NCBI RefSeq assembly: GCF_000021985.1
Contig: NC_011901.1
Location: 3,172,501-3,236,500, forward strand
Source of the DNA: Thioalkalivibrio sulfidiphilus HL-EbGr7
GTDB taxonomy: Bacteria; Pseudomonadota; Gammaproteobacteria; Ectothiorhodospirales; Ectothiorhodospiraceae
Length of the DNA stretch: 64,000 nt
Reading direction: 5' to 3'
The translations under genes and the position numbers were made by a program. The notes under the pieces are model-generated. The model made no database searches and had not been told where the DNA came from. It saw only the letters and a list, made by a program, of their open reading frames with translations. Below are positions 1 through 64,000 of this stretch, piece by piece. The number at the start of each line of letters is the position of its first letter. The stretch's first letter is position 1.

Positions 1-1
1 C

Positions 2-133
2 GTGGACAAGAAGGTCCTGGACGGCCAGCTACGCCTGGTACTGTTGCGCGGCATCGGCGAGGCGGTGGTTACCGCCGATTTCGATCCAGCGGCCCTGGAC
101 GCCACGCTGAATCAGGTAGGAAGTGGGAATTGA
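2..133 (+). CDS. aroB: 3-dehydroquinate synthase, C-terminal end (partial)
   Basis: The open frame enters from the left edge and ends in TGA at 131-133. It reads [20 protein letters not shown] and then a short tail, which matches the C-terminus of AroB, the shikimate-pathway enzyme that converts DAHP to 3-dehydroquinate. The call is supported by the following dgt and damX, since aroB-damX linkage is common in Gammaproteobacteria. The last residues (QVGSGN) are encoded by the first units of an inverted heptamer repeat, so the repeat appears to have rewritten the protein's C-terminus. Only 43 codons are visible. Confidence 0.75.
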
Positions 134-182
134 GAAGTGCGAAATTCTTCCCACCTCCCACTTCCTACTTCTCACTTCCCAC
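117..182. repeat. Heptamer hairpin A1 (AGTGGGA-type units)
   Basis: The left arm is built of units such as GTAGGAA, GTGGGAA and TTGAGAA; the right arm is the reverse complement of GTGGGAA, GTGAGAA, GTAGGAA and GTGGGAG. The period is 7 bp and the two arms face each other around a short centre near 147. It spans the aroB stop codon and ends at the dgt start codon. It is a sequence variant of the AGTGGCA family found at 2872, 7573, 11385, 35693 and 40309. Confidence 0.75.
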
Positions 183-1340
183 ATGGATGACAGGACCCTC
201 GCCCCCTACGCCGCCAGCGACGCCACCAGCCGAGGGCGTCGCCATCCGGAACCCCCGCCCCAGTACCGCAGCGAATACCAGCGCGACCGGGACCGCATCA
301 TTCACTCCACCGCCTTCCGCCGTCTGGAATACAAGACCCAGGTATTCGTCAATCATGAGGGCGACCTGTTCCGCACCCGCCTGACCCACTCCCTGGAAGT
401 GGCGCAGATCGCCCGCTCCATCGCCCGGGTACTGCATCTGAACGAGGACCTTACCGAGGCCATCGCCCTGGCCCACGACATGGGGCACACACCCTTCGGC
501 CACGCGGGTCAGGACGCGCTCAACACGTGCATGGCCGACTACGGCGGCTTCGAGCACAACCTCCAGTCCCTGCGCGTGGTGGACGAACTGGAACGGCGCT
601 ATGCCAGTTTCGATGGACTGAATCTCACCTTCGAGACCCGCGAGGGTATTCTCAAGCACTGCAACCTGCGCATCGCGTACACCCTGGGCGACGTGGGCGA
701 ACGCTTCATCCACAAACGCGAGCCAGGTCTCGAGGCCCAGCTCACCAACCTGGCCGACGAGATCGCCTACAACAACCATGACGTGGATGATGGCCTGCGC
801 GCCGGACTCATCACGCTCGAGCAGCTGCTCGACACCCGACTGTTCCGGCGCCAGTACGATGCGGTGAATCGCGAACACCCCGCCCTGGACGCCAAGCGCC
901 TGCGCCACGAGATCATCCGGCGCATGATCAATGAACTGGTCGGCGACCTGGTCAACACCAGCCGCGCGCGCATCGAGGCCGCCTCACCGAAGAGCCCCGA
1001 TGAAGTGCGCCTGCAGGCCGAGGCATTGATCGGCTTCAGTCCACAAATGCGCGCCGACAGCCTTGAACTCAAGCGCTTCCTGCGCGAGCATCTGTACCGC
1101 CACGAACGGGTCCGGCACATGACCGGCAAGGCCGCCGAACTGATCCGGCGCCTGTTCACCGCCTACCTGGAGGACATCGCTCTGCTGCCCCCCGAACACC
1201 AGCAAGAGGTCAGCCGCAGGGCCGAGTCCCACGGACAGGCAGGCCGCGCCCGGGCCGTGGCCGACTACATCGCCGGCATGACCGACCGCTTTGCCATCGC
1301 CGAACACGCCCGCCTGTTCCATCCCGAGACCCTGACATGA
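183..1340 (+). CDS. dgt: dGTPase-like dNTP triphosphohydrolase (HD superfamily)
   Basis: Hydrolyses deoxynucleoside triphosphates to the nucleoside and tripolyphosphate. The start is placed at ATG 183 ([13 protein letters not shown]); an upstream GTG in frame at 123 would lie inside the heptamer hairpin and overlap aroB. The family N-terminus ([22 protein letters not shown] region) is followed by the HD metal motif (THSLEV, then [14 protein letters not shown]) at about residues 75-110. The length of 385 aa fits the shorter dGTPase-like type (deoxyguanosinetriphosphate triphosphohydrolase-like protein). Its stop overlaps the damX start (ATGA at 1337), so the two are probably translationally coupled. 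Confidence 0.9.
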
Positions 1341-2857
1341 CGCAGTCCGCCGAGTCGATTCACACCGCGCCCCTTCCCATGGACTGCCTGCTGCGGCACG
1401 GGCTGGAACAACAGCCCTTCGACGCCGTCGCCGGCGACACCTTCCTCTACACCGACCCGGCCCTGGACATGCCCCTGGGTGTGCTGCTCGACCACCTGCA
1501 CAAGGACGACAACCTGCTGGTGTTCAAGGGTGACCTGGGCGCCGGCAAGAGCACCCAGCTGCTGCGTCTGCTCTCCCGGAGCGCCGAGACCCTGGACTTC
1601 TGCGCCTTCAAGGCCCGCCCGGGCACCAGCTTCGCTGCCATCGACTACACCATCCGCCAGTTCTGGGGCGAACGCACCGACTCCGACGAGGAGACACCCC
1701 TGGCCGAAATGCTGTGTGCCATCGCGCAGGGTAGCAAGCGGCCGGTGCTGGTCATCGACGACGCCCACCACATCGAATCCGGCGCGCTGGCCGAACTGCT
1801 CAAGCTGCGCCGCCAGACCCACACCCTGTGCGATCACGCGCCGGGCATCCTGCTGGTGGGTGAGCCGCGCCTGGAACTGCTGCTGGAACAGGCCAACGCC
1901 GGCGACCAGCCCAGCGAGGCTCACATCAGCGTGCAACTACGCCCCCTGACCCGCGAGCAGACCGAGGCCTACCTGCGCCACCGGCTCCAGGTGGCCGGCG
2001 CCGACAACCCGGACATGCTGTCCGGCGAGCAGGCCCAGGCGATCCACCTGGAAAGCGGCGGACTGCCCCTGAGCATCAATGCCGCCGCCAACCGCGCCCT
2101 CCTGCAGCTGGGCGCGACGGGCACCGCAGGCGCCGGCCCGATGGCGCAGACAGCCGCGACGCCGCCGTGGAAGCAGCGCTGGTTCGTGCCGGCGGTGGCC
2201 GCCGTGGTGCTGGTGGGCATGGTCATCACCGTCATCAACATCCTCGGCTCCGACGGCGACGACGCCCTGGAGACCCGGGAACTGCTGGTACTGCCCGAAC
2301 CCCGCCCCCTGGTAACGCCCCCGCCGCCGCCCGCACTGCCCGAACCGCCCATTGAGGAACCCGCCCCGATGGCCGAACCGGAGCCGGAATCCGTCCCGCC
2401 CCCGGTCGCGGAAGCAACGCCCGAAGCCCCTGCCAGCGCACCGCTGCAGCCCGCACCGCAGACGCCACCTTCCAGCCCCCCCGCAGCCCCGGCACCGCCC
2501 CCCGCCGCGCCTGCCCCTGCCGCGCCTGCTCCGGCACCGGCCCCCAGGCCCACCGGCCTGCTGGATGCCACCTGGCTACGCGAACAGCCCGCCGGCCGCT
2601 ACACCATCCAGGTCCTCGGCCTGAGCGAGCTGCAGGCCCTGCGCAACTATGCCCGGGATCAGGCCCTGCAAGGCGATGTGGCCTGGTTCCGCACCCAGCG
2701 CAACGGCGCCGACTGGTATGTGCTGGTGGTGGGCAGCTACCCCGACGCCGACGCCGCGCGGGCCGCCATCGCCACCCTCCCCGCGGAGGTGCGCCGCAAC
2801 CAGCCCTGGGTACGCACGTTCGGCTCCATCCAGCAGGCGATGTCCCAGGCCCGCTGA
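1337..2857 (+). CDS. damX: AAA ATPase with C-terminal SPOR domain (DamX-like)
   Basis: A cell-division associated protein that binds septal peptidoglycan through its SPOR domain. It has an N-terminal AAA/ExeA-type ATPase with Walker [10 protein letters not shown] near residues 65-73 and a Walker B VLVIDDAH near 135-143. One membrane helix lies at about 280-302 ([16 protein letters not shown]), followed by a Pro/Ala-rich linker at about 315-420 and a SPOR domain at about 425-506 ([20 protein letters not shown]...). The linker is expected to be periplasmic. Gene order aroB-dgt-damX supports the name. The 3' end lies in a small perfect inverted repeat (2841-2872) with the stop codon in the loop. 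Confidence 0.85.
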
Positions 2858-2872
2858 CGCAGGCCTGGGACA
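2841..2872. repeat. Inverted copy of the damX 3' end
   Basis: TGTCCCAGGCC (2841-2851) is matched by GGCCTGGGACA (2862-2872), with the damX stop codon in the 10-base loop. It immediately adjoins heptamer hairpin A2. There is no U-tract, so it is not a standard intrinsic terminator, though it could be an RNA 3'-end stabiliser. Confidence 0.7.
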
Positions 2873-2966
2873 GTGGCAAGTCTCAAGTGGCGAGTGGCAA
2901 GGAAACGCAGAAAGCCTGATAGATTTGTGGTTTTTCCTTGCCACTAACCACTCGCCACTTGCTACT
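2872..2966. repeat. Heptamer hairpin A2 (AGTGGCA family)
   Basis: Left arm units are AGTGGCA, AGTCTCA, AGTGGCG and AGTGGCA, then AGGAAA. The right arm, read on the other strand, is AGTAGCA, AGTGGCG, AGTGGTT and AGTGGCA, then AGGAAAA. The centre of about 30 bases is unique. The element fills most of the damX-gltB spacer. The unit order differs between arms although the unit alphabet is shared. Confidence 0.85.
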
Positions 2967-3103
2967 TATTTGAACCACCCCCTTCGCCCCTCTATACTGT
3001 CGATCCTTTTGGCCGTGGCTTTTTGAGCCGGCCTCTCGAAACAGTCGAAATCCGTCATCCCGGGGCTTTTGCATCCCGGGATACGCGCGTGGGAGATCCA
3101 TCG

Positions 3104-6100
3104 GTGACCAACATGAGCGCAACCCCTGGCGGTCTGTACCGCCCCGAGTTCGAACGCGACAACTGCGGCTTCGGCCTGATCGCGCACATGGACGACAAGC
3201 CCAGCCACTGGGTGGTGGATACCGCCATCAAGGCCCTGGCCCGCCTGACCCACCGTGGTGCCATCGCCGCCGACGGCAAGACCGGTGACGGCTGCGGCCT
3301 GCTGATGAAGAAACCCGATACCTTCCTGCGCGAGATCGCCCGGGAGGCGGGCTTTGAACTGGGCGGCCAGTACGCCACCGGCATCGTGTTCCTGAACACC
3401 GACCCCGCCCTGGCCCAAACCGCCCGGGACACCCTGAACCGGAATCTCGAGGCCGAGGGCCTGGGCGTGGCCGGCTGGCGCGTGGTGCCCACCGACCAGT
3501 CCGCCTGCGGCGTCGAGGCACTCAAGACCCTGCCCGTGATCGAGCAGGTGTTCGTCAATGCCGGCGCGGACATGGATGCCGCCGCCTTCGAGCGCGCCCT
3601 GTTCATCGCCCGCCGCCGCACCGAGGTCGCGCTCAAGAACGACCCGGTGTTCTACGTGCCGACCCTGTCCGCCCAGGTGGTCTCCTACAAGGGCCTGGTG
3701 ATGCCGGAAAACCTGCCGGTGTTCTACCAGGACCTGAACGACCCGCGCCTGGAGACCGCCATCTGCGTGTTCCACCAGCGCTTCTCCACCAACACCTGGC
3801 CCCAGTGGCGCCTGGCCCAGCCGTTCCGTTTCCTGGCCCACAACGGCGAGATCAACACCGTGCGGGGCAACCGCAACTGGGCCCTGGCCCGGGCCCACAA
3901 GTTCGCCTCTCCGAACCTGCCCAAGCTCTCCGAGCTGCAGCCCCTGGTGAACATGGAGGGCTCCGACTCCCAGAGCCTGGACAACATGCTGGAAGTGCTG
4001 CTGGCCGGCGGCGTGGACCTGTTCCGCGCCATGCGTCTGCTGATCCCGCCGGCCTGGCAGAACGTCACCCACATGGATCCGGACCTGCGCGCCTTCTACG
4101 AATACAACTCCATGCACATGGAGCCCTGGGACGGCCCCGCCGGCATCGTGCTCACCGACGGCCGCTATGCCGCCTGCACCCTGGACCGCAACGGCCTGCG
4201 CCCGGCCCGCTACGTGATCACCGATGACCGCCACATCACCCTGGCCTCGGAGATCGGCGTGTACGACTACGACCCGGCCTCCGTGGTGGCCAAGGGCCGG
4301 CTCAAGCCGGGCCAGATGCTTGCCGTGGACACCTCCACCGGCAAGCTGCTGCTGCCCGACGAGATCGACCGCATCAACAGCCAGCGCCAGCCCTACCGGC
4401 AGTGGCTGCGCGCCCAGGCCAGGCACCTCAAGGCGCAGCTTTCCGACCAGACCCTGATGCGTGCCCCCATGGGCAGCGTGCAGCTGGACGTGTACGAAAA
4501 GCTGTTCGGCGTGTCCTTCGAGGAGCGCGACCAGGTGCTGCGCGTGCTGGCCGAGGCCGGCCAGGAGGCCGTGGGCTCCATGGGCGACGACACCCCCATG
4601 CCGGTGCTCTCGCGCACCGAGCGCTCGCTCTATGACTACTTCCGCCAGCAGTTCGCCCAGGTCACCAACCCGCCCATCGACCCGCTGCGCGAGCAGATCG
4701 TCATGTCCCTGGAGACCTGCCTGGGCCGGGAACGCAACCTGTTCGAGGAGACCCCGGAACACGCCGCGCGCCTGCTGGTGGATTCCCCGGTGCTGTCCGA
4801 AGAGAAATTCCAGGAGCTGCGCGCCCTGAACGGTGATGAATACCGTTCCACGCTCATCGACCTGAACTACGACCCCGCCCAGGGTCTCGAGGCTGCGATC
4901 CGCACCGTCTGCGACCAGGCCGTGACCGCGGTGCGCGACGGCACCGTGATCCTGGTCCTCTCTGACCGGGAGATCCGCCAGGATCGTCTGCCCATGCACG
5001 CCCTGCTGGCCACCGGCGCGGTGCACCACCGCCTGATCAGTGAAGGCCTGCGCTGCGACACCAACATCGTGGTGGAGACCGACACGGTGCGCGACCCGCA
5101 CCACTTCGCCGTGCTCATCGGCTACGGCGCCACCGCCGTGTTCCCCTACCTCGCCTACGAGTCCCTGCAGGGCATGGTGGACAGCAAGGAGATCAGCGAG
5201 GTCCCCGCCGACAAGCTGGCGCAGAACTACCGCAAGGGCATCAACAAGGGCCTGTTCAAGATCATTTCCAAGATGGGTATCTCCACCATCGCCTCCTACC
5301 GTGGCGCGCAGCTGTTCGAGATCGTGGGTCTCGACGACGCGGTGGTGGACCTGTGCTTCAAGGACAGCGTGAGCCGCATCCAGGGCGCCGGCTTCGGCGA
5401 CCTGGAAGACGACCAGAAGCGCCTGGCCGCCGAGGCCTGGAACCGCCGCAAGCCCCTGCGCCAGGGCGGCCTGCTCAAGTACGTGCACGGCGGCGAGTAT
5501 CACGCCTACAACCCGGACGTGATCCAGACCCTGCACAAGGCGGTGCAGACCGGCGACTACAACGCCTACAAGGAATACGCCCGTCTGGTGAACGAGCGCC
5601 CGGTGACCGTGCTGCGCGACCTGTTCAAGGTGCGCGACGACATGGCCGCCATCCCGCTCGACCAGGTGGAGCCCATCGAGCAGATCCTCACCCGCTTCGA
5701 TTCCGCGGGCATGAGCCTGGGCGCGCTTTCCCCCGAGGCTCACGAGGCCCTGGCCATCGCCATGAACCGTCTGGGCGGGCGCTCCAACTCCGGCGAGGGC
5801 GGCGAGGCCGTGGAGCGCTACGGCACCGAGCGCATGTCCAAGATCAAGCAGGTGGCCTCCGGCCGCTTCGGCGTCACGCCCCACTACCTGGTCAACGCCG
5901 AGGTGCTGCAGATCAAGATCGCCCAGGGCGCCAAGCCCGGCGAGGGCGGCCAGCTGCCCGGCCACAAGGTGAACAACATGATCGCCGAGCTGCGCTACTC
6001 CAGCCCGGGTGTTGCGCTCATCTCGCCGCCGCCGCACCACGACATCTACTCCATCGAGGACCTGGCGCAGCTGATCTTCGACCTGAAGCAGGTCAACCCC

Positions 6101-7570
6101 AAGGCCCTGGTGTCCGTGAAGCTGGTCTCAGAGGCCGGTGTCGGCACCGTGGCCGCGGGCGTGGCCAAGGCCTATGCGGACCTGATCACCATCTCCGGTT
6201 ACGACGGCGGCACCGGCGCGAGCCCGCTCACCTCGGTGAAGTACGCCGGCACCCCCTGGGAGCTGGGCCTGTCCGAGGCCCAGGTAACCCTGCGCGCCAA
6301 TGACCTGCGCGACAAGGTGCGCCTGCAGACCGACGGCGGTCTCAAGACCGGCCTGGACGTGATCAAGGCGGCCATCCTCGGCGCCGAGAGCTTCGGCTTC
6401 GGCACCGGCCCCATGGTGGCCCTGGGCTGCAAGTACCTGCGCATCTGCCACCTGAACAACTGCGCCACCGGCGTGGCCACTCAGGACAACGTGCTGCGCA
6501 TGAACCACTTCATCGGCCTGCCCGAGATGGTCATGCACTACTTCCAGTTCGTGGCCCGGGAGACCCGGGAGTGGATGGCCTCGCTGGGGGTGAAGTCGCT
6601 GACCGACCTGATCGGGCGCACCGATCTGCTGGAGCGCCTGCCCGGCGAGACCGGCAAGCAGCAGGGCCTGAACCTGGACGCCATCCTCTCCGACGGCGGC
6701 GTGCCGGCGGACAAGCCGCGCTTCTGCGTGGAGCCCCACAACGCGCCCTTCGACAAGGGCGAGCTGGCCGAGCAGATGGTGGCCGACATGCTGTCCGCCA
6801 TCGAAGGCAAGGCCGGCGGCGAGTTCAGCTACGAGATCCGCAACACCCAGCGCTCCATCGGTGCCCGGGTATCCGGCGAGATCGCCCTGCGACACGGCAA
6901 CTACGGCATGTCCGACGCCCCCATCACCGTGCGCTTCAAGGGCACGGCGGGCCAGAGCTTCGGCGTGTGGAACGCCGGTGGCCTGCACATGGTTCTGGAA
7001 GGCGATGCCAACGACTACGTGGGCAAGGGCATGGCGGCTGGCAAGCTGGTGATCCGTCCGCCCCGGGACAGCCGCTTCAAGAGCCAGGAGACCACCATCA
7101 TCGGCAACACCTGCCTGTACGGCGCCACCGGCGGCAAGCTGTTTGCCGCGGGTCTGGCCGGCGAGCGCTTCGGCGTGCGCAATTCCGGTGCCATCGCCGT
7201 AGTGGAAGGCGTGGGCGACCACGGCTGCGAATACATGACCGGCGGCGTCATGGTGGTGCTCGGCCCCACCGGCGTGAACTTCGGCGCCGGCATGACCGGC
7301 GGCTTCGCCTTCGTGCTGGACCAGGACAACGGCTTCGTGGACCGCATGAACAACGAGTTGATCGACATGCACCGGCTCGACACCGAGTACATGGAGGCCC
7401 ACCGCAACTACCTGGAAGACCTGCTGCGCGAGTACGTCGCCGAGACCGAGAGCGACTGGGGCCGGGAGATCCTGGAGCACTTCGACACCTGGCTGCACCA
7501 CTTCTGGCTGGTCAAGCCCAAGGCCTCGGAACTGCGCAGCCTGATCGCTAATCTCAGGCAGGCCGCCTGA
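3104..7570 (+). CDS. gltB: Glutamate synthase (NADPH) large subunit
   Basis: GOGAT transfers the glutamine amide to 2-oxoglutarate. A class II glutaminase domain begins at the catalytic Cys of [12 protein letters not shown] (about residue 21), so about 20 residues form a cleaved propeptide. The central and FMN-binding synthase domains follow, with the 3Fe-4S cluster Cys cluster in [15 protein letters not shown], and a GXGXG beta-helix domain ends the protein. GTG 3104 is preferred because GGGAGA lies 7-8 bases upstream; ATG 3113 is the alternative. At 1488 aa it is full length. No gltD follows: the next gene is dnaG, so the small subunit must be encoded elsewhere. The 3' end forms a 7-bp inverted repeat (7553-7571) that includes the stop. 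Confidence 0.95.
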
Positions 7571-7572
7571 GA

Positions 7573-7645
7573 AGTGGCTAGTCTCAAGTGGCAAGTGGCA
7601 AGGAAAGGCCTTTCCTTGCCACTTGCTACTAACCACTTGAGACTT
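7573..7645. repeat. Heptamer hairpin A3 (AGTGGCA family)
   Basis: AGTGGCT, AGTCTCA, AGTGGCA, AGTGGCA, then AGGAAAGGCCTTTCCT, then the mirror units TGCCACT, TGCTACT, AACCACT and TGAGACT. The centre is a perfect palindrome with essentially no loop. The element occupies the entire gltB-dnaG spacer and ends 2 bases before the dnaG ATG, leaving no recognisable Shine-Dalgarno outside the repeat. Confidence 0.9.
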
Positions 7646-7647
7646 CA

Positions 7648-9021
7648 ATGATCCCCCAGCACTTCATCGATGAACTCCTCGCCCGCACGGACATCGTGGA
7701 GGTCATCAATGGCCGCGTCACCCTGAAGAAGCAGGGGCGCGAGTACGCCGCCTGCTGCCCCTTCCACGGGGAAAAGACCCCCTCCTTCTTCGTCAGCCCG
7801 ACCAAGCAGTTCTACCACTGCTTCGGCTGCGGCGCCCACGGCACCGCCATCACCTTCCTGATGGAGCACGACAACCTCTCCTTTCCCGAGGCCATCGAGG
7901 AACTGGCGCGCCTGGCGGGCATGGAAGTGCCCCGGGAACAGGGGACGGGAGAACGGGCCGAGGATCACCGCCCCCTCTACGATGCCCTGGAAGCGGCCGC
8001 GGAACACTACGTCCGCGCCCTGCGCCACAGCCACGAGGCCGTGGACTACCTCAAGAAACGCGGCCTGACCGGCGAGATCGCCCGGGATTTTCGCCTGGGC
8101 TTTGCCGAGGACCGCTGGGACGGACTCATCTCGACCCTCTCCCCCCGCTTCGACGACAAGACCCTGATCGAGGCGGGGCTCGCCATCCGCAAGGAAGGCG
8201 GCCAGGTCTACGACCGTTTCCGGGGCCGCATCATGTTCCCCATCCGGGACACCCGCGGCCGGGTCATCGGCTTCGGTGGCCGCATCCTGGGCCAGGGCGA
8301 ACCCAAGTACCTCAACTCCCCGGAAACCCCCGTATTCCACAAGGGCCAGCAACTCTACGGCCTGTTCGAGGCCCGCAAGGCCGCCACCCGGCTGGAACAA
8401 CTGCTGGTGGTGGAGGGCTACATGGACGTGATCGCGCTGGCCCAGCACGGCATCACCCACGCCGTGGCGACCCTGGGCACGTCAACCACCCGGGATCACC
8501 TGGAGCGGCTGTTCCGGGTCGTGCCCCGGCTGGTGTTCTGTTTCGACGGCGACGCCGCCGGACGCAAGGCCGCCTGGCGGGCCCTGGAACAGGCCCTGCC
8601 GGTGATGCGCGACGGCCGCGAGGCCGCCTTCCTATTCCTGCCCGAGGGGGAGGACCCGGACACCCTGGTGCGCACACTGGGCGCCGAGGGCTTCCGGGAA
8701 CGGGAGGCGACGGCCCAGGCCCTCTCCGACACCTTCCTGGACGGACTCAAGGCCCGCTACGACGCCCACACCCGGGAGGGCCGTGCCCCGGCTGGGGCTC
8801 GGAAGGCGCGAAACTCCTCAGGGCCATGCCCCGAGGGCCTGCTCAAGACCCAGCTGGTCAACGATCTCGCCCGACTCTGCGCCGTCTCCCCGGAGCAGTT
8901 CGCCCGCCAGACCGAGGCCCCACGCCGGCCACGACCAGCCGCCGCCGAGCGCGGTCGATCAGCCCGTAGCGCGGCCCGGGCGAAGGCCCCGCAGCCGCCG
9001 GGACGCAACGCCTGGCCATGA
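7648..9021 (+). CDS. dnaG: DNA primase, zinc-binding and RNA polymerase domains (5' part of split dnaG)
   Basis: Synthesises RNA primers at the replication fork. The CHC2 zinc finger lies at about residues 38-65 (CCPFHGEKTPSFFV, then CFGCGAHG). The primase core and TOPRIM domain follow (EGYMDVIALAQHG near 255, then FDGDAAGRKA near 305). The frame then becomes low-complexity and stops at 9019-9021, about 130 residues short of a typical DnaG. The missing helicase-binding domain is encoded by the next open frame, which starts at 9018 in another frame with an ATGA overlap. Inside 8783-8840 the translated stretch AGARKARNSSGPC is unlike primase, while another frame of the same bases reads GAKLLRAMP as expected, so small compensating indels are likely there too. 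Confidence 0.85.
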   Translation: MIPQHFIDELLARTDIVEVINGRVTLKKQGREYAACCPFHGEKTPSFFVSPTKQFYHCFGCGAHGTAITFLMEHDNLSFPEAIEELARLAGMEVPREQGTGERAEDHRPLYDALEAAAEHYVRALRHSHEAVDYLKKRGLTGEIARDFRLGFAEDRWDGLISTLSPRFDDKTLIEAGLAIRKEGGQVYDRFRGRIMFPIRDTRGRVIGFGGRILGQGEPKYLNSPETPVFHKGQQLYGLFEARKAATRLEQLLVVEGYMDVIALAQHGITHAVATLGTSTTRDHLERLFRVVPRLVFCFDGDAAGRKAAWRALEQALPVMRDGREAAFLFLPEGEDPDTLVRTLGAEGFREREATAQALSDTFLDGLKARYDAHTREGRAPAGARKARNSSGPCPEGLLKTQLVNDLARLCAVSPEQFARQTEAPRRPRPAAAERGRSARSAARAKAPQPPGRNAWP

Positions 9022-9431
9022 CCCCGGCCCGCTTGGCCCTGGCCCTGCTGGTCCGCGAACCGGGCCTGGCGGCCGGGCTCGAGGACTGGGACTACCTGGC
9101 CGCGAGCCCCGTGCCCGGGGCCAGATTGCTGGCCCAGGTCATTGAAACTCTGCGGGCGAGCCCCCATCTAACCACGGCAGGCCTCCTGGAACGCTGGCGG
9201 GACAGCGACGAGGGGCGGTTTCTACTAAAATTGGCACAGTGGCAACCGCCCGACGCCGAGGACGCCCCGCCCGCCCGCATGCTGAGCGACGCCCTGACCC
9301 GCCTCCGACACCTGCACGACGAACAGCGCGCCTCCGAGTTGCTGGAAAAGGCCTCGGCGGCAGACCTGAGTGCGGCTGAGAAGGAGGAACTCAAGCGCCT
9401 GCTCTCGGCCCGTCACGGTGTCGGCCCCTAA
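9018..9431 (+). CDS. dnaG: DNA primase C-terminal (DnaB-binding) domain, separate frame
   Basis: The 137-aa frame ([20 protein letters not shown]...) has the look of the DnaG helicase-binding domain, which recruits DnaB and normally forms residues of about 440-580 of one primase chain. Its ATG overlaps the TGA of the upstream part (ATGA). Reading [17 protein letters not shown] across the junction would need one extra base near 9011-9013, so the split can be explained by a single-base deletion in a C/G run. It could also be a real two-chain primase coupled by ATGA, because the break falls exactly on the domain boundary. The sequence alone cannot decide between these. Confidence 0.75.
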
Positions 9432-9514
9432 CGGGGCCCAGAATATGGAAGCGAACCCCTATCCCTGCTAAACTAGGGGGTTCGCTTCGCCCTGACCATT
9501 TTTCAGTCTCGAGT

Positions 9515-11380
<1,866 letters not shown>

Positions 11381-11384
11381 ACCC

Positions 11385-11453
11385 AGTTTCAAGTGGCAAG
11401 TGGCTAGTAGCAAGGAGATCTTCCTTGAGACTTGCCACTTGAGACTTGCCACT
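11385..11453. repeat. Heptamer hairpin A4 (AGTGGCA family)
   Basis: Left units are AGTTTCA, AGTGGCA, AGTGGCT and AGTAGCA, followed by AGGA. The centre is only a few bases (GATCT). Right arm units on the other strand are AGTGGCA, AGTCTCA, AGTGGCA and AGTCTCA. It lies between the rpoD stop (11380) and the tRNA (11462). Confidence 0.88.
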
Positions 11454-11461
11454 GCCTTTCC

Positions 11462-11538
<77 letters not shown>

Positions 11539-11621
11539 TTCATACCCCCATTCGTCACTCTGCCACGATGCGGTGACACCGTGGCATCATGGGACTCCCA
11601 CCCAGCCTGGTCAGACCCCCC

Positions 11622-12284
11622 ATGCATCCCGATCCAGAGTCACGGTCCACAGCCCCGCAAGCCCTCTTGCTGACCGGCCCCGGCTGCCCCCATTGCGCAA
11701 GCGTCCGTCAGGCACTACAAACAATGCAGTCGGAAGGCCTGCTTGGCGGGATCGAGGAGATCGATCTGAGTCAGGCGCCGCAACAGGCAGAGACCCTGGG
11801 CGCGCGCTCCGTGCCCTGGACACGCATCGGCGCCATCGAACTCTCGGGCCTGCACAGCTTGGCAGAACTGCGCCACTGGGCAGGGCTCGCCGCGCGCCCC
11901 GAGGGGCTCGACCTGCACCTGGCGGACCTGCTGGGAAACGGCCAGCGGGCGCAGGTGCTGGCCCGCACGCGGCGCGAACCGGCGCTGATCGCCCGCCTGG
12001 CCGCACTGTTGGGTGATGCCGACAGCGAACTCAGCGTGCGCATCGGCGTAATGGCCACCCTGGAGGAACTGAAAGAAGAGGGTCTTCTACAGGGCCAGGC
12101 GACGCATTTTCTCCCCCACGTCACCCACCCCGAACCGCGCGTGCGCTCAGACACCTGTTATGCCCTGACATTGATCGGTGGTGAGGACGCCCTCGCTGCG
12201 CTGCAGGCCTGCAGTGAAGATCCGGACGCGGAGGTGCGGGAGACGGCACTGGACGGGATCGAGGCGCTGACTCTGCCGAGCTGA
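11622..12284 (+). CDS. Thioredoxin-like fold protein with HEAT-type repeats
   Basis: The N-terminal part (ALLLTGPGCPHCASVRQAL) has a thioredoxin/glutaredoxin fold with a CPHC redox motif and the cis-Pro region ARSVPWTRIG. The C-terminal half has repeats resembling HEAT/PBS units (SELSVRIGVMATLEEL, EPRVRSDTCYALTLIGGEDA, DAEVRETALDGIEAL). The expected role is a thiol-disulfide or protein-interaction function; no substrate can be named. ATG 11622 is chosen over ATG 11589 because the added 11 residues look non-conserved and lie close to the tRNA. Confidence 0.65.
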   Translation: MHPDPESRSTAPQALLLTGPGCPHCASVRQALQTMQSEGLLGGIEEIDLSQAPQQAETLGARSVPWTRIGAIELSGLHSLAELRHWAGLAARPEGLDLHLADLLGNGQRAQVLARTRREPALIARLAALLGDADSELSVRIGVMATLEELKEEGLLQGQATHFLPHVTHPEPRVRSDTCYALTLIGGEDALAALQACSEDPDAEVRETALDGIEALTLPS

Positions 12285-12412
12285 GACGGCAATGCGCTGA
12301 CAGCCCGGGTGAGTGTCACATGAGGCTGAGTCTTCAAGTCCGCATCTCGATTGGCCAAGGGGACAAATTAATATTAGCATTCTCTAATGGTTATTTGTGC
12401 GTCACACCCACC

Positions 12413-12799
12413 ATGACCGATCACACCTCAAGGCCCGCCTGGAACGACCGACTGGTCGACATCCTGCGTTCACGGGCGACCCTCATGTTCCTGGTCGGCC
12501 TGCTGCTTGGCTGGCTGATCTTCGCGAACCATGGTGAATCCGAGACGCTGATGGTCACCGTGCACAATGACAGTCCGGTACTGATCGAGGCCATCTGGTT
12601 CGATTTCAGCCACGGGCATCGACAGTCCAGCCTCTACGAGGGACAGATCCGGTCCGGCGAGTCGCGCCTGGTCGCCCTCAATCACCCGCCGGGGGCGGGG
12701 TTCAACATGAAGGTGCGTTATGTGGACGGCATAACGCAGGAATTCTGTGCCAATCGCGGGGTCAGGGAATGGGCGCAGGAGGTACGCCTCTACCGCTGA
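12413..12799 (+). CDS. Unknown protein with one membrane segment
   Basis: I do not recognise the family. From ATG 12413 the protein is 128 aa, with a short cytoplasmic N-terminus, one hydrophobic helix (ATLMFLVGLLLGWLIFA, about residues 22-40) and a soluble domain outside (ETLMVTVHNDSPVLIEAIWF...). The outer domain looks like a small beta-sandwich. A longer frame begins at 12320, but its first 31 residues cross an AT-rich stretch (12365-12400) that looks like promoter DNA. Confidence 0.6.
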   Translation: MTDHTSRPAWNDRLVDILRSRATLMFLVGLLLGWLIFANHGESETLMVTVHNDSPVLIEAIWFDFSHGHRQSSLYEGQIRSGESRLVALNHPPGAGFNMKVRYVDGITQEFCANRGVREWAQEVRLYR

Positions 12800-12982
12800 C
12801 CGACATCGGCGAGTTCGGCCACCTGCCCCGCCAAATTGCCCGCTGATCGGGCGCCCTCTGCAAAAACACCCGGCATCACCCAAATGGGTGATGCCGCGCC
12901 CCAGCCTGCCCACTAAGGTTCTCCCAAACCATTTCAATGGCCACCGGGCCCCTGATCCCGGGCAATGGAAGGAGACCGACCC

Positions 12983-14695
12983 ATGACCTCAGGTAGAACA
13001 CTGTCCGGCAACTACCCCGGACATCCCAAGGCAACGGGCATGAGCTGGCTGACGCCGGCAACGCTGCTGGTTGCAAGCCTTGCATTGGCCGGCTGCGGGG
13101 GCGGCGGCGGTAGCAGCAACCCCGCCGACCCCGTCATTTCCACCACCGCCATCGATGGCGCTGTGAGCAAGGGCCCGGTGGTCGGCGCCCAGGTGCTGCT
13201 CTACCTTGCGGGCGCGGACGGTGGGCATACGGGTGAGCCCGTGGCCGGGCCGTTTACCACGATCGCGGACGGCACCTGGGATGATGAGATCCCCGAAGAG
13301 CTGCCCCGTCCCCTCGTGGTCATCGCCACCGGCGGCAGCTATACCGACGAAGCCACCGGAGACACCGTGGAACTCGGCAGCCGCAGCCTGCGCAGCTATC
13401 TGCCGGCTGACGCCGATACGGTGGCCGTCACCCCGCTCACCGAACTGCTGGTGCGCGTGACCCAGGAGCAGATCGCCGATAGCCCTGACACGACCATCGA
13501 GAATGCGCTGGATGCGGCGAAAAACACACTGAACCAGGCCCTGGCCATCAACTTCGATCCGCTGACCACCAAGCCGCTGGACATCAACAACGCCGGTGAC
13601 GGTGATCGTGACCAGCGCGCCTACACCGCCATCCTGGCGGGCCTCTCCGTACTCGCCAACAACCTGGCACCCACTGCAGACCCGTTCGAGGTGGTGCAGG
13701 CCCTGATTGATGACATGAGCGACGGCACCCTGGACGGACAGAAAGCCGGCGAGCCGGTGCCGGTGGGAGACAGCGAAGACACTCTGCCAACCACCACGAC
13801 AACCGATCTGCTCATCGCCATCAACACTGCCATTGACGAAGCCGACGATTCCTCTGCCTTCGATGACGTGGCCGTGAGTGAGGACGGCGAGGGCAATCTG
13901 GTCATCTCCCCCCGTTACACCCTGGGTGGAACCGTCAGCGGTCTCCTTGGCAGCGGCCTGGTGCTGCAAGAAGGCGCTCTCGAGCTGCCCATCGAAAGTT
14001 CCGGCAGCTTCACCTTCAGCGGCTTCTTCGATGCAGAAACCAGTTACTCGGTGACCGTCCTGACCCAGCCCACCAGCCCCATGCAAACCTGCTCCGTGAC
14101 GAATGGCTCTGGCGAGGTATCAGAGGATGTGACCAACATCGTTGTCAGCTGCGAGACCGACACCTTTACGGTGGGCGGCACCGTGAGCGGACTTGATGCC
14201 GAAGAAAGTCTGATCCTGCAGAACAACGGCACGGACAGCCTGCCAGTGACAAGCAACGGCGGATTCGTCTTCGACACCCCCGTACAAGACCAGGCCCCCT
14301 ACAACGTCACCATCCTCACGCTGCCCGAGAGCGGTCAGATCTGCGGCGTGATCAACGGCATCGGCAATATCAACGCCGCGGCTGTCGACGACGTCGTAGT
14401 CAGTTGCGACCTGATCACCGTATCGATGGACGTCATCAATGGCTCATTCAGCTCACAGGGCAGTCAGGTGGTCGACGGCACCCTGGTACTGCTTATCCAG
14501 CCCGAACCCGGCTACGCCCTTGTCGAAGGCAGTGTCGAGGTGGTCGGCGAAGGCTGCAGCGGCGAACTGGACGGCAATCTCTACACCGTGACCCTGGGCA
14601 GCGAAGCCTGCACGGTCACCGCGGAGTTCGAAGAGGCGCCACTCGACGGTGCCACCTGGGGCAATTTCAACTGGGGTGAGGCCAACTGGCAGTAA
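12983..14695 (+). CDS. Large lipoprotein with repeated beta domains
   Basis: A signal peptide ends in a lipobox (LALAGCGGGGG), so the protein is probably lipid-anchored at the outer membrane or surface. A long N-terminal domain follows (DGAVSKGPVVGAQVLLY...). Two clearly homologous repeats lie at about residues 310-395 and 395-475. Each contains GGTVSGL, an alternating beta pattern with Y-VT-L, and a Cys pair (QTCSV...VSC and QICGV...VSC), suggesting a disulfide in each. The C-terminus ends in an aromatic motif (GATWGNFNWGEANW). RBS GGAGA lies before ATG 12983. A surface or adhesion role is a guess. Confidence 0.75.
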   Translation: MTSGRTLSGNYPGHPKATGMSWLTPATLLVASLALAGCGGGGGSSNPADPVISTTAIDGAVSKGPVVGAQVLLYLAGADGGHTGEPVAGPFTTIADGTWDDEIPEELPRPLVVIATGGSYTDEATGDTVELGSRSLRSYLPADADTVAVTPLTELLVRVTQEQIADSPDTTIENALDAAKNTLNQALAINFDPLTTKPLDINNAGDGDRDQRAYTAILAGLSVLANNLAPTADPFEVVQALIDDMSDGTLDGQKAGEPVPVGDSEDTLPTTTTTDLLIAINTAIDEADDSSAFDDVAVSEDGEGNLVISPRYTLGGTVSGLLGSGLVLQEGALELPIESSGSFTFSGFFDAETSYSVTVLTQPTSPMQTCSVTNGSGEVSEDVTNIVVSCETDTFTVGGTVSGLDAEESLILQNNGTDSLPVTSNGGFVFDTPVQDQAPYNVTILTLPESGQICGVINGIGNINAAAVDDVVVSCDLITVSMDVINGSFSSQGSQVVDGTLVLLIQPEPGYALVEGSVEVVGEGCSGELDGNLYTVTLGSEACTVTAEFEEAPLDGATWGNFNWGEANWQ

Positions 14696-14744
14696 GGCCA
14701 GCGCTTATCCGACTTATCTTGATTCCATGTAAGGAGAAGACATC

Positions 14745-15434
14745 ATGAAACTGAAGAACATCATGCTCGCCGGCGCCATGGCCATCGCCCTCACCGGGAC
14801 CGCCCAGGCTCAGGTCGCCGTACCCAACACCTTCGCCGACGGTCAGCCCGCCGTGGCCGCCGAGGTCAATGCCAACTTCTCGGCACTGGCCACGGCAATC
14901 AATGATCTGGCTGATCGCGTTACCGCCCTCGAGAGTGGCGCGGGTGATACCGGAAGCACTGGAGTTCCGGGTGTCTATCGGATCGTATCCACGCAGACCG
15001 AACTTTTCGGACAGAATATGGTTGAAGCCGGCTACGCAGAGCTGAATGGCTACGTATTGACCGGCCGACTTGTGATGAATTCCGGGGGCACGTGGTCTCT
15101 TGAGGGCAACGAGTTTGAGCACCGCTTGGCAGGTATTGGTGACGTCCAGTTCGACGTTGATCCAGATACTCAGAATGTCACAAGGTTTGGCTCTCAGGAG
15201 CTTCTCATCCAAATGAGTCCTTTAGCCGTGAATCTTAGCGGAACCTGGGCGCAGGGAGGCGATGGTAATCGCACTGTGACCCTGAGCATCGGCGAGGACG
15301 AAATACTCGACTTTAGAACCTCTGTGACTGGAGAGATCATGCTGGCACCGAATCTTGCGCGTGAGAACGAAGGTGGTTTTCAAGGCGGCCAAGCGGGTGT
15401 CGTGATTGCCATCAAGCTGTCCAACCAGCCCTGA
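14745..15434 (+). CDS. Secreted protein of unknown function
   Basis: A 23-residue Sec signal peptide (MKLKNIMLAGAMAIALTGTA, cleavage after AQA) is followed by a segment common in exported bacterial proteins (VPNTFADGQPAVAAEVNANF) and a short coiled coil (LATAINDLADRVTALE). The remainder is beta-rich with low charge. The start has a good RBS (AAGGAGA). The gene lies 49 bp after the lipoprotein gene and is followed by a terminator, so the two may be one unit. The codon use is slightly more AT-rich than that of its neighbours, from about 14960 on. Confidence 0.75.
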   Translation: MKLKNIMLAGAMAIALTGTAQAQVAVPNTFADGQPAVAAEVNANFSALATAINDLADRVTALESGAGDTGSTGVPGVYRIVSTQTELFGQNMVEAGYAELNGYVLTGRLVMNSGGTWSLEGNEFEHRLAGIGDVQFDVDPDTQNVTRFGSQELLIQMSPLAVNLSGTWAQGGDGNRTVTLSIGEDEILDFRTSVTGEIMLAPNLARENEGGFQGGQAGVVIAIKLSNQP

Positions 15435-15515
15435 TGAGTTCGGTCTCGGATAAAGATTATCCGTACATCGTCATCCGTCGGCATTAATGATCAGTTCACG
15501 AATCAACTTTGCATC

Positions 15516-15553
15516 ATGAAGAAGGCGCCTAGCAGGCGCCTTCTTCATTTCAA
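15516..15553 (+). terminator. Intrinsic terminator
   Basis: GAAGAAGGCGCCT pairs with AGGCGCCTTCTTC around a 3-base loop, ending in a T-rich stretch. It lies 80 bases after the secreted-protein gene. It works in either direction, since A-rich bases also flank the left arm. Confidence 0.8.
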
Positions 15554-15620
15554 TGCGCACTGATTAGAGAGCACACTTTCAGCACACCTACTCACTTCAG
15601 CACATCCATCATCCTCAGTT

Positions 15621-15739
15621 GGGCTCGGTTTGGGACACCCATCATCCCCCCTCACTTCAGTGGGCTCGGTTTGGGACACCCATCATCCTGGGCGGGCTCG
15701 GTTTGGGACACCCATCGGGCTCGGTTTGGGACACCCATC
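15621..15739. repeat. Four direct copies of a 23-bp unit
   Basis: Copies of GGGCTCGGTTTGGGACACCC plus ATC begin at 15621, 15662, 15694 and 15717, so the spacing shrinks from 41 to 32 to 23 bp. Three copies are followed by ATCC. Each unit contains the small palindrome GGG-ACA-CCC, and the decamer CTCACTTCAG occurs at 15591 and 15651. The stretch 15435-15785 holds this array, the terminator and no gene that I can see. Confidence 0.85.
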
Positions 15740-15785
15740 ATCCTGGGCTGACCCAGCATCGCTGTTCGGCCCGGGGTCGGGCCTC

Positions 15786-16562
15786 CTACAAGGCTGCCAG
15801 AACTTCTCTGAGTTTGCGGTTGAAAGCCTCCGGCATCTCCATCTGGGGGAAATGCCCGGTGCCGGGCATGTGCCACTCGGTGACCCGACCGGCACAACGC
15901 TGCCTGGCAGGTTCGGGGATCAGGTCGCCATTGATGGCATGGACGGGGGCCTCAAGCGCACCGAACGCCGGCTCGGGGCTCCAGCGCAGCAGGTCGCGCC
16001 ACAGGGGCAAGGCCCAGGCGGTGTCGGCGGCGGCCATCTCGCGCTTAAGGCGTACGCGGGTGGACTCGTCCATGGCGGAGCCCGTGGCGTTGTCCACCAG
16101 GCCCGCCATGGCGGCGGCGAAATCCTCATGGAACGGGGTCTCGATGCCCTGGGCATCAGCCTCGGAGAGATCCCCATAGGGAAGCACGAAGGTGTCCACC
16201 AGCACCACAGCACGCACTACATCGGTGCGGGCGGCCGCCTCCAGGGCCACCGTACCGCCCATGGAATGGCCTACCAGCACGGCATCCTCCGCGCCCAGGG
16301 CCTCCAGGGCCGCGGTGACATCATCGGCCAGGCCTGTCACGCTCCAGTCGGTGCGTCCCTCGCTTTCCGATTCTCCGTGACCGCTCAGGTCCAGGGCCGC
16401 CACCCGGTAGTCCCGGGCCAGATCCGCCATTTGCGGCACCCAGTAATCCCGCCGGCAGGTCCACCCGTGGATGAACAGGATGGGCTGACTGCCCTCGCCG
16501 CCCTGATCCATCACCAACTGATGGCCGGCAATGCCGGGAAAGTTTGTTTTTTGGTATGTCAT
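15786..16562 (-). CDS. Alpha/beta-hydrolase fold protein
   Basis: An esterase/lipase-like hydrolase of 258 aa. The oxyanion region is FIHGWTCRRDYW (about 29-40) and the nucleophile elbow is GHSMGG (about 97-102). The acid is probably the Asp of INGD, and the catalytic His lies in PGTGHFPQ near the C-terminus. No signal peptide, so it is cytoplasmic. The substrate is unknown. It is divergent from the LuxR-type regulator at 16769. Confidence 0.85.
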   Translation of the reverse strand: MTYQKTNFPGIAGHQLVMDQGGEGSQPILFIHGWTCRRDYWVPQMADLARDYRVAALDLSGHGESESEGRTDWSVTGLADDVTAALEALGAEDAVLVGHSMGGTVALEAAARTDVVRAVVLVDTFVLPYGDLSEADAQGIETPFHEDFAAAMAGLVDNATGSAMDESTRVRLKREMAAADTAWALPLWRDLLRWSPEPAFGALEAPVHAINGDLIPEPARQRCAGRVTEWHMPGTGHFPQMEMPEAFNRKLREVLAAL

Positions 16563-16768
16563 TTGCCTTCCCCCTGATCACACAGGCTCTCAACCCAGGC
16601 ATGGGTGGCCCTTGCTGGCCGTTCATCCCGGACTTGCCCCCATTTATCCACATTCATGTTATATCTATTACCACTGGCCTATGATTACCATAATCGGCAG
16701 CGAAACGTGATCTAATACACAAAAACAATAAAGCGCCCGGCAAGGCGCCACAGGGACCGTCAAGACCC

Positions 16769-17986
16769 ATGAACGAGCGACAGACGCTTATCCATCTCGA
16801 TCGCCGGACACCCCGTCTGCTGGACACCCTCTACGAGACCGTGGACCACCCCGAGGTCTGGCAGCGTTTCCTGGATGAACTGGTGGAGGCCAGCCACGGG
16901 CGTTCCGCCCGCCTGCTGTTCCTCAACGACCGGGCCGATCAGGTCAACACCAGCCACAAGGTGAACATCGACGACGATGCCCACCAGGCCTACGTGGGTC
17001 ACTTCGTCAACACCTGTCCCTGGCGCCCGGAACTGGTCCAGAAGCGCCCCGGCCGGATCTACTCCACCTTCCTCGATTTCTCCTGCCGGCAGCCTGAGTT
17101 CTACCGGACCGAGTTCTTCAACGACTGGGCCCGGGGCCTGGACATCCACCACGGCATCTGCGGCACGGTGTTCCAGGAAACGGGGCTCACGGTGCAGCTG
17201 CTGGTCCAGCGTACCCGCGACCAGGGGTACTTCACCGCCGACGAGACCGAGTCTATCAATCGCCTGATTCCTCACATCCAGCGCGGTCTGCACCTGTCCC
17301 GCCAGTTGCAGGCGATGCGCCAGGAAGTGGCTGCCGTGCGTGACGTGGCGGACCGTCAGGGTCTGCCCTTCCTGCTGCTCGGCGAGAACGGGGAGGTGAA
17401 TTTCGTGAGCGAGGCGGCCAGGCACCTGATCGAACACTGCGATCAGCTGCGTCTGGCAGAGAACCGCCTGCATATCGCAGGGCAGCCGGCGGACCGCAGT
17501 CTGAGACGGCGTATCCTGCGCCAGATGGCGCACCAGGCACAGGGCAGCGCCCGGCCCTCCAGCCTGCGTATCCCGAGGGCCGGGATGCCGGACCTTCAGC
17601 TGATCCTGAGCCCCCTGCATCCGGACATGCCCGCGCTGCAGCTGGTGCCGGTGCCCAGCCACATGGCCGTGTTCATCCACGACGCCCTGCGCGCGCCGGA
17701 GATGGACCGGGAACTGCTTATGGAGATGTATGGGCTGACTGCCGCCGAGGCCCGCACCGCGGCGCTGGTGGCCCAGGGACAGGACGTGCCGGAGATCGCC
17801 ACCCATGCCGGTACCAGCGCCAACACCATCCGCACCCAGCTGAAACAGTGTTTCCGCAAGACAGGCACCCGGCGCCAGTCGGAACTGGCCTGCGTGCTGC
17901 TTACAGGAGGTGCGCGGCTGGATCGCCGTGACAGCTACACCGTCCAAGACGCAGATACTGCCGGCTCACTGCGACGGACAGCCTGA
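16769..17986 (+). CDS. LuxR-family transcriptional regulator
   Basis: 405 aa. The C-terminal helix-turn-helix (LTAAEARTAALVAQGQDVPEIA, then TSANTIRTQLKQCFRKTGTRRQ, about 325-380) is a typical LuxR/GerE domain. The N-terminal about 300 residues carry no receiver signature and probably form a PAS/GAF-like sensor. It follows a 200-base AT-rich spacer that probably holds the promoters for it and for the divergent hydrolase. The ligand and targets are unknown. Confidence 0.85.
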   Translation: MNERQTLIHLDRRTPRLLDTLYETVDHPEVWQRFLDELVEASHGRSARLLFLNDRADQVNTSHKVNIDDDAHQAYVGHFVNTCPWRPELVQKRPGRIYSTFLDFSCRQPEFYRTEFFNDWARGLDIHHGICGTVFQETGLTVQLLVQRTRDQGYFTADETESINRLIPHIQRGLHLSRQLQAMRQEVAAVRDVADRQGLPFLLLGENGEVNFVSEAARHLIEHCDQLRLAENRLHIAGQPADRSLRRRILRQMAHQAQGSARPSSLRIPRAGMPDLQLILSPLHPDMPALQLVPVPSHMAVFIHDALRAPEMDRELLMEMYGLTAAEARTAALVAQGQDVPEIATHAGTSANTIRTQLKQCFRKTGTRRQSELACVLLTGGARLDRRDSYTVQDADTAGSLRRTA

Positions 17987-18009
17987 TAAGGCATCCTGGC
18001 AGGATTGAA

Positions 18010-19176
18010 TTACTGCGTGCCCACCGTCACCCGGTCCCGTCCGGCGTGCTTGCTGCCGTAAAGGGCCTCGTCGGCCTGGGCCACCAGGCGGTCCAGGATC
18101 TCGTGGCTGCTGCCTTCCGCCGCCTCATCTTCACCCAGCCCTGAAACACCCATGCTGGCGGTGACCAGCAGGCAGCGGTCGCCCACGTTCCAGGACAGCT
18201 TCGCCAGGCGCGCGCGGATGCGTTGCGCCAGGCTCATGGCGCCTTCCAAGTCGGTGCCGGGCAGGGCGAACATGAATTCCTCGCCGCCGAAGCGCGCCAG
18301 GATGTCGCCCTCGCGCAGCATGGATTTCAGCGCGGCGCCCACGTCCTGCAGCACCCGGTCTCCCCAGGCGTGGCCGTGGTCGTCGTTGACCCGCTTGAAG
18401 TGATCCAGGTCCAGGGCCAGCACCGCGAAGGGCTGGCCATGGCGGCGGGTACGGGACAGGGCCGCCTGGGCCTCGGGGAAGAAGAAGCGCCGGTTGTTCA
18501 GGCCGGTGAGGTCATCCACCACCGCCAGGGCCTCGTAGCGCTCACGCAGTTCCTGGGCCTGATCGAGTGCCTGGCGCAGTTCCGCGGTGCGCTCCCGGAT
18601 GACCGCCTCCATCTGGTGGGTGTGGCGCCAGTAGGTCACGGACTGACCCAGGTAGACGCTGAACAGGCGCAACAGGCGTTCCCGGTCCTGGTTGAAGAAA
18701 TGGGGTTCCGGGTGGGAGACGTTGAGCACGCCCAGCACCTCGTCGCCCTGGCGGATGGGCAGGCACACCAGGCTGCCCACGGGGACCTCGTTGCCCAACT
18801 CGGCGAAACGGTCATCACCACCGCAGTCGCTGCAGCACTGGATCTCACCGCTGGCAACAGCCAGTCCCATGATGCCCTCGCCCACCCGCAGGCAGGCAAT
18901 CGAAGACTCCCGGGAACCGACGTCCGCACCCATGAGGTCGGACCAATCCATGCCGGCGGCGTTGACCAGCACGCCCCCCTCATTCAGAAACACGGAACAA
19001 CGTTCCATGCCCTGGTTCTCCAGCAAGGCCCTCAGGGCGGCCTTGAGCAGTTCACCCAGGTCAGGGGTATTGAGATCGAGGCTGGAGAGATCCTGCAGCG
19101 CGGAGAGACATTCCATGAGACCCAGCAGGCGCTGCTGGGTGTCCCGGTAGGCCTCCACCAGGGTGGCGTTATCCAT
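18010..19176 (-). CDS. GAF-domain diguanylate cyclase
   Basis: Makes c-di-GMP from GTP. The GAF domain lies at about residues 25-170, and a helical linker (RERTAELRQALDQAQELRERYEAL) leads to the GGDEF domain at about 215-380. The active-site motif is intact (ARFGGEEF). RxxD (REGD) sits five residues before it, as in a product-inhibition I-site. No membrane helix, so it is cytoplasmic. It lies 58 bp upstream of the HDOD gene on the same strand order (19235-20113), and the PilZ protein at 22059 is a possible effector. Confidence 0.92.
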   Translation of the reverse strand: MDNATLVEAYRDTQQRLLGLMECLSALQDLSSLDLNTPDLGELLKAALRALLENQGMERCSVFLNEGGVLVNAAGMDWSDLMGADVGSRESSIACLRVGEGIMGLAVASGEIQCCSDCGGDDRFAELGNEVPVGSLVCLPIRQGDEVLGVLNVSHPEPHFFNQDRERLLRLFSVYLGQSVTYWRHTHQMEAVIRERTAELRQALDQAQELRERYEALAVVDDLTGLNNRRFFFPEAQAALSRTRRHGQPFAVLALDLDHFKRVNDDHGHAWGDRVLQDVGAALKSMLREGDILARFGGEEFMFALPGTDLEGAMSLAQRIRARLAKLSWNVGDRCLLVTASMGVSGLGEDEAAEGSSHEILDRLVAQADEALYGSKHAGRDRVTVGTQ

Positions 19177-19234
19177 GGCAGTCGTCCTGGGTTGCGACGC
19201 GGGGCCCGTTCATGGTCTTGGTAATGCGGGGCTT

Positions 19235-20113
19235 TCAGGGATGCGCCAGCTGGCGCGCGAGCGCCTGCAAGGACTCGACCCTGGGCTGGCTGCGGTGCAA
19301 CAGGGGGGTGATGTCGTCCTCGCAGAGCCCCAGGGCCAACAGCCAGGGCCGTCGCAGTTCGGGATCGTCCTGACTCTGATGGAGACTCGCGGCGAGACAG
19401 GCGGCCAGACCCACCAGCGCCGAGAGCTGGCTGTGGGGGCCCTGGTAGCCGGGGGCGTCGTAATGGGCCATGACCACGGCGACCCCCTCGGGCAGCTTCC
19501 AGCGGCGTGCCAACAGCGCACCCGCCTCCATGGCATCGATACCCAGGGCCTGGCGGGTACGCACGGCCAGCGGTTTATCGGCTTCCCTCTGGGACAGCAC
19601 CCTGGACATCTCGGCGGGGAACAGGGCGCACAGGGCCAGCAACCCCAGTTCGTGGAGCAGTCCAGCCAGATAGGCCCACTCGCCGGCCACGGGCTCCCTG
19701 TCCCTGACCAAACCCGAGAGCGGAACAGAGAGGGTGGCGGTGGCCATGGCCGTGAACCAGAACCGTTCCGCGTCGAAGGCCCGGCAGGCCTTGGTGTCGA
19801 AAGGGCCGCTCAGCACGATGCCCAGGGCCAGGTTGCGCACCATGTCCAGGCCCAGCACCCGGCCCACGGCATCGCCGACGCTGTAGACCGGCTGGCGGTT
19901 GGCGAAATAGGCGGAATTGGCCAGACCCACGATCCGCGCCGTCAGGGCCGGGTCCATCTCGATGACCTCGGAGAGCTGGCCGAGACTCAGGTCCTTGCGG
20001 TCCAGGTCCGCCAGCAGACGCTGGGCCACCACCGGCAGCGGCGCCAGGGACTGCAGCTGGCGCATCCGCACGGCGGGATCTGGAGGCTGGACTAGGGGCT
20101 GGGCCGGGGTCAT
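19235..20113 (-). CDS. HDOD-domain signalling protein
   Basis: The HDOD domain (LAPLPVVAQRLLADL..., DPALTARIVGLANSAYFANRQPV split over about 25-75, and LLHELGLLALCALFP later) is related to HD hydrolases but usually lacks catalysis and acts in signalling. The start at 20113 (MTPAQPLVQPPDP) is uncertain: the frame stays open to 20248, but the extra residues look non-coding and no clear RBS is visible. The protein is about 292 aa. Confidence 0.8.
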   Translation of the reverse strand: MTPAQPLVQPPDPAVRMRQLQSLAPLPVVAQRLLADLDRKDLSLGQLSEVIEMDPALTARIVGLANSAYFANRQPVYSVGDAVGRVLGLDMVRNLALGIVLSGPFDTKACRAFDAERFWFTAMATATLSVPLSGLVRDREPVAGEWAYLAGLLHELGLLALCALFPAEMSRVLSQREADKPLAVRTRQALGIDAMEAGALLARRWKLPEGVAVVMAHYDAPGYQGPHSQLSALVGLAACLAASLHQSQDDPELRRPWLLALGLCEDDITPLLHRSQPRVESLQALARQLAHP

Positions 20114-20323
20114 GGGCTGGTTCGCTGCGGCAACAGGCGGTTGCTCATAATGGTCCCTCAGTATACACAGGTGGTCAGGGCCGTCTTGCATGGCAGGGCA
20201 TACGCCTGTCACACCAGCATGACCATTCATCACGTAGGGAATTGGCAAGGCCTGTCAGACCGCGCCCCCCGCCGGGATACTTCGAACATCATGATGAAAG
20301 GCAGCCTGCGGATATTCCCCGGG

Positions 20324-21070
20324 CTAGCGGCCCCACTCCATGGTTTCCAGATACTCCCGCAACTGCCCGGCGGTGCGGAATTTCTTCAGGATCAGGCTGC
20401 GCTTGAGCCCGCAGCAGATGGCCTTGATCTCCGGCGGCAGTCGGGCGTAGTGGGCCTTCCCGCCCAGGGCCTCGTGGAAGATGTGGATCAGGTTGACCAC
20501 GTCGTCGTGGATATTCTCCGCCCGGGGACGGCCCCAGTGGAACAGGTCCAGCAGGCGCAGCTCGAAACCCAGGCCGTAGCGGCTGACGATCACGTTGTCC
20601 GAGTGCAGGTCGCCATGGTAATCGCCCATCTGGTGGATGCACTCAATGCCGCGGGCCAGGGCATGCAGCAGGTGCAGGGCCGGGAAGGGGGAGAGCCTCC
20701 CGCCCTTGTGGCGCCGGATGAAGGCGGACAGCAGCTCCCCCTCAACGAACTCGGACACCAGGAAGCTCACCGTCACGCCGTCGAGCACCATGCGCTCACG
20801 GGTGTAGTACTGGATCACGATGGGACACTGGCGCAGCTTGTGCAGCTTGCGGGCATAGAAGATGGCCGCCCGGTCGCGGGGATTGCGCTGGGGGAAGAAG
20901 AACTTGGCGGTGCGCTCAATACCCGTGGCCAGCTCCCGCACCCGGTAGACCTCACCCTCCCAGCCGGCACCGAGACGATCCATCACCAGGTACTTGTCCA
21001 GCAGGCGCTGACCCGGCTCCAGATTGAACGACCTGACTGACCCGCCCATGAAGCGACCCTGTATGTCCAT
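20324..21070 (-). CDS. Serine/threonine protein kinase-like protein
   Basis: A kinase-fold protein of about 248 aa. It has a glycine-rich segment (DRLGAGWEGEVYRV), a candidate ATP-binding Lys in RTAKFFFP, a catalytic loop HGDLHSDNVIV (HGD in place of HRD, as in aminoglycoside-kinase-like enzymes) and DLF where kinases have DFG. The Asp residues are retained, so activity is plausible. The start could be 21070 or 21049. It is divergent from the membrane protein at 21206. Confidence 0.8.
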   Translation of the reverse strand: MDIQGRFMGGSVRSFNLEPGQRLLDKYLVMDRLGAGWEGEVYRVRELATGIERTAKFFFPQRNPRDRAAIFYARKLHKLRQCPIVIQYYTRERMVLDGVTVSFLVSEFVEGELLSAFIRRHKGGRLSPFPALHLLHALARGIECIHQMGDYHGDLHSDNVIVSRYGLGFELRLLDLFHWGRPRAENIHDDVVNLIHIFHEALGGKAHYARLPPEIKAICCGLKRSLILKKFRTAGQLREYLETMEWGR

Positions 21071-21205
21071 TGCAAATGGCCCGCATTTCGGCAGGCCGGA
21101 CGTGGAAGAAGATGACAATCCGAACTATACATCTTGTAACAGGCCCGCCGAGAGTGCCGAACCTGGCTTGGTCCTGCCCAGCCACTTTTCTACAGGAGGG
21201 AGTAC

Positions 21206-21991
21206 ATGGACAAGGTCATCAACACCTCACCCAGCATTCACATCCCCACGCTACACCGGGTCGCCCCCGACCGCCCCTACCACTGGCTGGCGGCGGGCCT
21301 CAAGGACATCAAGCGCACCCCCGGCCTGAGTCTCGGCTATGGCCTGTTCTTCAGCCTGGTGGGGGTGATGCTGCTGACCGGGGCCTGGAACGATCCCTGG
21401 CTGGTGATGACCTTCATGGCGGGCTTCCTGCTGGTGGGGCCGCTCACCGCCCTGGGCCTGTACGAGATCAGCCGTCGCCAGGAACGCGGCGAACCGCTCA
21501 CGCTCATGGACACCCTCACCTCCTGGCGGCGCAACCCGCTGGGCATCTCCCTGTACACGGTGTTCCTGGGCATCATCATGATCGCCTGGATCCGCTTCAC
21601 CAGCCTGATGATCGCGCTGTTCTTCGAGGGGGTGCCCGACAAACTCCAGGAAGGCTGGATGGCGCTGATCACCACGGAACAGGGCTTCGGTTTCCTGCTC
21701 GTCTTCACCCTGAGCGGTGCGGCGGCGGCCCTGCTGGTGTTCATCACCGGCGTGGTCACCCTGCCCATGATGAAGGAGCGCCGCCAGGACGTGATCACCT
21801 GCGTCATGACCAGCATCCGGGCGGTTCAGCACAACCCCGCGCCCATGATCCTCTGGGCCCTGATGCTGGTGGTGCTGATCGGCATCGGCTTTGCCACCTT
21901 CCTGGTGGGCATGATCTTCATCCTGCCGCTGCTGGGTCATGCCAGCTGGCATGCCTACCGGGAACTGGTGGACCGGGAAGTGATTGCCTGA
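21206..21991 (+). CDS. DUF2189-type integral membrane protein
   Basis: 261 aa with about six hydrophobic helices (for example GLFFSLVGVMLLTGAW, LVMTFMAGFLLVGPLTALGLY, LYTVFLGIIMIAWIRF, ALMLVVLIGIGFATFLVGMIFILPLLGHASWHAY split at helix ends). The N-terminal IHIPTLHRVAPDRPYHWLAAG and the C-terminal GHASWHAYR are typical of the DUF2189 family as I remember it. The function is unknown. It has a strong RBS (GGAGGG) and a terminator follows. Confidence 0.8.
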   Translation: MDKVINTSPSIHIPTLHRVAPDRPYHWLAAGLKDIKRTPGLSLGYGLFFSLVGVMLLTGAWNDPWLVMTFMAGFLLVGPLTALGLYEISRRQERGEPLTLMDTLTSWRRNPLGISLYTVFLGIIMIAWIRFTSLMIALFFEGVPDKLQEGWMALITTEQGFGFLLVFTLSGAAAALLVFITGVVTLPMMKERRQDVITCVMTSIRAVQHNPAPMILWALMLVVLIGIGFATFLVGMIFILPLLGHASWHAYRELVDREVIA

Positions 21992-22010
21992 AGACATGAA
22001 GCAACACACG

Positions 22011-22041
22011 AAAAAAGAGGGCCGGTCGGCCCTCTTTTTTT
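22011..22041. terminator. Bidirectional intrinsic terminator
   Basis: AAAAAAGAGGGCCG pairs with CGGCCCTCTTTTTTT around a 2-base loop. It separates the DUF2189 gene (+) from the convergent PilZ gene (-), and its A and T tracts would serve both. Confidence 0.92.
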
Positions 22042-22058
22042 GCCCGGCCGTGTCGGCC

Positions 22059-22334
22059 TCAGCAGCCCTCGAAGGCCACTGCCACACCCTCAGGCAGATC
22101 ACGCACCACGGTGGCCGGCACCAGAGGCGGCGCGTCGCCGTCCCCCAGGGCCCCCACCACGCGCACCTGCACGCGGGCGCCGATGGCCGGACGCCCTTCG
22201 GCGGGCATCAACAGGAGCACGCCGCTGCCGCTGAGATCCCGGGTTCGCACCACCCGCAGTGCCTCGGCGGGCACGTGCAGTTCCACCTCGACTTCCATGG
22301 GGATGCGCGGATGTCTGCGTCTGTCGGTATTCAT
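22059..22334 (-). CDS. PilZ-domain protein
   Basis: A 91-aa single-domain c-di-GMP receptor. The N-terminal RxxxR motif is in DRRRHPRIP and the second motif is DLSGSGV (D-x-S-x-x-G form) at about 33-39. It probably responds to cyclases such as the one at 18010. No transmembrane segment. Confidence 0.85.
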   Translation of the reverse strand: MNTDRRRHPRIPMEVEVELHVPAEALRVVRTRDLSGSGVLLLMPAEGRPAIGARVQVRVVGALGDGDAPPLVPATVVRDLPEGVAVAFEGC

Positions 22335-22607
22335 GGATTGTTCTCAGCCCGGATGACAGCGTCTTTATGACAAGCGCGGCCCCTCAAATCAAGGTCTATA
22401 TCAGGATTTGCTTGTTTGGCAGCACCTTACCCCTGTGCTATATACACTCTGTCTTTCTGAAGCCACGCCCCGCCATTTCAGCGGCTTTGGCATCGGTGGA
22501 CACGGTCCCGGACCCACGCACCGGACGCCGTTCAAAAAGGCGGGCACCCGCACCCGTCGATCAAGACCCAATAAGACAGATAACTGTTCCTGGAGGAGAT
22601 CGACACC

Positions 22608-22928
22608 ATGAAACACGCAAAGCTTGCGGCCGTTGCCCTGGCCGTGTCCCTGGGAGGCCTGGCCGCCTCCCAATCCGCGCTGGCGGAAGTCACACGAGGC
22701 CAGCTCATGGCCAAGACCTGCCTGGCCTGCCATGGCTCCGTGGCCGGCGGACCCGACGCCACCATCCCCTCGCTGATCAACGGCTATCCCCGCCAGCTCA
22801 TGATCCAGAACATGAAGGCCTTCCGCGATGGCACCCGTGCCGCCACGGTCATGAACCGTCATGCCCTTGGCTACACCGACGAGGAGATCGAACTCCTCGC
22901 CGACTACTTCGACACCACGCGACGCTAA
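22608..22928 (+). CDS. fccA: Flavocytochrome c sulfide dehydrogenase, monoheme cytochrome subunit
   Basis: A periplasmic electron acceptor for the FccB flavoprotein. A Sec signal peptide of 26 residues ends ALA. A single heme c site CLACH lies at about 38-42, and possible axial Met residues lie in the second half (MNRHALGY). At 106 aa it is the short single-heme type rather than the diheme form. A good RBS (GGAGGAG) precedes ATG 22608. It is followed 13 bases later by fccB; together they oxidise sulfide to sulfur. Confidence 0.88.
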   Translation: MKHAKLAAVALAVSLGGLAASQSALAEVTRGQLMAKTCLACHGSVAGGPDATIPSLINGYPRQLMIQNMKAFRDGTRAATVMNRHALGYTDEEIELLADYFDTTRR

Positions 22929-22941
22929 GGGGGCCACGAAC

Positions 22942-24237
22942 ATGAGCATTTCACGCAGACATTTCCTCAAGGCCCTGGGTGCCGGTGGTGCCGCCACCGC
23001 ACTGGCGGCCTGTGCACAGATGCCCGGCGGTGAGAAAGCCAGGGGTGCGCACGTGGTGGTGGTGGGCGGCGGTTCCGGCGGCGCCACGGCCGCCAAGTAC
23101 CTGCGCCACTTTGACTCGGACATCCGTGTCACCCTGGTGGAACCCAACGCCACCTACCACACCTGCTACGGCAGCAACTGGGTGCTGGGCGGCCTGCGCC
23201 AGATGAACGACATCGCGCAGACCTACGGCAACCTGAGGGACAGGCACGGCGTCAACGTGATCCAGGATACGGTCACCGCCATCGACCCCGAGACCAACCG
23301 GGTGACCCTGGCCGGCGGCCAGGTGCTGAACTACGACAAGCTGGTGGTCGCGCCCGGCATCAGCTTCAACTGGGCCACCGCCGCCGAGGGCACCAGTGAA
23401 GCCACCGCCAACGAGATCCCCCACGCCTGGAAGGCCGGTCCCCAGACCGAGATCCTGCGCCGTCAGCTGGAGGCCATGCCCGACGGCGGCGTGTTCGTGA
23501 TGGTCGCCCCGGGCAACCCGTTCCGCTGCCCGCCCGGACCCTACGAGCGCGCCAGCATGGTGGCCCACTACTTCAAGACCCACAAGCCGCGTTCCAAGAT
23601 CCTGATCCTGGACAACAAGGAGAACTTCTCCAAGCAGGGACTTTTCGTGGCCGGCTGGGAAGCGAACTACGGCAACATGATCGAGTGGGTGCCCAGCAGC
23701 CGCGGCGGCCAGGTGGAGCGTATCGACGTGGCCAGCAAGACGGCCATCTCCGACGGCGGTCTGAACCGCTTCAAGGCGGATGTGCTCAACTACATCCCGC
23801 CCCAGCGCGCCGGCGAGATCGCCCACAGCGCCTCCCTGGTGAACGACACCGGCTGGTGCCCGGTGAATCAGGTGACCTTCCAGTCCTCGATTCACACGGA
23901 CATCCACGTGATCGGCGACTCCAGCATCGCCGGCGCCATGCCCAAGTCCGGGCATTCCGCCAACAGCCAGGGCAAGCTGGTTGCTGCCGCCATCGTCAAT
24001 GCACTGAGGGGCCGTGACCCCATCGCGCCGTCCATGGTGAACACCTGCTACAGCCTGGTCACCCCCGATTGGGGCATCAGCGTGGCCGCCGTCTACCAGT
24101 TCCTGGACGACTCCATCAAGGGTGTGCCGGGTTCCGGTGGCGTAAGCCCCGCCGACGCGGACCGCAACTTCCGCCGCATGGAAGCCAACTACACCCGCGG
24201 CTGGTACGACAGCATCACTACCGACATCTGGGGCTGA
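22942..24237 (+). CDS. fccB: Flavocytochrome c sulfide dehydrogenase, flavoprotein subunit
   Basis: Oxidises sulfide in the periplasm and passes electrons to FccA. A twin-arginine signal (SRRHFLKALGAGGAATALAA) directs export as a folded flavoprotein. The FAD motif VVVGGGSGGATAA lies at about 39-51. Cys75 in HTCYGSN matches the Cys that binds FAD covalently in Allochromatium FccB. Cys196 (PFRCPPGP) and Cys369 (VNTCYSL) have the spacing of the redox-active disulfide. Cys306 (GWCPVN) is additional. At 431 aa the length is normal. A terminator follows. Confidence 0.93.
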   Translation: MSISRRHFLKALGAGGAATALAACAQMPGGEKARGAHVVVVGGGSGGATAAKYLRHFDSDIRVTLVEPNATYHTCYGSNWVLGGLRQMNDIAQTYGNLRDRHGVNVIQDTVTAIDPETNRVTLAGGQVLNYDKLVVAPGISFNWATAAEGTSEATANEIPHAWKAGPQTEILRRQLEAMPDGGVFVMVAPGNPFRCPPGPYERASMVAHYFKTHKPRSKILILDNKENFSKQGLFVAGWEANYGNMIEWVPSSRGGQVERIDVASKTAISDGGLNRFKADVLNYIPPQRAGEIAHSASLVNDTGWCPVNQVTFQSSIHTDIHVIGDSSIAGAMPKSGHSANSQGKLVAAAIVNALRGRDPIAPSMVNTCYSLVTPDWGISVAAVYQFLDDSIKGVPGSGGVSPADADRNFRRMEANYTRGWYDSITTDIWG

Positions 24238-24266
24238 TGCCCAAGTACTGAAAAAGTACGTCAAAC

Positions 24267-24297
24267 AAAACGGCGCCCCTTGGGCGCCGTTTTTTCT
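24267..24297 (+). terminator. Intrinsic terminator after fccAB
   Basis: AAAACGGCGCCC pairs with GGGCGCCGTTTT around a short loop and is followed by T-rich sequence. Confidence 0.9.
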
Positions 24298-24328
24298 TGT
24301 CTCTTGCCTCTAGCCACTTGTCTCTAAC
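24296..24328. repeat. Single arm of the heptamer family (A5)
   Basis: On the minus strand this reads AGAGACA, AGTGGCT, AGAGGCA and AGAGACA in tandem, with the same 7-bp period as the AGTGGCA family. No facing arm is present, so this is a half or decayed copy. It lies between the fccB terminator and the stop of the next gene. Confidence 0.65.
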
Positions 24329-24332
24329 GCTT

Positions 24333-24584
24333 TCATGCATTCAAATCCGGAATCAGCCTGCTCTCCAGCCGCGCGATCATGTCCTTGATCAGCAGCTTGC
24401 GCTTCTTCAGGCGGCTGAGCTGCAACTGATCCACGAACACCCCCTCCGCCAGACGGGCGATGGCCTCGTCCAGATCACGGTGCTCCACCCGAAGGTCGGC
24501 AAGTCGCTGCCTGATGTCTTCTTGCTCGATCTGATCCACGCAGAGGGCCCACTGGTACAGGTCCCTCCTATGATCACAGATCAC
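24333..24584 (-). CDS. YdcH/DUF465-family small protein
   Basis: Up to 83 aa. The C-terminal half (LADLRVEHRDLDEAIARLAE, then LQLSRLKKRKLLIKDMIARLE) is the helical hairpin of the YdcH family, function unknown. The N-terminal residues overlap the end of the permease gene (24574), so the true start may be internal. It may be co-transcribed with the zinc transporter. Confidence 0.75.
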   Translation of the reverse strand: MICDHRRDLYQWALCVDQIEQEDIRQRLADLRVEHRDLDEAIARLAEGVFVDQLQLSRLKKRKLLIKDMIARLESRLIPDLNA

Positions 24585-25401
24585 CCGCGCCCCCGCCAGC
24601 GCCGCGACGCTGCGCGAGCCAGCGCAAAGGCAGCAGGCTCAGCAGCACCATCACCAGCACCGGACCGAAGGGTTGATCCAGCACCAGGGCGGCCATGAAG
24701 GCGACCGAGTAGGCCGCCAGCCCCAACAGGGCCGAGAGCCACAGCGCGGCACGCCAACCCCGGGCCACCCCCCAGGCAACCCAGGCAGGCAACATCAGCA
24801 GTACGAAACTCGCCATCACCCCCATGGCCATGGCGCTTGCGGCCACCACCAGCACCACCAGGGCATCGAAACCCAGGGTCATGGGCCAGAGTTGCCGGCC
24901 ATTGGCCCGCAAGTGGCCAGGCTGGAAGCGCTCCCTCATTAACGGCCGGGATACACGGTGCAGTACCACCACGCTCAACACGACCAGGACGCACGCGGTC
25001 AGGAGATGACCGCGGCCCGCAAACAGTATCTGGCCATCCAGAAACACCCTGCCCACCAGATCGGCTGCCGGATGGTTGGCCGCCGCCAGCAGGCCAAGAC
25101 ACCAGCCCAGCAGGATCATGACACCGAAGACCTCGTTACCGGCCTGTCCCCGGCTCATCAGCCCCTTGAGTCCACCCGCAAGCAGCGAGGCGATCATCGC
25201 CGACAGCAGCATGGGCCAGTGAATGATGGCTCCGATCACGCCACCGGCACCGGCCACATGGGCATAACCCAGGGTAGCCAGCCACTCACCGCGCAGGCGC
25301 AGCCAACATCCCAGCAGGGCCGCCAGCGGCGCCAGGAGCAGGCCCGTCAGGAAGGCCTCGCGGAACAGGGGATCCCAGGGCAAGGCCATGGCGGGACTCA
25401 T
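24574..25401 (-). CDS. znuB: Zinc/manganese-type ABC transporter permease
   Basis: An inner-membrane permease of the ABC-3 (ZnuB/MntB) family with about 8 hydrophobic helices in 275 aa. The start at 25401 forms an ATGA overlap with the end of the ATPase gene (25398), which fixes it. Gene order with a solute-binding protein, ATPase and Zur-linked outer-membrane protein points to zinc. The sequence is shorter and more divergent than enterobacterial ZnuB, so the symbol marks the inferred role. Confidence 0.8.
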   Translation of the reverse strand: MSPAMALPWDPLFREAFLTGLLLAPLAALLGCWLRLRGEWLATLGYAHVAGAGGVIGAIIHWPMLLSAMIASLLAGGLKGLMSRGQAGNEVFGVMILLGWCLGLLAAANHPAADLVGRVFLDGQILFAGRGHLLTACVLVVLSVVVLHRVSRPLMRERFQPGHLRANGRQLWPMTLGFDALVVLVVAASAMAMGVMASFVLLMLPAWVAWGVARGWRAALWLSALLGLAAYSVAFMAALVLDQPFGPVLVMVLLSLLPLRWLAQRRGAGGGAGDL

Positions 25402-25994
25402 GCGCCAACCCCCGCCGGCATCACCTCCAGGACGCGATCGCAAACTGCTCCCAGGAAGCGCTCATCGTGACTCACGACCACCAGTCCGCGCCCGTTGTGT
25501 CGGGACTTCAGAATCTCCGTCAGACTGCCCAGGGCCTCAGGGTCCAGGTGGTTGGTAGGTTCATCCAGCAGCACCAGGCTGGCGTTGCCGCCCAGGCAGG
25601 CCCAGACCTGAAGCAACTGGTGCTGACCGCCACTGAGGGTATCCAGACGCCGTCCCAGCAAAGACTGGAGCGACCCGGGCACAGGCAGCGACCGGGCCTC
25701 GCAGATCCGCAACAGGTCGTGCCCGGTCAGGGGGCATTCCGCTGCCCGTTCCGGTTGCTGGGCCAGGAATGTCATGGCGACGCCGGGTTTACGCCAGATC
25801 GTGCCGGCAAAACGGCGTGCACCTGCCGTCATGGCCTTGAGCAGGGTGGACTTGCCGGCACCATTGGGGCCGGCAAGTCCCAGGCACTCGCCAGGATGAA
25901 GTTCGAAAGTCACCGGCCGACACACCGGGGCTTCATAGCCGGCCACCAGGTCCCGCACCGTCAGCAGGGGCGCACCCTCCTCAGGGTTACTCAA
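25398..25994 (-). CDS. znuC: Zinc/manganese-type ABC transporter ATP-binding protein
   Basis: Energises the permease. Walker A GPNGAGKST lies at about 42-50, the signature LSGGQ near 120 and Walker B LVLLDEPTNHLDP near 140. The switch His is in VVSHDE. At 198 aa it is somewhat short. It overlaps the solute-binding protein gene by 8 bases and the permease by 4, so the three are tightly coupled. Confidence 0.85.
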   Translation of the reverse strand: MSNPEEGAPLLTVRDLVAGYEAPVCRPVTFELHPGECLGLAGPNGAGKSTLLKAMTAGARRFAGTIWRKPGVAMTFLAQQPERAAECPLTGHDLLRICEARSLPVPGSLQSLLGRRLDTLSGGQHQLLQVWACLGGNASLVLLDEPTNHLDPEALGSLTEILKSRHNGRGLVVVSHDERFLGAVCDRVLEVMPAGVGA

Positions 25995-26892
25995 AGGGAG
26001 CCACCCAGCTTTCCATCAGACGCAAGTAGTCATCGAGGCCCCCGTCCACAGGTGGCTCCAGTGACAGCACATGCACCGGCCAGCCCAGGTGACGATGCAG
26101 AAAGGCTCCGCCCCTCCCGGGCTGGTAAGCGGCATGGAGTACACGTCCTTCCTGACCCTGCAGTCGCTCCACCAGTGCCCGCAGGTGTCGGGCGGTGGGT
26201 GGCACGCCGGGCACCGGCTCCAGATAACCAAGCCCCTTCACCGGCAGCCAGTCACGCAAATAGTCCAGGTCCTCGTGATAGGCCACAAAACCCTGGCCGG
26301 GCTCGATACGCGCAGCCAGGGCCGCGGCATGGGCGCGCAGACCTGCGGAGACCTGTTCCGAGCGTGCCTGAAGGACCCCGGCATGTTCGGGTCTCAACGC
26401 ACCCAACCGTTCACCCAGGGCCAGGGACAACTCTGCCATCCGCAGGGGATCCAGATTGAAGTGCGGATTACCCTCGGCGTGGACGTGTCCCACGTTGGGC
26501 CCCTCCACGGTGATGGAGGGACGCAGGCCCAGATGGTCGGCGGCCCGGAACCGCCCCAGCCTGCCCGTGTTGATGACGGGATTGGCGGCGCCGCTGACTG
26601 CCGCAGGCAACCAGCCTTCCTCCAGACCGGCACCCACCTCCAAGAGCAGATCCGCCCGGCGCAACAGGGCCATGAAACTGGGCCGGGCATCCAGGTAGTG
26701 GGGATCTCGATCCGCAGGCGCGAGCACCCTGACCTCCACCAGGTCTCCACCCACCTCCCTGGCCAGCACGCCGAGGCTCGGTGTAGTTGCCACCACCTGA
26801 AGCGGTTGCGGTTGCGCCTGGACCGGATTGACGGGCAACAGGACCAGGCCAAGCAGGAAAAGCAAAGCCCCTTGGATGGGTCTTGAACACAT
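25987..26892 (-). CDS. znuA: Zinc ABC transporter periplasmic solute-binding protein
   Basis: A cluster A-I metal-binding protein. ATG 26892 follows a near-perfect SD (AAGGAGGT). The signal peptide runs to about residue 27 (VNPVQAQ). Metal ligand candidates are His in DPHYLD (about 62), His in GNPHFNLDP (about 145), and His/Glu in AYHEDLDY (about 205). The His-rich loop seen in ZnuA is reduced to HVHAEGNPH. The Zur box upstream of the preceding gene (28255) probably controls the whole set. Confidence 0.85.
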   Translation of the reverse strand: MCSRPIQGALLFLLGLVLLPVNPVQAQPQPLQVVATTPSLGVLAREVGGDLVEVRVLAPADRDPHYLDARPSFMALLRRADLLLEVGAGLEEGWLPAAVSGAANPVINTGRLGRFRAADHLGLRPSITVEGPNVGHVHAEGNPHFNLDPLRMAELSLALGERLGALRPEHAGVLQARSEQVSAGLRAHAAALAARIEPGQGFVAYHEDLDYLRDWLPVKGLGYLEPVPGVPPTARHLRALVERLQGQEGRVLHAAYQPGRGGAFLHRHLGWPVHVLSLEPPVDGGLDDYLRLMESWVAPFE

Positions 26893-26963
26893 CACGATAC
26901 CTCCTTGGGGAAGTGGAAATACCTGCGCCACCGCCCTCGCGGACGGTGGCGCAGGTTCACGGA

Positions 26964-28217
26964 TCAGAAGCGATGGGCCCCGTGGGCACCCAGGGCGACG
27001 TTCAACTGCAGCATGAAGTCGAGCCCCCGTTCGCGCCCGTCTTCTTCGGCGAAGTCGTTGTGATTGAGCTGGGCACGCAGGAACACCGGCTCGATGGGAC
27101 GGAAGGTGACCATGGCCGAATATCGATAGGAGGCATCCAGGCTGCTACCCGCGCCACGACCGATCTCATTGGTCAGCCCCAGGGCCTCGGCGCGCACTCC
27201 GGCCTCCCAGCGGGGCGCGAACCCGTACACGCCCTGCAGGTAGAGACCGTCCTGCTTGTTCTTGAAGCTTTGCTCGTTGCTTACGGTCAGACCGTCGAAA
27301 CTCACGTCGCGTCGATCCACATCAATCACCCGGTAAAAGTACTCACCTTGCAGGCGCCAGTTGCCGTGGCCGTAACTGCCACCGGCGTCATACTTGTAGA
27401 CCGCGTCCAGGCCCGCAAACCAGGCCGTGCCGTTCCAGTCTTCAAATCGCGTGGAGTGGAGATCTGTCTCCTGATAACTACGGCTGTAACCGCCGGAGAC
27501 GCCGAATTGCGCCGCATGATCCGCGCCCAGGTCGGGAGCGAACTTGGCAAAGGCGGTGATCAGGCGCGGGCCGGACACATCCTCGAGGATACGCTCGGTG
27601 CCATTCAGGGCATCCTGGCCGCCAAGATAGTTGGCCACGCCGGCGGTCTCTCCCTGGAGCAGCTCCACACCCAGCAGGGTATAGGTCTGTGTTGGGGCAA
27701 GCCAGGTGGCCTGCACGCCGATCTCCTGCAGTCCATGGTCCCCGAACAGGAATTCATTCACCAGGGGACGATCCACGAAATCCCAGGCATGGGGATGGCG
27801 GCTGTTGATGTAGCCCACATCCGAGAGGAACTTGCCGGCCTTGGCCTGAAAGCCCGCCGGGAGGCTGCGGGTGCGTACATAGGCCTCCTCCACCTCCACG
27901 TGATGCTCGTCGAAGCCCAGGTTGAGCACACCGTCCATGAAGTCTCCGAGCCGGGCCTCGACGATCAGCTCGGAGTGTCCCAGGTTGAAACCTTCCTCGT
28001 AGCCATGACCATGATCGTCTCCATGGTCATGGCCGTGATCGTGGCCGGCGAAACCCGCTGGGTCCCGGTGGCCCCGGCTCAGCTCGTTGAAATAGACGCC
28101 GTCCAGGATCAGGGACAGGCTCAAGTCCGGCGCTTCCTGGGCCTGGGTGAACAGCGGTGCGGCCACGGTCAGGGCAGCGACACCGGAAACGAAACGGCGG
28201 GACAGGGCGCGGGGCAT
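26964..28217 (-). CDS. Zinc-regulated outer-membrane protein with His/Asp-rich loop
   Basis: 417 aa with a signal peptide (about 26 residues, ending TQAQ) and a beta-barrel pattern ending in Phe (GAHRF). A histidine/aspartate-rich stretch (GHDHGHDHGDDHGHGY, about 58-73) could capture zinc at the surface. It is the first gene after the Zur box and lies 71 bases upstream of znuA, so a role as an outer-membrane zinc porin or receptor is likely. It lacks TonB-receptor features. RBS AAGGAGGT. Confidence 0.75.
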   Translation of the reverse strand: MPRALSRRFVSGVAALTVAAPLFTQAQEAPDLSLSLILDGVYFNELSRGHRDPAGFAGHDHGHDHGDDHGHGYEEGFNLGHSELIVEARLGDFMDGVLNLGFDEHHVEVEEAYVRTRSLPAGFQAKAGKFLSDVGYINSRHPHAWDFVDRPLVNEFLFGDHGLQEIGVQATWLAPTQTYTLLGVELLQGETAGVANYLGGQDALNGTERILEDVSGPRLITAFAKFAPDLGADHAAQFGVSGGYSRSYQETDLHSTRFEDWNGTAWFAGLDAVYKYDAGGSYGHGNWRLQGEYFYRVIDVDRRDVSFDGLTVSNEQSFKNKQDGLYLQGVYGFAPRWEAGVRAEALGLTNEIGRGAGSSLDASYRYSAMVTFRPIEPVFLRAQLNHNDFAEEDGRERGLDFMLQLNVALGAHGAHRF

Positions 28218-28254
28218 GACAGACCTCCTTCAAGGATGGGGCGGAAATTTATGG

Positions 28255-28271
28255 ACGTTATAACATAACAT
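28255..28271. promoter_or_regulatory. Zur box
   Basis: ACGTTATAACATAACAT matches the gammaproteobacterial Zur consensus (ATGTTATANTATAACAT, recalled from memory) at all but two positions, with the inverted repeat GTTAT-AAC-ATAAC. It lies between the divergent outer-membrane protein and zur genes, 38 bases before the former and 97 before the latter, in an AT-rich patch. Confidence 0.82.
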
Positions 28272-28367
28272 TTTATGCACCTAAACCCCTCGGAGTGCAG
28301 CGCCATCACCCGGATCGGCTGCGGGGTCGATTGACAGGACCCCGGACAACCGGTACGAAGGTTGGCC

Positions 28368-28841
28368 ATGGAACATGAACACAACCACGATGCCTGCATC
28401 GACGAGGCCCTGGCCCGGGCGGACCAGATCTGCGCCAAGCGCGGGGTCAAGCTCACGCCCCTGCGCCGCCAGGTGCTGGAGGAGATCTGGCAGAGCCACG
28501 AGGCGGTCAAGGCCTACGACCTGATCCGTCAGCTCAGCTCCGCGGATCACACGGTCAAGCCGCCCACGGTCTACCGGGCCCTGGACTTCCTGCTGGAACA
28601 GGGGCTCATCCACCGCATCGAGAGCCTCAACGGCTTCGTGGGCTGCGACCGCCCCCACAAGCGGCATCAATCCCAGCTGTTCATCTGCAGGGCCTGCGGA
28701 CAGGTGAGTGAGTGCGGCGACGACAGCGTCAGCCGCGCCCTGGACCGGGAGGCGGAACGTCAGGGCTTTCTGGTGGAGGAGCGCATCGTCGAGGTGCGCG
28801 GGCTGTGTGCCCGCTGCCAGACCCAAGACAAGGTCAACTGA
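28368..28841 (+). CDS. zur: Zinc uptake regulator, Fur family
   Basis: A zinc-responsive repressor of 157 aa. It has an N-terminal His-rich tail (EHEHNHDAC), a winged helix (LTPLRRQVLEEIW, VKPPTVYRALDFL) and a dimerisation domain with the structural zinc cysteines CRAC and CARC. A regulatory-site His cluster is present (CDRPHKRHQSQ). ATG 28368 is used; a TTG at 28362 is also in frame. Its position beside the zinc transporter and Zur box distinguishes it from Fur. Confidence 0.9.
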   Translation: MEHEHNHDACIDEALARADQICAKRGVKLTPLRRQVLEEIWQSHEAVKAYDLIRQLSSADHTVKPPTVYRALDFLLEQGLIHRIESLNGFVGCDRPHKRHQSQLFICRACGQVSECGDDSVSRALDREAERQGFLVEERIVEVRGLCARCQTQDKVN

Positions 28842-29608
28842 TGCCCACGGAATACGTTCGTTTCGAGAACGCCCAGGGCATCGAACTGGCGGGCAAGCTG
28901 GAGATTCCTTCCACCCTCCCCCGCACCTGGGCCGTCTACGCCCACTGTTTCACCTGCTCCAAGGACAGCCTGGCCGCGGTGCGCGTCAGTCGCGGCCTGG
29001 CGGAACGGGGCATCGGCGTGCTGCGCTTCGACTTCACCGGCATCGGCGAGAGCGGCGGGGAGTTCGAGAAGAGTCATTTCAGCGCCAACGTGGCGGACAT
29101 CCTGAGCGCCTGTGGCTGGATGGCCTCCCGGGATCGGGCGCCGGCCCTGCTCATCGGCCACAGCCTGGGAGGCGCCGCCGTCCTGGCCGCCGCCGGCGAG
29201 ATCGACTCGGTGCGCGCCGCGGTCACCATCGCCGCCCCCAGCGAACCGGCCCACATCCGCCACCACTTCTCTGAACAGGTGGATGAGATCCGCAGGGACG
29301 GTGCGGCCCGTGTGCAGATCGGCCCCTCGCAGCTGTGCATCACCCGGGACTTCCTCACCGATATCGAGGCCGCGAAACTGGATGACAAGGTGCGCACCCT
29401 GCGCTGCGCCCTGCTGGTCATGCACGCCCCTGGCGACCCGGTGGTGGAGATCCACCACGCCCGCCACCTGTTCCAGATCGCCCGTCACCCCAAGAGCTTC
29501 GTGTCCCTGGACGATATGGATCATTTGTTGACGGACGCAACCGATGCGGACTACGTAGCGGGCGTGATCGATGCGTGGTCAGCCAGGTACGTCAGTGGCC
29601 ACATGTGA
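28841..29608 (+). CDS. Alpha/beta-hydrolase
   Basis: 255 aa, starting in the TGATG overlap with zur. The HCFTCSKDSLAAVR region, the nucleophile elbow GHSLGG (about 106-111), the Asp of APGDPVV and the His of DMDHLL form a plausible triad. It resembles the hydrolase half of hydrolase-OsmC fusions, but no OsmC domain is present. The coupling to zur is unusual and may be accidental. Confidence 0.8.
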   Translation: MPTEYVRFENAQGIELAGKLEIPSTLPRTWAVYAHCFTCSKDSLAAVRVSRGLAERGIGVLRFDFTGIGESGGEFEKSHFSANVADILSACGWMASRDRAPALLIGHSLGGAAVLAAAGEIDSVRAAVTIAAPSEPAHIRHHFSEQVDEIRRDGAARVQIGPSQLCITRDFLTDIEAAKLDDKVRTLRCALLVMHAPGDPVVEIHHARHLFQIARHPKSFVSLDDMDHLLTDATDADYVAGVIDAWSARYVSGHM

Positions 29609-30344
29609 GCTTCGAGCTCAGCTCCAGCCACAACCGCTCGAAGGCCTGCGCACCCGGATCCCTGGGCGCATAGGCGCACAGGGGGGCGCGCCGTTGACCC
29701 ATGGCCTCGATGCTGCTCAGGTAGGGGATCGCCGTGTCCAGCAGGGTGCGGATGTCCCGGGCCAGGGAGTCCGAGAGCTCCCGGTGCTGTCGTTTGCGCC
29801 GGTCCACCATGGACAGGAAGGGGTAGAGCTTGACCTCGCGGATATGCTCCTTGGCGAGCCAGCTCACCATCTGCGCGTAGGTGCGCACGGACAGGGGCGT
29901 GGGGATCGTGGGCGCGGCGATCAGATCGGCGGCGTGGAAGACGTTCTCGGTCACCAGGGAAAAGCTGGGCGGGCAGTCCAGGATCAGGAGATCGAAGTCG
30001 TCAGACAGTTCCGCGGCCAGTTCCCGTAGCCTGCGGCGGGGGTGCTCCGCCTTGCGCAGCATCAGGTCCAGGTTGCGGTTGTCGAAGTCAGCAGGCAGTG
30101 AGAACAGGCGTTCGTATGCGGTGGAACGCACGGAATCTGCCAGGTCGCCCTTGCCCTTCACGAGGCGCTTGATCGGGTCCTCCAGGCCGGGTTCCACGCC
30201 CAGGTACCAGGTGGCGGCCCCCTGCGGGTCCAGGTCCCAGAGCAGCACCCGGTGGCCGTATTCCGTGGCCAGGTAGGCCCGGTTGACGGCCGCGGCGGTC
30301 TTGCCCACGCCGCCTTTGAGGTTGTATAGCGCCACTGACTTCAT
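29592..30344 (-). CDS. ParA/MinD-family ATPase
   Basis: 250 aa from ATG 30344 (MKSVALYNLKGGVGKT), with a deviant Walker A at about 10-17, Walker A' LLWDLDPQGAATWYL and Walker B LLILDCPPS. Such proteins position DNA or protein cargos; no ParB partner is next to it. The frame continues upstream to 30503, but that part has no protein character. It overlaps the 3' end of the convergent hydrolase gene by 17 bases. Confidence 0.85.
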   Translation of the reverse strand: MKSVALYNLKGGVGKTAAAVNRAYLATEYGHRVLLWDLDPQGAATWYLGVEPGLEDPIKRLVKGKGDLADSVRSTAYERLFSLPADFDNRNLDLMLRKAEHPRRRLRELAAELSDDFDLLILDCPPSFSLVTENVFHAADLIAAPTIPTPLSVRTYAQMVSWLAKEHIREVKLYPFLSMVDRRKRQHRELSDSLARDIRTLLDTAIPYLSSIEAMGQRRAPLCAYAPRDPGAQAFERLWLELSSKLTCGH

Positions 30345-30485
30345 GGAAGATTGGAAACCGATCCGTTGTTCGCCCGTGCAACGATACTGAACGGGCGCCG
30401 CGGCGGATGCAACGCAGGGGCCAGCGGTGCGCTCCTGCGCAGACAACCAATAAATACCGCAGACCATCAGGCATAAGGAGGCGTC

Positions 30486-32303
30486 ATGAGTGATCCTGCC
30501 CACGTGATCACCCCGTTGGAGGCCGGTTCACTGTCCGGCCTTTTCATTGAACGGGTCCGCCGTTCCCCCAACGCGTTGGCCTATCGCCAGTTTGACATCG
30601 GCAAGAACGCCTGGGTGGAGAGCACCTGGAGCGAGGTGGCCACCGAGGTGGGCCGATGGCAGCAGGCCATGCTCAAGGAGGGCCTCAAGCCCGGCGACCG
30701 GGTGGCGATCATGCTGCGCAACTGCCGGGAATGGGTGGTGTTCGACCAGGCCTGTCTGGGGCTGGGCCTGATCACCGTGCCCCTGTACACCGACGACCGC
30801 CCCGAGAACATCGCCTACATCGTGCGCGAGGCCGATGTGAAGCTGATGGTGGTAGAGGGCCGCCTGCAGTGGAAGAAGATCCTGGAGGTGCGCGACCGCC
30901 TCGAAGGTCTCAGGCGCATCATCTCCGTGAACACCATCGAGCCGGATGACAAGCCCGACGACCCGCGCCTGGATTCCCTGTCCGACTGGCTGTTCGGCCT
31001 CAAGGGCGAGCTGCAGGCCCATGCCCTGGAGCCCGACGAGCTGGCTACCATCGTCTATACCTCGGGCACCACCGGCAAGCCCAAGGGCGTGATGCTCAGT
31101 CACCGCAACATCCTGTTCAACGCCCATGCCTCCAGCCGCTGCGCGGATCTCAACGAACAGGACCTGTTCCTGTCCTTCCTGCCCCTGTCCCACACCCTGG
31201 AGCGCACCGCGGGCTACTACATGCCCATGATGGTGGGCGCCGCCGTGGCCTACGCCCGTTCCATCCAGACACTGGCCGATGATCTGGCCACCGTGCGGCC
31301 CACGGTGCTGATCTCCGTGCCGCGCATCTACGAGCGGGTCTACGGACGTATCAATGCCGGGCTGAAGGAGAAGTCTCTCTTGGCCCGCAAGCTGTTCATG
31401 ACCACCGTGGATGTGGGCTGGCGTCGCTTCGAGCACAGCCAGGGCCGCGCCGGCTGGCATCCCAAGCTGCTGCTCTGGCCGCTGCTGGAGAAGCTGGTGG
31501 CCAGCAAGGTGCTGGCGCGTCTGGGCGGGCGCCTGCGCTACGCCGTGTGCGGCGGTGCCCCCCTGCCGCCGCCCATTGCGCGATTCTTCATCGGCCTGGG
31601 TCTGCCCGTGTTCCACGGTTACGGCATGACCGAGTCGAGCCCGGTGGTGAGCGTAAATCGTCCCGACGACAACGTCCCGGCGAGCATCGGCAAACCCCTG
31701 CCCGGTGTGGAGGTGAAGATCGGTGACAAGGACGAGCTGCTGACCCGCAGTCCTTCCGTGATGCTCGGCTACTGGAACAACGAGGAGGCCACCCGCGCGA
31801 CCATCGACAGCGAGGGCTGGCTGCACAGCGGCGACAAGGCGCGCATGGACGAGACCGGGCACCTCTACATCACCGGGCGCATCAAGGAGATCATCGTGCT
31901 GGGCAATGGTGAGAAGGTGCCGCCCGCCGACATGGAGATGGCCATCGCCCTGGACCCGCTGTTCGACCAGGTCATGGTCATCGGCGAGGGCCGGCCCGCG
32001 CTCGCCGCCATCGTGGTGCTCAATCCCGAGGAATGGGCCGCCCTGGCAAAGGAACTGGACCTGGATCCCGAGAGCGAGGCGGATCTAAACGGCCGCTTCC
32101 TGGAGAAGACCCTGCGTACCCGCATCGCCAGGCAGCTCCATGAATTTCCCGGCTACGCCCAGGTGCGCAAGCTGATCGTCACCCTGGAGCCCTGGACGGT
32201 GGACGACGGCCTGCTCACGCCCACCCTCAAGATGAAGCGCGCACGCATCCTCGAGCGCTACAAGGACCAGGTCGAGGCCCTCTACGAAGGCTACACCGAG
32301 TGA
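30486..32303 (+). CDS. Long-chain fatty acyl-CoA synthetase (AMP-forming)
   Basis: Activates fatty acids to acyl-CoA. The ANL-superfamily P-loop YTSGTTGKPKGVMLSHRN lies at about 190-207, the motif HGYGMTESSPVVS at about 378-390, and SGDKARMDETGHLYITGRIK near 450-470. At 605 aa it resembles the FadD15-type ligases. Strong RBS (AAGGAGG). It overlaps the thioesterase gene by 4 bases. With the downstream FadL it forms a fatty-acid uptake and activation unit. Confidence 0.92.
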   Translation: MSDPAHVITPLEAGSLSGLFIERVRRSPNALAYRQFDIGKNAWVESTWSEVATEVGRWQQAMLKEGLKPGDRVAIMLRNCREWVVFDQACLGLGLITVPLYTDDRPENIAYIVREADVKLMVVEGRLQWKKILEVRDRLEGLRRIISVNTIEPDDKPDDPRLDSLSDWLFGLKGELQAHALEPDELATIVYTSGTTGKPKGVMLSHRNILFNAHASSRCADLNEQDLFLSFLPLSHTLERTAGYYMPMMVGAAVAYARSIQTLADDLATVRPTVLISVPRIYERVYGRINAGLKEKSLLARKLFMTTVDVGWRRFEHSQGRAGWHPKLLLWPLLEKLVASKVLARLGGRLRYAVCGGAPLPPPIARFFIGLGLPVFHGYGMTESSPVVSVNRPDDNVPASIGKPLPGVEVKIGDKDELLTRSPSVMLGYWNNEEATRATIDSEGWLHSGDKARMDETGHLYITGRIKEIIVLGNGEKVPPADMEMAIALDPLFDQVMVIGEGRPALAAIVVLNPEEWAALAKELDLDPESEADLNGRFLEKTLRTRIARQLHEFPGYAQVRKLIVTLEPWTVDDGLLTPTLKMKRARILERYKDQVEALYEGYTE

Positions 32304-32680
32304 GCGACACGCCCCGGGAGCCCTGCCTGCGCCTGCCCGCGGCCGCCGCGCCCACCAACGCGGGAGGTGACATCTTCGGCGGCTGGATCATGGCCCAGAT
32401 GGACATCGCCGGCAGCATCCCGGCGGTGCGCCGTGCCCGGGGGCGGGTGGTCACCGCCGCCGTGGAAGCCATGCATTTCAGAAGGCCCGTGCAGCGGGGC
32501 GACATGGTGAGCCTGTACGCCGAAGTGCTCACGGAGGGCCGCAGTTCCATGACCGTAGCCGTGGAGGTGTGCGTGGAGCGCAACCCCTATGAACCCGAGA
32601 TCCTGACCGTCGCCGATGGGCGGCTGGTCTACGTGGCAGTGGATGCCGATGGCAAGCCCCGGCCCCTGCCGGGTGCATGA
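32300..32680 (+). CDS. Acyl-CoA thioesterase, YciA-like hotdog protein
   Basis: 126 aa starting at GTG 32300 within the stop of the ligase gene. The hotdog signature PTNAGGDIFGGWIMAQMDIA (about 18-37) contains the catalytic Asp region of YciA-type enzymes. It hydrolyses acyl-CoA thioesters, and its pairing with a ligase suggests control of acyl-CoA pool size. Confidence 0.87.
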   Translation: MSDTPREPCLRLPAAAAPTNAGGDIFGGWIMAQMDIAGSIPAVRRARGRVVTAAVEAMHFRRPVQRGDMVSLYAEVLTEGRSSMTVAVEVCVERNPYEPEILTVADGRLVYVAVDADGKPRPLPGA

Positions 32681-32720
32681 CGACGACAATAAAACCAACG
32701 ACACAGCGGGAGAGAAATCC

Positions 32721-34049
32721 ATGCAGCATCGCCTGAACAAGACCACCCTGGCCTGGGCCGTGGGTCTGGCCCTGGGCGCCGCCCCCGGCGCCCTGCTGGC
32801 CGCCGGCTTCTACATCCAGGAGCAGAGCGTCAGCGGTCTGGGCCGCGCCTTCGCCGGTGAGGCGGCCATCGCCTCGGATGCCAGTACCATCTATTTCAAT
32901 CCGGCGGGCATGACCAGGCTCAAGGCGCCCGAGTTTCAGGCGGCGGTGCATCTGCTGGTGCCGAAGTCGACGGTGACCAATAGCGATTCCAGGGCGATCA
33001 CCCCGGGTACAGGTGGAAATCCGCTGCCCTATGAAGGCGGAAGCGGGGGCAACCCCTACGAGCCGAGCCCCGTTCCCAACCTGTTTTACGCGCGCCCGCT
33101 GAACGAGCAGACCTGGTTCGGCCTGGGGATCACGGCGCCTTTCGGGCTGGCGAATGAGTACGACCGGAATTTCTTTGCCCGCTATGACTCCACCGAGACC
33201 TCACTCAAGGTCATCGACATCGCACCGAGCATCGCATACCAGTTGAACGACCGGGTTTCCATCGGCGGCGGCATCAATATCCAGTATGCCGATGCGACCC
33301 TGAAAAACGCGCTTCCTGATCCGACGCGCGTCGGGGGGCCTTCCGTGGATACCGATGGTGAGTTCGCACTGAGCGGTGACAGTTGGGATTACGGTTTCAA
33401 TATCGGGCTTCTCGTGGACCTGAGTGACGACACCCGGATAGGCGTCCATTATCGCCAGGGAATCACTCACACCCTCGAGGGTACTGCGACAACCCGTCTG
33501 CCTTTCGGCCTCGGTGGCACGTCGGTATCGCAGGGTGGCGAGGCAGACCTCAAGTTGCCCGACATGGTGTCAGTGGGCTTGTCGCACAGATTCACGGATC
33601 GCTGGACCGGTCTGGCCCAGTACACCTGGTTCAACTGGTCCAACTTCGATGAGATCGCCGTGAAGCTGGCATCGGGTGATCATCCGGATCCGGTCCGACA
33701 GAACTACAAGAACAGCTGGGCACTGGCCCTGGGGGCTGAATACCAGCTGGATGATCGCTGGACGCTGCGCGGAGGCATCCAGTACGACACGACACCAACG
33801 CAGGATGGGTTCCGAACCACCCGCACGCCCGATGGCGATCGCACCTGGTTCTCTGCGGGTGCCAGCTATGAACGGGATAGCCGTCTCGGCTTCGACCTTG
33901 CCTACACCTACATTGATGTGGCCAAGGAGTCGCTGAATCTGGATCGTGAGTTCTACGATGGTTTGCCTTTTGCCTCGTCTGTCCAGTTGAGAGGCACCAC
34001 CGAAGGCCACGTCCACATCCTTGCCGCGGCCCTGCGCTACCGGTTCTGA
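32721..34049 (+). CDS. fadL: FadL-family outer-membrane fatty acid transporter
   Basis: 442 aa with a signal peptide (about 27 residues, GALLAAG). The conserved FadL N-terminus GFYIQEQSVSGLGRAFAGEA forms the hatch, with the family motif YFNPAGM. The beta-barrel ends in Phe (ALRYRF). It imports hydrophobic compounds across the outer membrane. ATG 32721 has RBS GGGAGAG. The middle of the gene (32960-33500) is less GC-rich than its neighbours. Confidence 0.9.
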   Translation: MQHRLNKTTLAWAVGLALGAAPGALLAAGFYIQEQSVSGLGRAFAGEAAIASDASTIYFNPAGMTRLKAPEFQAAVHLLVPKSTVTNSDSRAITPGTGGNPLPYEGGSGGNPYEPSPVPNLFYARPLNEQTWFGLGITAPFGLANEYDRNFFARYDSTETSLKVIDIAPSIAYQLNDRVSIGGGINIQYADATLKNALPDPTRVGGPSVDTDGEFALSGDSWDYGFNIGLLVDLSDDTRIGVHYRQGITHTLEGTATTRLPFGLGGTSVSQGGEADLKLPDMVSVGLSHRFTDRWTGLAQYTWFNWSNFDEIAVKLASGDHPDPVRQNYKNSWALALGAEYQLDDRWTLRGGIQYDTTPTQDGFRTTRTPDGDRTWFSAGASYERDSRLGFDLAYTYIDVAKESLNLDREFYDGLPFASSVQLRGTTEGHVHILAAALRYRF

Positions 34050-34573
34050 GGCTCCTCACCATACCTGGCCTGCAACTGGGCCAGGTGTCTTGCATACAGT
34101 TCCCAGATCCGGGGCGCCATGGCGCCCCGGCTTCCGGGATAGGTCAGGCGCATGGGATCGAAGCGGGTGAGCCGCTCGGTCTCGGTCAGGCGCAGCACGC
34201 CATCGATGACGTGGAAGATCAGCACGTGGGTGCCATCGCCGCGCGGCAGTGCGGCGCCCACGATGCCCGTGTCGTTGAGGCCCGGGCTGTTGCGCGCATC
34301 GCCGTCCTCCCCGGGCGGGCGGATCAGTGTCCCCACCAGTTCACGTACCGCGTCGGCGCAGGCCAGGCATATCTCGTCAGCCGCCGTGCCCGGCTCCCGG
34401 TTTACCTCGGACTCTATATCCGCATCTTCAAGAAACAGTTCCAGCTCGGCCACGGACTGGGCATTGCGTGCGCCGTTGGGCAGCAGCCGGGGTACCGCGT
34501 CGCCGCAGGAGGGGCAGGTCCAGCGGGCCACTCGTGGGCCGGCGAGCAGGTCGCTGTGCTTTGAATCGGTCAT
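34037..34573 (-). CDS. Unknown protein with CxxC zinc-ribbon-like motif
   Basis: 178 aa. I do not recognise the family. An N-terminal CPSC (WTCPSCGDAVPR) and a later CLAC (ICLACADAV) could bind one metal. The rest is mixed alpha/beta without a signal peptide. It overlaps fadL convergently by 13 bases. Confidence 0.65.
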   Translation of the reverse strand: MTDSKHSDLLAGPRVARWTCPSCGDAVPRLLPNGARNAQSVAELELFLEDADIESEVNREPGTAADEICLACADAVRELVGTLIRPPGEDGDARNSPGLNDTGIVGAALPRGDGTHVLIFHVIDGVLRLTETERLTRFDPMRLTYPGSRGAMAPRIWELYARHLAQLQARYGEEPQNR

Positions 34574-34681
34574 CGGGCGTAATGATGGATCTTGTCTAAA
34601 CTTTAAAGGTTTGGCCGGTCATCTGATGGCCCTGATTCTCAATGTGCCAACTGGGGTGCACCGATTCAAGCCGATGGCGAC

Positions 34682-35689
34682 ATGAGCAGCGAAACCTTTC
34701 CCGCCCTGATGATCCATGAAGACCGCCTCGCCCCGGGACGGGTCGAGTTGTGCCGCTTGTCCCGGGCGGAACTCATGGACGGGGAGGTGGAGATCGCCGT
34801 CGAGTATTCCAGCCTCAACTACAAGGACGCCCTGGCCATCACCGGGGGCGCACGCATCCTGCGTCACTCACCCCTGGTGGGCGGCATCGATGCCGCCGGG
34901 CGCGTGGTGGAATCAGGCCAGACGGGTCTGCCCGTCGGTACGCCGGTGCTGGTGACCGGCTGTGGGCTGGGGGAACTGCACCACGGCGGCTACGCCGCTC
35001 GCCTGCGCGTGCCGGCGGACTGGATCATCCCGATTCCCGAGGGACTGGACACCCGCGAGGCCATGCTGCTGGGCACGGCGGGGCTCACCGCCGCCCTGGC
35101 GCTCAGCCGGCTTGAGGACAACCGCCAGTCGGTTGAGGCGGGTCCCATGCTGGTCACCGGGGCCAGCGGCGGGGTCGGCGCGCTGGCGGTGTCCCTGCTG
35201 GCGGCCCGGGGCTTCGAGGTGGTGGCGCTCACCGGCAAGCCGGAACTGACGGACTGGCTGATGGGCCTGGGGGCGAGCCGTGTGCTGGACCGCGCCGCCT
35301 TCAGGCCCGGCAGGCGACCCCTGGAGAAGGCCCAGTGGGGCGGGGTGGTGGACACCGTGGGGGGCGAGTTGCTGGGAACACTCACGCGGGGCGTACGTCC
35401 CTGGGGGAACATCGTCTCCATCGGCCTGGCCGGCGGCGCCGACCTGCACACCACCGTGATGCCCTTCATCCTGCGGGGCGTGAGCCTGCTGGGCGTGACC
35501 TCCGCGAACTGCCCCCGGGACCAGCGCCTGCACCTCTGGCAGCGTCTCGCCAGCGACCTGCGCCCGTCGGATCTGGCGGCCCTGCACACGCGCACCGTGG
35601 GCCTGGCGGAACTGGTGGAGGTGAGTGAGCAGATGCTGGGCGGTCGGACATACGGGCGAACGCTGGTCGAGATCACAGCCAGTGGCTGA
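34682..35689 (+). CDS. acuI: YhdH/YhfP-family quinone oxidoreductase (AcuI-like acrylyl-CoA reductase)
   Basis: An MDR-family NADPH enzyme of 335 aa. The N-terminus has SSLNYKDALAITG (about 42-54). The Rossmann region is GASGGVGALAVSLL (about 160-173) and a C-terminal GVTSANCPRDQR follows. Close family members reduce acrylyl-CoA to propionyl-CoA; which substrate is used here is inferred. The 3' end CAGCCA-G-TGGCTG is a small palindrome next to heptamer hairpin A6. Confidence 0.85.
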   Translation: MSSETFPALMIHEDRLAPGRVELCRLSRAELMDGEVEIAVEYSSLNYKDALAITGGARILRHSPLVGGIDAAGRVVESGQTGLPVGTPVLVTGCGLGELHHGGYAARLRVPADWIIPIPEGLDTREAMLLGTAGLTAALALSRLEDNRQSVEAGPMLVTGASGGVGALAVSLLAARGFEVVALTGKPELTDWLMGLGASRVLDRAAFRPGRRPLEKAQWGGVVDTVGGELLGTLTRGVRPWGNIVSIGLAGGADLHTTVMPFILRGVSLLGVTSANCPRDQRLHLWQRLASDLRPSDLAALHTRTVGLAELVEVSEQMLGGRTYGRTLVEITASG

Positions 35690-35692
35690 TTA

Positions 35693-35766
35693 CAGTGGCA
35701 AGTGGCAAGTGGCAAGGGACTTCAAAAGCCGTTTTCCTTGCCACTTGCTACTTGAGACTGACCACT
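35693..35766. repeat. Heptamer hairpin A6 (AGTGGCA family)
   Basis: AGTGGCA three times, then AGGGA, a centre of about 18 bases, TTTTCCT, then mirror units TGCCACT, TGCTACT, TGAGACT and GACCACT. It starts 3 bases after the acuI stop and runs into a standard terminator. Confidence 0.88.
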
Positions 35767-35800
35767 AAAAAAGCGGCCCTTTCAGGCCGCTTCAAAAAAC
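35766..35800. terminator. Bidirectional intrinsic terminator
   Basis: AAGCGGCC pairs with GGCCGCTT around CTTTCA, with A tracts on the left and right. It serves acuI (+) and, less well, the small gene at 35827 (-). Confidence 0.85.
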
Positions 35801-35826
35801 CCCTGGGTGGAGGTCGGTCGTCATGC

Positions 35827-36177
35827 TCAGTATCGGAAGTTCATCTCCACCATCACCCCGCCATCGCCGGCCGGGTAGACCATGGCCCGGTTGCGCGGCT
35901 CCTGGGCGCTGATGCGCAGTTCCCGCGTGTAGTAGGCGGGCTGGGAGTAGGAACTTCTGAGGATTTGCTGGCCGAAGGCCTGTTCGCGGGCGAAGTCCTG
36001 ATTCAGGGCCGCGGTGGTTTGGGTCAGGGGCCCGTAGGCGTCCTCGTCTCCGTGGCTGGAGAACGGCAGGGAGATCAGAGTCGCGAGGATGGCCGCCGAT
36101 GCGGCGACCCGGAGGATCTGCCGGCTTTGAACCGGCCTGGCGCATGAGGCTGCGCAATGTGTTGTCTGGTGTGCCAT
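35827..36177 (-). CDS. Unknown small exported protein
   Basis: 116 aa from ATG 36177, with a hydrophobic signal-like segment (ILRVAASAAILATLISLPFS, about 21-40) after a long N-terminal region. The remainder is polar and Tyr-rich and ends GGVMVEMNFRY. No family recognised. The spacer upstream to 36473 shows no gene on either strand. Confidence 0.55.
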   Translation of the reverse strand: MAHQTTHCAASCARPVQSRQILRVAASAAILATLISLPFSSHGDEDAYGPLTQTTAALNQDFAREQAFGQQILRSSYSQPAYYTRELRISAQEPRNRAMVYPAGDGGVMVEMNFRY

Positions 36178-36473
36178 GGTGGGCAACCCCGCTGTCTTGG
36201 ATGTTCCGTGAGACCGGTGGCTTTGCGTCCCCGCCTTTCGACGGGTTTGCCTTTGTCCTGTGATCCAGATCGCATCTGGCCACGACTGTGATTCTGGTCA
36301 AGGAGCGGGTGCGGGTTTGAGGGTTTCATCACATCCTGCGGGCCCTTTCGTCGGTGCAAAGAGGCCGTTTGTCATCGCCCCATCTCGAGCGACGTGTCAG
36401 CAAGGTCAGGTACCTGGTTGAAAGCGGGGGGATAAATGCCACCGGGTTTGCGCTAATCCCGGCGGCGCCGTGG

Positions 36474-39167
36474 TCACAGCTGTTTGCCGACCCAGACCAC
36501 GCCTTCGTCCCCGGGCCGGACCCTCGTCGAGAAGCCCAGGCGCTTCACCAGGGCCAGCATGTTGCTGTTGCTGGACAGCACCTCCCCTTCCATCAGGGTC
36601 AGGTTCCGGGACCGCGCCACCTGCATCAGGCTTTGCATCAGGTGGGTGCCGATGCCCTTGCCCTGCCAGTCATCCGCCACCACCAGGGCGAACTCGCAGC
36701 TGCGCTGGTCCGGATTGGCGGTATAGCGGCCCACCGCCACCTGCAGTTCGGCACCGTCCTGGTCCAGGGTGGCGATGAAAGCCATCTCCCGGTCGTAGTC
36801 GATCTGGGTGAAGCGCACCAGCATCTGGGGGGTGAGTTCATGCAGGGCCTGCATGAAGCGGAAATAGCGGGATTCGTCCGAGAGCCCGCGCACGAAGGCC
36901 TGCTCGATCTGGGCATCCTCGGGGCGGATCGGGCGGATGGTGATGGGGGTGCCGTCGGGCAGTTGCCAGTGGCTCACCAGGCTGGACGGATAGGGGTGGA
37001 TGGCCATGTGGGCGTAGGGGTCCGCCTCGGCGGGCGGAAAGGCCACGCCGATCCGCGCATCGACCGCCGCCAGCCCGTGCTCGTCCACGATCAAGGGGTT
37101 GATGTCCATTTCCACCACCTGGGGCAGTTCGCACACCATCTCGGAGATGCGCAGCAGGACCCGCTCCAGGGCGGCGGCGTCCACCGCGGGCATGTGGCGG
37201 AAGCGCGCCAGCAGCCGCGCCACCCGAGTGCGGCTGATCATGTTGCGGATGATGGTCTCGTTGAGCGGCGGCAGGGCCACGGCCCGGTCCTGCATCACCT
37301 CCATCGAGGTGCCGCCGGAGCCGAAGCTGATCACCGGGCCGAACACCGGGTCGCGCAGCACACCCACCATCAGCTCCCGTCCATAGTGGCTGCGGTACAT
37401 ACGCTCCAGGGTCACGCCCTCGATCAGCGCGTCGGGCTGGGCCTCCCGGGCCGCCTGGAGCATCTCCTGGAAGTGCCTGCGCACCGCCTCCGCGCCGGTG
37501 ATGTTCAGACGCACGCCGCCCACGTCCGACTTGTGGGTGATGTCCGGCGAGGCGATCTTCATGGCCAGCGGGTAGCCCAGGGTGCTGGCCGCCACCAGGG
37601 CCTCGGCGGGAGTGCGTGCCAGCAGGGTCTGGGTCACGGGGATGCGGAAGGCGGACAGCACCGCCTTGGCCTCCAGGCTGCCCAGCACCTTGCGTCCCTC
37701 GGCCAGCACGCCCTCGATGATCAGTCGCGCGCCCTCCACGTCGGCGGGGCTGCGGTCGCTCAGGGGGCCGGGCACCTGCAACAGCAGGCGCTGGTTGCGC
37801 TCATACGCGGTGAGGTAGGCGAAGGCCTCCACCGAGGCCTCCGGGGTGGGGAAGTGGGGCAGGCCCGCCTCGCTGAAGCGCTTGCGCGCGGCGCTCACCT
37901 GCTTGCCGCCCATCCAGCAGGCCAGCACCGGCTTGCCCGGGCCGCTTTTGTCCTGTGCCTGCACCGCGCCGATGAGTTCCTCCGCCACCCCGTCCGGATC
38001 GGTCATGGCCTGGGGGGTAAGCATGGTGAGGATCCCGTCCACGTGCGGGTCCTCCAGGCACGCACCCAGCGCCGCGCGGTAGCGGCCGGCGTCCGCATCG
38101 CCCAGCAGGTCCAGGGGGTTGCCGTGGGACCACTGGGCCGGGAGGGTGGCGTCCAGGTGCTTGAGGGTGGACGGGGCCAGGGGCGCCATGGCCACGTCCA
38201 GTTCCACCGCCCGGTCGGTGGCCATCACCCCGGGGCCGCCGGCGTTGGTGATGATGGCCAGGCGATTGCCGCGTACGCGTGGTGCGGTGGACAGCAGGCG
38301 GGCGGCGGAGAACAGCTGCTGCACGGTCTGGGCGCGTACCGCGCCGGCCCGTTCCAGGGCGGCGTCGAACACGTCGTCGGCCCCCACCAGGGCACCGGTG
38401 TGGGACATGGCGGCCCGGGAGCCCTCCTCGTGACGGCCGGCCTTGATGACGATCACCGGTTTCATGCGCGCCGCCGCCCGCAGGCCGCTCATGAAACGCC
38501 GCGCGTGGCGGATGCCCTCCACGTACAGCAGGATGCTGTGGGTCTCGGCGTCCAGGGCCAGGAAGTCCAGCACGTCGCCGAAGTCCACGTCCGCCGCGTC
38601 GCCCAGGGAGGCCACCAGGGAGAAGCCGATGCGCTGGTCCTCGGCCCAGTCCAGGATGGCGGTGCAGATGGCGCCGGACTGGGACACCAGGGCCAGGTGG
38701 CCGGGCAGGGCGGTGTTGCGGCTGAAGGTGGCGTTGATCTTGTGCTTGGGCCGGATCACGCCCAGGCAGTTGGGGCCGATGAGGCGAAGCCCGGTCTCCC
38801 GGGCCGCCTCCAGCATGGCCGCCTGCAGGCGTTGCCCCTGGGAGCCCGCCTCGGCGAAACCCGCCGACATGACGATCGCCCCGGCCACCCCGGCCTCGCC
38901 GCACTGGCGCACGATGCCCGGCACCGTCTCGGCAGGTGTGGCAATCACGGCCAGCTCCGGCGGCCGCTCGATGGCGGCCACGTCCGGGTAGGCCCTCATG
39001 CCCATGATCTTCGGGTGGTTCGGATTGACCGGATGCAGGGCCCCCTCGTAACCGATGGCGCGCAGGTTGCGCATCACCAGCCCGCCCACCGCCTCGGGCC
39101 GGTCGCTGGCGCCGATCACGGCGATGCCCCGGGCGGAGAGGATGCGGCGCAGGTAGTGGGGACCCAT
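36474..39167 (-). CDS. Pat/PatZ-type protein lysine acetyltransferase (NDP-forming CoA ligase fold plus GNAT)
   Basis: 897 aa in the order of Salmonella Pat: CoA-binding domain ([16 protein letters not shown], about 13-28), succinyl-CoA-synthetase-like domain (PNCLGVIRPKHKIN, SHTGALVGADDVF), ATP-grasp domain (about 480-700; PLAMKIASPDITHKSDVGGV) and C-terminal GNAT domain (ITIRPIRPEDAQIEQAFV onward, about 735-897, with acetyl-CoA motif DDWQGKGIGTHLM). Pat acetylates and inactivates acetyl-CoA synthetase and other enzymes. It is divergent from an HDAC-family gene, suggesting a reversible acetylation pair. Confidence 0.88.
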   Translation of the reverse strand: MGPHYLRRILSARGIAVIGASDRPEAVGGLVMRNLRAIGYEGALHPVNPNHPKIMGMRAYPDVAAIERPPELAVIATPAETVPGIVRQCGEAGVAGAIVMSAGFAEAGSQGQRLQAAMLEAARETGLRLIGPNCLGVIRPKHKINATFSRNTALPGHLALVSQSGAICTAILDWAEDQRIGFSLVASLGDAADVDFGDVLDFLALDAETHSILLYVEGIRHARRFMSGLRAAARMKPVIVIKAGRHEEGSRAAMSHTGALVGADDVFDAALERAGAVRAQTVQQLFSAARLLSTAPRVRGNRLAIITNAGGPGVMATDRAVELDVAMAPLAPSTLKHLDATLPAQWSHGNPLDLLGDADAGRYRAALGACLEDPHVDGILTMLTPQAMTDPDGVAEELIGAVQAQDKSGPGKPVLACWMGGKQVSAARKRFSEAGLPHFPTPEASVEAFAYLTAYERNQRLLLQVPGPLSDRSPADVEGARLIIEGVLAEGRKVLGSLEAKAVLSAFRIPVTQTLLARTPAEALVAASTLGYPLAMKIASPDITHKSDVGGVRLNITGAEAVRRHFQEMLQAAREAQPDALIEGVTLERMYRSHYGRELMVGVLRDPVFGPVISFGSGGTSMEVMQDRAVALPPLNETIIRNMISRTRVARLLARFRHMPAVDAAALERVLLRISEMVCELPQVVEMDINPLIVDEHGLAAVDARIGVAFPPAEADPYAHMAIHPYPSSLVSHWQLPDGTPITIRPIRPEDAQIEQAFVRGLSDESRYFRFMQALHELTPQMLVRFTQIDYDREMAFIATLDQDGAELQVAVGRYTANPDQRSCEFALVVADDWQGKGIGTHLMQSLMQVARSRNLTLMEGEVLSSNSNMLALVKRLGFSTRVRPGDEGVVWVGKQL

Positions 39168-39379
39168 GGTGGCTCCGTGTCAGAGGTATCGGGCAGGTTT
39201 TCAGTGTTTCACGGCCATGTTGGCGTAATCAATCGTGCTGCATGCTGATTCCGGACAATGTGTTGGCCGATCGATGAGCTGATAATCTTGAAGCCTGTCC
39301 GTACGGACAGCGCCCCAGGCAAGTCCGGGATTTCCGGCCTTCCCCAGTTCCAGCCCGCAGCGGCCGAGGTGCGCCACGT

Positions 39380-40306
39380 ATGAGTCTGTACTTCATCTCC
39401 CATCCGGCCTGTCTGGAACACCACACGCCGGCCCATCACCCGGAGCGTCCCGAACGTCTTTCCGCCATCGACGATCAGCTCATCACCTCGGGCCTGGGCA
39501 TGTGGCTGGATCACCGCGAGGCGCCCCGGGTGACCCGGGAGCAGTTGCTGAGGGTGCATGACGGGGCCTACCTGGACGAACTTGCAGGCCTGCGACCCGG
39601 GCCGGACGAGACCCTGTGCATCGACGGCGGAGATACCTACGTGTCCGCGGGCAGCCTGGAGGCCGCCAGCCGGGCGGCCGGCGCGGTGGTGCACGGCGTG
39701 GACCTGGTGATGGGTGATGCGCGCAACGTGGCCTTCTGCAGCGTGCGGCCGCCGGGCCACCACGCCGGGCGCGACCAGGCCATGGGCTTCTGCCTCTACA
39801 ACAACATCGCCGTGGGCGCCGCCCATGGCCTGGAGGCCCACGGCCTGGAGCGGGTGGCCATCGCCGACTTCGACGTGCACCACGGCAACGGCACCGACGA
39901 CATCTTCCTGCACGAGCCCCGGGTGCTGCTGTGCTCCACCTTCCAGCACCCTTACTATCCCCACGCGGGCGCCGAGGACCGCCACGGCGCACCCCGGGTG
40001 AACGTACCCCTGCCCGCGGGTACCCGCGGCGCGGCCTATCGCGCCGCGGTCAGCGACCGCTGGCTGCCGGCGCTGGATGCCTTCCGGCCCCAGCTGCTGC
40101 TGATCTCGGCGGGTTTCGACGGCCACCTGGAAGACGACATGGCCGGTTTCGCCCTGGTGGAGGCGGACTACGAGTGGGTGACGCGCGAGCTGCGCGGGAT
40201 CGCGGAGCGCCACGCCGGCGGGCGCATCGTCTCGGTCCTGGAGGGAGGCTATGCCCTGTCAGCCCTGGGACGCAGCGTGGTGGCGCACCTCAAAGCCTTG
40301 CTTTGA
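39380..40306 (+). CDS. Histone deacetylase-family protein (AcuC/acetoin-utilisation type)
   Basis: Zinc-dependent deacetylase fold, 308 aa. Catalytic and metal motifs are RPPGHHAG (about 128-135), DFDVHHGNGTDD (about 164-175) and the ISAGFD Asp (about 248). YALSALG near the C-terminus contributes the Gly-rich end. Substrates could be acetyl-lysine of metabolic enzymes or acetylpolyamines. Divergence from the Pat-type gene (212 bp apart) favours the former. The 3' end is a perfect 9-bp palindrome containing the stop. Confidence 0.9.
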   Translation: MSLYFISHPACLEHHTPAHHPERPERLSAIDDQLITSGLGMWLDHREAPRVTREQLLRVHDGAYLDELAGLRPGPDETLCIDGGDTYVSAGSLEAASRAAGAVVHGVDLVMGDARNVAFCSVRPPGHHAGRDQAMGFCLYNNIAVGAAHGLEAHGLERVAIADFDVHHGNGTDDIFLHEPRVLLCSTFQHPYYPHAGAEDRHGAPRVNVPLPAGTRGAAYRAAVSDRWLPALDAFRPQLLLISAGFDGHLEDDMAGFALVEADYEWVTRELRGIAERHAGGRIVSVLEGGYALSALGRSVVAHLKALL

Positions 40307-40308
40307 GG
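40288..40308. repeat. Palindrome formed by the deacetylase 3' end
   Basis: CCTCAAAGC - CTT - GCTTTGAGG is perfect, the stop codon TGA (40304-40306) lies in the right arm, and the next base starts heptamer hairpin A7. Confidence 0.8.
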
Positions 40309-40389
40309 AGTGGCAAGTCTCAAGTGGCTAGTGGCAAGGAAAGCCGGAGTTTGATTTACCTTGCCACTTGAGACTTGCCACTAGCCACT
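40309..40389. repeat. Heptamer hairpin A7 (AGTGGCA family)
   Basis: AGTGGCA, AGTCTCA, AGTGGCT and AGTGGCA, then AGGAAAG, a centre of about 18 bases, ACCT, then mirror units TGCCACT, TGAGACT, TGCCACT and AGCCACT. It fills the spacer between two convergent genes. Confidence 0.9.
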
Positions 40390-40392
40390 GCT

Positions 40393-40953
40393 TTATTCAG
40401 GTTTCCACTTGATGTTGCACCCCAGGCTCGGCTTCTGGTCCTCGGGGATGGGCTGGCCGGCCAGCAGGGCGTCGGCGGCGGCGCGCAGGTCTTCGCCGGT
40501 GACCGGGAGGTCGCTGCCCGGGCGACAGCCGTCGAACTGGCCGCGATAGACCAGCTTGCGGTCAGCGTCGAACATGAAGAAGTCCGGGGTGCAGGCGGCC
40601 TGGTAGGCGCGGGCCACGGACTGATCCTCGTCGAACAGGTACGGGAAGGTGTAGCCGAAGCGGCGGGTCTCGTCCTTCATGTGTTCCGGGCTGTCTTCCG
40701 GGTAGTTCTCCACGTCGTTGGAGTTGATGGCGATCACCGCCAGGCCCTTGCGGGTGTACTCGCGGCCGAAGCGGGCGAACTCGTGACGGATGAGCTGCAC
40801 GAAGGGGCAGTGGTTGCAGATGAAGGCGATCACGAAGCCCTTGGCGCCGGGGAAGTCGTCCAGGGAGACGCTCTTGCCGGTGCTCGGGTCGGGGAGGCGG
40901 AAGTTGGGGGCCGGGGTGCCCAGCTCCAGCATGACGGAGGGGGTGCGTGCCAT
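40393..40953 (-). CDS. Thioredoxin-family protein (AhpC/TSA-like redoxin)
   Basis: 186 aa. The redoxin fold (LGTPAPNFRLPDPSTGK) has an active-site region FICNHCPFVQLIRHEF (about 44-59), a CxxC in the position of the thioredoxin site. CTPDFFMFD with cis-Pro lies near 120. Cytoplasmic, with no signal. It probably acts as a thiol-disulfide or peroxide-handling protein; the partner is unknown. Confidence 0.85.
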   Translation of the reverse strand: MARTPSVMLELGTPAPNFRLPDPSTGKSVSLDDFPGAKGFVIAFICNHCPFVQLIRHEFARFGREYTRKGLAVIAINSNDVENYPEDSPEHMKDETRRFGYTFPYLFDEDQSVARAYQAACTPDFFMFDADRKLVYRGQFDGCRPGSDLPVTGEDLRAAADALLAGQPIPEDQKPSLGCNIKWKPE

Positions 40954-41091
40954 GTTCGACTCCTTGAAAAAGGGTATGGATGCGTATCAGCCCACCATTA
41001 TAACCCGAGCCTGGTGCCGGGGATTCGCCTTGACTTGTCGGGTGGCTGGCGCATGCTGGAATAACGACTGTGAACTTCACGGAGCCAAGTG

Positions 41092-41436
41092 ATGAGCGAT
41101 CTCTTCGAGGACCTGCGCCGGCAATTGGAACAGCTGCGCGATGACCTGCAATCCCGGCTGGATCGGGTGGAGCGCAATGTGCGCCATGAGGCCGAACCGC
41201 TGGACAAGGACTTCGCCGAGCAGGCGGTGCAGCGGGAAAACGAGGAGGTGGTCGATGCCCTCGGCAACGAGGCGCGACGGGAACTGGCCCGGGTGCACGA
41301 GGCCCTGAAGCGCATGAACGAGGGCGAGTACGGGATCTGCGCAGCCTGCGGTGAGGCCATCCCCGAGGCGAGGCTCAAGATCCTGCCCCAGGCGCGACTG
41401 TGCGCCGCCTGTGCGTCGCGGCAGGAAGGTGCCTGA
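41092..41436 (+). CDS. DksA/TraR-type C4 zinc-finger protein
   Basis: 114 aa. A helical N-terminal half (LFEDLRRQLEQLRDDLQSRLD) is followed by the zinc finger CAACGEAIPEARLKILPQAR...CAAC at about 82-106. Such proteins bind RNA polymerase through the secondary channel or act as small regulators. The coiled-coil tip lacks an obvious DxxDxA motif of DksA, so it may be a DksA-like rather than a true DksA. ATG 41092 is chosen for its GGAG spacing. Confidence 0.83.
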   Translation: MSDLFEDLRRQLEQLRDDLQSRLDRVERNVRHEAEPLDKDFAEQAVQRENEEVVDALGNEARRELARVHEALKRMNEGEYGICAACGEAIPEARLKILPQARLCAACASRQEGA

Positions 41437-41465
41437 TCCGGACTTCGGGCAAGGCTCCTGCCCGA

Positions 41466-41536
41466 GTAGGTCGGGCTTCAGCCCGACAGACGACGTGGAA
41501 CCGGGCACCGCTGTGTCGCGCTGAAGCCCGACCTGC
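41466..41536. repeat. Pair of inverted REP-like elements
   Basis: GTAGGTCGGGCTTCAGCCCG at 41466 onward is itself a palindrome (TCGGGCT-TC-AGCCCGA). A second copy in opposite orientation ends at 41536 (GCTGAAGCCCGACCTGC). Two facing REP units separated by about 25 bases form a REPIN-like structure. The spacer 41437-41712 has no gene that I can see. Confidence 0.8.
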
Positions 41537-41712
41537 GATGGACAGTGATCCACGGCCACAATGTCCCGTGAGCATCCTGTCACCGGCCAAGGGGGCGAAC
41601 CGAGTCCCCCATGCCAATGATTTTTCTCGGGTTGAAAGCGCAGGGGGCAATCACCAATCTCTGACTCAGGACACTAGGGTAATCACTCCAGACGAATGAT
41701 CGGAGGGGTCTC

Positions 41713-42453
41713 ATGGCGGCTTGGCTGGAAGGCACAGTGGTGGAACGCAAGCGCTGGACCGAGCGTCTGCACTCCCTGCGCCTGGAAGCGCCGGTGGAGC
41801 CTTTCCAGGCCGGGCAGTTCAATCGTCTCGCCCTGGACATCGACGGCGAGCGGGTCGGTCGCCCCTACTCCTACGTGAACGCTCCGGGGCAATCGCCCCT
41901 GGATTTCTATTTCATCACCGTCCCCGACGGCCCCCTGAGCAACCGGCTAGCCGCGCTCAACCCTGGCGACAGGGTGCAACTCATGTCCCGCGCCCAGGGC
42001 TTCTTTACCCTCTCCGAGTTGCCCGACGCGCACATTCTCTGGCTCATGGCCACCGGCACGGCCATCGGTCCCTACCTGTCCATGCTGCGCACGGAAACCC
42101 CCTGGCAGCGCTTCGAGCGCATCGTGCTGATCCACGCGGTGCGCCAGGCCGAGGAGCTGACCTACCGGGATGTGATCGACGGCTTCCGGGACTTCGGCCG
42201 GCAGTTCCAGTTCGTGCCCTTCGTGAGCCGGGAGCGGCACCCCGGCGCCATGTCCGGTCGCGTGCCGGCGGCCATCGGCGACGGCTCCCTGGAACGTCGC
42301 GTGGACCTGCCCCTGTCCGCCGATGCCGCCCAGGTGATGCTGTGCGGCAACCCCGACATGGTGCGCGATACCACGGAGGCATTGAAGGCGAGGGGCATGA
42401 AGAAGAACCGGCGCAGGGAGCCGGGGCATATCACCACCGAGCACTATTGGTAG
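41713..42453 (+). CDS. fpr: Ferredoxin-NADP reductase
   Basis: A 246-aa FAD enzyme that exchanges electrons between NADPH and ferredoxin or flavodoxin. The FAD-binding motif RPYSYVNAP lies at about 49-57, the NADP site is MATGTAIGPYLSML (about 112-125) and the C-terminus EHYW carries the terminal aromatic residue typical of this group. Its last codons lie in a perfect 16-bp palindrome that runs over the stop codon. Confidence 0.92.
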   Translation: MAAWLEGTVVERKRWTERLHSLRLEAPVEPFQAGQFNRLALDIDGERVGRPYSYVNAPGQSPLDFYFITVPDGPLSNRLAALNPGDRVQLMSRAQGFFTLSELPDAHILWLMATGTAIGPYLSMLRTETPWQRFERIVLIHAVRQAEELTYRDVIDGFRDFGRQFQFVPFVSRERHPGAMSGRVPAAIGDGSLERRVDLPLSADAAQVMLCGNPDMVRDTTEALKARGMKKNRRREPGHITTEHYW

Positions 42454-42466
42454 TGCTCGGTGGTGA
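42431..42466. repeat. Perfect palindrome over the fpr stop codon
   Basis: TCACCACCGAGCACTA - TTGG - TAGTGCTCGGTGGTGA. The left arm is coding sequence and the right arm begins at the TAG stop. It ends exactly where a remnant of heptamer units (AGTGGCA, AGTCACA) starts. Confidence 0.88.
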
Positions 42467-42474
42467 GTGGCAAG

Positions 42475-42987
42475 TCACAAGACTCTGGCCAGCCAGAGTC
42501 TTGTGCGCAGACCCCAGCCGGTGGTGAAGCCCGTCTCCCGGAAGCGGATCTCTCCGTTGCCGTCCACCACGAAGCTGGCGGGCACGCCGCGTACCCCGTA
42601 GTTGGCGGCAAGGCGCCCGTCGGCATCCACGATCACCGTATGGGTGAGTCCGTTGGCCGCCATGTGTTCGCGCAGTTCCTGCGCGTTACCGGACTGGGTG
42701 GCGATGGTGAGCACCGGCCAGCTGTGGCTCAGGGTCTCGATGGAACCCTGCTCCAGCTGGCAGATGCGGCACCAGGTGGCCCAGAAGTGCACCAGCACCG
42801 TCTGGCCGCGGAAGTCCGCCAGGCTGACCAGTTCTCCGTTCAGGTCGTAGCCGCTCAGCGCCGGCGCCTCGCCGGAGATCATGTCCCGCTGCACCCAGGC
42901 CTTGATGGCCAGAAACAGCACGATGAAGAACAGGATCTCCACGCCCCAGACGATCCAGCGGCGGCGCTTGCTGCGTGTCTCACTCAT
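42475..42987 (-). CDS. Membrane-anchored TlpA/DsbE-like thiol-disulfide protein
   Basis: 170 aa with one N-terminal membrane helix (VWGVEILFFIVLFLAIKAW, about 13-31) and a periplasmic thioredoxin domain with active site WATWCRICQLE (about 69-79) and cis-Pro in GVPASFVVD. It resembles ScsD/TlpA proteins that reduce periplasmic disulfides or protect against copper stress. No partner gene is adjacent. Confidence 0.87.
   Translation of the reverse strand: MSETRSKRRRWIVWGVEILFFIVLFLAIKAWVQRDMISGEAPALSGYDLNGELVSLADFRGQTVLVHFWATWCRICQLEQGSIETLSHSWPVLTIATQSGNAQELREHMAANGLTHTVIVDADGRLAANYGVRGVPASFVVDGNGEIRFRETGFTTGWGLRTRLWLARVL
42476..42505. repeat. Perfect palindrome at the 3' end of the TlpA-like gene
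   Basis: CACAAGACTCTGGC - CA - GCCAGAGTCTTGTG. On the minus strand it contains the last codons (LWLARVL) and part of the stop codon of the gene at 42475-42987. It lies 10 bases from the fpr palindrome. Confidence 0.85.
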
Positions 42988-43011
42988 GTCGATAGTCCGG
43001 ATTCAGTGGTT

Positions 43012-43215
43012 GCGCTGAAACATCAATGGACAGGATGAACAGGATTATTCTGGGCTGGCAGGATAACGAGCTCAAAACCAAATGACCGGACAGGATTGAC
43101 ATGATTTACAGGATTTCAAAGTCCTTTTAATCGTGTGAATCATGTCAATCCTGTCGATTTTTTTGTTCTTCAAATCAGAAAATCCTGTTCATCCTGTCCA
43201 TTGATGGTTCAGCGC
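43012..43215. repeat. Nested inverted repeat of 9-bp units (ACAGGATnn family)
   Basis: The outer arms are about 35 bp with one mismatch (43012-43046 and 43181-43215). They consist of a gene-end segment (GCGCTGAA) plus nonamers ACAGGATGA and ACAGGATTA. An inner pair (about 43088-43116 and 43131-43156) uses ACAGGATTG, ACATGATTT and ACAGGATTT. The right outer arm includes the stop codon of the metallopeptidase at 43209. Confidence 0.88.
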
Positions 43216-43889
43216 CGCAGGATCGCCAGCCAGCGCCACAGGTTGAGCATGCTGGCCAGTGAAGCGGCCACGTAGGTGAAGGCGCAGGCGGTGAGGATGC
43301 GCCGCGCCGGGGCGAGATCCTGCTTCGGCAGGTAACCGCTGGCCAGGATTGGCATGGCACGCCGGTAGCTCGCATCCAGCTCCACCGGCAGGGTGACCAG
43401 ATGCACCAGGGCGGCGGCGCCGAAGCTCATCATGCCGGCCAGGAACATGATCAGGCCGCCCGCCGGCGCCCGGGTGGCCAGCAGCAGCACCGGGGCGAAC
43501 ATCATCAGCCCCGCGCCCAGTTTCTCCGCCCCCTGGGCCATGCCCACCAGACGCGAACGCCAGGCCAGCGGCCCGTAGCCCTTGTGGTCCTGGATGGCGT
43601 GACCCACCTCGTGGGCCGCCACGGTCACGGCGGTGAGCGACCGCCCGTCCAGGTAGGCCGGCGAGAGGCGCACCGCCTTGTCCCGGGGATCGTAGTGATC
43701 GCCCCGATCGGTGACCTCCACCTTCACGTGGCCCATACCGTAACGGTCCAGCAGGTGGCGGGCGAATTCCCCGCCGGTGCCCGGATAGTCCTGGCGCTCG
43801 ACGCTGTGCCTGCGCAGCACCGCCCCGGCCCACCAGGACGGCAGGAACAGCACGAGCACAACCAGGGCAATGAGGACGATGAAGATCAT
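43209..43889 (-). CDS. Membrane neutral zinc metallopeptidase (YugP-like)
   Basis: 226 aa with an N-terminal hydrophobic helix, a zinc motif HEVGHAIQDH (about 88-97) and two to three later helices (GLMMFAPVLLLATRAP, GLIMFLAGMMSFGAAALVHLV split). It matches the Zn-peptidase family represented by YugP. ATG 43889 is used. The frame also opens from a TTG at 43904 that lies inside a repeat. No SD is visible, because the repeat begins 9 bases upstream. Confidence 0.83.
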   Translation of the reverse strand: MIFIVLIALVVLVLFLPSWWAGAVLRRHSVERQDYPGTGGEFARHLLDRYGMGHVKVEVTDRGDHYDPRDKAVRLSPAYLDGRSLTAVTVAAHEVGHAIQDHKGYGPLAWRSRLVGMAQGAEKLGAGLMMFAPVLLLATRAPAGGLIMFLAGMMSFGAAALVHLVTLPVELDASYRRAMPILASGYLPKQDLAPARRILTACAFTYVAASLASMLNLWRWLAILRR

Positions 43890-43897
43890 GGGAGGCC

Positions 43898-43979
43898 AAT
43901 TCAAAATTCAAAATTCAAAATTCAAAGGTATCAAAACCCCGCCACCCCTTTGAATCTTGAATTTTGAATTTTGAATTCG
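43898..43979. repeat. Heptamer hairpin B1 (ATTCAAA family)
   Basis: ATTCAAA repeated four times, then AGG, a centre of about 20 bases, CCT, then TTGAATC and TTGAATT repeats. The period is 7 bp as in family A, but the unit is AT-rich. It lies between the start of the metallopeptidase gene and the stop of the next gene (both minus strand). Confidence 0.9.
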
Positions 43980-43983
43980 CCCT

Positions 43984-44415
43984 TCACCGTATCATCTCCG
44001 CCTGCCCTGGCCGGCTGCGGGTGCTGCGCTTCTTCGGGCCCTTGCGCGCGGCCATGCGCACCAGTTCGTCCTCGTCCTGCATCAGCCGGGCGCGCTGGGC
44101 CTCGGTCAGCAGGGGGTTGCGGGCCACGAAGTAGCGCAGGTTGGGATCCCGATCCGAGACGCACTGTTCCACCTGCTCGGGGGTGAGGTCGTCGCGCTTG
44201 GCGCAGTTCAGGCGCACGGTCTGGTCCATGTCCGCCAGCAGCACGGCCACTTCATCGGCGGTGAGGTCCACGCGGCGGGAGAAATAGGCCTTCACCTGGC
44301 TGTGCTGGTCGCGCACCAGGCAGGGCCGCCACCGGGGGTCCAGGTCCGCCGACAGGGCCATCCGCATGCGCTCGGGGATGGGGATCTGCTTGTAGGTCTT
44401 GAGCAATTCGTCCAT
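43984..44415 (-). CDS. Leucine-rich-variant-like repeat protein, function unknown
   Basis: 143 aa from ATG 44415 (MDELLKTYKQIPIPERMRMA). It contains short helical repeats of LRV/HEAT type (LTADEVAVLLADMDQTVRLN, DLTPEQVEQCVSDRDPNLRY, LLTEAQRARLMQDEDELVRM). A basic tail follows (KGPKKRSTRSR). The frame is open far upstream, but that part lies antisense to nadA and is rejected. A start further upstream near 44550 cannot be excluded. Confidence 0.65.
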   Translation of the reverse strand: MDELLKTYKQIPIPERMRMALSADLDPRWRPCLVRDQHSQVKAYFSRRVDLTADEVAVLLADMDQTVRLNCAKRDDLTPEQVEQCVSDRDPNLRYFVARNPLLTEAQRARLMQDEDELVRMAARKGPKKRSTRSRPGQAEMIR

Positions 44416-44568
44416 GGCGGGCGAAGGGGCTTTGTGAAATGGGTCAAAAAGTGTGCCCCGGGGTGACGCAAGGCGCAATCCTGCCGACGGCATCCAGGAT
44501 GTCAAAGCCATGCCCAACGGATAGAATGGGTTATTGGCTGTCATTGTCATTTCAAGAGGTCCACCGCA

Positions 44569-45648
44569 TTGAGCAACGCCGCCGCCCGCACCATTCCGGT
44601 CTTCCCGGTCCCCGAGACCGACCAGATCACCGCCAGCGTGCCCCATTACCAGGGCGCGGAGCTGGAGGCCGTGCGCGAGCGCATCAAGCAGCTGCTCAAG
44701 GAGAAGGACGCGGTGCTGGTGGCCCATTACTACGTGGACGGCGAACTGCAGCGCCTCGCGGAGGACACCGGCGGCTGCGTGTCCGACTCCCTGGACATGG
44801 CCCGCTTCGGCCATGAACACCCGGCCTCCACCCTGGTGGTGGCCGGTGTGCGCTTCATGGGCGAGACCGCCAAGATCCTGAGTCCCGAGAAGCGCGTGCT
44901 CATGCCCACCCTGGAGGCGGAATGCTCCCTGGACCTGGGCTGCCCCACGGACCAGTTCAACGCCTTCTGCGACGAACATCCCGACCGCACCGTGGTGGTC
45001 TATTCCAACACCTCCGCCGAGGTGAAGGCCCGCGCCGATTACGTGGTCACCTCCAGCATCGCCCTGAAGCTGGCCGAACACCTCAAGGCCCAGGGCAAGA
45101 AGCTGCTCTGGGCGCCGGACAAGCACCTGGGTGACTACATCCGCCGCCAGACCGGCGCCGACGTGGTGCTCTGGGACGGCGCCTGTGTGGTGCACGACGA
45201 GTTCAAGGCCCAGGCCCTGCGGGACCTCAAGGCCGAGCACCCGGAGGCCGCCGTGCTGGTGCACCCGGAGTCACCGGCCGCGGTCATCGCGCTGGCCGAC
45301 GTGGTGGGCTCCACCACCCAGCTGGTCAGGGCGGCCGCCGAGCTGCCCCACAAGACCCTGATCGTGGCCACCGACTCGGGCATCTTCTACAAGATGCACC
45401 AGGCGGCCCCCGACAAGACCCTCATCGAGGCCCCCACCGGCGGCCACAGCGCCACCTGTCGCAGCTGCGCCCACTGCCCGTGGATGGCCATGAACGGCCT
45501 GCACAACCTGCTCTCCACCCTGGAGACCGGCGCCAACGAGGTGCACGTGGAGGAAGCGGTGCGGGTCAAGGCCCTGCGCTCCACCCAGCGCATGCTGGAT
45601 TTCGCCCGCCAGCTGCAGCAGCCCGTGCTGGGCCGGGGTGACGCATAA
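44569..45648 (+). CDS. nadA: Quinolinate synthase
   Basis: Condenses iminoaspartate with dihydroxyacetone phosphate to quinolinate in NAD synthesis, using a 4Fe-4S cluster. Motifs include [20 protein letters not shown] (about 49-68), the cluster Cys in [11 protein letters not shown] and [10 protein letters not shown], and the substrate motif HPESP. 359 aa. TTG 44569 is preceded by AGAGG. No nadB or nadC follows. Confidence 0.95.
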
Positions 45649-45694
45649 GGATGTCATCACGGTTCACGCAAACGGATGTGCGGAGGCTCACGGC

Positions 45695-46882
45695 ATGAGC
45701 TACGCCTACCGGCACCAGCCGCTGATCCCCATGGCGGTGTTCCGCAAGCTGGCCCACAGCCTCTCGCCGGATGAACTCTCCCGCCTGCCCCCGGAGAAAC
45801 TCCCCGACAACATCCCGCTGGATTTCGTCGAGGAGGTGCCCCTGTACTCCCGCTCCGCGGTGGAGACCCTGATCCTGGCCGCCAACGCCTACCATCTGCA
45901 GCAGCGCATGGCCATCCAGGAAGTGTTCGGCGAGGACGTGCTCAACGCCCTGGACCGTTCCAAGCGCACCGGCAACAAGGCCAACGTGAAGATCTTCCGC
46001 CAGAAACTGTCGGACCTGGAAAAGCTCGATCAGCAATGGCGCCAGCAGGGTGACGACCTCTCCCTGCAACGCCTGGTCGCCAGCCTCAAGACCTTGAACG
46101 GCCTGCTCATGGACGTGCGCGCCGAGGTCACCGAGGCCACCCGTGCCGCGCGCCTGCTGCGCGCCCAGCACCCGGACTACGAGCAGATGGCCACCTTCGA
46201 GGAGGCCATCGCGCGCCTGCACGCCCACGCCGAGGACATCGAGCTCCTGCTGGCGCGCTTCTACCTGATCCGCACCGGCATCAGCCACCACGAGATGCAG
46301 GCCAAGGCACGCCAGATCGGCCAGCTGGACGAGGACTTCCGGCGCCTGGGTGAGCAGATCGAGGACCTGCGTGAACAGCTGGAGCGTTCCCAGGCCCTGT
46401 GGCGTCGCGCCCTGGTGCGCGGCAAGGCCAACCTGGAGGGCGAGCAGCTGCAGCAGCGCATCTCCGATATGGTGGCCGAGCAGCGGGCCAAGGAAGTGGT
46501 CATCTCCGAGAACGATCTGACCCTGTGGCTGGACGCCATCGTGGACGCCAGCCTGCACCCCTTCACCCGCAAGAAGGTGGCGCGCAGCATCAGCGAGGCG
46601 CGCATGGCGCTGTACACCCTGCTCAACCGCTACTGCCTGCAGCAGGAACAGTCCGCCATGCAGATCGCACGCAACCCCTTCCTGCAGGTGGACCCGGAAG
46701 ACGCCATCCGCTTCATGCTCATGTCCGAGCAATTCATCCTCAACTACTTCGCCCGCAAGCGGAACGAGAACACCGCCTGGATCAGTGACGTGGCCCAGGT
46801 GAAGAAGGACGATCTCGACGCCCTGGAGCGGGACATCCTCACGGAGCTCAAGCGCTCCAGCAAGTTCATGAGGAAGGGCTGA
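45695..46882 (+). CDS. Unknown protein with long coiled-coil
   Basis: 395 aa from ATG 45695. I do not recognise the family. It is strongly helical, with coiled-coil stretches (ALDRSKRTGNKANVKIFRQK, QIGQLDEDFRRLGEQIEDLR split) and no signal peptide or membrane helix. It lies 46 bases after nadA on the same strand, so the two may be co-transcribed. A cytoplasmic structural or scaffold role is only a guess. Confidence 0.75.
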   Translation: MSYAYRHQPLIPMAVFRKLAHSLSPDELSRLPPEKLPDNIPLDFVEEVPLYSRSAVETLILAANAYHLQQRMAIQEVFGEDVLNALDRSKRTGNKANVKIFRQKLSDLEKLDQQWRQQGDDLSLQRLVASLKTLNGLLMDVRAEVTEATRAARLLRAQHPDYEQMATFEEAIARLHAHAEDIELLLARFYLIRTGISHHEMQAKARQIGQLDEDFRRLGEQIEDLREQLERSQALWRRALVRGKANLEGEQLQQRISDMVAEQRAKEVVISENDLTLWLDAIVDASLHPFTRKKVARSISEARMALYTLLNRYCLQQEQSAMQIARNPFLQVDPEDAIRFMLMSEQFILNYFARKRNENTAWISDVAQVKKDDLDALERDILTELKRSSKFMRKG

Positions 46883-46895
46883 TTCACAAACCATG

Positions 46896-46984
46896 ATTCA
46901 AAATTCAAGATTCAAAATTCAAAGGTAAAACCAGCAAATCTCCGTTGTTTCCCCCTTTGAATTTTGAATCTTGAATTTTGAATC
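46896..46984. repeat. Heptamer hairpin B2 (ATTCAAA family)
   Basis: ATTCAAA, ATTCAAG, ATTCAAA and ATTCAAA, then AGG, a centre of about 32 bases, CCCCC, then TTTGAAT, TTTGAAT, CTTGAAT and TTTGAAT. Like B1, it is flanked on the right by a stop-proximal GGGCGA (minus-strand TGAGGGCGATTC here, TGAAGGGCGAATTC at B1). Confidence 0.9.
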
Positions 46985-46988
46985 GCCC

Positions 46989-48233
46989 TCAAACCGTCTG
47001 CCGATGCCCGCCCGGCTTCCACGCCGGCGCGATCACGTTGGGCATGTCGGAGCGCGACAGCAGTCGCGCCGGCGCCAGGGTGAATTCCCCGTAGCGGCGG
47101 TTGATGGCGTCCATCACCCCGTGGGCCGCCCGCACCCGGGCCTGGTCGGCGGCGCCGGGGGCCTGCCCGGCATCGAACAGCTCCAGCTGCCCGGCCGCCG
47201 GGCAGGGCTCCAGGGCGGTGATCTGCACCTGGCTCACCCCCTCCCCCGACCAGTGTTCGTTCAGCATGCGCCGGCACAGGGCGTTGAGCTGGCGGCTGTC
47301 GTCGGTGGCCACCGCCGTGCGGTAGGTGCCGCCGATCCAGCCGTAGTCGGCGCGCAGGCCGATGAAAAAGCGCAGCGCCAGCAGGTCGTGGCGGCGCAGG
47401 CGGGTGCCCACCTTGAAGGCCATGTGCTCCAGGTAGGTGAGGATCACCGCCCGCTCCCGGGTGCCCGGGGGCATCACCTTGCCGTGACCCAGGCTTCTGG
47501 GCGGCGCGATGCGCGTCTCCACCGGCGTGGGATCACGCCCCTGGGCCATGAGCCAGATACGCCGCCCCAGGTTGCCGAAGCGCCGCGCCAGCTCGCTCAC
47601 CGGCAGCTGCGCCATGTCGCCGCAGGTGTAGACCCCGCGCTGTTCCAGGTACCCGCCGATACCCCCGGCGATGCCGCACAGCTCCGTGACCGGCACCGGC
47701 GCCAGGCGCGCCGCCGCTTCCCAGGGGGGGATCACCGTGAGCCCGTCGGGCTTGTGCTGCTTGGCGGCCCACTTGGCGGTGGTCTTGTCCCCGGACATGC
47801 CCACGGAACAGGGCAGCCCCGAGGCCTCGCGCACCGTGTCCTTGACCCGCCGGGCGATCACCTCGGGCGGGCCCAGCAGGCGCTGGCAATGGGTCACGTC
47901 CAGGAAGGCCTCGTCCACGGAGAACACCTCCAGGTCCGGGGTGACGCTCTCCAGGGCGGTCATGATGTCCGTGGAGACCCGGGCGTAGCGCTCGGGCCGG
48001 GCCGGGATCTGCAGGATGTCCGGGCACAGTTGCCGGGCCTCCTTCAGGCGCATGCCGGTGCGTACCCCGTGGGCCCGGGCCTCGTAGGATGAGGTGATGA
48101 TGCAGGTGCCGGTCTGGCCGTTGGTGATGCCCACGGGCCGGCCGCGCAGCTCAGGATGATCCAGCTGCTCGATGGAGGCGAAGAAGGCGTTCATGTCCAC
48201 CAGCACGATGGCCCGTTCCCAGGGTTCGGACAT
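46989..48233 (-). CDS. Y-family translesion DNA polymerase (UmuC/DinB-like)
   Basis: 414 aa. The catalytic motif VLVDMNAFFASIEQ lies at about 10-23 and SVDEAFLDVT at about 103-112, which supply the metal-binding carboxylates. The thumb helix-hairpin-helix (TELCGIAGGIGGYLEQRG) and little-finger domain follow. It starts 6 bases after the LexA-like stop, so the two form an operon similar to umuDC but with a full LexA-like repressor. The protein probably performs mutagenic bypass of lesions. Assignment to UmuC versus DinB is open. Confidence 0.9.
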   Translation of the reverse strand: MSEPWERAIVLVDMNAFFASIEQLDHPELRGRPVGITNGQTGTCIITSSYEARAHGVRTGMRLKEARQLCPDILQIPARPERYARVSTDIMTALESVTPDLEVFSVDEAFLDVTHCQRLLGPPEVIARRVKDTVREASGLPCSVGMSGDKTTAKWAAKQHKPDGLTVIPPWEAAARLAPVPVTELCGIAGGIGGYLEQRGVYTCGDMAQLPVSELARRFGNLGRRIWLMAQGRDPTPVETRIAPPRSLGHGKVMPPGTRERAVILTYLEHMAFKVGTRLRRHDLLALRFFIGLRADYGWIGGTYRTAVATDDSRQLNALCRRMLNEHWSGEGVSQVQITALEPCPAAGQLELFDAGQAPGAADQARVRAAHGVMDAINRRYGEFTLAPARLLSRSDMPNVIAPAWKPGGHRQTV

Positions 48234-48239
48234 GGCGCT

Positions 48240-48833
48240 TCACCGGTAACCGCGAAGCTGGCCCACCACCACGCCCTGGATGCGCACCCGGGCGGCGTCG
48301 TAGACCAGGGGGGCCATGGCCGGGTTCTCGGCGCGCAGCTCCACCTGCCCGTCCGGGCGGTGTCGGATGCGCTTCAAAGTCGCCTCCTCATCGTCGATCA
48401 GCGCCACCACGATGTCCCCGTCCCGGGCGCTGTCCGCCTGCTGCACCACCACGGTGTCACCGTCCAGGATGCCGGCCCCCACCATGGACTCCCCCACCAC
48501 CCGCAGGGCGTAGCGCCCCGGACCCAGCAGGAAGTCAGCCAGGTCCAGGGTGTCCTCGCCGGGGATGGCCTCGATGGGCCGGCCGGCGGCGATGCGGCCC
48601 ACCAGGGGCAGGCTGAAGGCGGCGTCGCTGCCCGTGGGGCGCAGGCCGCGCCAGCCCGGGGACTCCCGGGTGAGGAAGCCCTTGTCCACCAGGGCCTGCA
48701 CCAGGCGGTGCACCGCCCCCTTGGAACGCACCCCCAGGGCCTCGCCGATCTCGGTCAGGGTGGGGGCGTGGCCGTGGCGGTGCAGGTGGCGGCGGATGAC
48801 GTCGAGGGTGTTGCGCTGCTGGGGGGTGAGCAT
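48240..48833 (-). CDS. lexA: LexA-like SOS repressor
   Basis: 197 aa. An N-terminal winged HTH (LTEIGEALGVRSKGAVHRLV, about 26-45) and a C-terminal S24 self-cleavage domain. The cleavage site AAGRP has Ala83-Gly84, the nucleophile is Ser116 in GESM and the general base is Lys154 in ATLKRI, so RecA-stimulated autocleavage should work. A perfect 52-bp palindrome lies 4 bases upstream of its ATG. It could be the main LexA or a second copy specific to the polymerase. Confidence 0.9.
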   Translation of the reverse strand: MLTPQQRNTLDVIRRHLHRHGHAPTLTEIGEALGVRSKGAVHRLVQALVDKGFLTRESPGWRGLRPTGSDAAFSLPLVGRIAAGRPIEAIPGEDTLDLADFLLGPGRYALRVVGESMVGAGILDGDTVVVQQADSARDGDIVVALIDDEEATLKRIRHRPDGQVELRAENPAMAPLVYDAARVRIQGVVVGQLRGYR

Positions 48834-48837
48834 GGCG

Positions 48838-48889
48838 GAAGGTTCCCGAAAGGTTCTCCATGAGCATAGAGAACCTTTCGGGAACCTTC
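48838..48889 (-). promoter_or_regulatory. Large palindromic operator overlapping the lexA-like promoter
   Basis: 21-bp arms are perfect: 48838-48858 (GAAGGTTCCCGAAAGGTTCT plus C) and its reverse complement at 48869-48889, with a 10-base spacer. Each arm contains GGTTCCC and GGTTCTC in tandem. On the minus strand a promoter can be read within it: TTGAAG, 17 bases, TATGCT. Repressor binding would block it, so autoregulation is likely. It does not match the E. coli CTGT-N8-ACAG box. Confidence 0.8.
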
Positions 48890-48908
48890 AAGAGGTGTTC
48901 AGAGGGAC

Positions 48909-49415
48909 TCAGCGCCCCCGGCGGAAGAAGTCCAGCAGCCCCGCCAGGGCCGTGTTGCGCCCCGCGCTCCCGGCGCCGTCGCGCAGGTCCGGGCCGCCGG
49001 TGGGGTCGGTGGCACCGGCGAACAGGTTCACCAGGGCATCCACGGTGGTCTCGTCGAAGTCGTAGGGCTCGAAGCGCTTGAAGCCGCGCTGCTTGAGCAG
49101 ACGCTCCACGTCGTCCTCCACCGGCACGTACTTCATGGACCAGTCCACGAAGCTGCGAAACGGGATGGGCTTGACGGAGATGACGTCCACGTCCTTGTGG
49201 CGGGGATCGCCCAGCAGGCGACGGTACAGAGTGTTCACCTTGCGCCGGTCACCTTCCAGTGCCTGGAAGAAGTAGCCGTGGCCGTAATAGAGCACGCCGC
49301 CGATCTCCTGGGAGGGGTTGTTGCGCCGGGAGGCCTGCAGGATGCGGCCCATGTCCAGCTGCTCGTTGAATTCCGGGGTGGCGGCACTGACGTAGACGAA
49401 ACGCACGAGGTTCAT
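48909..49415 (-). CDS. BLUF-domain blue-light photoreceptor
   Basis: 168 aa. The flavin-binding BLUF core (about 1-100) has the key Tyr8 (VRFVYVSAA), Asn32/33 (SRRNNPS), Gln51 (GYFFQALEGDRRKVNTL) and Trp92 (FVDWSMKY). The C-terminal about 65 residues carry no known output domain and end in a basic tail. It lies directly upstream of, and co-oriented with, the LexA-like and polymerase genes. Confidence 0.9.
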   Translation of the reverse strand: MNLVRFVYVSAATPEFNEQLDMGRILQASRRNNPSQEIGGVLYYGHGYFFQALEGDRRKVNTLYRRLLGDPRHKDVDVISVKPIPFRSFVDWSMKYVPVEDDVERLLKQRGFKRFEPYDFDETTVDALVNLFAGATDPTGGPDLRDGAGSAGRNTALAGLLDFFRRGR

Positions 49416-49526
49416 GGCGGGAGGCCTTTATTGTTGTGGTCGGGGCTGACGGCCGGGGCACGGCAGATCCCATTCAGAACCCGGCAGGCCCGCCGGAGTT
49501 CCCGAGCACGGGACTCAGGCTTAGGC

Positions 49527-50372
49527 TCAACCCTGTTCCGCCGCCAGGGCCCGCAGGCCGTGCAGCACCTGGGGCAGCACCGGCGATTCGCTGTCCCGGG
49601 GGAAGACCATGTAGGCGGGCAGGCTCAGGCGCGGGCTGCCCGGCACCGGGAACAGCCTGCCTGCCTCGATGAGCGGCCGGGCCATGCGCTCCGGCAGGAA
49701 GCAGGAGCCGCCGTTGCACAGGATGATCTGCACCCCCAGCCAGCCGATGTTGGCGTGCAGGGCCGGACGCTCCACGTCCGGGTAGTGCTGGGCGTGCTGG
49801 GCATGGAAGGCCGGGCCCCAGTCCACGTGCACGTAGTCCTCCCCCGGCCCCCGGGCCTTGGGGTCGGTGCCGCACAGCACCAGGGTCTCGTCGAACAGCT
49901 GCTCCACCGTGAGCCCCGGGCTGTGGCGCGGGGTGTACATGAGCCCCACGTCCAGGGTGCCCTCCACCAGGCGGCGCATCAGGTCCTCCTCGAAGCCGAT
50001 CTCGCTGCGCACCGAGACATCCGGGGCACTGGCGCGGAAGCGCCCCAGCCACTGGGGCAGGAAGCCCTCCCACAGGGCGATGCGCGCGCCCACGGTGATG
50101 CTGGCCCGGAAGCGGCTGGGCAGGCCCACGTCGTGGCGGGCCTGCTCCAGGGTCAGCAGCAGGGACTTGGCGTGGCGCAGGAAGCGCCGCCCGGCGGCGG
50201 TGAGGCTGGCCCCCGAGCGGTTGCGCACGAACAGCCGGTTGCCCAGGTCCGCCTCCAGGCGCTGGATGCGCGCGCTCACCGTGGACTGGGTGACATGCAG
50301 CCGCTCGGCCGCCTCCAGGAAGCTGCCGTGGGCCGCCACCGCCAGGAAGGTGCGTATCTGGTCCGTGTCCAT
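49527..50372 (-). CDS. LysR-family transcriptional regulator
   Basis: 281 aa from ATG 50372 (MDTDQIRTFLAVAAHGSFLE). The N-terminal HTH (AAERLHVTQSTVSARIQRLE, about 20-39) is followed by an effector-binding domain. It is divergent from the DsrC-like gene with a palindrome between them, so control of that gene and autoregulation are likely. The effector is unknown. Confidence 0.9.
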   Translation of the reverse strand: MDTDQIRTFLAVAAHGSFLEAAERLHVTQSTVSARIQRLEADLGNRLFVRNRSGASLTAAGRRFLRHAKSLLLTLEQARHDVGLPSRFRASITVGARIALWEGFLPQWLGRFRASAPDVSVRSEIGFEEDLMRRLVEGTLDVGLMYTPRHSPGLTVEQLFDETLVLCGTDPKARGPGEDYVHVDWGPAFHAQHAQHYPDVERPALHANIGWLGVQIILCNGGSCFLPERMARPLIEAGRLFPVPGSPRLSLPAYMVFPRDSESPVLPQVLHGLRALAAEQG

Positions 50373-50379
50373 GGATTTA

Positions 50380-50398
50380 ATATCGGATATGCCGATAT
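50380..50398. promoter_or_regulatory. Palindromic LysR-type operator candidate
   Basis: ATATCGG - ATATG - CCGATAT is perfect and lies 7 bases upstream of the LysR-family start codon, in the only AT-rich part of the spacer to the divergent gene at 50480. Confidence 0.65.
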
Positions 50399-50479
50399 CA
50401 AAGTCCAATAAGTTTCGTTTGTCTTGTGTTATGGCCTCGTATAGCGTCAATGCATGGGACCCACGCAGGAGGACACGCC

Positions 50480-50818
50480 ATGGGCATCGCACTGAACGAA
50501 CGACGCATCGAGACCGACGAGGAAGGCTTCCTGATCGACCCGGAGGCCTGGGACGAGACCGTGGCCGAGACCCTGGCCCGGCAGGAGGGACTGGAGCTGG
50601 GCGCGGAGCACCGCAAGGTGCTGGACTTCATCCGTCGCCACTACGACACCCAGCACGTGGCCGTGGACGCCCGCTTCGTCATCAAGTACCTGGCCGAGGA
50701 ACTGGGCTACGGCAGGCAGGCCCGCCAGCGGCTCTACGAGCTGTTCCCCTACGGCTACATGCAGCAGGTGTGCAAGATCGCCGGCATGCGCCGCCCCCGG
50801 GCCTGGAGCACGGGCTGA
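50480..50818 (+). CDS. DsrC/TusE-family protein lacking the penultimate Cys
   Basis: 112 aa with the DsrC fold (ETDEEGFLIDPEAWDETVAE, FIRRHYDTQHVAVDARFVIK). The C-terminal arm has Cys98 (QQVCKIAGM), which corresponds to the inner Cys of DsrC. The arm ends RRPRAWSTG, without the penultimate Cys that carries sulfur in DsrC and TusE. It therefore cannot form the DsrC intramolecular disulfide and may be a regulatory or sulfur-relay variant. ATG 50480 has RBS GGAGG. Confidence 0.85.
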   Translation: MGIALNERRIETDEEGFLIDPEAWDETVAETLARQEGLELGAEHRKVLDFIRRHYDTQHVAVDARFVIKYLAEELGYGRQARQRLYELFPYGYMQQVCKIAGMRRPRAWSTG

Positions 50819-50822
50819 AGAG

Positions 50823-51024
50823 CCTGTTCTCTCGCGGAGACGCGGAGGCGCAGGGAAAAATCATCTGCAATAGGCTTTTCCGTGCCCCCGTGGCTCCGTG
50901 AGAGGGATTTGTTTTCAGCAGGACCCGGCAAACCCCATGTGCTCTCACGGAGCCACGGAGGCACGGGGAGAACCAAATCAAGACGTTTCTTTCTCTGCGC
51001 CTCCGCGTCTCCGCGAGAGAACAG
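50823..51024. repeat. Nested double hairpin of 9-bp units (CGCGGAGGn family)
   Basis: The outer arms (50823-50855 and 50990-51024) read CCTGTTCTCTCGCGGAGACG and continue as nonamers; the inner arms (about 50880-50906 and 50941-50971) use the variant CACGGAGCC, CACGGAGGC. Both run into purine runs (GGGAAAAA, GGGGAGAA). The unit consensus is close to that of the CACAGAGGn element at 54383. Confidence 0.88.
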
Positions 51025-51039
51025 GGGTTCCCTAAACCT

Positions 51040-51483
51040 TCAGTCGCCGCCGAACAGTTGGCGGAAGCCCTCGATGCCTGCCACGGTCACCAGGGTCGTG
51101 CCCACGGACCAGAAGGCGAGGCTCACGGTCATCCACAGGGCCGTGGCGCGCCGGTCGGCGTGCAGGGCCAGGGCCATCACCGCCGCCAGGTGAATCCCCG
51201 TCACCGCCGGACCCGCCAGGGCCAGCCCCGGCAGGCCCCACTTCGCCCAGACCCGCATGGCCCGCGCGCTCCAGCGCCGGCGCACCGGCCCCCGGCGCCG
51301 TTCCCACCACTGAAACAGCGCGATGATGCCGAACACCGGCAGGGCATTGCCCACGAAGCTCACGATCGTCACCGGCACGGGCGCGAGCCCCGCGCCGATG
51401 GCCACGGGGATCACGATCATGATCTCCAGCCAGGGGGTGGCGGCGGCGAGGAAGACCAGGGTGTATTGCCAGAGGAGGTCCAT
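51040..51483 (-). CDS. Small multidrug-export-family membrane protein
   Basis: 147 aa from ATG 51483 (MDLLWQYTLVFLAAATPWLE). It has about four helices, with conserved PWLEIMIVIPVAIGAGL near the N-terminus and GLALAGPAVTGIHLAAVMAL in the middle, as in the family annotated small multi-drug export protein. The transport function is not proven for the family. The frame extends upstream into a terminator-like hairpin and is trimmed. Confidence 0.75.
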   Translation of the reverse strand: MDLLWQYTLVFLAAATPWLEIMIVIPVAIGAGLAPVPVTIVSFVGNALPVFGIIALFQWWERRRGPVRRRWSARAMRVWAKWGLPGLALAGPAVTGIHLAAVMALALHADRRATALWMTVSLAFWSVGTTLVTVAGIEGFRQLFGGD

Positions 51484-51526
51484 GGGGGGCCTTGGAGACT
51501 GAGACTTGGATATATCCCTGAACATA

Positions 51527-51561
51527 AACACATAGGGGCCCATTGAGGGCCCCTATGTGTT
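51527..51561. terminator. Strong 15-bp hairpin
   Basis: AACACATAGGGGCCC - ATTGA - GGGCCCCTATGTGTT is perfect. It lacks a U-run, so it may act as an RNA processing or stability element rather than a classical terminator. Confidence 0.6.
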
Positions 51562-51575
51562 GCGCCCGAGAGGAT

Positions 51576-51821
51576 TGACTCGGGCCATCCCTGGCCCTCG
51601 CCCCTGCGGGGCAGTGCGCATTCGCGCACTGTCAGATTGGCCTTCCTGCCAACCTAATGACTCGGGCCATCCCTGGCCCTCGCCCCTGCGGGGGCAGCGC
51701 GCATTCGCGCACTGTCAGATTGGCCATCCTGCCAACCTGATGACTCGGCCCATCCCTGGGCCTCACCCCTGCGGGGCAGTGCACTATCCGCACTGTCAAT
51801 CCGGCTGTCCTGCCGGATTAA
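51576..51821. repeat. Three tandem structured units of about 82 bp
   Basis: Units start at 51576, 51658 and 51741 (82, 83 and 81 bp). Each contains the same series of hairpins: GGGCCA-TCCC-TGGCCC, CCCC-TG-CGGGG, CAGTGCG...CGCACTG and TTGGC...GCCAA. Unit 3 has changed both sides of the first stem (GGCCCA/TGGGCC) and the last (ATCCGGC/GCCGGAT), keeping pairing. No protein frame fits. The array ends near the tRNA-Arg trailer. Confidence 0.85.
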
Positions 51822-51848
51822 TCGAACCGGAGGTCCGAACCAAAGCTT

Positions 51849-51902
51849 TCGGGCGCGCCAGATACCCAAAGGCCCACCATTGTAGGCGGGCCTTTGGGTA
51901 TC

Positions 51903-51914
<12 letters not shown>
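51849..51914 (-). repeat. Inverted repeat that copies the tRNA-Arg 3' end
   Basis: 27-bp perfect arms at 51849-51875 and 51888-51914 with a 12-base loop. The right arm contains the CCA, discriminator and acceptor strand of the tRNA. Read on the tRNA strand, it would form a stable hairpin beginning inside the mature tRNA and extending into the trailer. Confidence 0.85.
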
Positions 51915-51979
<65 letters not shown>

Positions 51980-52096
51980 GTAAGGGTCGGAATCTTACTC
52001 TGACGGAGGAACCGCGTCCATGCCCGCCCGGGCTGCGCGACGGGCGGGGCTTCATCCTGGTGCAGTCTTGGCAGCCCTTGCACACCGGGCGGGCAG

Positions 52097-52365
52097 CTAG
52101 TGTCCTGTCTGATCAATATCTTGTCATTCAGCGTGGCTGTGCGGGCGTGTGGCTAGGCACGCTTGCGCAGGAATGGCCACCCCCATTTCAAGCAAGCGTA
52201 ACAACGCCACACGCCCGCACAGCCGCGCCCGCAGGGAGCCTCGCAAAAGCGGCAATGCGGCGTTGCGCACCTTGCCAAGGGCTTGCCATTGGCTGCGATG
52301 CGCGCCTTGCCTTGGCGCTTTTGCGAGGCTCTGAATGACAAGATATTGATCAGACAGGACACTAG
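52097..52365. mobile_element. MITE-like element with 35-bp perfect terminal inverted repeats
   Basis: The termini (52097-52131 and 52331-52365) begin CTAGTGTCCTGTCTGATCAA and are perfect mirror images over 35 bp. Inside are two more hairpins, each perfect: 19 bp (52135-52153 with 52206-52224) and 16 bp (52236-52251 with 52316-52331, sharing one base with the right terminus). There is no transposase gene. The terminal CTAG could be a target duplication. Length 269 bp. Confidence 0.8.
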
Positions 52366-52509
52366 AACCGCGCGGCAAGGCGGGACGCGGCCCGGCTGGC
52401 TGGCCCGGTGCTTGCTTGAAGTTCTTGCACACCCGGCGCCCCGGGTGTGGCCTGGCGGGACGACCCCCGGGCGCGGTGGACCTTGCGGGACGACCCGCGG
52501 ATCGCACCC

Positions 52510-53508
52510 ATGCCACGCATCTGGAGATACGAAGACGGCCGCTGGCCGAATCTCGCCGCACTGACCTATTGCCTCGCCGCCTACGCGGGCGGCCTCGCGC
52601 TGATCACCCAGGGTTCGCTGTTGCTCGCCCTGCCAGGCATCCTGCTGCTGGCCCACGGGCTGGTGATCGGCGCCTACCTGATCCACGAGTGCGCCCACAA
52701 CACGATCCTTCGGGACAACCGCTGGAACGCCCGGCTCGGAGAGAACCTCAGCTGGCTGGTGGGCAGTGCCTACGGGGATTACGAGGGCATCCGCCACAAG
52801 CATTTCCGCCACCACGTGGATCGGGCCGACATCGTGGCCTTCGACTTCCGGGTGCATCTGCAGCGCCACCCGGCGCTGCTGCGGGTGATCCAGACCCTGG
52901 AATGGTTCTACATCCCGGCGGTGGACCTGCTCATGCACGCCCTGGTCCTGATCCTGCCGTTCACCCTGCCCTCGCGCCGGCAGCGGCGCACCCGGGTGAT
53001 CGGGGTGCTGCTCACCCGTCTGGCCTTCTTCGGCCTGATTGCCGCCCTGAGCCCCATGGCGCTCATCTACTACGCCATTGCCTACCTGCTGTTCCTGCAC
53101 GTGCTGCGCTTCATGGACGTGCACCAGCACACCTACCCCCTGTTCGAGCACCTGGAACAGGCCCAGGGCGAATCCACACCGGCCTTCGACCGGGCCCACG
53201 AGGAACGCAACACCTATTCCAACCTGGTCTCGGTGCGCCACCCGTGGATGAACCTGCTGACCCTGAACTTCGGTTATCACAACGCCCACCACACCCGGCC
53301 CACGGAACCCTGGTACCGGCTGCCGGCCCTGCATCGCAGGCTCTACGGCGATCAGACCGACCGGGTGCTGCCGGTCGGCCGGCTGCTCGGGGCCTACCAC
53401 CGCCACCGGGTCGCCCGGGTGCTGCACGCGGACCCGCCGGACCGGCCGGTGGGCGATCCGTCGGGCTTCGTGGGCGTGGTGGGCGTGTCCTTTCTGACGG
53501 CGCACTGA
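52510..53508 (+). CDS. Membrane fatty acid desaturase
   Basis: 332 aa with four or more hydrophobic helices and the three His boxes of di-iron membrane desaturases: HECAHN (about 59-64), HKHFRHH (about 96-102) and HNAHHT (about 257-262). The substrate could be a fatty acid or carotenoid. ATG 52510 is used. The frame stays open to 52447, but the added residues are Arg/Asp-rich and unlikely to be coding. Confidence 0.87.
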   Translation: MPRIWRYEDGRWPNLAALTYCLAAYAGGLALITQGSLLLALPGILLLAHGLVIGAYLIHECAHNTILRDNRWNARLGENLSWLVGSAYGDYEGIRHKHFRHHVDRADIVAFDFRVHLQRHPALLRVIQTLEWFYIPAVDLLMHALVLILPFTLPSRRQRRTRVIGVLLTRLAFFGLIAALSPMALIYYAIAYLLFLHVLRFMDVHQHTYPLFEHLEQAQGESTPAFDRAHEERNTYSNLVSVRHPWMNLLTLNFGYHNAHHTRPTEPWYRLPALHRRLYGDQTDRVLPVGRLLGAYHRHRVARVLHADPPDRPVGDPSGFVGVVGVSFLTAH

Positions 53509-53524
53509 ACGCGGAGGTCTTCAC

Positions 53525-54367
53525 TTGGAACTCAAGGTCTACAAGAGCCTGTGGGGCTACGACGGCGACTGGAAGCGGGCCATCCTCGAGGCCCTGGCGG
53601 ACGGCTTCGACGGCATCGAGGGGCCGGCCCCGGTACAGACCTCGGAGCGCCGGCATTTCGGCCGCGCCCTGCAGGTGCATGGTCTCGACTACATCGCCGA
53701 GATCTGCACCGCAGGCAGCTACGTGCCGGATCGCCAGGCAAGCCCGGAGGAACACCTGGGCTCGCTGCGCCAGCGCCTGGAATGGAGCGCGGAACTGGCG
53801 CCGCGGCGGGTGACCTCCCTGGCCGGTTGCGATGCCTGGCCCGAGGACACGAGCCGCGATTTCTTCGCCGAGGCCATGGCACTGGCCGAGTCCTACAACC
53901 AGGAGATCAGCTTCGAGACCCACCGGGGCCGGTCGCTCTTCAACCCCTGGACCACCCGGCGTCTGGCCGAGGCCCTGCCGGGACTTCAACTCACCGCCGA
54001 CTTCAGCCACTGGTGCGTGGTGTGCGAACGGCTCATGGACAGCGAGCGGGACGTGATCGAGGCCATCGCCCCCCGGGTACGCCACGTGCACGCCCGGGTG
54101 GGCTACGAGCAGGGGCCGCAGGTGCCCCATCCGGCGGCCCCCGAGTATGCCCAGGCCCTGAGCGCGCATCAGGGCTGGTGGGAGATCGTCTGGAAGGCGA
54201 TGGCAGCACGGGGCGACACCCTGGCCACCCTCACCCCGGAGTTCGGCCCCGACGGCTACCTGCACCACCTGCCCTTCACCGGCGTGCCCGTGGCCGACCT
54301 GCGCGAGATCAACCGCTGGATGGCCCATACCGAACGGGCGCACTTCGCCCAGTGCATGGCGGGGTAA
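53525..54367 (+). CDS. Xylose-isomerase-like TIM-barrel protein
   Basis: 280 aa starting at TTG 53525, which has GGAGG 7 bases upstream. Sugar phosphate isomerase/epimerase fold (KVYKSLWGYDGDW, ISFETHRGRSLF, LTADFSHWCVV, HVHARVGYEQ). Likely metal ligands are Glu in FETH, Asp/His in ADFSHW, His in HVHARV and Glu in TPEFGP. The 16-base gap to the desaturase suggests one operon. Substrate unknown. Confidence 0.82.
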   Translation: MELKVYKSLWGYDGDWKRAILEALADGFDGIEGPAPVQTSERRHFGRALQVHGLDYIAEICTAGSYVPDRQASPEEHLGSLRQRLEWSAELAPRRVTSLAGCDAWPEDTSRDFFAEAMALAESYNQEISFETHRGRSLFNPWTTRRLAEALPGLQLTADFSHWCVVCERLMDSERDVIEAIAPRVRHVHARVGYEQGPQVPHPAAPEYAQALSAHQGWWEIVWKAMAARGDTLATLTPEFGPDGYLHHLPFTGVPVADLREINRWMAHTERAHFAQCMAG

Positions 54368-54382
54368 ACGGTCATTTCTTTT

Positions 54383-54539
54383 TTAGCCACAGAGGACACA
54401 GAGGTCACAGAGAAAAGATCGGAAAGCAACATCGCTCTTGATTTGTGATGTGCTCCGGTTCCCGCACCGGGGTCGAAGGCCGCGCAATCGCATTCCTCTA
54501 GTCTTTTTCCTCTGTGACCTCTGTGACCTCTGTGGCTAA
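54383..54539. repeat. Hairpin of 9-bp units (CACAGAGGn family)
   Basis: The left arm (54383-54411) is TTAGC then CACAGAGG-type nonamers, ending in GAGAAAAG; the right arm (54509-54539) is the mirror image. The centre of about 97 bases is unique and contains the small hairpin CCGGT...ACCGG near 54458. The spacer 54368-54751 holds this element and the sigma-54 promoter region. Confidence 0.88.
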
Positions 54540-54593
54540 CACGCCCTTGCCTTTCATAACCCCCGCCCCAAACAGGTACAAACCCACCCCGCA

Positions 54594-54610
54594 CGCACCA
54601 GTTGAGGGCA
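54594..54610. promoter_or_regulatory. NtrC-like site candidate (upstream of transporter operon)
   Basis: CGCAC-CAGTTGA-GGGCA matches the NtrC pattern TGCAC-N7-GTGCA (recalled) at 8 of 10 positions and lies about 90 bases before the sigma-54 promoter, a normal enhancer distance. Confidence 0.4.
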
Positions 54611-54685
54611 GACACCCTCGTCGCGTCCCCGCCCGGTACACCGTAGACATAGACAAAACAGGGGCTTGGCGACCACAACGACCGA

Positions 54686-54701
54686 TGGCACAGGCGTTGC
54701 T
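54686..54701 (+). promoter_or_regulatory. Sigma-54 promoter (transporter operon)
   Basis: TGGCACAGGCGTTGCT fits the consensus TGGCACG-N4-TTGCW with one mismatch, and the -24 GG and -12 GC are exactly 10 bases apart. Transcription would start near 54712, inside the operator. Confidence 0.8.
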
Positions 54702-54707
54702 TTGCAC

Positions 54708-54735
54708 GTATTACCGAATCAACCAACGGTAATAC
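54708..54735. promoter_or_regulatory. NikR-type operator 1
   Basis: GTATTACCG - 10 bases - CGGTAATAC, perfect arms. The outer half-sites GTATTA and TAATAC are separated by 16 bases, the same geometry as the E. coli NikR site GTATGA-N16-TCATAC. It begins 8 bases after the -12 GC of the promoter and covers the predicted transcription start. Confidence 0.8.
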
Positions 54736-54751
54736 CCCTGGAGGCAGCACC

Positions 54752-55732
54752 ATGTTCAAACCCCTCAAGCGACTCTTCGGTGCCCTGGTGGGCATCACCA
54801 TGCTGGGCATGTCCGCCCAGGCCCTGTCCGAACCCCTGAAGATCGGCTACAGCGACTGGCCCGGCTGGGTCGCCTGGGAAGTGGCCATCGAGAAGGACTG
54901 GTTCAAGGAAGAAGGGGTGGACGTGAAGTTCGAATGGTTCGACTACGTGGCCTCCATGGACGCCTTCGCCGCCGGCCAGCTGGATGCCGTGGCCATGACC
55001 AATGGCGATGCCCTGGTCACCGGCGCCACCGGCGCGCGCAACGTGATGATCATCATCAACGACTACTCCAACGGCAATGACATGATCATCGCCCGGCGCG
55101 GCATCAGCTCCGTGGCCGATCTGAAGGGCAGGAAGATCGGCGTGGAGATAGGCTTCGTCTCCCACCTGCTGCTGCTCAACGCCCTGGAGAAGAACGGCAT
55201 GAGCGAATCGGACGTGGAGCTGATCAACGTGCCCACCAATGAGACGCCCCAGGTGCTCGCCTCCGGCAACGTGGACGCCATCGTCGCCTGGCAGCCCAGC
55301 TCCGGCCAGGCCCTGAACCTGGTGCCCGGCTCCACCGCCATCTACACCAGCGCCGACGAACCCGGTCTGATCTACGACGTGCTGGCGGTCTCCCCCACCA
55401 GCCTGGCCGCGAACCGTGACGCCTGGATCAAGGTGGCGCGGGTCTGGTACCGGGCGGTGGATTACATCCAGGATCCGGCCACCCGCGCCGACGCGGTGCG
55501 CATCATGGCCGCGCGCGTGGGCATCCCGCCCGCCGACTACGAGGGCTTCATCGAGGGCACCAAGATCCTGACCCGTGAAGAGGCCATGGAATTCTTCACG
55601 AAGGGCGACGGCTTCACCTCCCTGTACGGCTCCTCGAAGATCGCCGACGAGTTCAACGTCGCCAATGACGTGTATACCGAACCGCAGCCCGTCGAGGACT
55701 ACATCGACGCCAGCATCACCGGCGCCCTGTAA
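54752..55732 (+). CDS. ABC transporter substrate-binding protein (urea-carboxylase-region type)
   Basis: 326 aa with a signal peptide (to about residue 26, ALSEPLKIG). NMT1/SsuA-like fold ([54 protein letters not shown]). Proteins of this type are annotated as periplasmic binding proteins of the urea carboxylase region. RBS GGAGG. First gene of the six-gene unit; the ligand may be guanidine, urea or a related amide. Confidence 0.85.
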
Positions 55733-55773
55733 GGACCGGCCCACCAGATCCGGCAGGCGGAGAGACGGGACCC

Positions 55774-56733
55774 ATGAACAAGCCCTGGTTTGCGGTGCGC
55801 AAGGAACTGTCGTCACGACGACGCACCTTCCTGGCCGTCATGAGCTTCGTCCTCCCCCTGCTGGTCTGGTCTTTGTTCAGCTATGTGCCCTTCATCTGGC
55901 ATCCCCAGGTGGAGATCATCGAACCCGGTGAGGTGGACTATTTCCGCACCGGCATGCTGGTGGACCGCGCCGTCTTCGAACAGGAAAAGGAGGCGATGCG
56001 CGCCGAGGGCCGCGAACTGCCCACCGGCACGCGCACCAACCCGGTCTACCTGCCCGCGCCCCACCAGGTGGCCACGGCCCTGTACACGGCCTTCACCACC
56101 GAACCCCAGCGGCGCAATGAGAAGTGGCTGCACGAGAGCCTCGCAGACAGTATCCAGGTCATCTTCTGGGGCTTCTTCCTGTCGTCTTTGATCGGCGTGC
56201 CCCTGGGCATCCTGGCGGGCACCTACGTGGCGGTGTCGCGCCTCACCGAACCCTTTGTGGAATTCTTCCGCTACCTGCCGGCGCCGGCCTTTGGCGCGCT
56301 GGCGGTGGCCATCCTGGGCATCCACGATGCCCCCAAGATCGCCATCATCTTCATCGGCACCTTCTTCCAGCAGGTGCTGGTGGTGGCCAACACCACCCGC
56401 AAGCTGGACCCGGCCCTGCTGGAGGCCGCCATGACGCTCGGCGCGCGCAACGCCGGGCTGCTGTTCAAGGTGGTCATCCCGGGCATCGCCAGCGACCTTT
56501 ACCGGGACATGCGCATCCTGCTCGGCTGGGCCTGGACCTACCTGATCGTCGCCGAGATGATCGGCGCCAGCTCCGGCATCACCTGGTTCATCACCCAGCA
56601 GGCCCGCTACAAGAACTTCGACAACGTGTTCGCGGCCATCCTGATTATCGGGATCATCGGCCTGACCACCGACCTGATCCTCGCCTGGCTGGGTCGGCGC
56701 CTGTTCCCCTGGCAGCGCACCGCCCGCGCCTGA
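55774..56733 (+). CDS. ABC transporter permease (nitrate/taurine type)
   Basis: 319 aa. An N-terminal helix ([17 protein letters not shown]) is followed by an unusual periplasmic insert of about 90 residues (about 50-130). The BPD_transp_1 domain has the EAA motif [20 protein letters not shown] (about 223-242) and about five more helices. 41 bases after the binding-protein gene. Confidence 0.88.
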
Positions 56734-56750
56734 GACTCACGGAGCCCCCC

Positions 56751-57671
56751 ATGACCCGTCTGGAACTGCCCAGCTACCGCGACCAGTCACCGGAGGTGGC
56801 CGACCGCTTCGCGCGCCTCAAGGAACGGCCGGTGATCCTGGAGGTGAAGGGCCTGACCAAGACCTTCGACACGCCCCAGGGCACCGTCACCGCGCTCAAG
56901 GACATCAGCTTCCGCACCCACCAGCGGGAGTTCGTGTGCGTCATCGGTCCCTCCGGCTGCGGCAAGTCCACCCTGGTGCGCACCCTGGCCGGCCTTGAGG
57001 ACTACAGCAGCGGCGAGGTGCTGCTGGACGGCAAGCCGGTGCATGGCCCGGGACCGGATCGCGGCATGGTGTTCCAGGGCTACACCCTGTTTCCCTGGCG
57101 CACGGTGAAGAAGAACGTGATGTTCGGTCTGGAACTGGCCGGACGCAGCCGCACCGCCGCCGAGGAGGAGGCGCTGCAGTGGATCGATCTGGTGGGCCTC
57201 ACCAAGTTCGCCAACAGCTACCCCCACCAGCTCTCCGGCGGCATGAAACAGCGGGTGGCCATCGCCCGGGCGCTGGCCAACCAGCCGCGCATCCTGCTCA
57301 TGGACGAGCCCTTCGGCGCCCTGGACGCCCAGACCCGGGCAAAGATGCAGGGCTACCTGCTGGAGATCTGGAAGAACATCGACATCACCATCGTGTTCAT
57401 CACCCACGATCTCGACGAGGCCATCTTCCTGGCCGACCGCATCCTGGTGCTCAAGGCCCACCCCGGCGAGGTGCAGGAACTCATCGAGGTCCCCGTGCCC
57501 CAGCCACGCAACCCGTCCCAGTTCCTGAGTCCCGAGTTCCTGGCCACCAAGCGCCGTCTCGAGGAACTCATCCATCCGCCAGGCGCAGAGACCGAAGAAG
57601 GGGTCAACGGCGACCGCCTCAACATGGTGCGCATGGTGCCCGTCAACGCCAAGGTGGAGTCCGTGTTCTGA
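56751..57671 (+). CDS. ABC transporter ATP-binding protein (SsuB/NrtD type)
   Basis: 306 aa from ATG 56751. Walker [10 protein letters not shown] (about 65-73), signature [15 protein letters not shown] (about 160-174) and Walker [13 protein letters not shown] (about 181-192), with the switch His in [11 protein letters not shown]-terminal extension of about 60 residues is present. Its TGA overlaps the next ATG by one base (TGATG). Confidence 0.92.
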
Positions 57672-58456
57672 TGCTCAACGACTGGTACACCATGACCTGG
57701 GAAGAGATCGGCGCGCTGGTGGCGGGCGGCATGGACAGCGCCATCCTGCCGGTGGGCGCCACCGAGCAGCACGGCCCGCACCTGGGATGCGGCATGGACG
57801 CGGAGATCGCCGCGCGCCTGTGTCGCGACGTGGCGGAAAGCACCGGCGCCATGCTGCTGCCCGCGCTGCCCTACGGCTGCTCCATCGGCCACTCGAGACG
57901 CTGGCCGGGCACCATCGCGCTGCAGCCCAAGACGCTGATCGACGTGATCAAGGACATCGGCGACTGGGTCTACGCCTCGGGCTTTCGGCGCCTGTTCCTG
58001 GTCAACGGGCACGTGACCAACGAGGCGCCGCTGCGCTGCGCCCTGGAGATGCTGCGCGCCGAGCACGACGACCTGATGGTGGCGCTCGTCAACACGCCGG
58101 CCATCAGTGAGCGGGTGCGCACGGCCCATTGCGCGGACGGCATGGACTGGCACGCCAACGCCGCCGAGACGGCACTGATGATGGCGCTCTCGCCACACAT
58201 GCTGCGCGCGGAGCGCATCCGGGACGCCGACGATCCCGACCGCACCGAAGACTGCGTGTTCGCCCACCCGGTCAACCGCACCAGCACCAACGGCGTCACC
58301 GGACACCCGAGCCGCGCCAACCGGGAACAGGGCGCGACCCTGTACGCTTGGATGGTGGAGGACCTCAGTGCCCGGGTGCGCAAGGGCATGGCGGAGACGC
58401 CACCCCTGCCCCATTCCTATTTCAGATCCATCCAACCCGACAACGGGAAACCCTGA
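57671..58456 (+). CDS. Creatininase-family amidohydrolase
   Basis: 261 aa. Metal-binding motifs of the creatininase fold: [20 protein letters not shown] (about 26-45), NGHVTNE (about 116-122, where many members have NGHGGN) and a Glu in [12 protein letters not shown] (about 158-169). It probably cleaves an amide or cyclic guanidino compound. In this locus it may act on a guanidine derivative; the substrate is unproven. Confidence 0.85.
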
Positions 58457-58457
58457 C

Positions 58458-59825
58458 ATGAAGACCAAGACCGCCGACGAGATTCGCCAGATCCAGGACC
58501 GCCTGCGCGCCCAGGGCGTGAAGTACTGCCTCGGCGCCTACGTGGACATCCACGGCGTGCCCAAGGGCAAGGTGGTGCCCATCGACCACCTGCCCCACAT
58601 GGCCCACGGCTCCGAGCTCTACACCGGCTATGCCCTGGACGGCCTGGGCCAGGCCCCCAACGAGGACGAGATCGCCTCGGTGCCGGACCTGGACCACATC
58701 ATCCAGCTGCCCTGGCGGCCTGAGGTGGCCTGGATGCCCGCGGACAACACCTTCCACGGCAAGCCCTATCCGTTCAGCACCCGGGTGGCGCTGAAGAACA
58801 TGATCGCGAAGGCCAACGAAATGGGCTTCGGCTTCAACTTAGGCATCGAGGCGGAGGTGTTCCTGCTGCGCCAGACCGGGGACGGCGGCCTCGAGGTCCC
58901 CAACCCCGACGACCGGCTGGTCAAGCCCTGCTATGACGCGCGCGCCTTCCTGGATCAGTTCACCTGGCTGGACAAGATGGCCACCACCATCAACGCCCTG
59001 GGCTGGGACCTGTATTCCTTCGACCACGAGGACGCCAACGGCCAGTTCGAGTTCGACTTCCGCTACGCCGACGCGCTGACCACCTGCGATCGCTTCACCT
59101 TCCTGCGTCTGATGGCCAAGGAGTACGCCAAGGAGGAAGGCCTGATCGCCACCTTCATGCCCAAGCCCTTCGCCGACAAGACCGGCAACGGCGCCCACTT
59201 CAACATGTCCCTCTATGATCTTGAGACCGGCGCGAACCTGTTCGCCTGCGATCCGAAGGAAGACCCCCGCGGCCTGGGCCTGACCGAGATCGGCTACCAG
59301 TTCATCGCCGGCATCATCAAGCATGGCAAAGCCCTGTGCGCCGCCTTCGCGCCCACGGTGAACAGCTACAAGCGCCTGGTGCGCCAGGGCGACATGCCCT
59401 ATTTCACCTGGGCGCCGGTGTTCAACTCCTTCGGCTCCAACAACCGCACCAACTCCGTGCGCGTGCCCATGGGCGGCGGACGCTGCGAGTCGCGCAACGC
59501 CGACGGCGCGGTGAACCCCTACCTGGCCGCCACCCTGGCCCTGGCCGCGGGCCTGGAAGGCATCCGCGAGGGCCTCGACCCGGGCAGGCCCCAGGAGGAC
59601 AACCTCTACGAACTGAGCGACGCCGAGCGCGCCGACCGGGGCATCGAGTTCCTGCCCAAGAGCCTCGCCGAGGCCATCGATGCCTTCGAGGCGGACCCCT
59701 TCGTGGTCGAGGCCCTGGGCCAGGGCCTGCGCGACGAGTTCATCAAGTACAAGCGCGCCGAGTGGACCAGCTACCACCAGACCATCTCCGCCTGGGAGAT
59801 CGAACGCTACAGCCACCTGTTCTAG
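58458..59825 (+). CDS. glnT: Type III glutamine synthetase-like enzyme (GlnT)
   Basis: 455 aa, one base after the creatininase stop. Family motifs are GIEAEVFLL (about 127-135), [13 protein letters not shown]-like [26 protein letters not shown] (about 247-257), [10 protein letters not shown] and [10 protein letters not shown] (about 329-338). It could capture released ammonia as glutamine, or form a gamma-glutamyl amide of the imported amine. The Tyr adenylylation site of GlnA is absent. Confidence 0.87.
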
Positions 59826-59834
59826 GGAAAGCCC

Positions 59835-60287
59835 ATGAAAGCCAACGGAGGCGTCAGCCGCATCAGCATCTCCCTGCCCGAGCCCCTGCTCGGGCAGCTG
59901 GACGACATGGTGGAGGCGCGCGGTTACGAGAGCCGTTCCGCGGCGCTGGCGGAGATGATCAGCCACCAGTTGGTGGCCCACAAACGGGAACTGGGCAACG
60001 AGGTGATGGCCGGCACCATCACCCTGCTCTACGACCACAGCACGCCGCGCCTGCAGAAGGTCCTCGCGGACCTGCAGCACGAGCACGTGGAGGAGGTGAT
60101 CAGCTCCCTGCACATCCACCTGATGCACAACCGCGCCATGGAGGTGATCCTGGTGCAGGGCCCGGCGACCCAGCTGCAGGTCATCGCCGACCGCATGATC
60201 ACCAACCGGGGTGTGATCTCCGGCAAGCTGGAACTGACCACCACCCTCATCCCCCAGGTGCACCAGCCGCCCGCCCGTGGCAACTGA
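59835..60287 (+). CDS. NikR-family regulator lacking the Cys nickel ligand
   Basis: 150 aa. The N-terminal ribbon-helix-helix (VSRISISLPEPLLGQLDDMV) binds DNA and the ACT-like C-terminal domain tetramerises. His82, His93 and His95 match the NikR ligands His76, His87 and His89, but the fourth ligand, Cys95, is Ala101 (HIHLMHNRAMEV). It is therefore probably not a nickel sensor in the usual way. Two operators with NikR spacing lie in the same locus, so it likely controls this operon and the next. Confidence 0.85.
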   Translation: MKANGGVSRISISLPEPLLGQLDDMVEARGYESRSAALAEMISHQLVAHKRELGNEVMAGTITLLYDHSTPRLQKVLADLQHEHVEEVISSLHIHLMHNRAMEVILVQGPATQLQVIADRMITNRGVISGKLELTTTLIPQVHQPPARGN

Positions 60288-60304
60288 GGCACCAAATGCG
60301 TGCC
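60288..60304. promoter_or_regulatory. NtrC-like site (upstream of carboxylase operon)
   Basis: GGCAC-CAAATGC-GTGCC keeps the GCAC-N7-GTGC core of the NtrC consensus and lies about 110 bases before the second sigma-54 promoter. Confidence 0.55.
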
Positions 60305-60397
60305 CCGGCACCTGTCATGCCCCGCCCTGGTGCAGGCGAGCGGCAGACTCAACCCCGCACATCGCCGCGGCGCAAGGCGCGCCGCCCGTCGGCTGCC

Positions 60398-60414
60398 TTG
60401 GCACGCAACCTGCC
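60398..60414 (+). promoter_or_regulatory. Sigma-54 promoter (carboxylase operon)
   Basis: TTGGCACGCAACCTGCC has an exact TTGGCACG -24 element and a 10-base interval to the -12 GC. The predicted start is near 60425. Confidence 0.78.
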
Positions 60415-60420
60415 TAGTCA

Positions 60421-60448
60421 GTATTACGAATTCGCGAATCCGTACTAC
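60421..60448. promoter_or_regulatory. NikR-type operator 2
   Basis: GTATTACG and CGTACTAC face each other, with GTATTA-N16-TACTAC half-sites, the same 28-bp frame as operator 1 with one mismatch between the arms. It begins 8 bases after the -12 GC, exactly as in operator 1. Confidence 0.78.
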
Positions 60449-60465
60449 TCATGGAGACCGACCAC

Positions 60466-61200
60466 ATGAACAACACACCGGACGAGTCACGCAGGCTCTG
60501 GGAAGAGCGCGTGCCCGCGGGCGCCCACTGGTCCTGGGTGCTGCGCCGCGGCACCACCTTGCGCCTCACCGACCCGGAGGGCGGCGCCAACGTGGCCATG
60601 CTGCTCTACAGCCGCGAGGACACCACGGAACGCTACAACATGGCTGACACCCTCAAGGGCCAGCACACCGCGTTCCTCACCCGGGGCAACGTCTGCTACA
60701 GCGACATGGGCCGGGTGATCTGCTCCATCACCGAGGACACCTGCGGCTGGCACGACACCATCGGCGGGCTGTCCAACGCCGCCCTGGTGCAGCAGAAATA
60801 CGGCGAGGCCCGCTACCAGGAGCACCGCAACGCCTACCACCGCAACGGCTTCGACAGCCTGGTCAACGAACTGGGCAAGTACGGCCTGGGCCGGCGCGAC
60901 GTGGTGGCCAACCTGAACCTGTTCAGCAAGGTCACCGTGAACGAGGACGGCGCCCTTGTGTTCAATCCGGGCAACTCCAAACCCGGCGACTACCTGGACC
61001 TGCGCTTCGAGATGGACACCCTGGTGGTGCTCTCCACCTGCCAGCATCCCCTGGACCCGGCGCCCGCCTACGCGCCCAGACCCGTGGACCTGCTGGTGTG
61101 GCGTTCCGACCCGCCCGGCCCCGACGATCCCTGCCGCAACCACTGCGCGCAGAACCAGCGCGCCTTTACCAATACCGAACGCCTCTACCCCCTGGGCTGA
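60466..61200 (+). CDS. DUF1989 protein, probable carboxyguanidine deiminase subunit
   Basis: 244 aa from ATG 60466 (GGAG lies before it; ATG 60451 lacks one). The DUF1989 motif is [10 protein letters not shown] (about 86-95), with conserved Cys and His residues elsewhere ([19 protein letters not shown]). Of the two subunits, this is the one with the extra C-terminal Cys/His tail. In characterised loci the pair converts carboxyguanidine to allophanate (CgdAB); older names are urea carboxylase-associated proteins. Confidence 0.82.
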
Positions 61201-61222
61201 GCACAAGACCCGGAGACCGATC

Positions 61223-61870
61223 ATGAGCACAGCACTCGTCGAAAGCCCCCTGGATGCCAGCCAGGCGGTGTTCCGCCAGGTGGTCCCCGCGGGGGAACCC
61301 TTCACCGGCATCGTGCGCAAGGGCCAGACCCTGCGCATCCTGGACCTGGAAGGCAACCAGGCCGTGGACACCCTGTTCTACAACGCGGACGACCCGGAGG
61401 AGCGCTACAGCGCCAACGACACCATCCGCGCCCAGGGTAACATCTACCTCAGCACCGGCACCCAGCTCCTGTCCAGCGAGGGCCGGGTGATGCTCACCAT
61501 CACCGCCGACACCTGCGGCCGTCACGACACCCTGGGCGGCGCCTGCTCGGCGGAGAGCAACACCGTGCGCTACGCTCTGGACAAGCGCCACATGCACAGC
61601 TGCCGGGACAGCTTCCTGCTGGCGCTGGCCGAGCACGACCACGGCATGGGCAAGCGGGACCTGTCGTCGAACATCAACTTCTTCATGAACGTGCCGGTCA
61701 CCCCCGAGGGCGGCCTGTGTTTCGCCGACGGCCTCTCGGCGCCGGGACGCTACGTGGAGATGCGCGCGGAAATGGACGTGCTGGTGCTGATCTCCAATTG
61801 CCCGCAGCTCAACAACCCCTGCAACGCCTACAACCCGACGCCGGTGGAGGTCCTGGTCTGGGACGCGTGA
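61223..61870 (+). CDS. DUF1989 protein, second subunit of probable carboxyguanidine deiminase
   Basis: 215 aa. It has the same fold as its neighbour with [10 protein letters not shown] (about 95-104), [17 protein letters not shown] and [14 protein letters not shown] near the C-terminus. RBS GGAGA. It lies 22 bases after the first subunit and 40 bases before the carboxylase, as expected for one operon. Confidence 0.83.
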
Positions 61871-61910
61871 GCGCCCGCAGCCCCTTGTCCCGACTGATGA
61901 CGAGCGCCCC

Positions 61911-64000
61911 ATGTTCAACAAGGTCCTGATCGCCAACCGCGGCGCCATCGCCTGCCGCATCATCCGCACGCTCAAGTCCATGGGCGCGGGCTCGGTCGCG
62001 GTGTACTCGCAGGCCGACGCCCACTCCCTGCACGTGAGCCAGGCGGACGAGGCGGTGTGCATCGGCCCTGCACCGGCCCGGGACAGCTACCTGGACTGGA
62101 ACAAGATCCTGGAGGTGGCCCGCAGCACCGGCGCCGAGGCCATCCACCCCGGCTACGGCTTCCTGAGCGAGAACGCCGCCTTCGCCGAGGCATGCGAGCA
62201 GGCGGGCATCGCCTTCATCGGCCCGACGCCGCAGCAGATGCGCGACTTCGGCCTCAAACACACGGCCCGGTCCCTGGCCGCCGAGAACGGCGTGCCCCTG
62301 CTGCCCGGCACCGGCCTGCTGGACGACCTGGACCACGCCCGGCGCGAGGCCCTGCGCATCGGCTACCCGGTGATGCTCAAGAGCACCGCCGGCGGCGGCG
62401 GCATCGGCATGCAGATCTGCCGCTCGGAGAAGCAATTGGAGGAGGCCTTCCACTCGGTGGAACGCCTGAGCCGCAACAACTTCGGCCAGGGCGGCATCTT
62501 CCTGGAGAAGTACGTGGAGTACGCCCGGCACCTGGAGGTGCAGATCTTCGGCGACGGCGAGGGCCGCGTGGTGGCCCTGGGCGAACGGGACTGCTCGGTG
62601 CAGCGGCGCAACCAGAAGGTGATCGAGGAGACCCCGGCGCCGGGCATCGACGACGGCCTGCGCGCGCAGCTCATGGACGCGGCGGTGCGCCTGGGCCAGG
62701 CGGTGAACTACCGTTCCGCCGGCACCGTGGAATACGTCTACGATACCCGGACCGGCGCCTTCTACTTCCTGGAGGTGAACACCCGGCTGCAGGTGGAACA
62801 CGGGGTCACCGAGGAGGTGACCGGCGTGGACCTGGTGGCCTGGATGGTGCGCCTGGCCGCCGGCGAGCGCGACTTCCTGGGCGCCTACCGGCACGCCCCC
62901 CGGGGCGCCGCCATCCAGGCGCGCCTCTACGCCGAGGACCCGGGCAAGCAGTTCCAGCCCTCCAGCGGCGTGCTCACCGCACTGCGCCTGCCTTCGGACA
63001 TTCGCGTCGAGACCTGGGTGGAACAGGGTTCCGAGATCTCGCCCCACTACGACCCCATGATCGCCAAGCTCATCGCCCGGGGCGCGGACCGGGACGAGGC
63101 CCGGGCCCGGCTCGGCGAGGCGATCGCGTGCGCCGAGCTGCACGGCATCGAGTCCAACCTGCCCTACCTGGGCCAGATCCTCGCCGACGACGTGTTCCGG
63201 CAGGCGCAGCACTACACCCGCTACCTGGATCGCCTCGCCTACCGCCCCGCCACCCTCGAGGTGCTCTCCCCCGGCACCCAGTCCATGGTGCAGGACTACC
63301 CCGGGCGCACCGGCTACTGGCCCATCGGTGTGCCGCCCTCGGGCCCCATGGACCATCTCGCCTTCCGCCTGGCCAACCGGGCGGTGGGCAACCCGGAAGG
63401 CGCGGCGGCCCTGGAACTGACCGTCACCGGCCCGACCCTGCGCTTCAACACGGACACGGTGATTGCGCTCACCGGCGCCTGGATGAAGGCCCTGCTGGAC
63501 GGCCAGGAGATCCCCTACTGGCAGCCGGTGCCGGTGCGCGCCGGCAGCACCCTCAGGCTGCGCGCCATCAGCGGCGCCGGCAGCCGCAGCTACCTGGCGG
63601 TCAAGGGTGGTCTGGACGTGCCCGACTACATGGGCAGCAAGTCCACCTTCACCCTGGGCCAGTTCGGCGGCCACGGCGGGCGCACCCTGCGGACGGGCGA
63701 CGTGCTGCGACTCAACGCCGCCAGCGCACCGGACGAGACCTGCCGGGAGATCCCGGCGGCCCTGATCCCGGCCTACGGCAGACACTGGGTCATTCAGGTC
63801 ACCTACGGCCCCCACGGCGCGCCGGACTTCTTCACCGACGCGGACATGGCGACCTTCTTCGCCACCGACTGGGAGGTGCACTACAACTCCAGCCGAACCG
63901 GGGTGCGTCTGATCGGCCCGAAGCCCCGGTGGGCCCGGGAGGACGGCGGCGAGGCGGGCCTGCACCCCTCCAACATCCACGACAACGCCTACGCCATCGG
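61911..64000 (+). CDS. Guanidine/urea carboxylase, N-terminal part (cut by window edge)
   Basis: A biotin-dependent carboxylase, with 696 codons visible and no stop. The biotin carboxylase domain covers about 1-450 ([31 protein letters not shown], the Gly-rich ATP loop [11 protein letters not shown] near 163-173, [16 protein letters not shown] near 225-240). An AHS1/AHS2 (KipI/KipA-like) allophanate-hydrolase-type domain then starts near 460 ([20 protein letters not shown]). The biotinyl domain and the region that separates guanidine from urea specificity lie beyond the edge. The adjacent DUF1989 pair favours guanidine. Confidence 0.9.

Follow-up and report, generated by a model that had tools for sequence, protein, structure and literature searches.

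STRR heptamers are known in cyanobacteria. In Coxiella, the intervening sequence (IVS) of 23S rRNA consists of one S23p/IVP gene between inverted repeats, with tandem heptamers (GACAGAT) of strain-variable number upstream of the ORF; it has been called a selfish element, it is excised from RNA by RNase III in vitro, its ORF is probably not expressed in vivo, and an IVP homologue from Xanthomonas is a pentameric ring (PMC4990558). Heptamer SSRs (GGGAATC, GGGGAYT) have been described in Xanthomonas and Nostoc; those of Xanthomonas are mostly intergenic, mostly number four per array and include 70 convergent inverted pairs in Xcc and 75 in Xac (PMC4692102). Paired octa- and heptanucleotide repeats of Geobacter metallireducens, which lie on opposite strands, were named global regulator sites and proposed to bind IHF/HU (PMC2700814), and TAACTGA repeats form abundant intergenic heptamer arrays in Beggiatoaceae (PMC4679880). 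The open-access literature (preprints excluded), in the portions available, gave no account that links IVP or GxxExxY genes in general with hairpin arms built of heptads or octamers. The new point reported here is that gene-less hairpins have arms of the kind carried by very small elements with a single gene, which occur in many bacterial phyla and have until now been best known as unusual insertions in rRNA genes.

The window analysed is a stretch of 64,000 nucleotides from Thioalkalivibrio sulfidiphilus HL-EbGr7, in which a sequence-only reading had picked out two hairpins, B1 and B2 (Table 1). The observation holds: both are near-perfect, with four ATTCAAA units per arm, and period 7 is found in all four arms with 90–100% matches (Tandem Repeats Finder). 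B1 has 35-nt arms (94% complementary) around an 18-nt loop, and B2 has 31-nt arms (100% complementary) around a 28-nt loop. As RNA they reach −37.9 to −46.0 kcal/mol (z −10 to −12), a stability equalled by none of 200 shuffles. AGG/CCT does stand at the base of both loops, as had been noted. Both hairpins are intergenic and near gene ends, and neither lies within a 23S rRNA gene. The start codon of a metallopeptidase gene (PF04298), to which B1 lies upstream, is 8 nt away, and the earlier remark that no SD is visible in this gap was correct; B1 may, as was also suggested, affect translation. A terminator scan reported none at B1 or B2, but it was limited to loops of 3–8 nt and is no judge of these hairpins, because their loops exceed that limit.

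Table 1. Hairpins of the window, with positions counted from its first nucleotide. G252 is a species 95% identical to this one.
Feature	Position	Strand	Remark
B1 left arm	43894..43928	+	4 x ATTCAAA, end = AAAGG
B1 loop	43929..43946	.	unique sequence, identical in G252
B1 right arm	43947..43981	-	complementary heptads
B2 left arm	46895..46925	+	4 heptads ATTCAAA/ATTCAAG
B2 loop	46926..46953	.	inverted in G252
B2 right arm	46954..46984	-	
GGGAAGTG-family hairpin	119..182	.	found by eye; family tied to IVP gene L033
AGTGGCA-family hairpin, IVP-type heptad arms	2872..2966	.	family tied to IVP gene L032
AGTGGCA-family hairpin	7571..7646	.	
AGTGGCA-family hairpin	11390..11453	.	found by eye; not detected by script
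AGTGGCA-family hairpin	35693..35760	.	synteny break vs G252
AGTGGCA-family hairpin	40306..40392	.	
GxxExxY-type hairpin, 9-nt units (GACAGGATGAACAGGATT)	43012..43215	.	
GxxExxY-type hairpin, 8-nt units	50823..51025	.	interior inverted in G252
GxxExxY-type hairpin, 9-nt units (CACAGAGGA)	54383..54539	.	

Small hairpins of repeated seven-letter words number in the hundreds in this bacterium. With one mismatch allowed, ATTCAAAATTCAAAATTC occurs 96 + 87 times genome-wide and its reversed pattern not at all; the genome-wide count of strict whole ATTCAAA hairpins that the sequence-only reading had proposed gave 30 in 3.46 Mb, against none for the reversed-pattern control. Low-complexity AT sequence, which that reading had named as the competing origin, is rejected, because the window is 66% G+C and both reversed-pattern counts are zero. 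The GGGCGA that it placed beside the right-hand stop codon is present at B1 and B2 but is a minority flank feature: of 23 ATTCAAA hairpins, 4 (B1, B2, one in L268 and one in L275) have it no more than 9 nt from an arm, which is enriched over the 0.15 expected from base frequency yet does not make it a universal target motif. Its broader idea, that one architecture built from different units points to one mechanism, is supported, since three unit families each have their own hairpin with a different IVP gene.

Genes are linked to such arms well beyond the window. In this genome, three of three IVP genes lie inside heptad arms, each of a different unit family (L031 ATTCAAA, L032 AGTGGCA, L033 GGGAAGTG), and five of five GxxExxY nuclease genes (PF13366) are enclosed by arms of 8–10-nt units, L037 having a variant unit of the GACAGGATT type. 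Arms were called where local alignment of the upstream flank with the reverse-complemented downstream flank scored at least 30. In named genomes of many phyla, 61 of 80 IVP loci (the best 80 of at least 580 confirmed candidates, not a random sample) reached this score and 19 fell below it, against 2/160 shuffled and 2/290 shifted controls, and period 7 was best in 49 of the 61. In this genome together with a phylum sample, whose loci are best-scoring matches and not a random sample, arms flank 23 of 32 IVP loci (shuffled 1/64, shifted 1/125); the congeners gave 15 of 16 (3/32 and 7/57). GxxExxY genes have arms in 25 of 33 loci (6/66 and 2/128) and, in congeners, in 12 of 12 (1/24 and 0/47); in these arms, of the 65 CRCRRAK gaps no longer than 12 nt, 63 have a spacing of 8–10. 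Rows L052, L216, L212, L069 and L220 were left out of the phylum and congener arm counts for short flanks. The elements also occur on plasmids: IVP L031 matches 18 of 72,556 records and GxxExxY L035 matches 8 (single queries). Period-7 arms flank the IVP gene in four of four plasmids examined of the 18; four of the 8 GxxExxY records were examined, with CRCRRAK arms in two (scores 36 and 45) and scores of 22 and 24 in the other two. A phage vector is rejected by a search in which none of 50,697 phage records matched IVP L031 (tblastn, 1e-5, single query), although distant IVP and GxxExxY members on phages or plasmids are missed because single queries were used.

The unit has a polarity, and it is inherited together with the protein. 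The commonest arm word in IVP loci is AG plus five letters; in upstream arms the AG is read on the coding strand. AG stands in one register in at least 75% of heptads in 36 of 61 upstream arms, and CT in 3, a measure by which 20 of the 61 reversed arms also show AG in one register; the commonest longest exact AG chain is 5 (17/61 arms), with a chain of 2 in 16/61. Among 93 loci kept after those scoring below 34 were left out, IVP identity is correlated with unit similarity (r = 0.33, reached by none of 1000 permutations), and units are shared in 35 of 42 IVP pairs of at least 70% identity. Moreover, the genes lie in sense orientation in host transcription units: between co-oriented neighbours, taken as ORFs picked by length and not as annotated genes, 99 are sense and 7 antisense (IVP 72/6, GxxExxY 27/1), and the congeners, which stand outside this count, contribute 12 sense and 2 antisense.

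Gene-bearing and gene-less hairpins differ in their interiors. No IVP (S23p) ORF lies between the arms of B1 and B2, whose loops are only 18 and 28 nt, and no PD-(D/E)XK gene inside CRCRRAK-unit arms is present at either site. What B1 and B2 do have are the pairing terminal inverted repeats that form the rod of an rRNA IVS and the tandem 7-nt units of a heptamer SSR. We file them as gene-less relatives and not as IVS, because the ORF is absent there and present in their ATTCAAA-armed sister L031. Across the G000 DNA examined, 73 loops of at least 14 nt gave 7 inter-loop matches (6 distinct pairs), and interiors are thus mostly unique; a search for IVP or GxxExxY relics in loops gave one weak match in 21 and one in the control. 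Since the interiors lack visible relics and are mostly unique, the gene-less hairpins are not plain deletion copies of a gene-bearing element.

We consider it probable that B1 and B2 belong, as members without a gene, to a class of heptad-armed elements that also includes the rRNA IVS, that the GxxExxY elements form its sister class, and that IVP reads and spreads the arms. The arms repeat a word of seven letters, usually AG followed by five that vary, and IVS would be class members sitting in 23S rRNA; the sister class uses 8–10-nt units, mostly CRCRRAK plus linker, and encodes the GxxExxY PD-(D/E)XK nuclease. Host transcripts would carry the element, and base pairing between its arms, in RNA or else in single-stranded DNA, would give a rod open to trimming by RNase III. 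In either nucleic acid, the AG-heptads might then be read by a ring-shaped IVP pentamer of Avd-like fold, each subunit taking roughly one. It is the arms that IVP would spread, because most interiors of gene-less copies bear no relation to one another, and new arms might be written by either of two candidate routes, a reverse transcriptase assisted in the manner of Avd or the repair of a hairpin that has been cut. The IVP structural model matches two five-chain depositions, 2gsc and 2rld, followed by DGR Avd, likewise a four-helix bundle, on which it superposes at Z 12.5–13.0; helical bundles with no relation to it reach Z 12.6 in that list, near the Avd match (Z ~13). Unlike DGRs, the IVP and GxxExxY elements examined lack a reverse transcriptase gene: none was seen between the arms read of this genome's IVP and GxxExxY loci, and its one RT-family match is far from the arms. 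G251 has no reverse transcriptase family match (PF00078) although it has IVP elements, and a genome-encoded reverse transcriptase as an obligatory helper is rejected by that search.

The congener locus L206 is an IVP gene between inverted repeats within LSU (23S) rRNA, and because it sits there it ties the classic rRNA IVS to the heptad-armed class. In the available text on Coxiella, the IVS is treated as an rRNA insert and its heptamers as upstream direct repeats (PMC4990558), whereas here the arms are the defining part; furthermore, B1/B2-like copies lie between genes and contain none, and the word is not constant across elements. The Xanthomonas and Nostoc SSRs share the 7-nt unit but were read as G-quadruplex repeats, and the portions available of that report give no link to IVP, yet the solved IVP XCC0516 is from Xcc (PMC4692102). 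Among the Geobacter sites, class 2 (TCTCCGTS[Y] x3) is in our own reading a GxxExxY-type word on the other strand, and class 3 (MTYCTGA x5) is a heptad with CT/AG; no gene link is given in the text available (PMC2700814). The TAACTGA repeats differ in being direct arrays, mostly upstream of starts, with one inverted case in about 170 sets (PMC4679880). We regard it as a real possibility, though less likely than not, that a class of elements carried on transcripts spans the phyla. What spreads in them would be a heptad-coded arm pair that a ring-shaped Avd-like protein reads, and the interior, a gene or any DNA, would be interchangeable. A single system would then take in the 23S rRNA IVS, the heptamer repeats known from Xanthomonas, cyanobacteria and Geobacter, and the intergenic hairpins that occur by the hundred in a genome, and GxxExxY would be its nuclease-coded parallel. 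The findings offer a single candidate explanation for repeat families separately described as G-quadruplex SSRs, IHF/HU sites and rRNA inserts. IVP ("four helix bundle") and GxxExxY, widespread families without known function, gain a concrete partner to test in the word of their own arms, and a binding assay can now directly address the long-standing question of the IVS protein's function.

Hairpins are inverted and replaced between close species. We tried 91 hairpins against G252 (90 periodic by our cut and the one at 43012), of which 34 lacked usable anchors in the G252 stretches compared. At the 57 sites compared, 37 are the same, 5 are inverted, 6 have the same arm family with other content (2 of them align better inverted), 5 have another family and 4 are without a strict hairpin (3 of these carry weak arms of another family). 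At other-family sites the intergenic stretch is replaced, rather than showing a clean insertion. The metallopeptidase gene is retained in congeners G249 and G250, which have no hairpin at the aligned B1 position; at 43012..43215, these two genomes show just a short gap, and G252 a different 8-nt-unit hairpin. No movement of hairpins was observed among the compared genomes, and the IVP element between succinyl-CoA ligase genes is common to all four congeners; therefore, some copies are old and quiet. This intergenic structure layer changes rapidly between species that are 95% identical, and arm pairing is kept while interiors invert or change. Such persistence would also be expected of host regulatory hairpins (terminators, RNase III or IHF/HU-like sites near gene ends) in which IVP and GxxExxY are later passengers, and the closeness of B1 and B2 to gene ends, as in the Xanthomonas heptamers (PMC4692102), and the IHF/HU proposal for the opposite-strand paired tandem repeats of Geobacter (PMC2700814) favour the same view. 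We regard it as unlikely, although worth keeping in mind, since units vary between elements of one genome and track IVP sequence, such arms enclose two small gene families but rarely flank shifted positions, and one member sits in 23S rRNA.

Mutation alone has some observations on its side. Each B1 arm consists of 4 units in this genome and of 5 in G252, both arms having changed; the unit AGTTCAA is in both arms of L207; and the outer arms of the 43012–43215 hairpin copy the end of the next gene. Slippage and template switching may well be the means of keeping arms matched, but that they make and homogenise quasi-palindromes with no protein involved is an improbable account of the whole, leaving unexplained both the dispersed copies with a few fixed words and the controlled link to IVP and GxxExxY. 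The flanks bear on MITEs, which do not move by themselves but are mobilised by an unrelated DDE transposase and which these hairpins resemble in being short and numerous with terminal inverted repeats. Longest flank matches at 23 hairpins are below 3 nt in 9 cases, 3 nt in 9, 4 nt in 2, 5 nt in 2 and 6 nt in 1; the mean of 2.2 nt against 1.5 nt in shuffles (reached by 35 of 2000) is a weak excess of short matches in favour of MITEs, but there is no target duplication of fixed length. Together with the mostly unrelated interiors (7 matches among 73 loops) and the clean empty sites that are seen for MITE-like elements of the same genomes and not for these hairpins, this makes the MITE account very doubtful. 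Y1_Tnp genes are present in five of five genomes (26 matches), which speaks for REP/REPIN elements of a RAYT (Y1 transposase), but none of the 8 loci examined out of the 26 has heptad-array arms, and on these 8 we reject this reading as barely credible. Several of these 8 Y1_Tnp loci carry other, non-periodic inverted repeats.

B1 and B2 are very probably members of a class of elements whose arms of 7-nt words surround an IVP gene (PF05635; S23p or 'four helix bundle' protein); a sister class has arms of 8-10-nt units round a gene of the GxxExxY family (PF13366), a predicted nuclease. Each arm of B1 and B2 consists of four ATTCAAA heptads, the loops are 18 and 28 nt, respectively, and the predicted RNA folds have a stability far above that of shuffles. 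B1 is flanked by two minus-strand genes and lies 8 nt upstream of the start codon of a metallopeptidase gene (PF04298); B2 has a plus-strand gene on one side and a minus-strand Y-family polymerase gene on the other. In the 64-kb window, a script found 13 inverted repeats, nine with periodic arms by its cut, and one window shuffle gave none; among the nine, that at 48837 resembles another palindrome, and the 43012 hairpin falls narrowly below the cut. Two further hairpins with weaker pairing were listed by eye. The 7-nt-unit families of the window are ATTCAAA, AGTGGCA and GGGAAGTG. ATTCAAA has 96 + 87 array matches in the genome, and 'hundreds' of hairpins per genome is an extrapolation from the window and these matches of one family. 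At 43012-43215 the outer arms (GCGCTGAA.. / ..TTCAGCGC) extend into the adjacent gene at its 3' end, which looks like an inverse copy of the local flank. A tandem repeat (83 bp, 2.7 copies) lies at 51576-51798, with related pieces elsewhere in the congeners G250, G251 and G252.

The link between arms and gene recurs in other genomes. In the genome itself (G000), read in context, inverted heptad arms stand on both sides of each of its three IVP genes, and 8-10-nt-unit arms surround each of its five GxxExxY genes; Pfam and NCBIfam confirmed the families of L031 (IVP), L034 and L035 (both GxxExxY). L031 sits between the genes of the two succinyl-CoA ligase subunits and L035 between those of the small and large subunits of carbamoyl-phosphate synthase, each in the direction of its neighbours. 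To score arms, 350 bases upstream of a gene were aligned to the reverse complement of 350 downstream (positive at a score of at least 30), with shuffled partners and shifted positions as controls. IVP genes had arms in 23/32 cases in the own genome and phylum sample (shuffled 1/64, shifted 1/125) and in 15/16 in congeners (3/32 and 7/57), the high shifted rate there probably reflecting other hairpins in those genomes. For GxxExxY the counts were 25/33 (6/66 and 2/128) and 12/12 (1/24 and 0/47). Among 80 IVP loci of named genomes (Pseudomonadota, Cyanobacteria, Acidobacteria, Bacteroidota, Clostridia, Planctomycetes, Fibrobacteres and others), 61 had arms (2/160 and 2/290) and 19 scored below 30; these are the best 80 by score of at least 580 candidates, and the phylum loci are likewise the best-scoring rather than a random draw. 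The best period was 7 in 49 of the 61 armed loci, 8 in eight, 14 in three and 9 in one. In the 249 genomes of the phylum sample, IVP occurred in 42 and PF13366 in 47.

IVP arm units are diverse (AGGGAAT, AGTGAAT, AGTAGGC, AGGATTC, AGTTGTC etc.). In 36/61 upstream arms, AG occupied the same register in at least 75% of the heptads, the highest count of any dinucleotide (GG came next with 23); the same test gave CT in 3/61 and AG in 20 reversed arms. Of 65 spacings of 12 nt or less between CRCRRAK cores of GxxExxY arms, 14 measured 8 nt, 32 measured 9 nt and 17 measured 10 nt. From these register counts and spacings, the arm word is polar relative to the gene. The longest exact AG chain most commonly had length 5 in upstream arms (17/61; length 2 in 16); downstream, length 5 occurred in 13/61 and length 2 in 14. 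Arms and gene also share inheritance: across 93 armed IVP loci, the similarity of units rises with protein identity (r = 0.33; 0/1000 permutations), and units were shared by 27/34 pairs at 70-90% identity, 8/8 above 90% and fewer than 2% below 55%. This correlation owes something to common descent, as an element predicts. In G251, the site of the IVP gene L032 holds a different IVP gene (58% identical, one internal stop) with different arms; in the 95% identical species G252, the sites of the GxxExxY loci L034 and L038 hold a different GxxExxY gene with different arms.

Between co-oriented neighbours, taken as ORFs chosen by length, the genes lie in sense: 72 to 6 antisense for IVP (112 loci), 27 to 1 for GxxExxY (33 loci) and 12 to 2 in congeners (28 loci). 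The L031 gene starts no more than ~50 nt from the inner arm, which makes host-transcript read-through a natural reading. Two cyanobacterial plasmids (L298, L299; Pseudanabaena galeata and Anabaena sp. 90) have a heptad-armed IVP element between cas6 and cas4; an earlier study had already listed IVP among cas-locus functions (PMC3936711).

In G251, a heptad-armed IVP gene (L206) interrupts the LSU rRNA. Its insertion point is close to model position 1218, which we take to be helix 45. It resembles the Coxiella 23S rRNA intervening sequence (IVS), which occupies helix 45 and carries three GACAGAT heptamers, strain-dependent in number, upstream of the S23p ORF (PMC4990558). B1 and B2 have neither the IVP ORF nor the rRNA site, two defining IVS features, and are therefore named gene-less relatives of IVS. 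Published work already describes IVS with heptamers as a selfish element (PMC4990558), Xanthomonas GGGAATC repeats including inverted pairs (PMC4692102), Geobacter paired sites (PMC2700814) and IVP genes in CPR rRNA inserts (PMC11270868); our searches of open-access PMC papers found none uniting these pieces or giving GxxExxY an arm.

The IVP model (pLDDT 96.6) matches 2gsc and 2rld (Z 17). Next comes Avd of diversity-generating retroelements (DGRs), by itself or bound to a DGR reverse transcriptase, with Z 12.5-13.0 and TM 0.74-0.80; helical bundles of no relation score as high as Z 12.6, so Avd is a lead only. An RT-family match occurs in four of the five genomes of the genus, G251 having none. 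In the GxxExxY model (pLDDT 95.9), E23, D63, E73 and K75 are invariant across 12 sequences, and Foldseek places Cas4 SSO0001, LHK-Exo and lambda exonuclease on top (best E 0.0035, none at 0.001). The data show the arms and their word, the tie to the genes, the polarity, the joint inheritance, the bias to sense, the rRNA member and the turnover; the way the element works is inferred. An IVP ring may read AG-heptads in RNA or ssDNA, RNase III would trim, and IVP could drive the spread of arms. We consider this mechanism evenly poised between right and wrong; the whole explanation, class membership and mechanism together, seems on balance probable.

The hairpins fit a simple transposon poorly. 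Loops are mostly unique (7 matches among 73), gene relics in them did not exceed control, and no fixed-length duplication was found at 23 hairpins; thus copies share arms, not interior. This is their strangest feature, and we know of no mechanism that accounts well for it. Short flank matches at the 23 hairpins were slightly above shuffles (observed mean reached by 35/2000). GGGCGA adjoins an arm in 4/23 ATTCAAA hairpins versus 0.15 expected from base frequency, a possible trace of target choice.

Feature coordinates (window positions unless a stretch is named)
Feature	Location	Detail
B1	43894-43981	ATTCAAA hairpin
B2	46895-46984	ATTCAAA hairpin
8-9-nt-unit hairpins	43012-43215; 50823-51025; 54383-54539	
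IVP gene	L031	ATTCAAA arms
IVP gene	L032	AGTGGCA arms
IVP gene	L033	GGGAAGTG arms
GGGCGA beside arm (examples)	43979-43985; 46984-46990; L268 10071; L275 10058	
MITE-like elements	L268 6420-6675 (G000); L249 16169-16327 and L256 846-1025 (G252); L275 10752-10959	palindromic ends, e.g. TTAACCCGCATATTTCA; clean empty sites, G000 versus G252
Second MITE-like kind	L110 1501-1739	absent at 34602

Turnover between close species is evident. The comparison of G000 with G252 covered ~263 kb, in stretches picked round ATTCAAA hairpins, which biases any hairpin density taken from them. Ninety-one hairpins were tried, and 57 were anchored on both sides: 37 sites held the same element, five an inverted one and five another arm family; six kept the arm family with different content (two align better inverted), and of the four that lacked a strict hairpin, three had weak arms from another family. 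B1 has four units per arm in G000 and five in G252, changed in both arms, and the B2 interior is inverted in G252. Strict ATTCAAA hairpins number 30 in G000, 26 in G252, two each in G251 and G250, and four in G249. In the compared stretches, MITE-like elements had clean empty sites, whereas other-family hairpin sites had none. At L223 ~3091-3190, an AGTGGCA hairpin in G252 appears to provide the preceding gene's stop codon, while the G000 counterpart (L036) has no hairpin there. A synteny break between the two genomes coincides with an AGTGGCA hairpin (window 35693-35767; L110 331-1000). An assembly gap of G252 (L256 7254-7635) is bordered on each side by a TGTCAGT heptad array exceeding 10 units, at a place where G000 lacks any such array.
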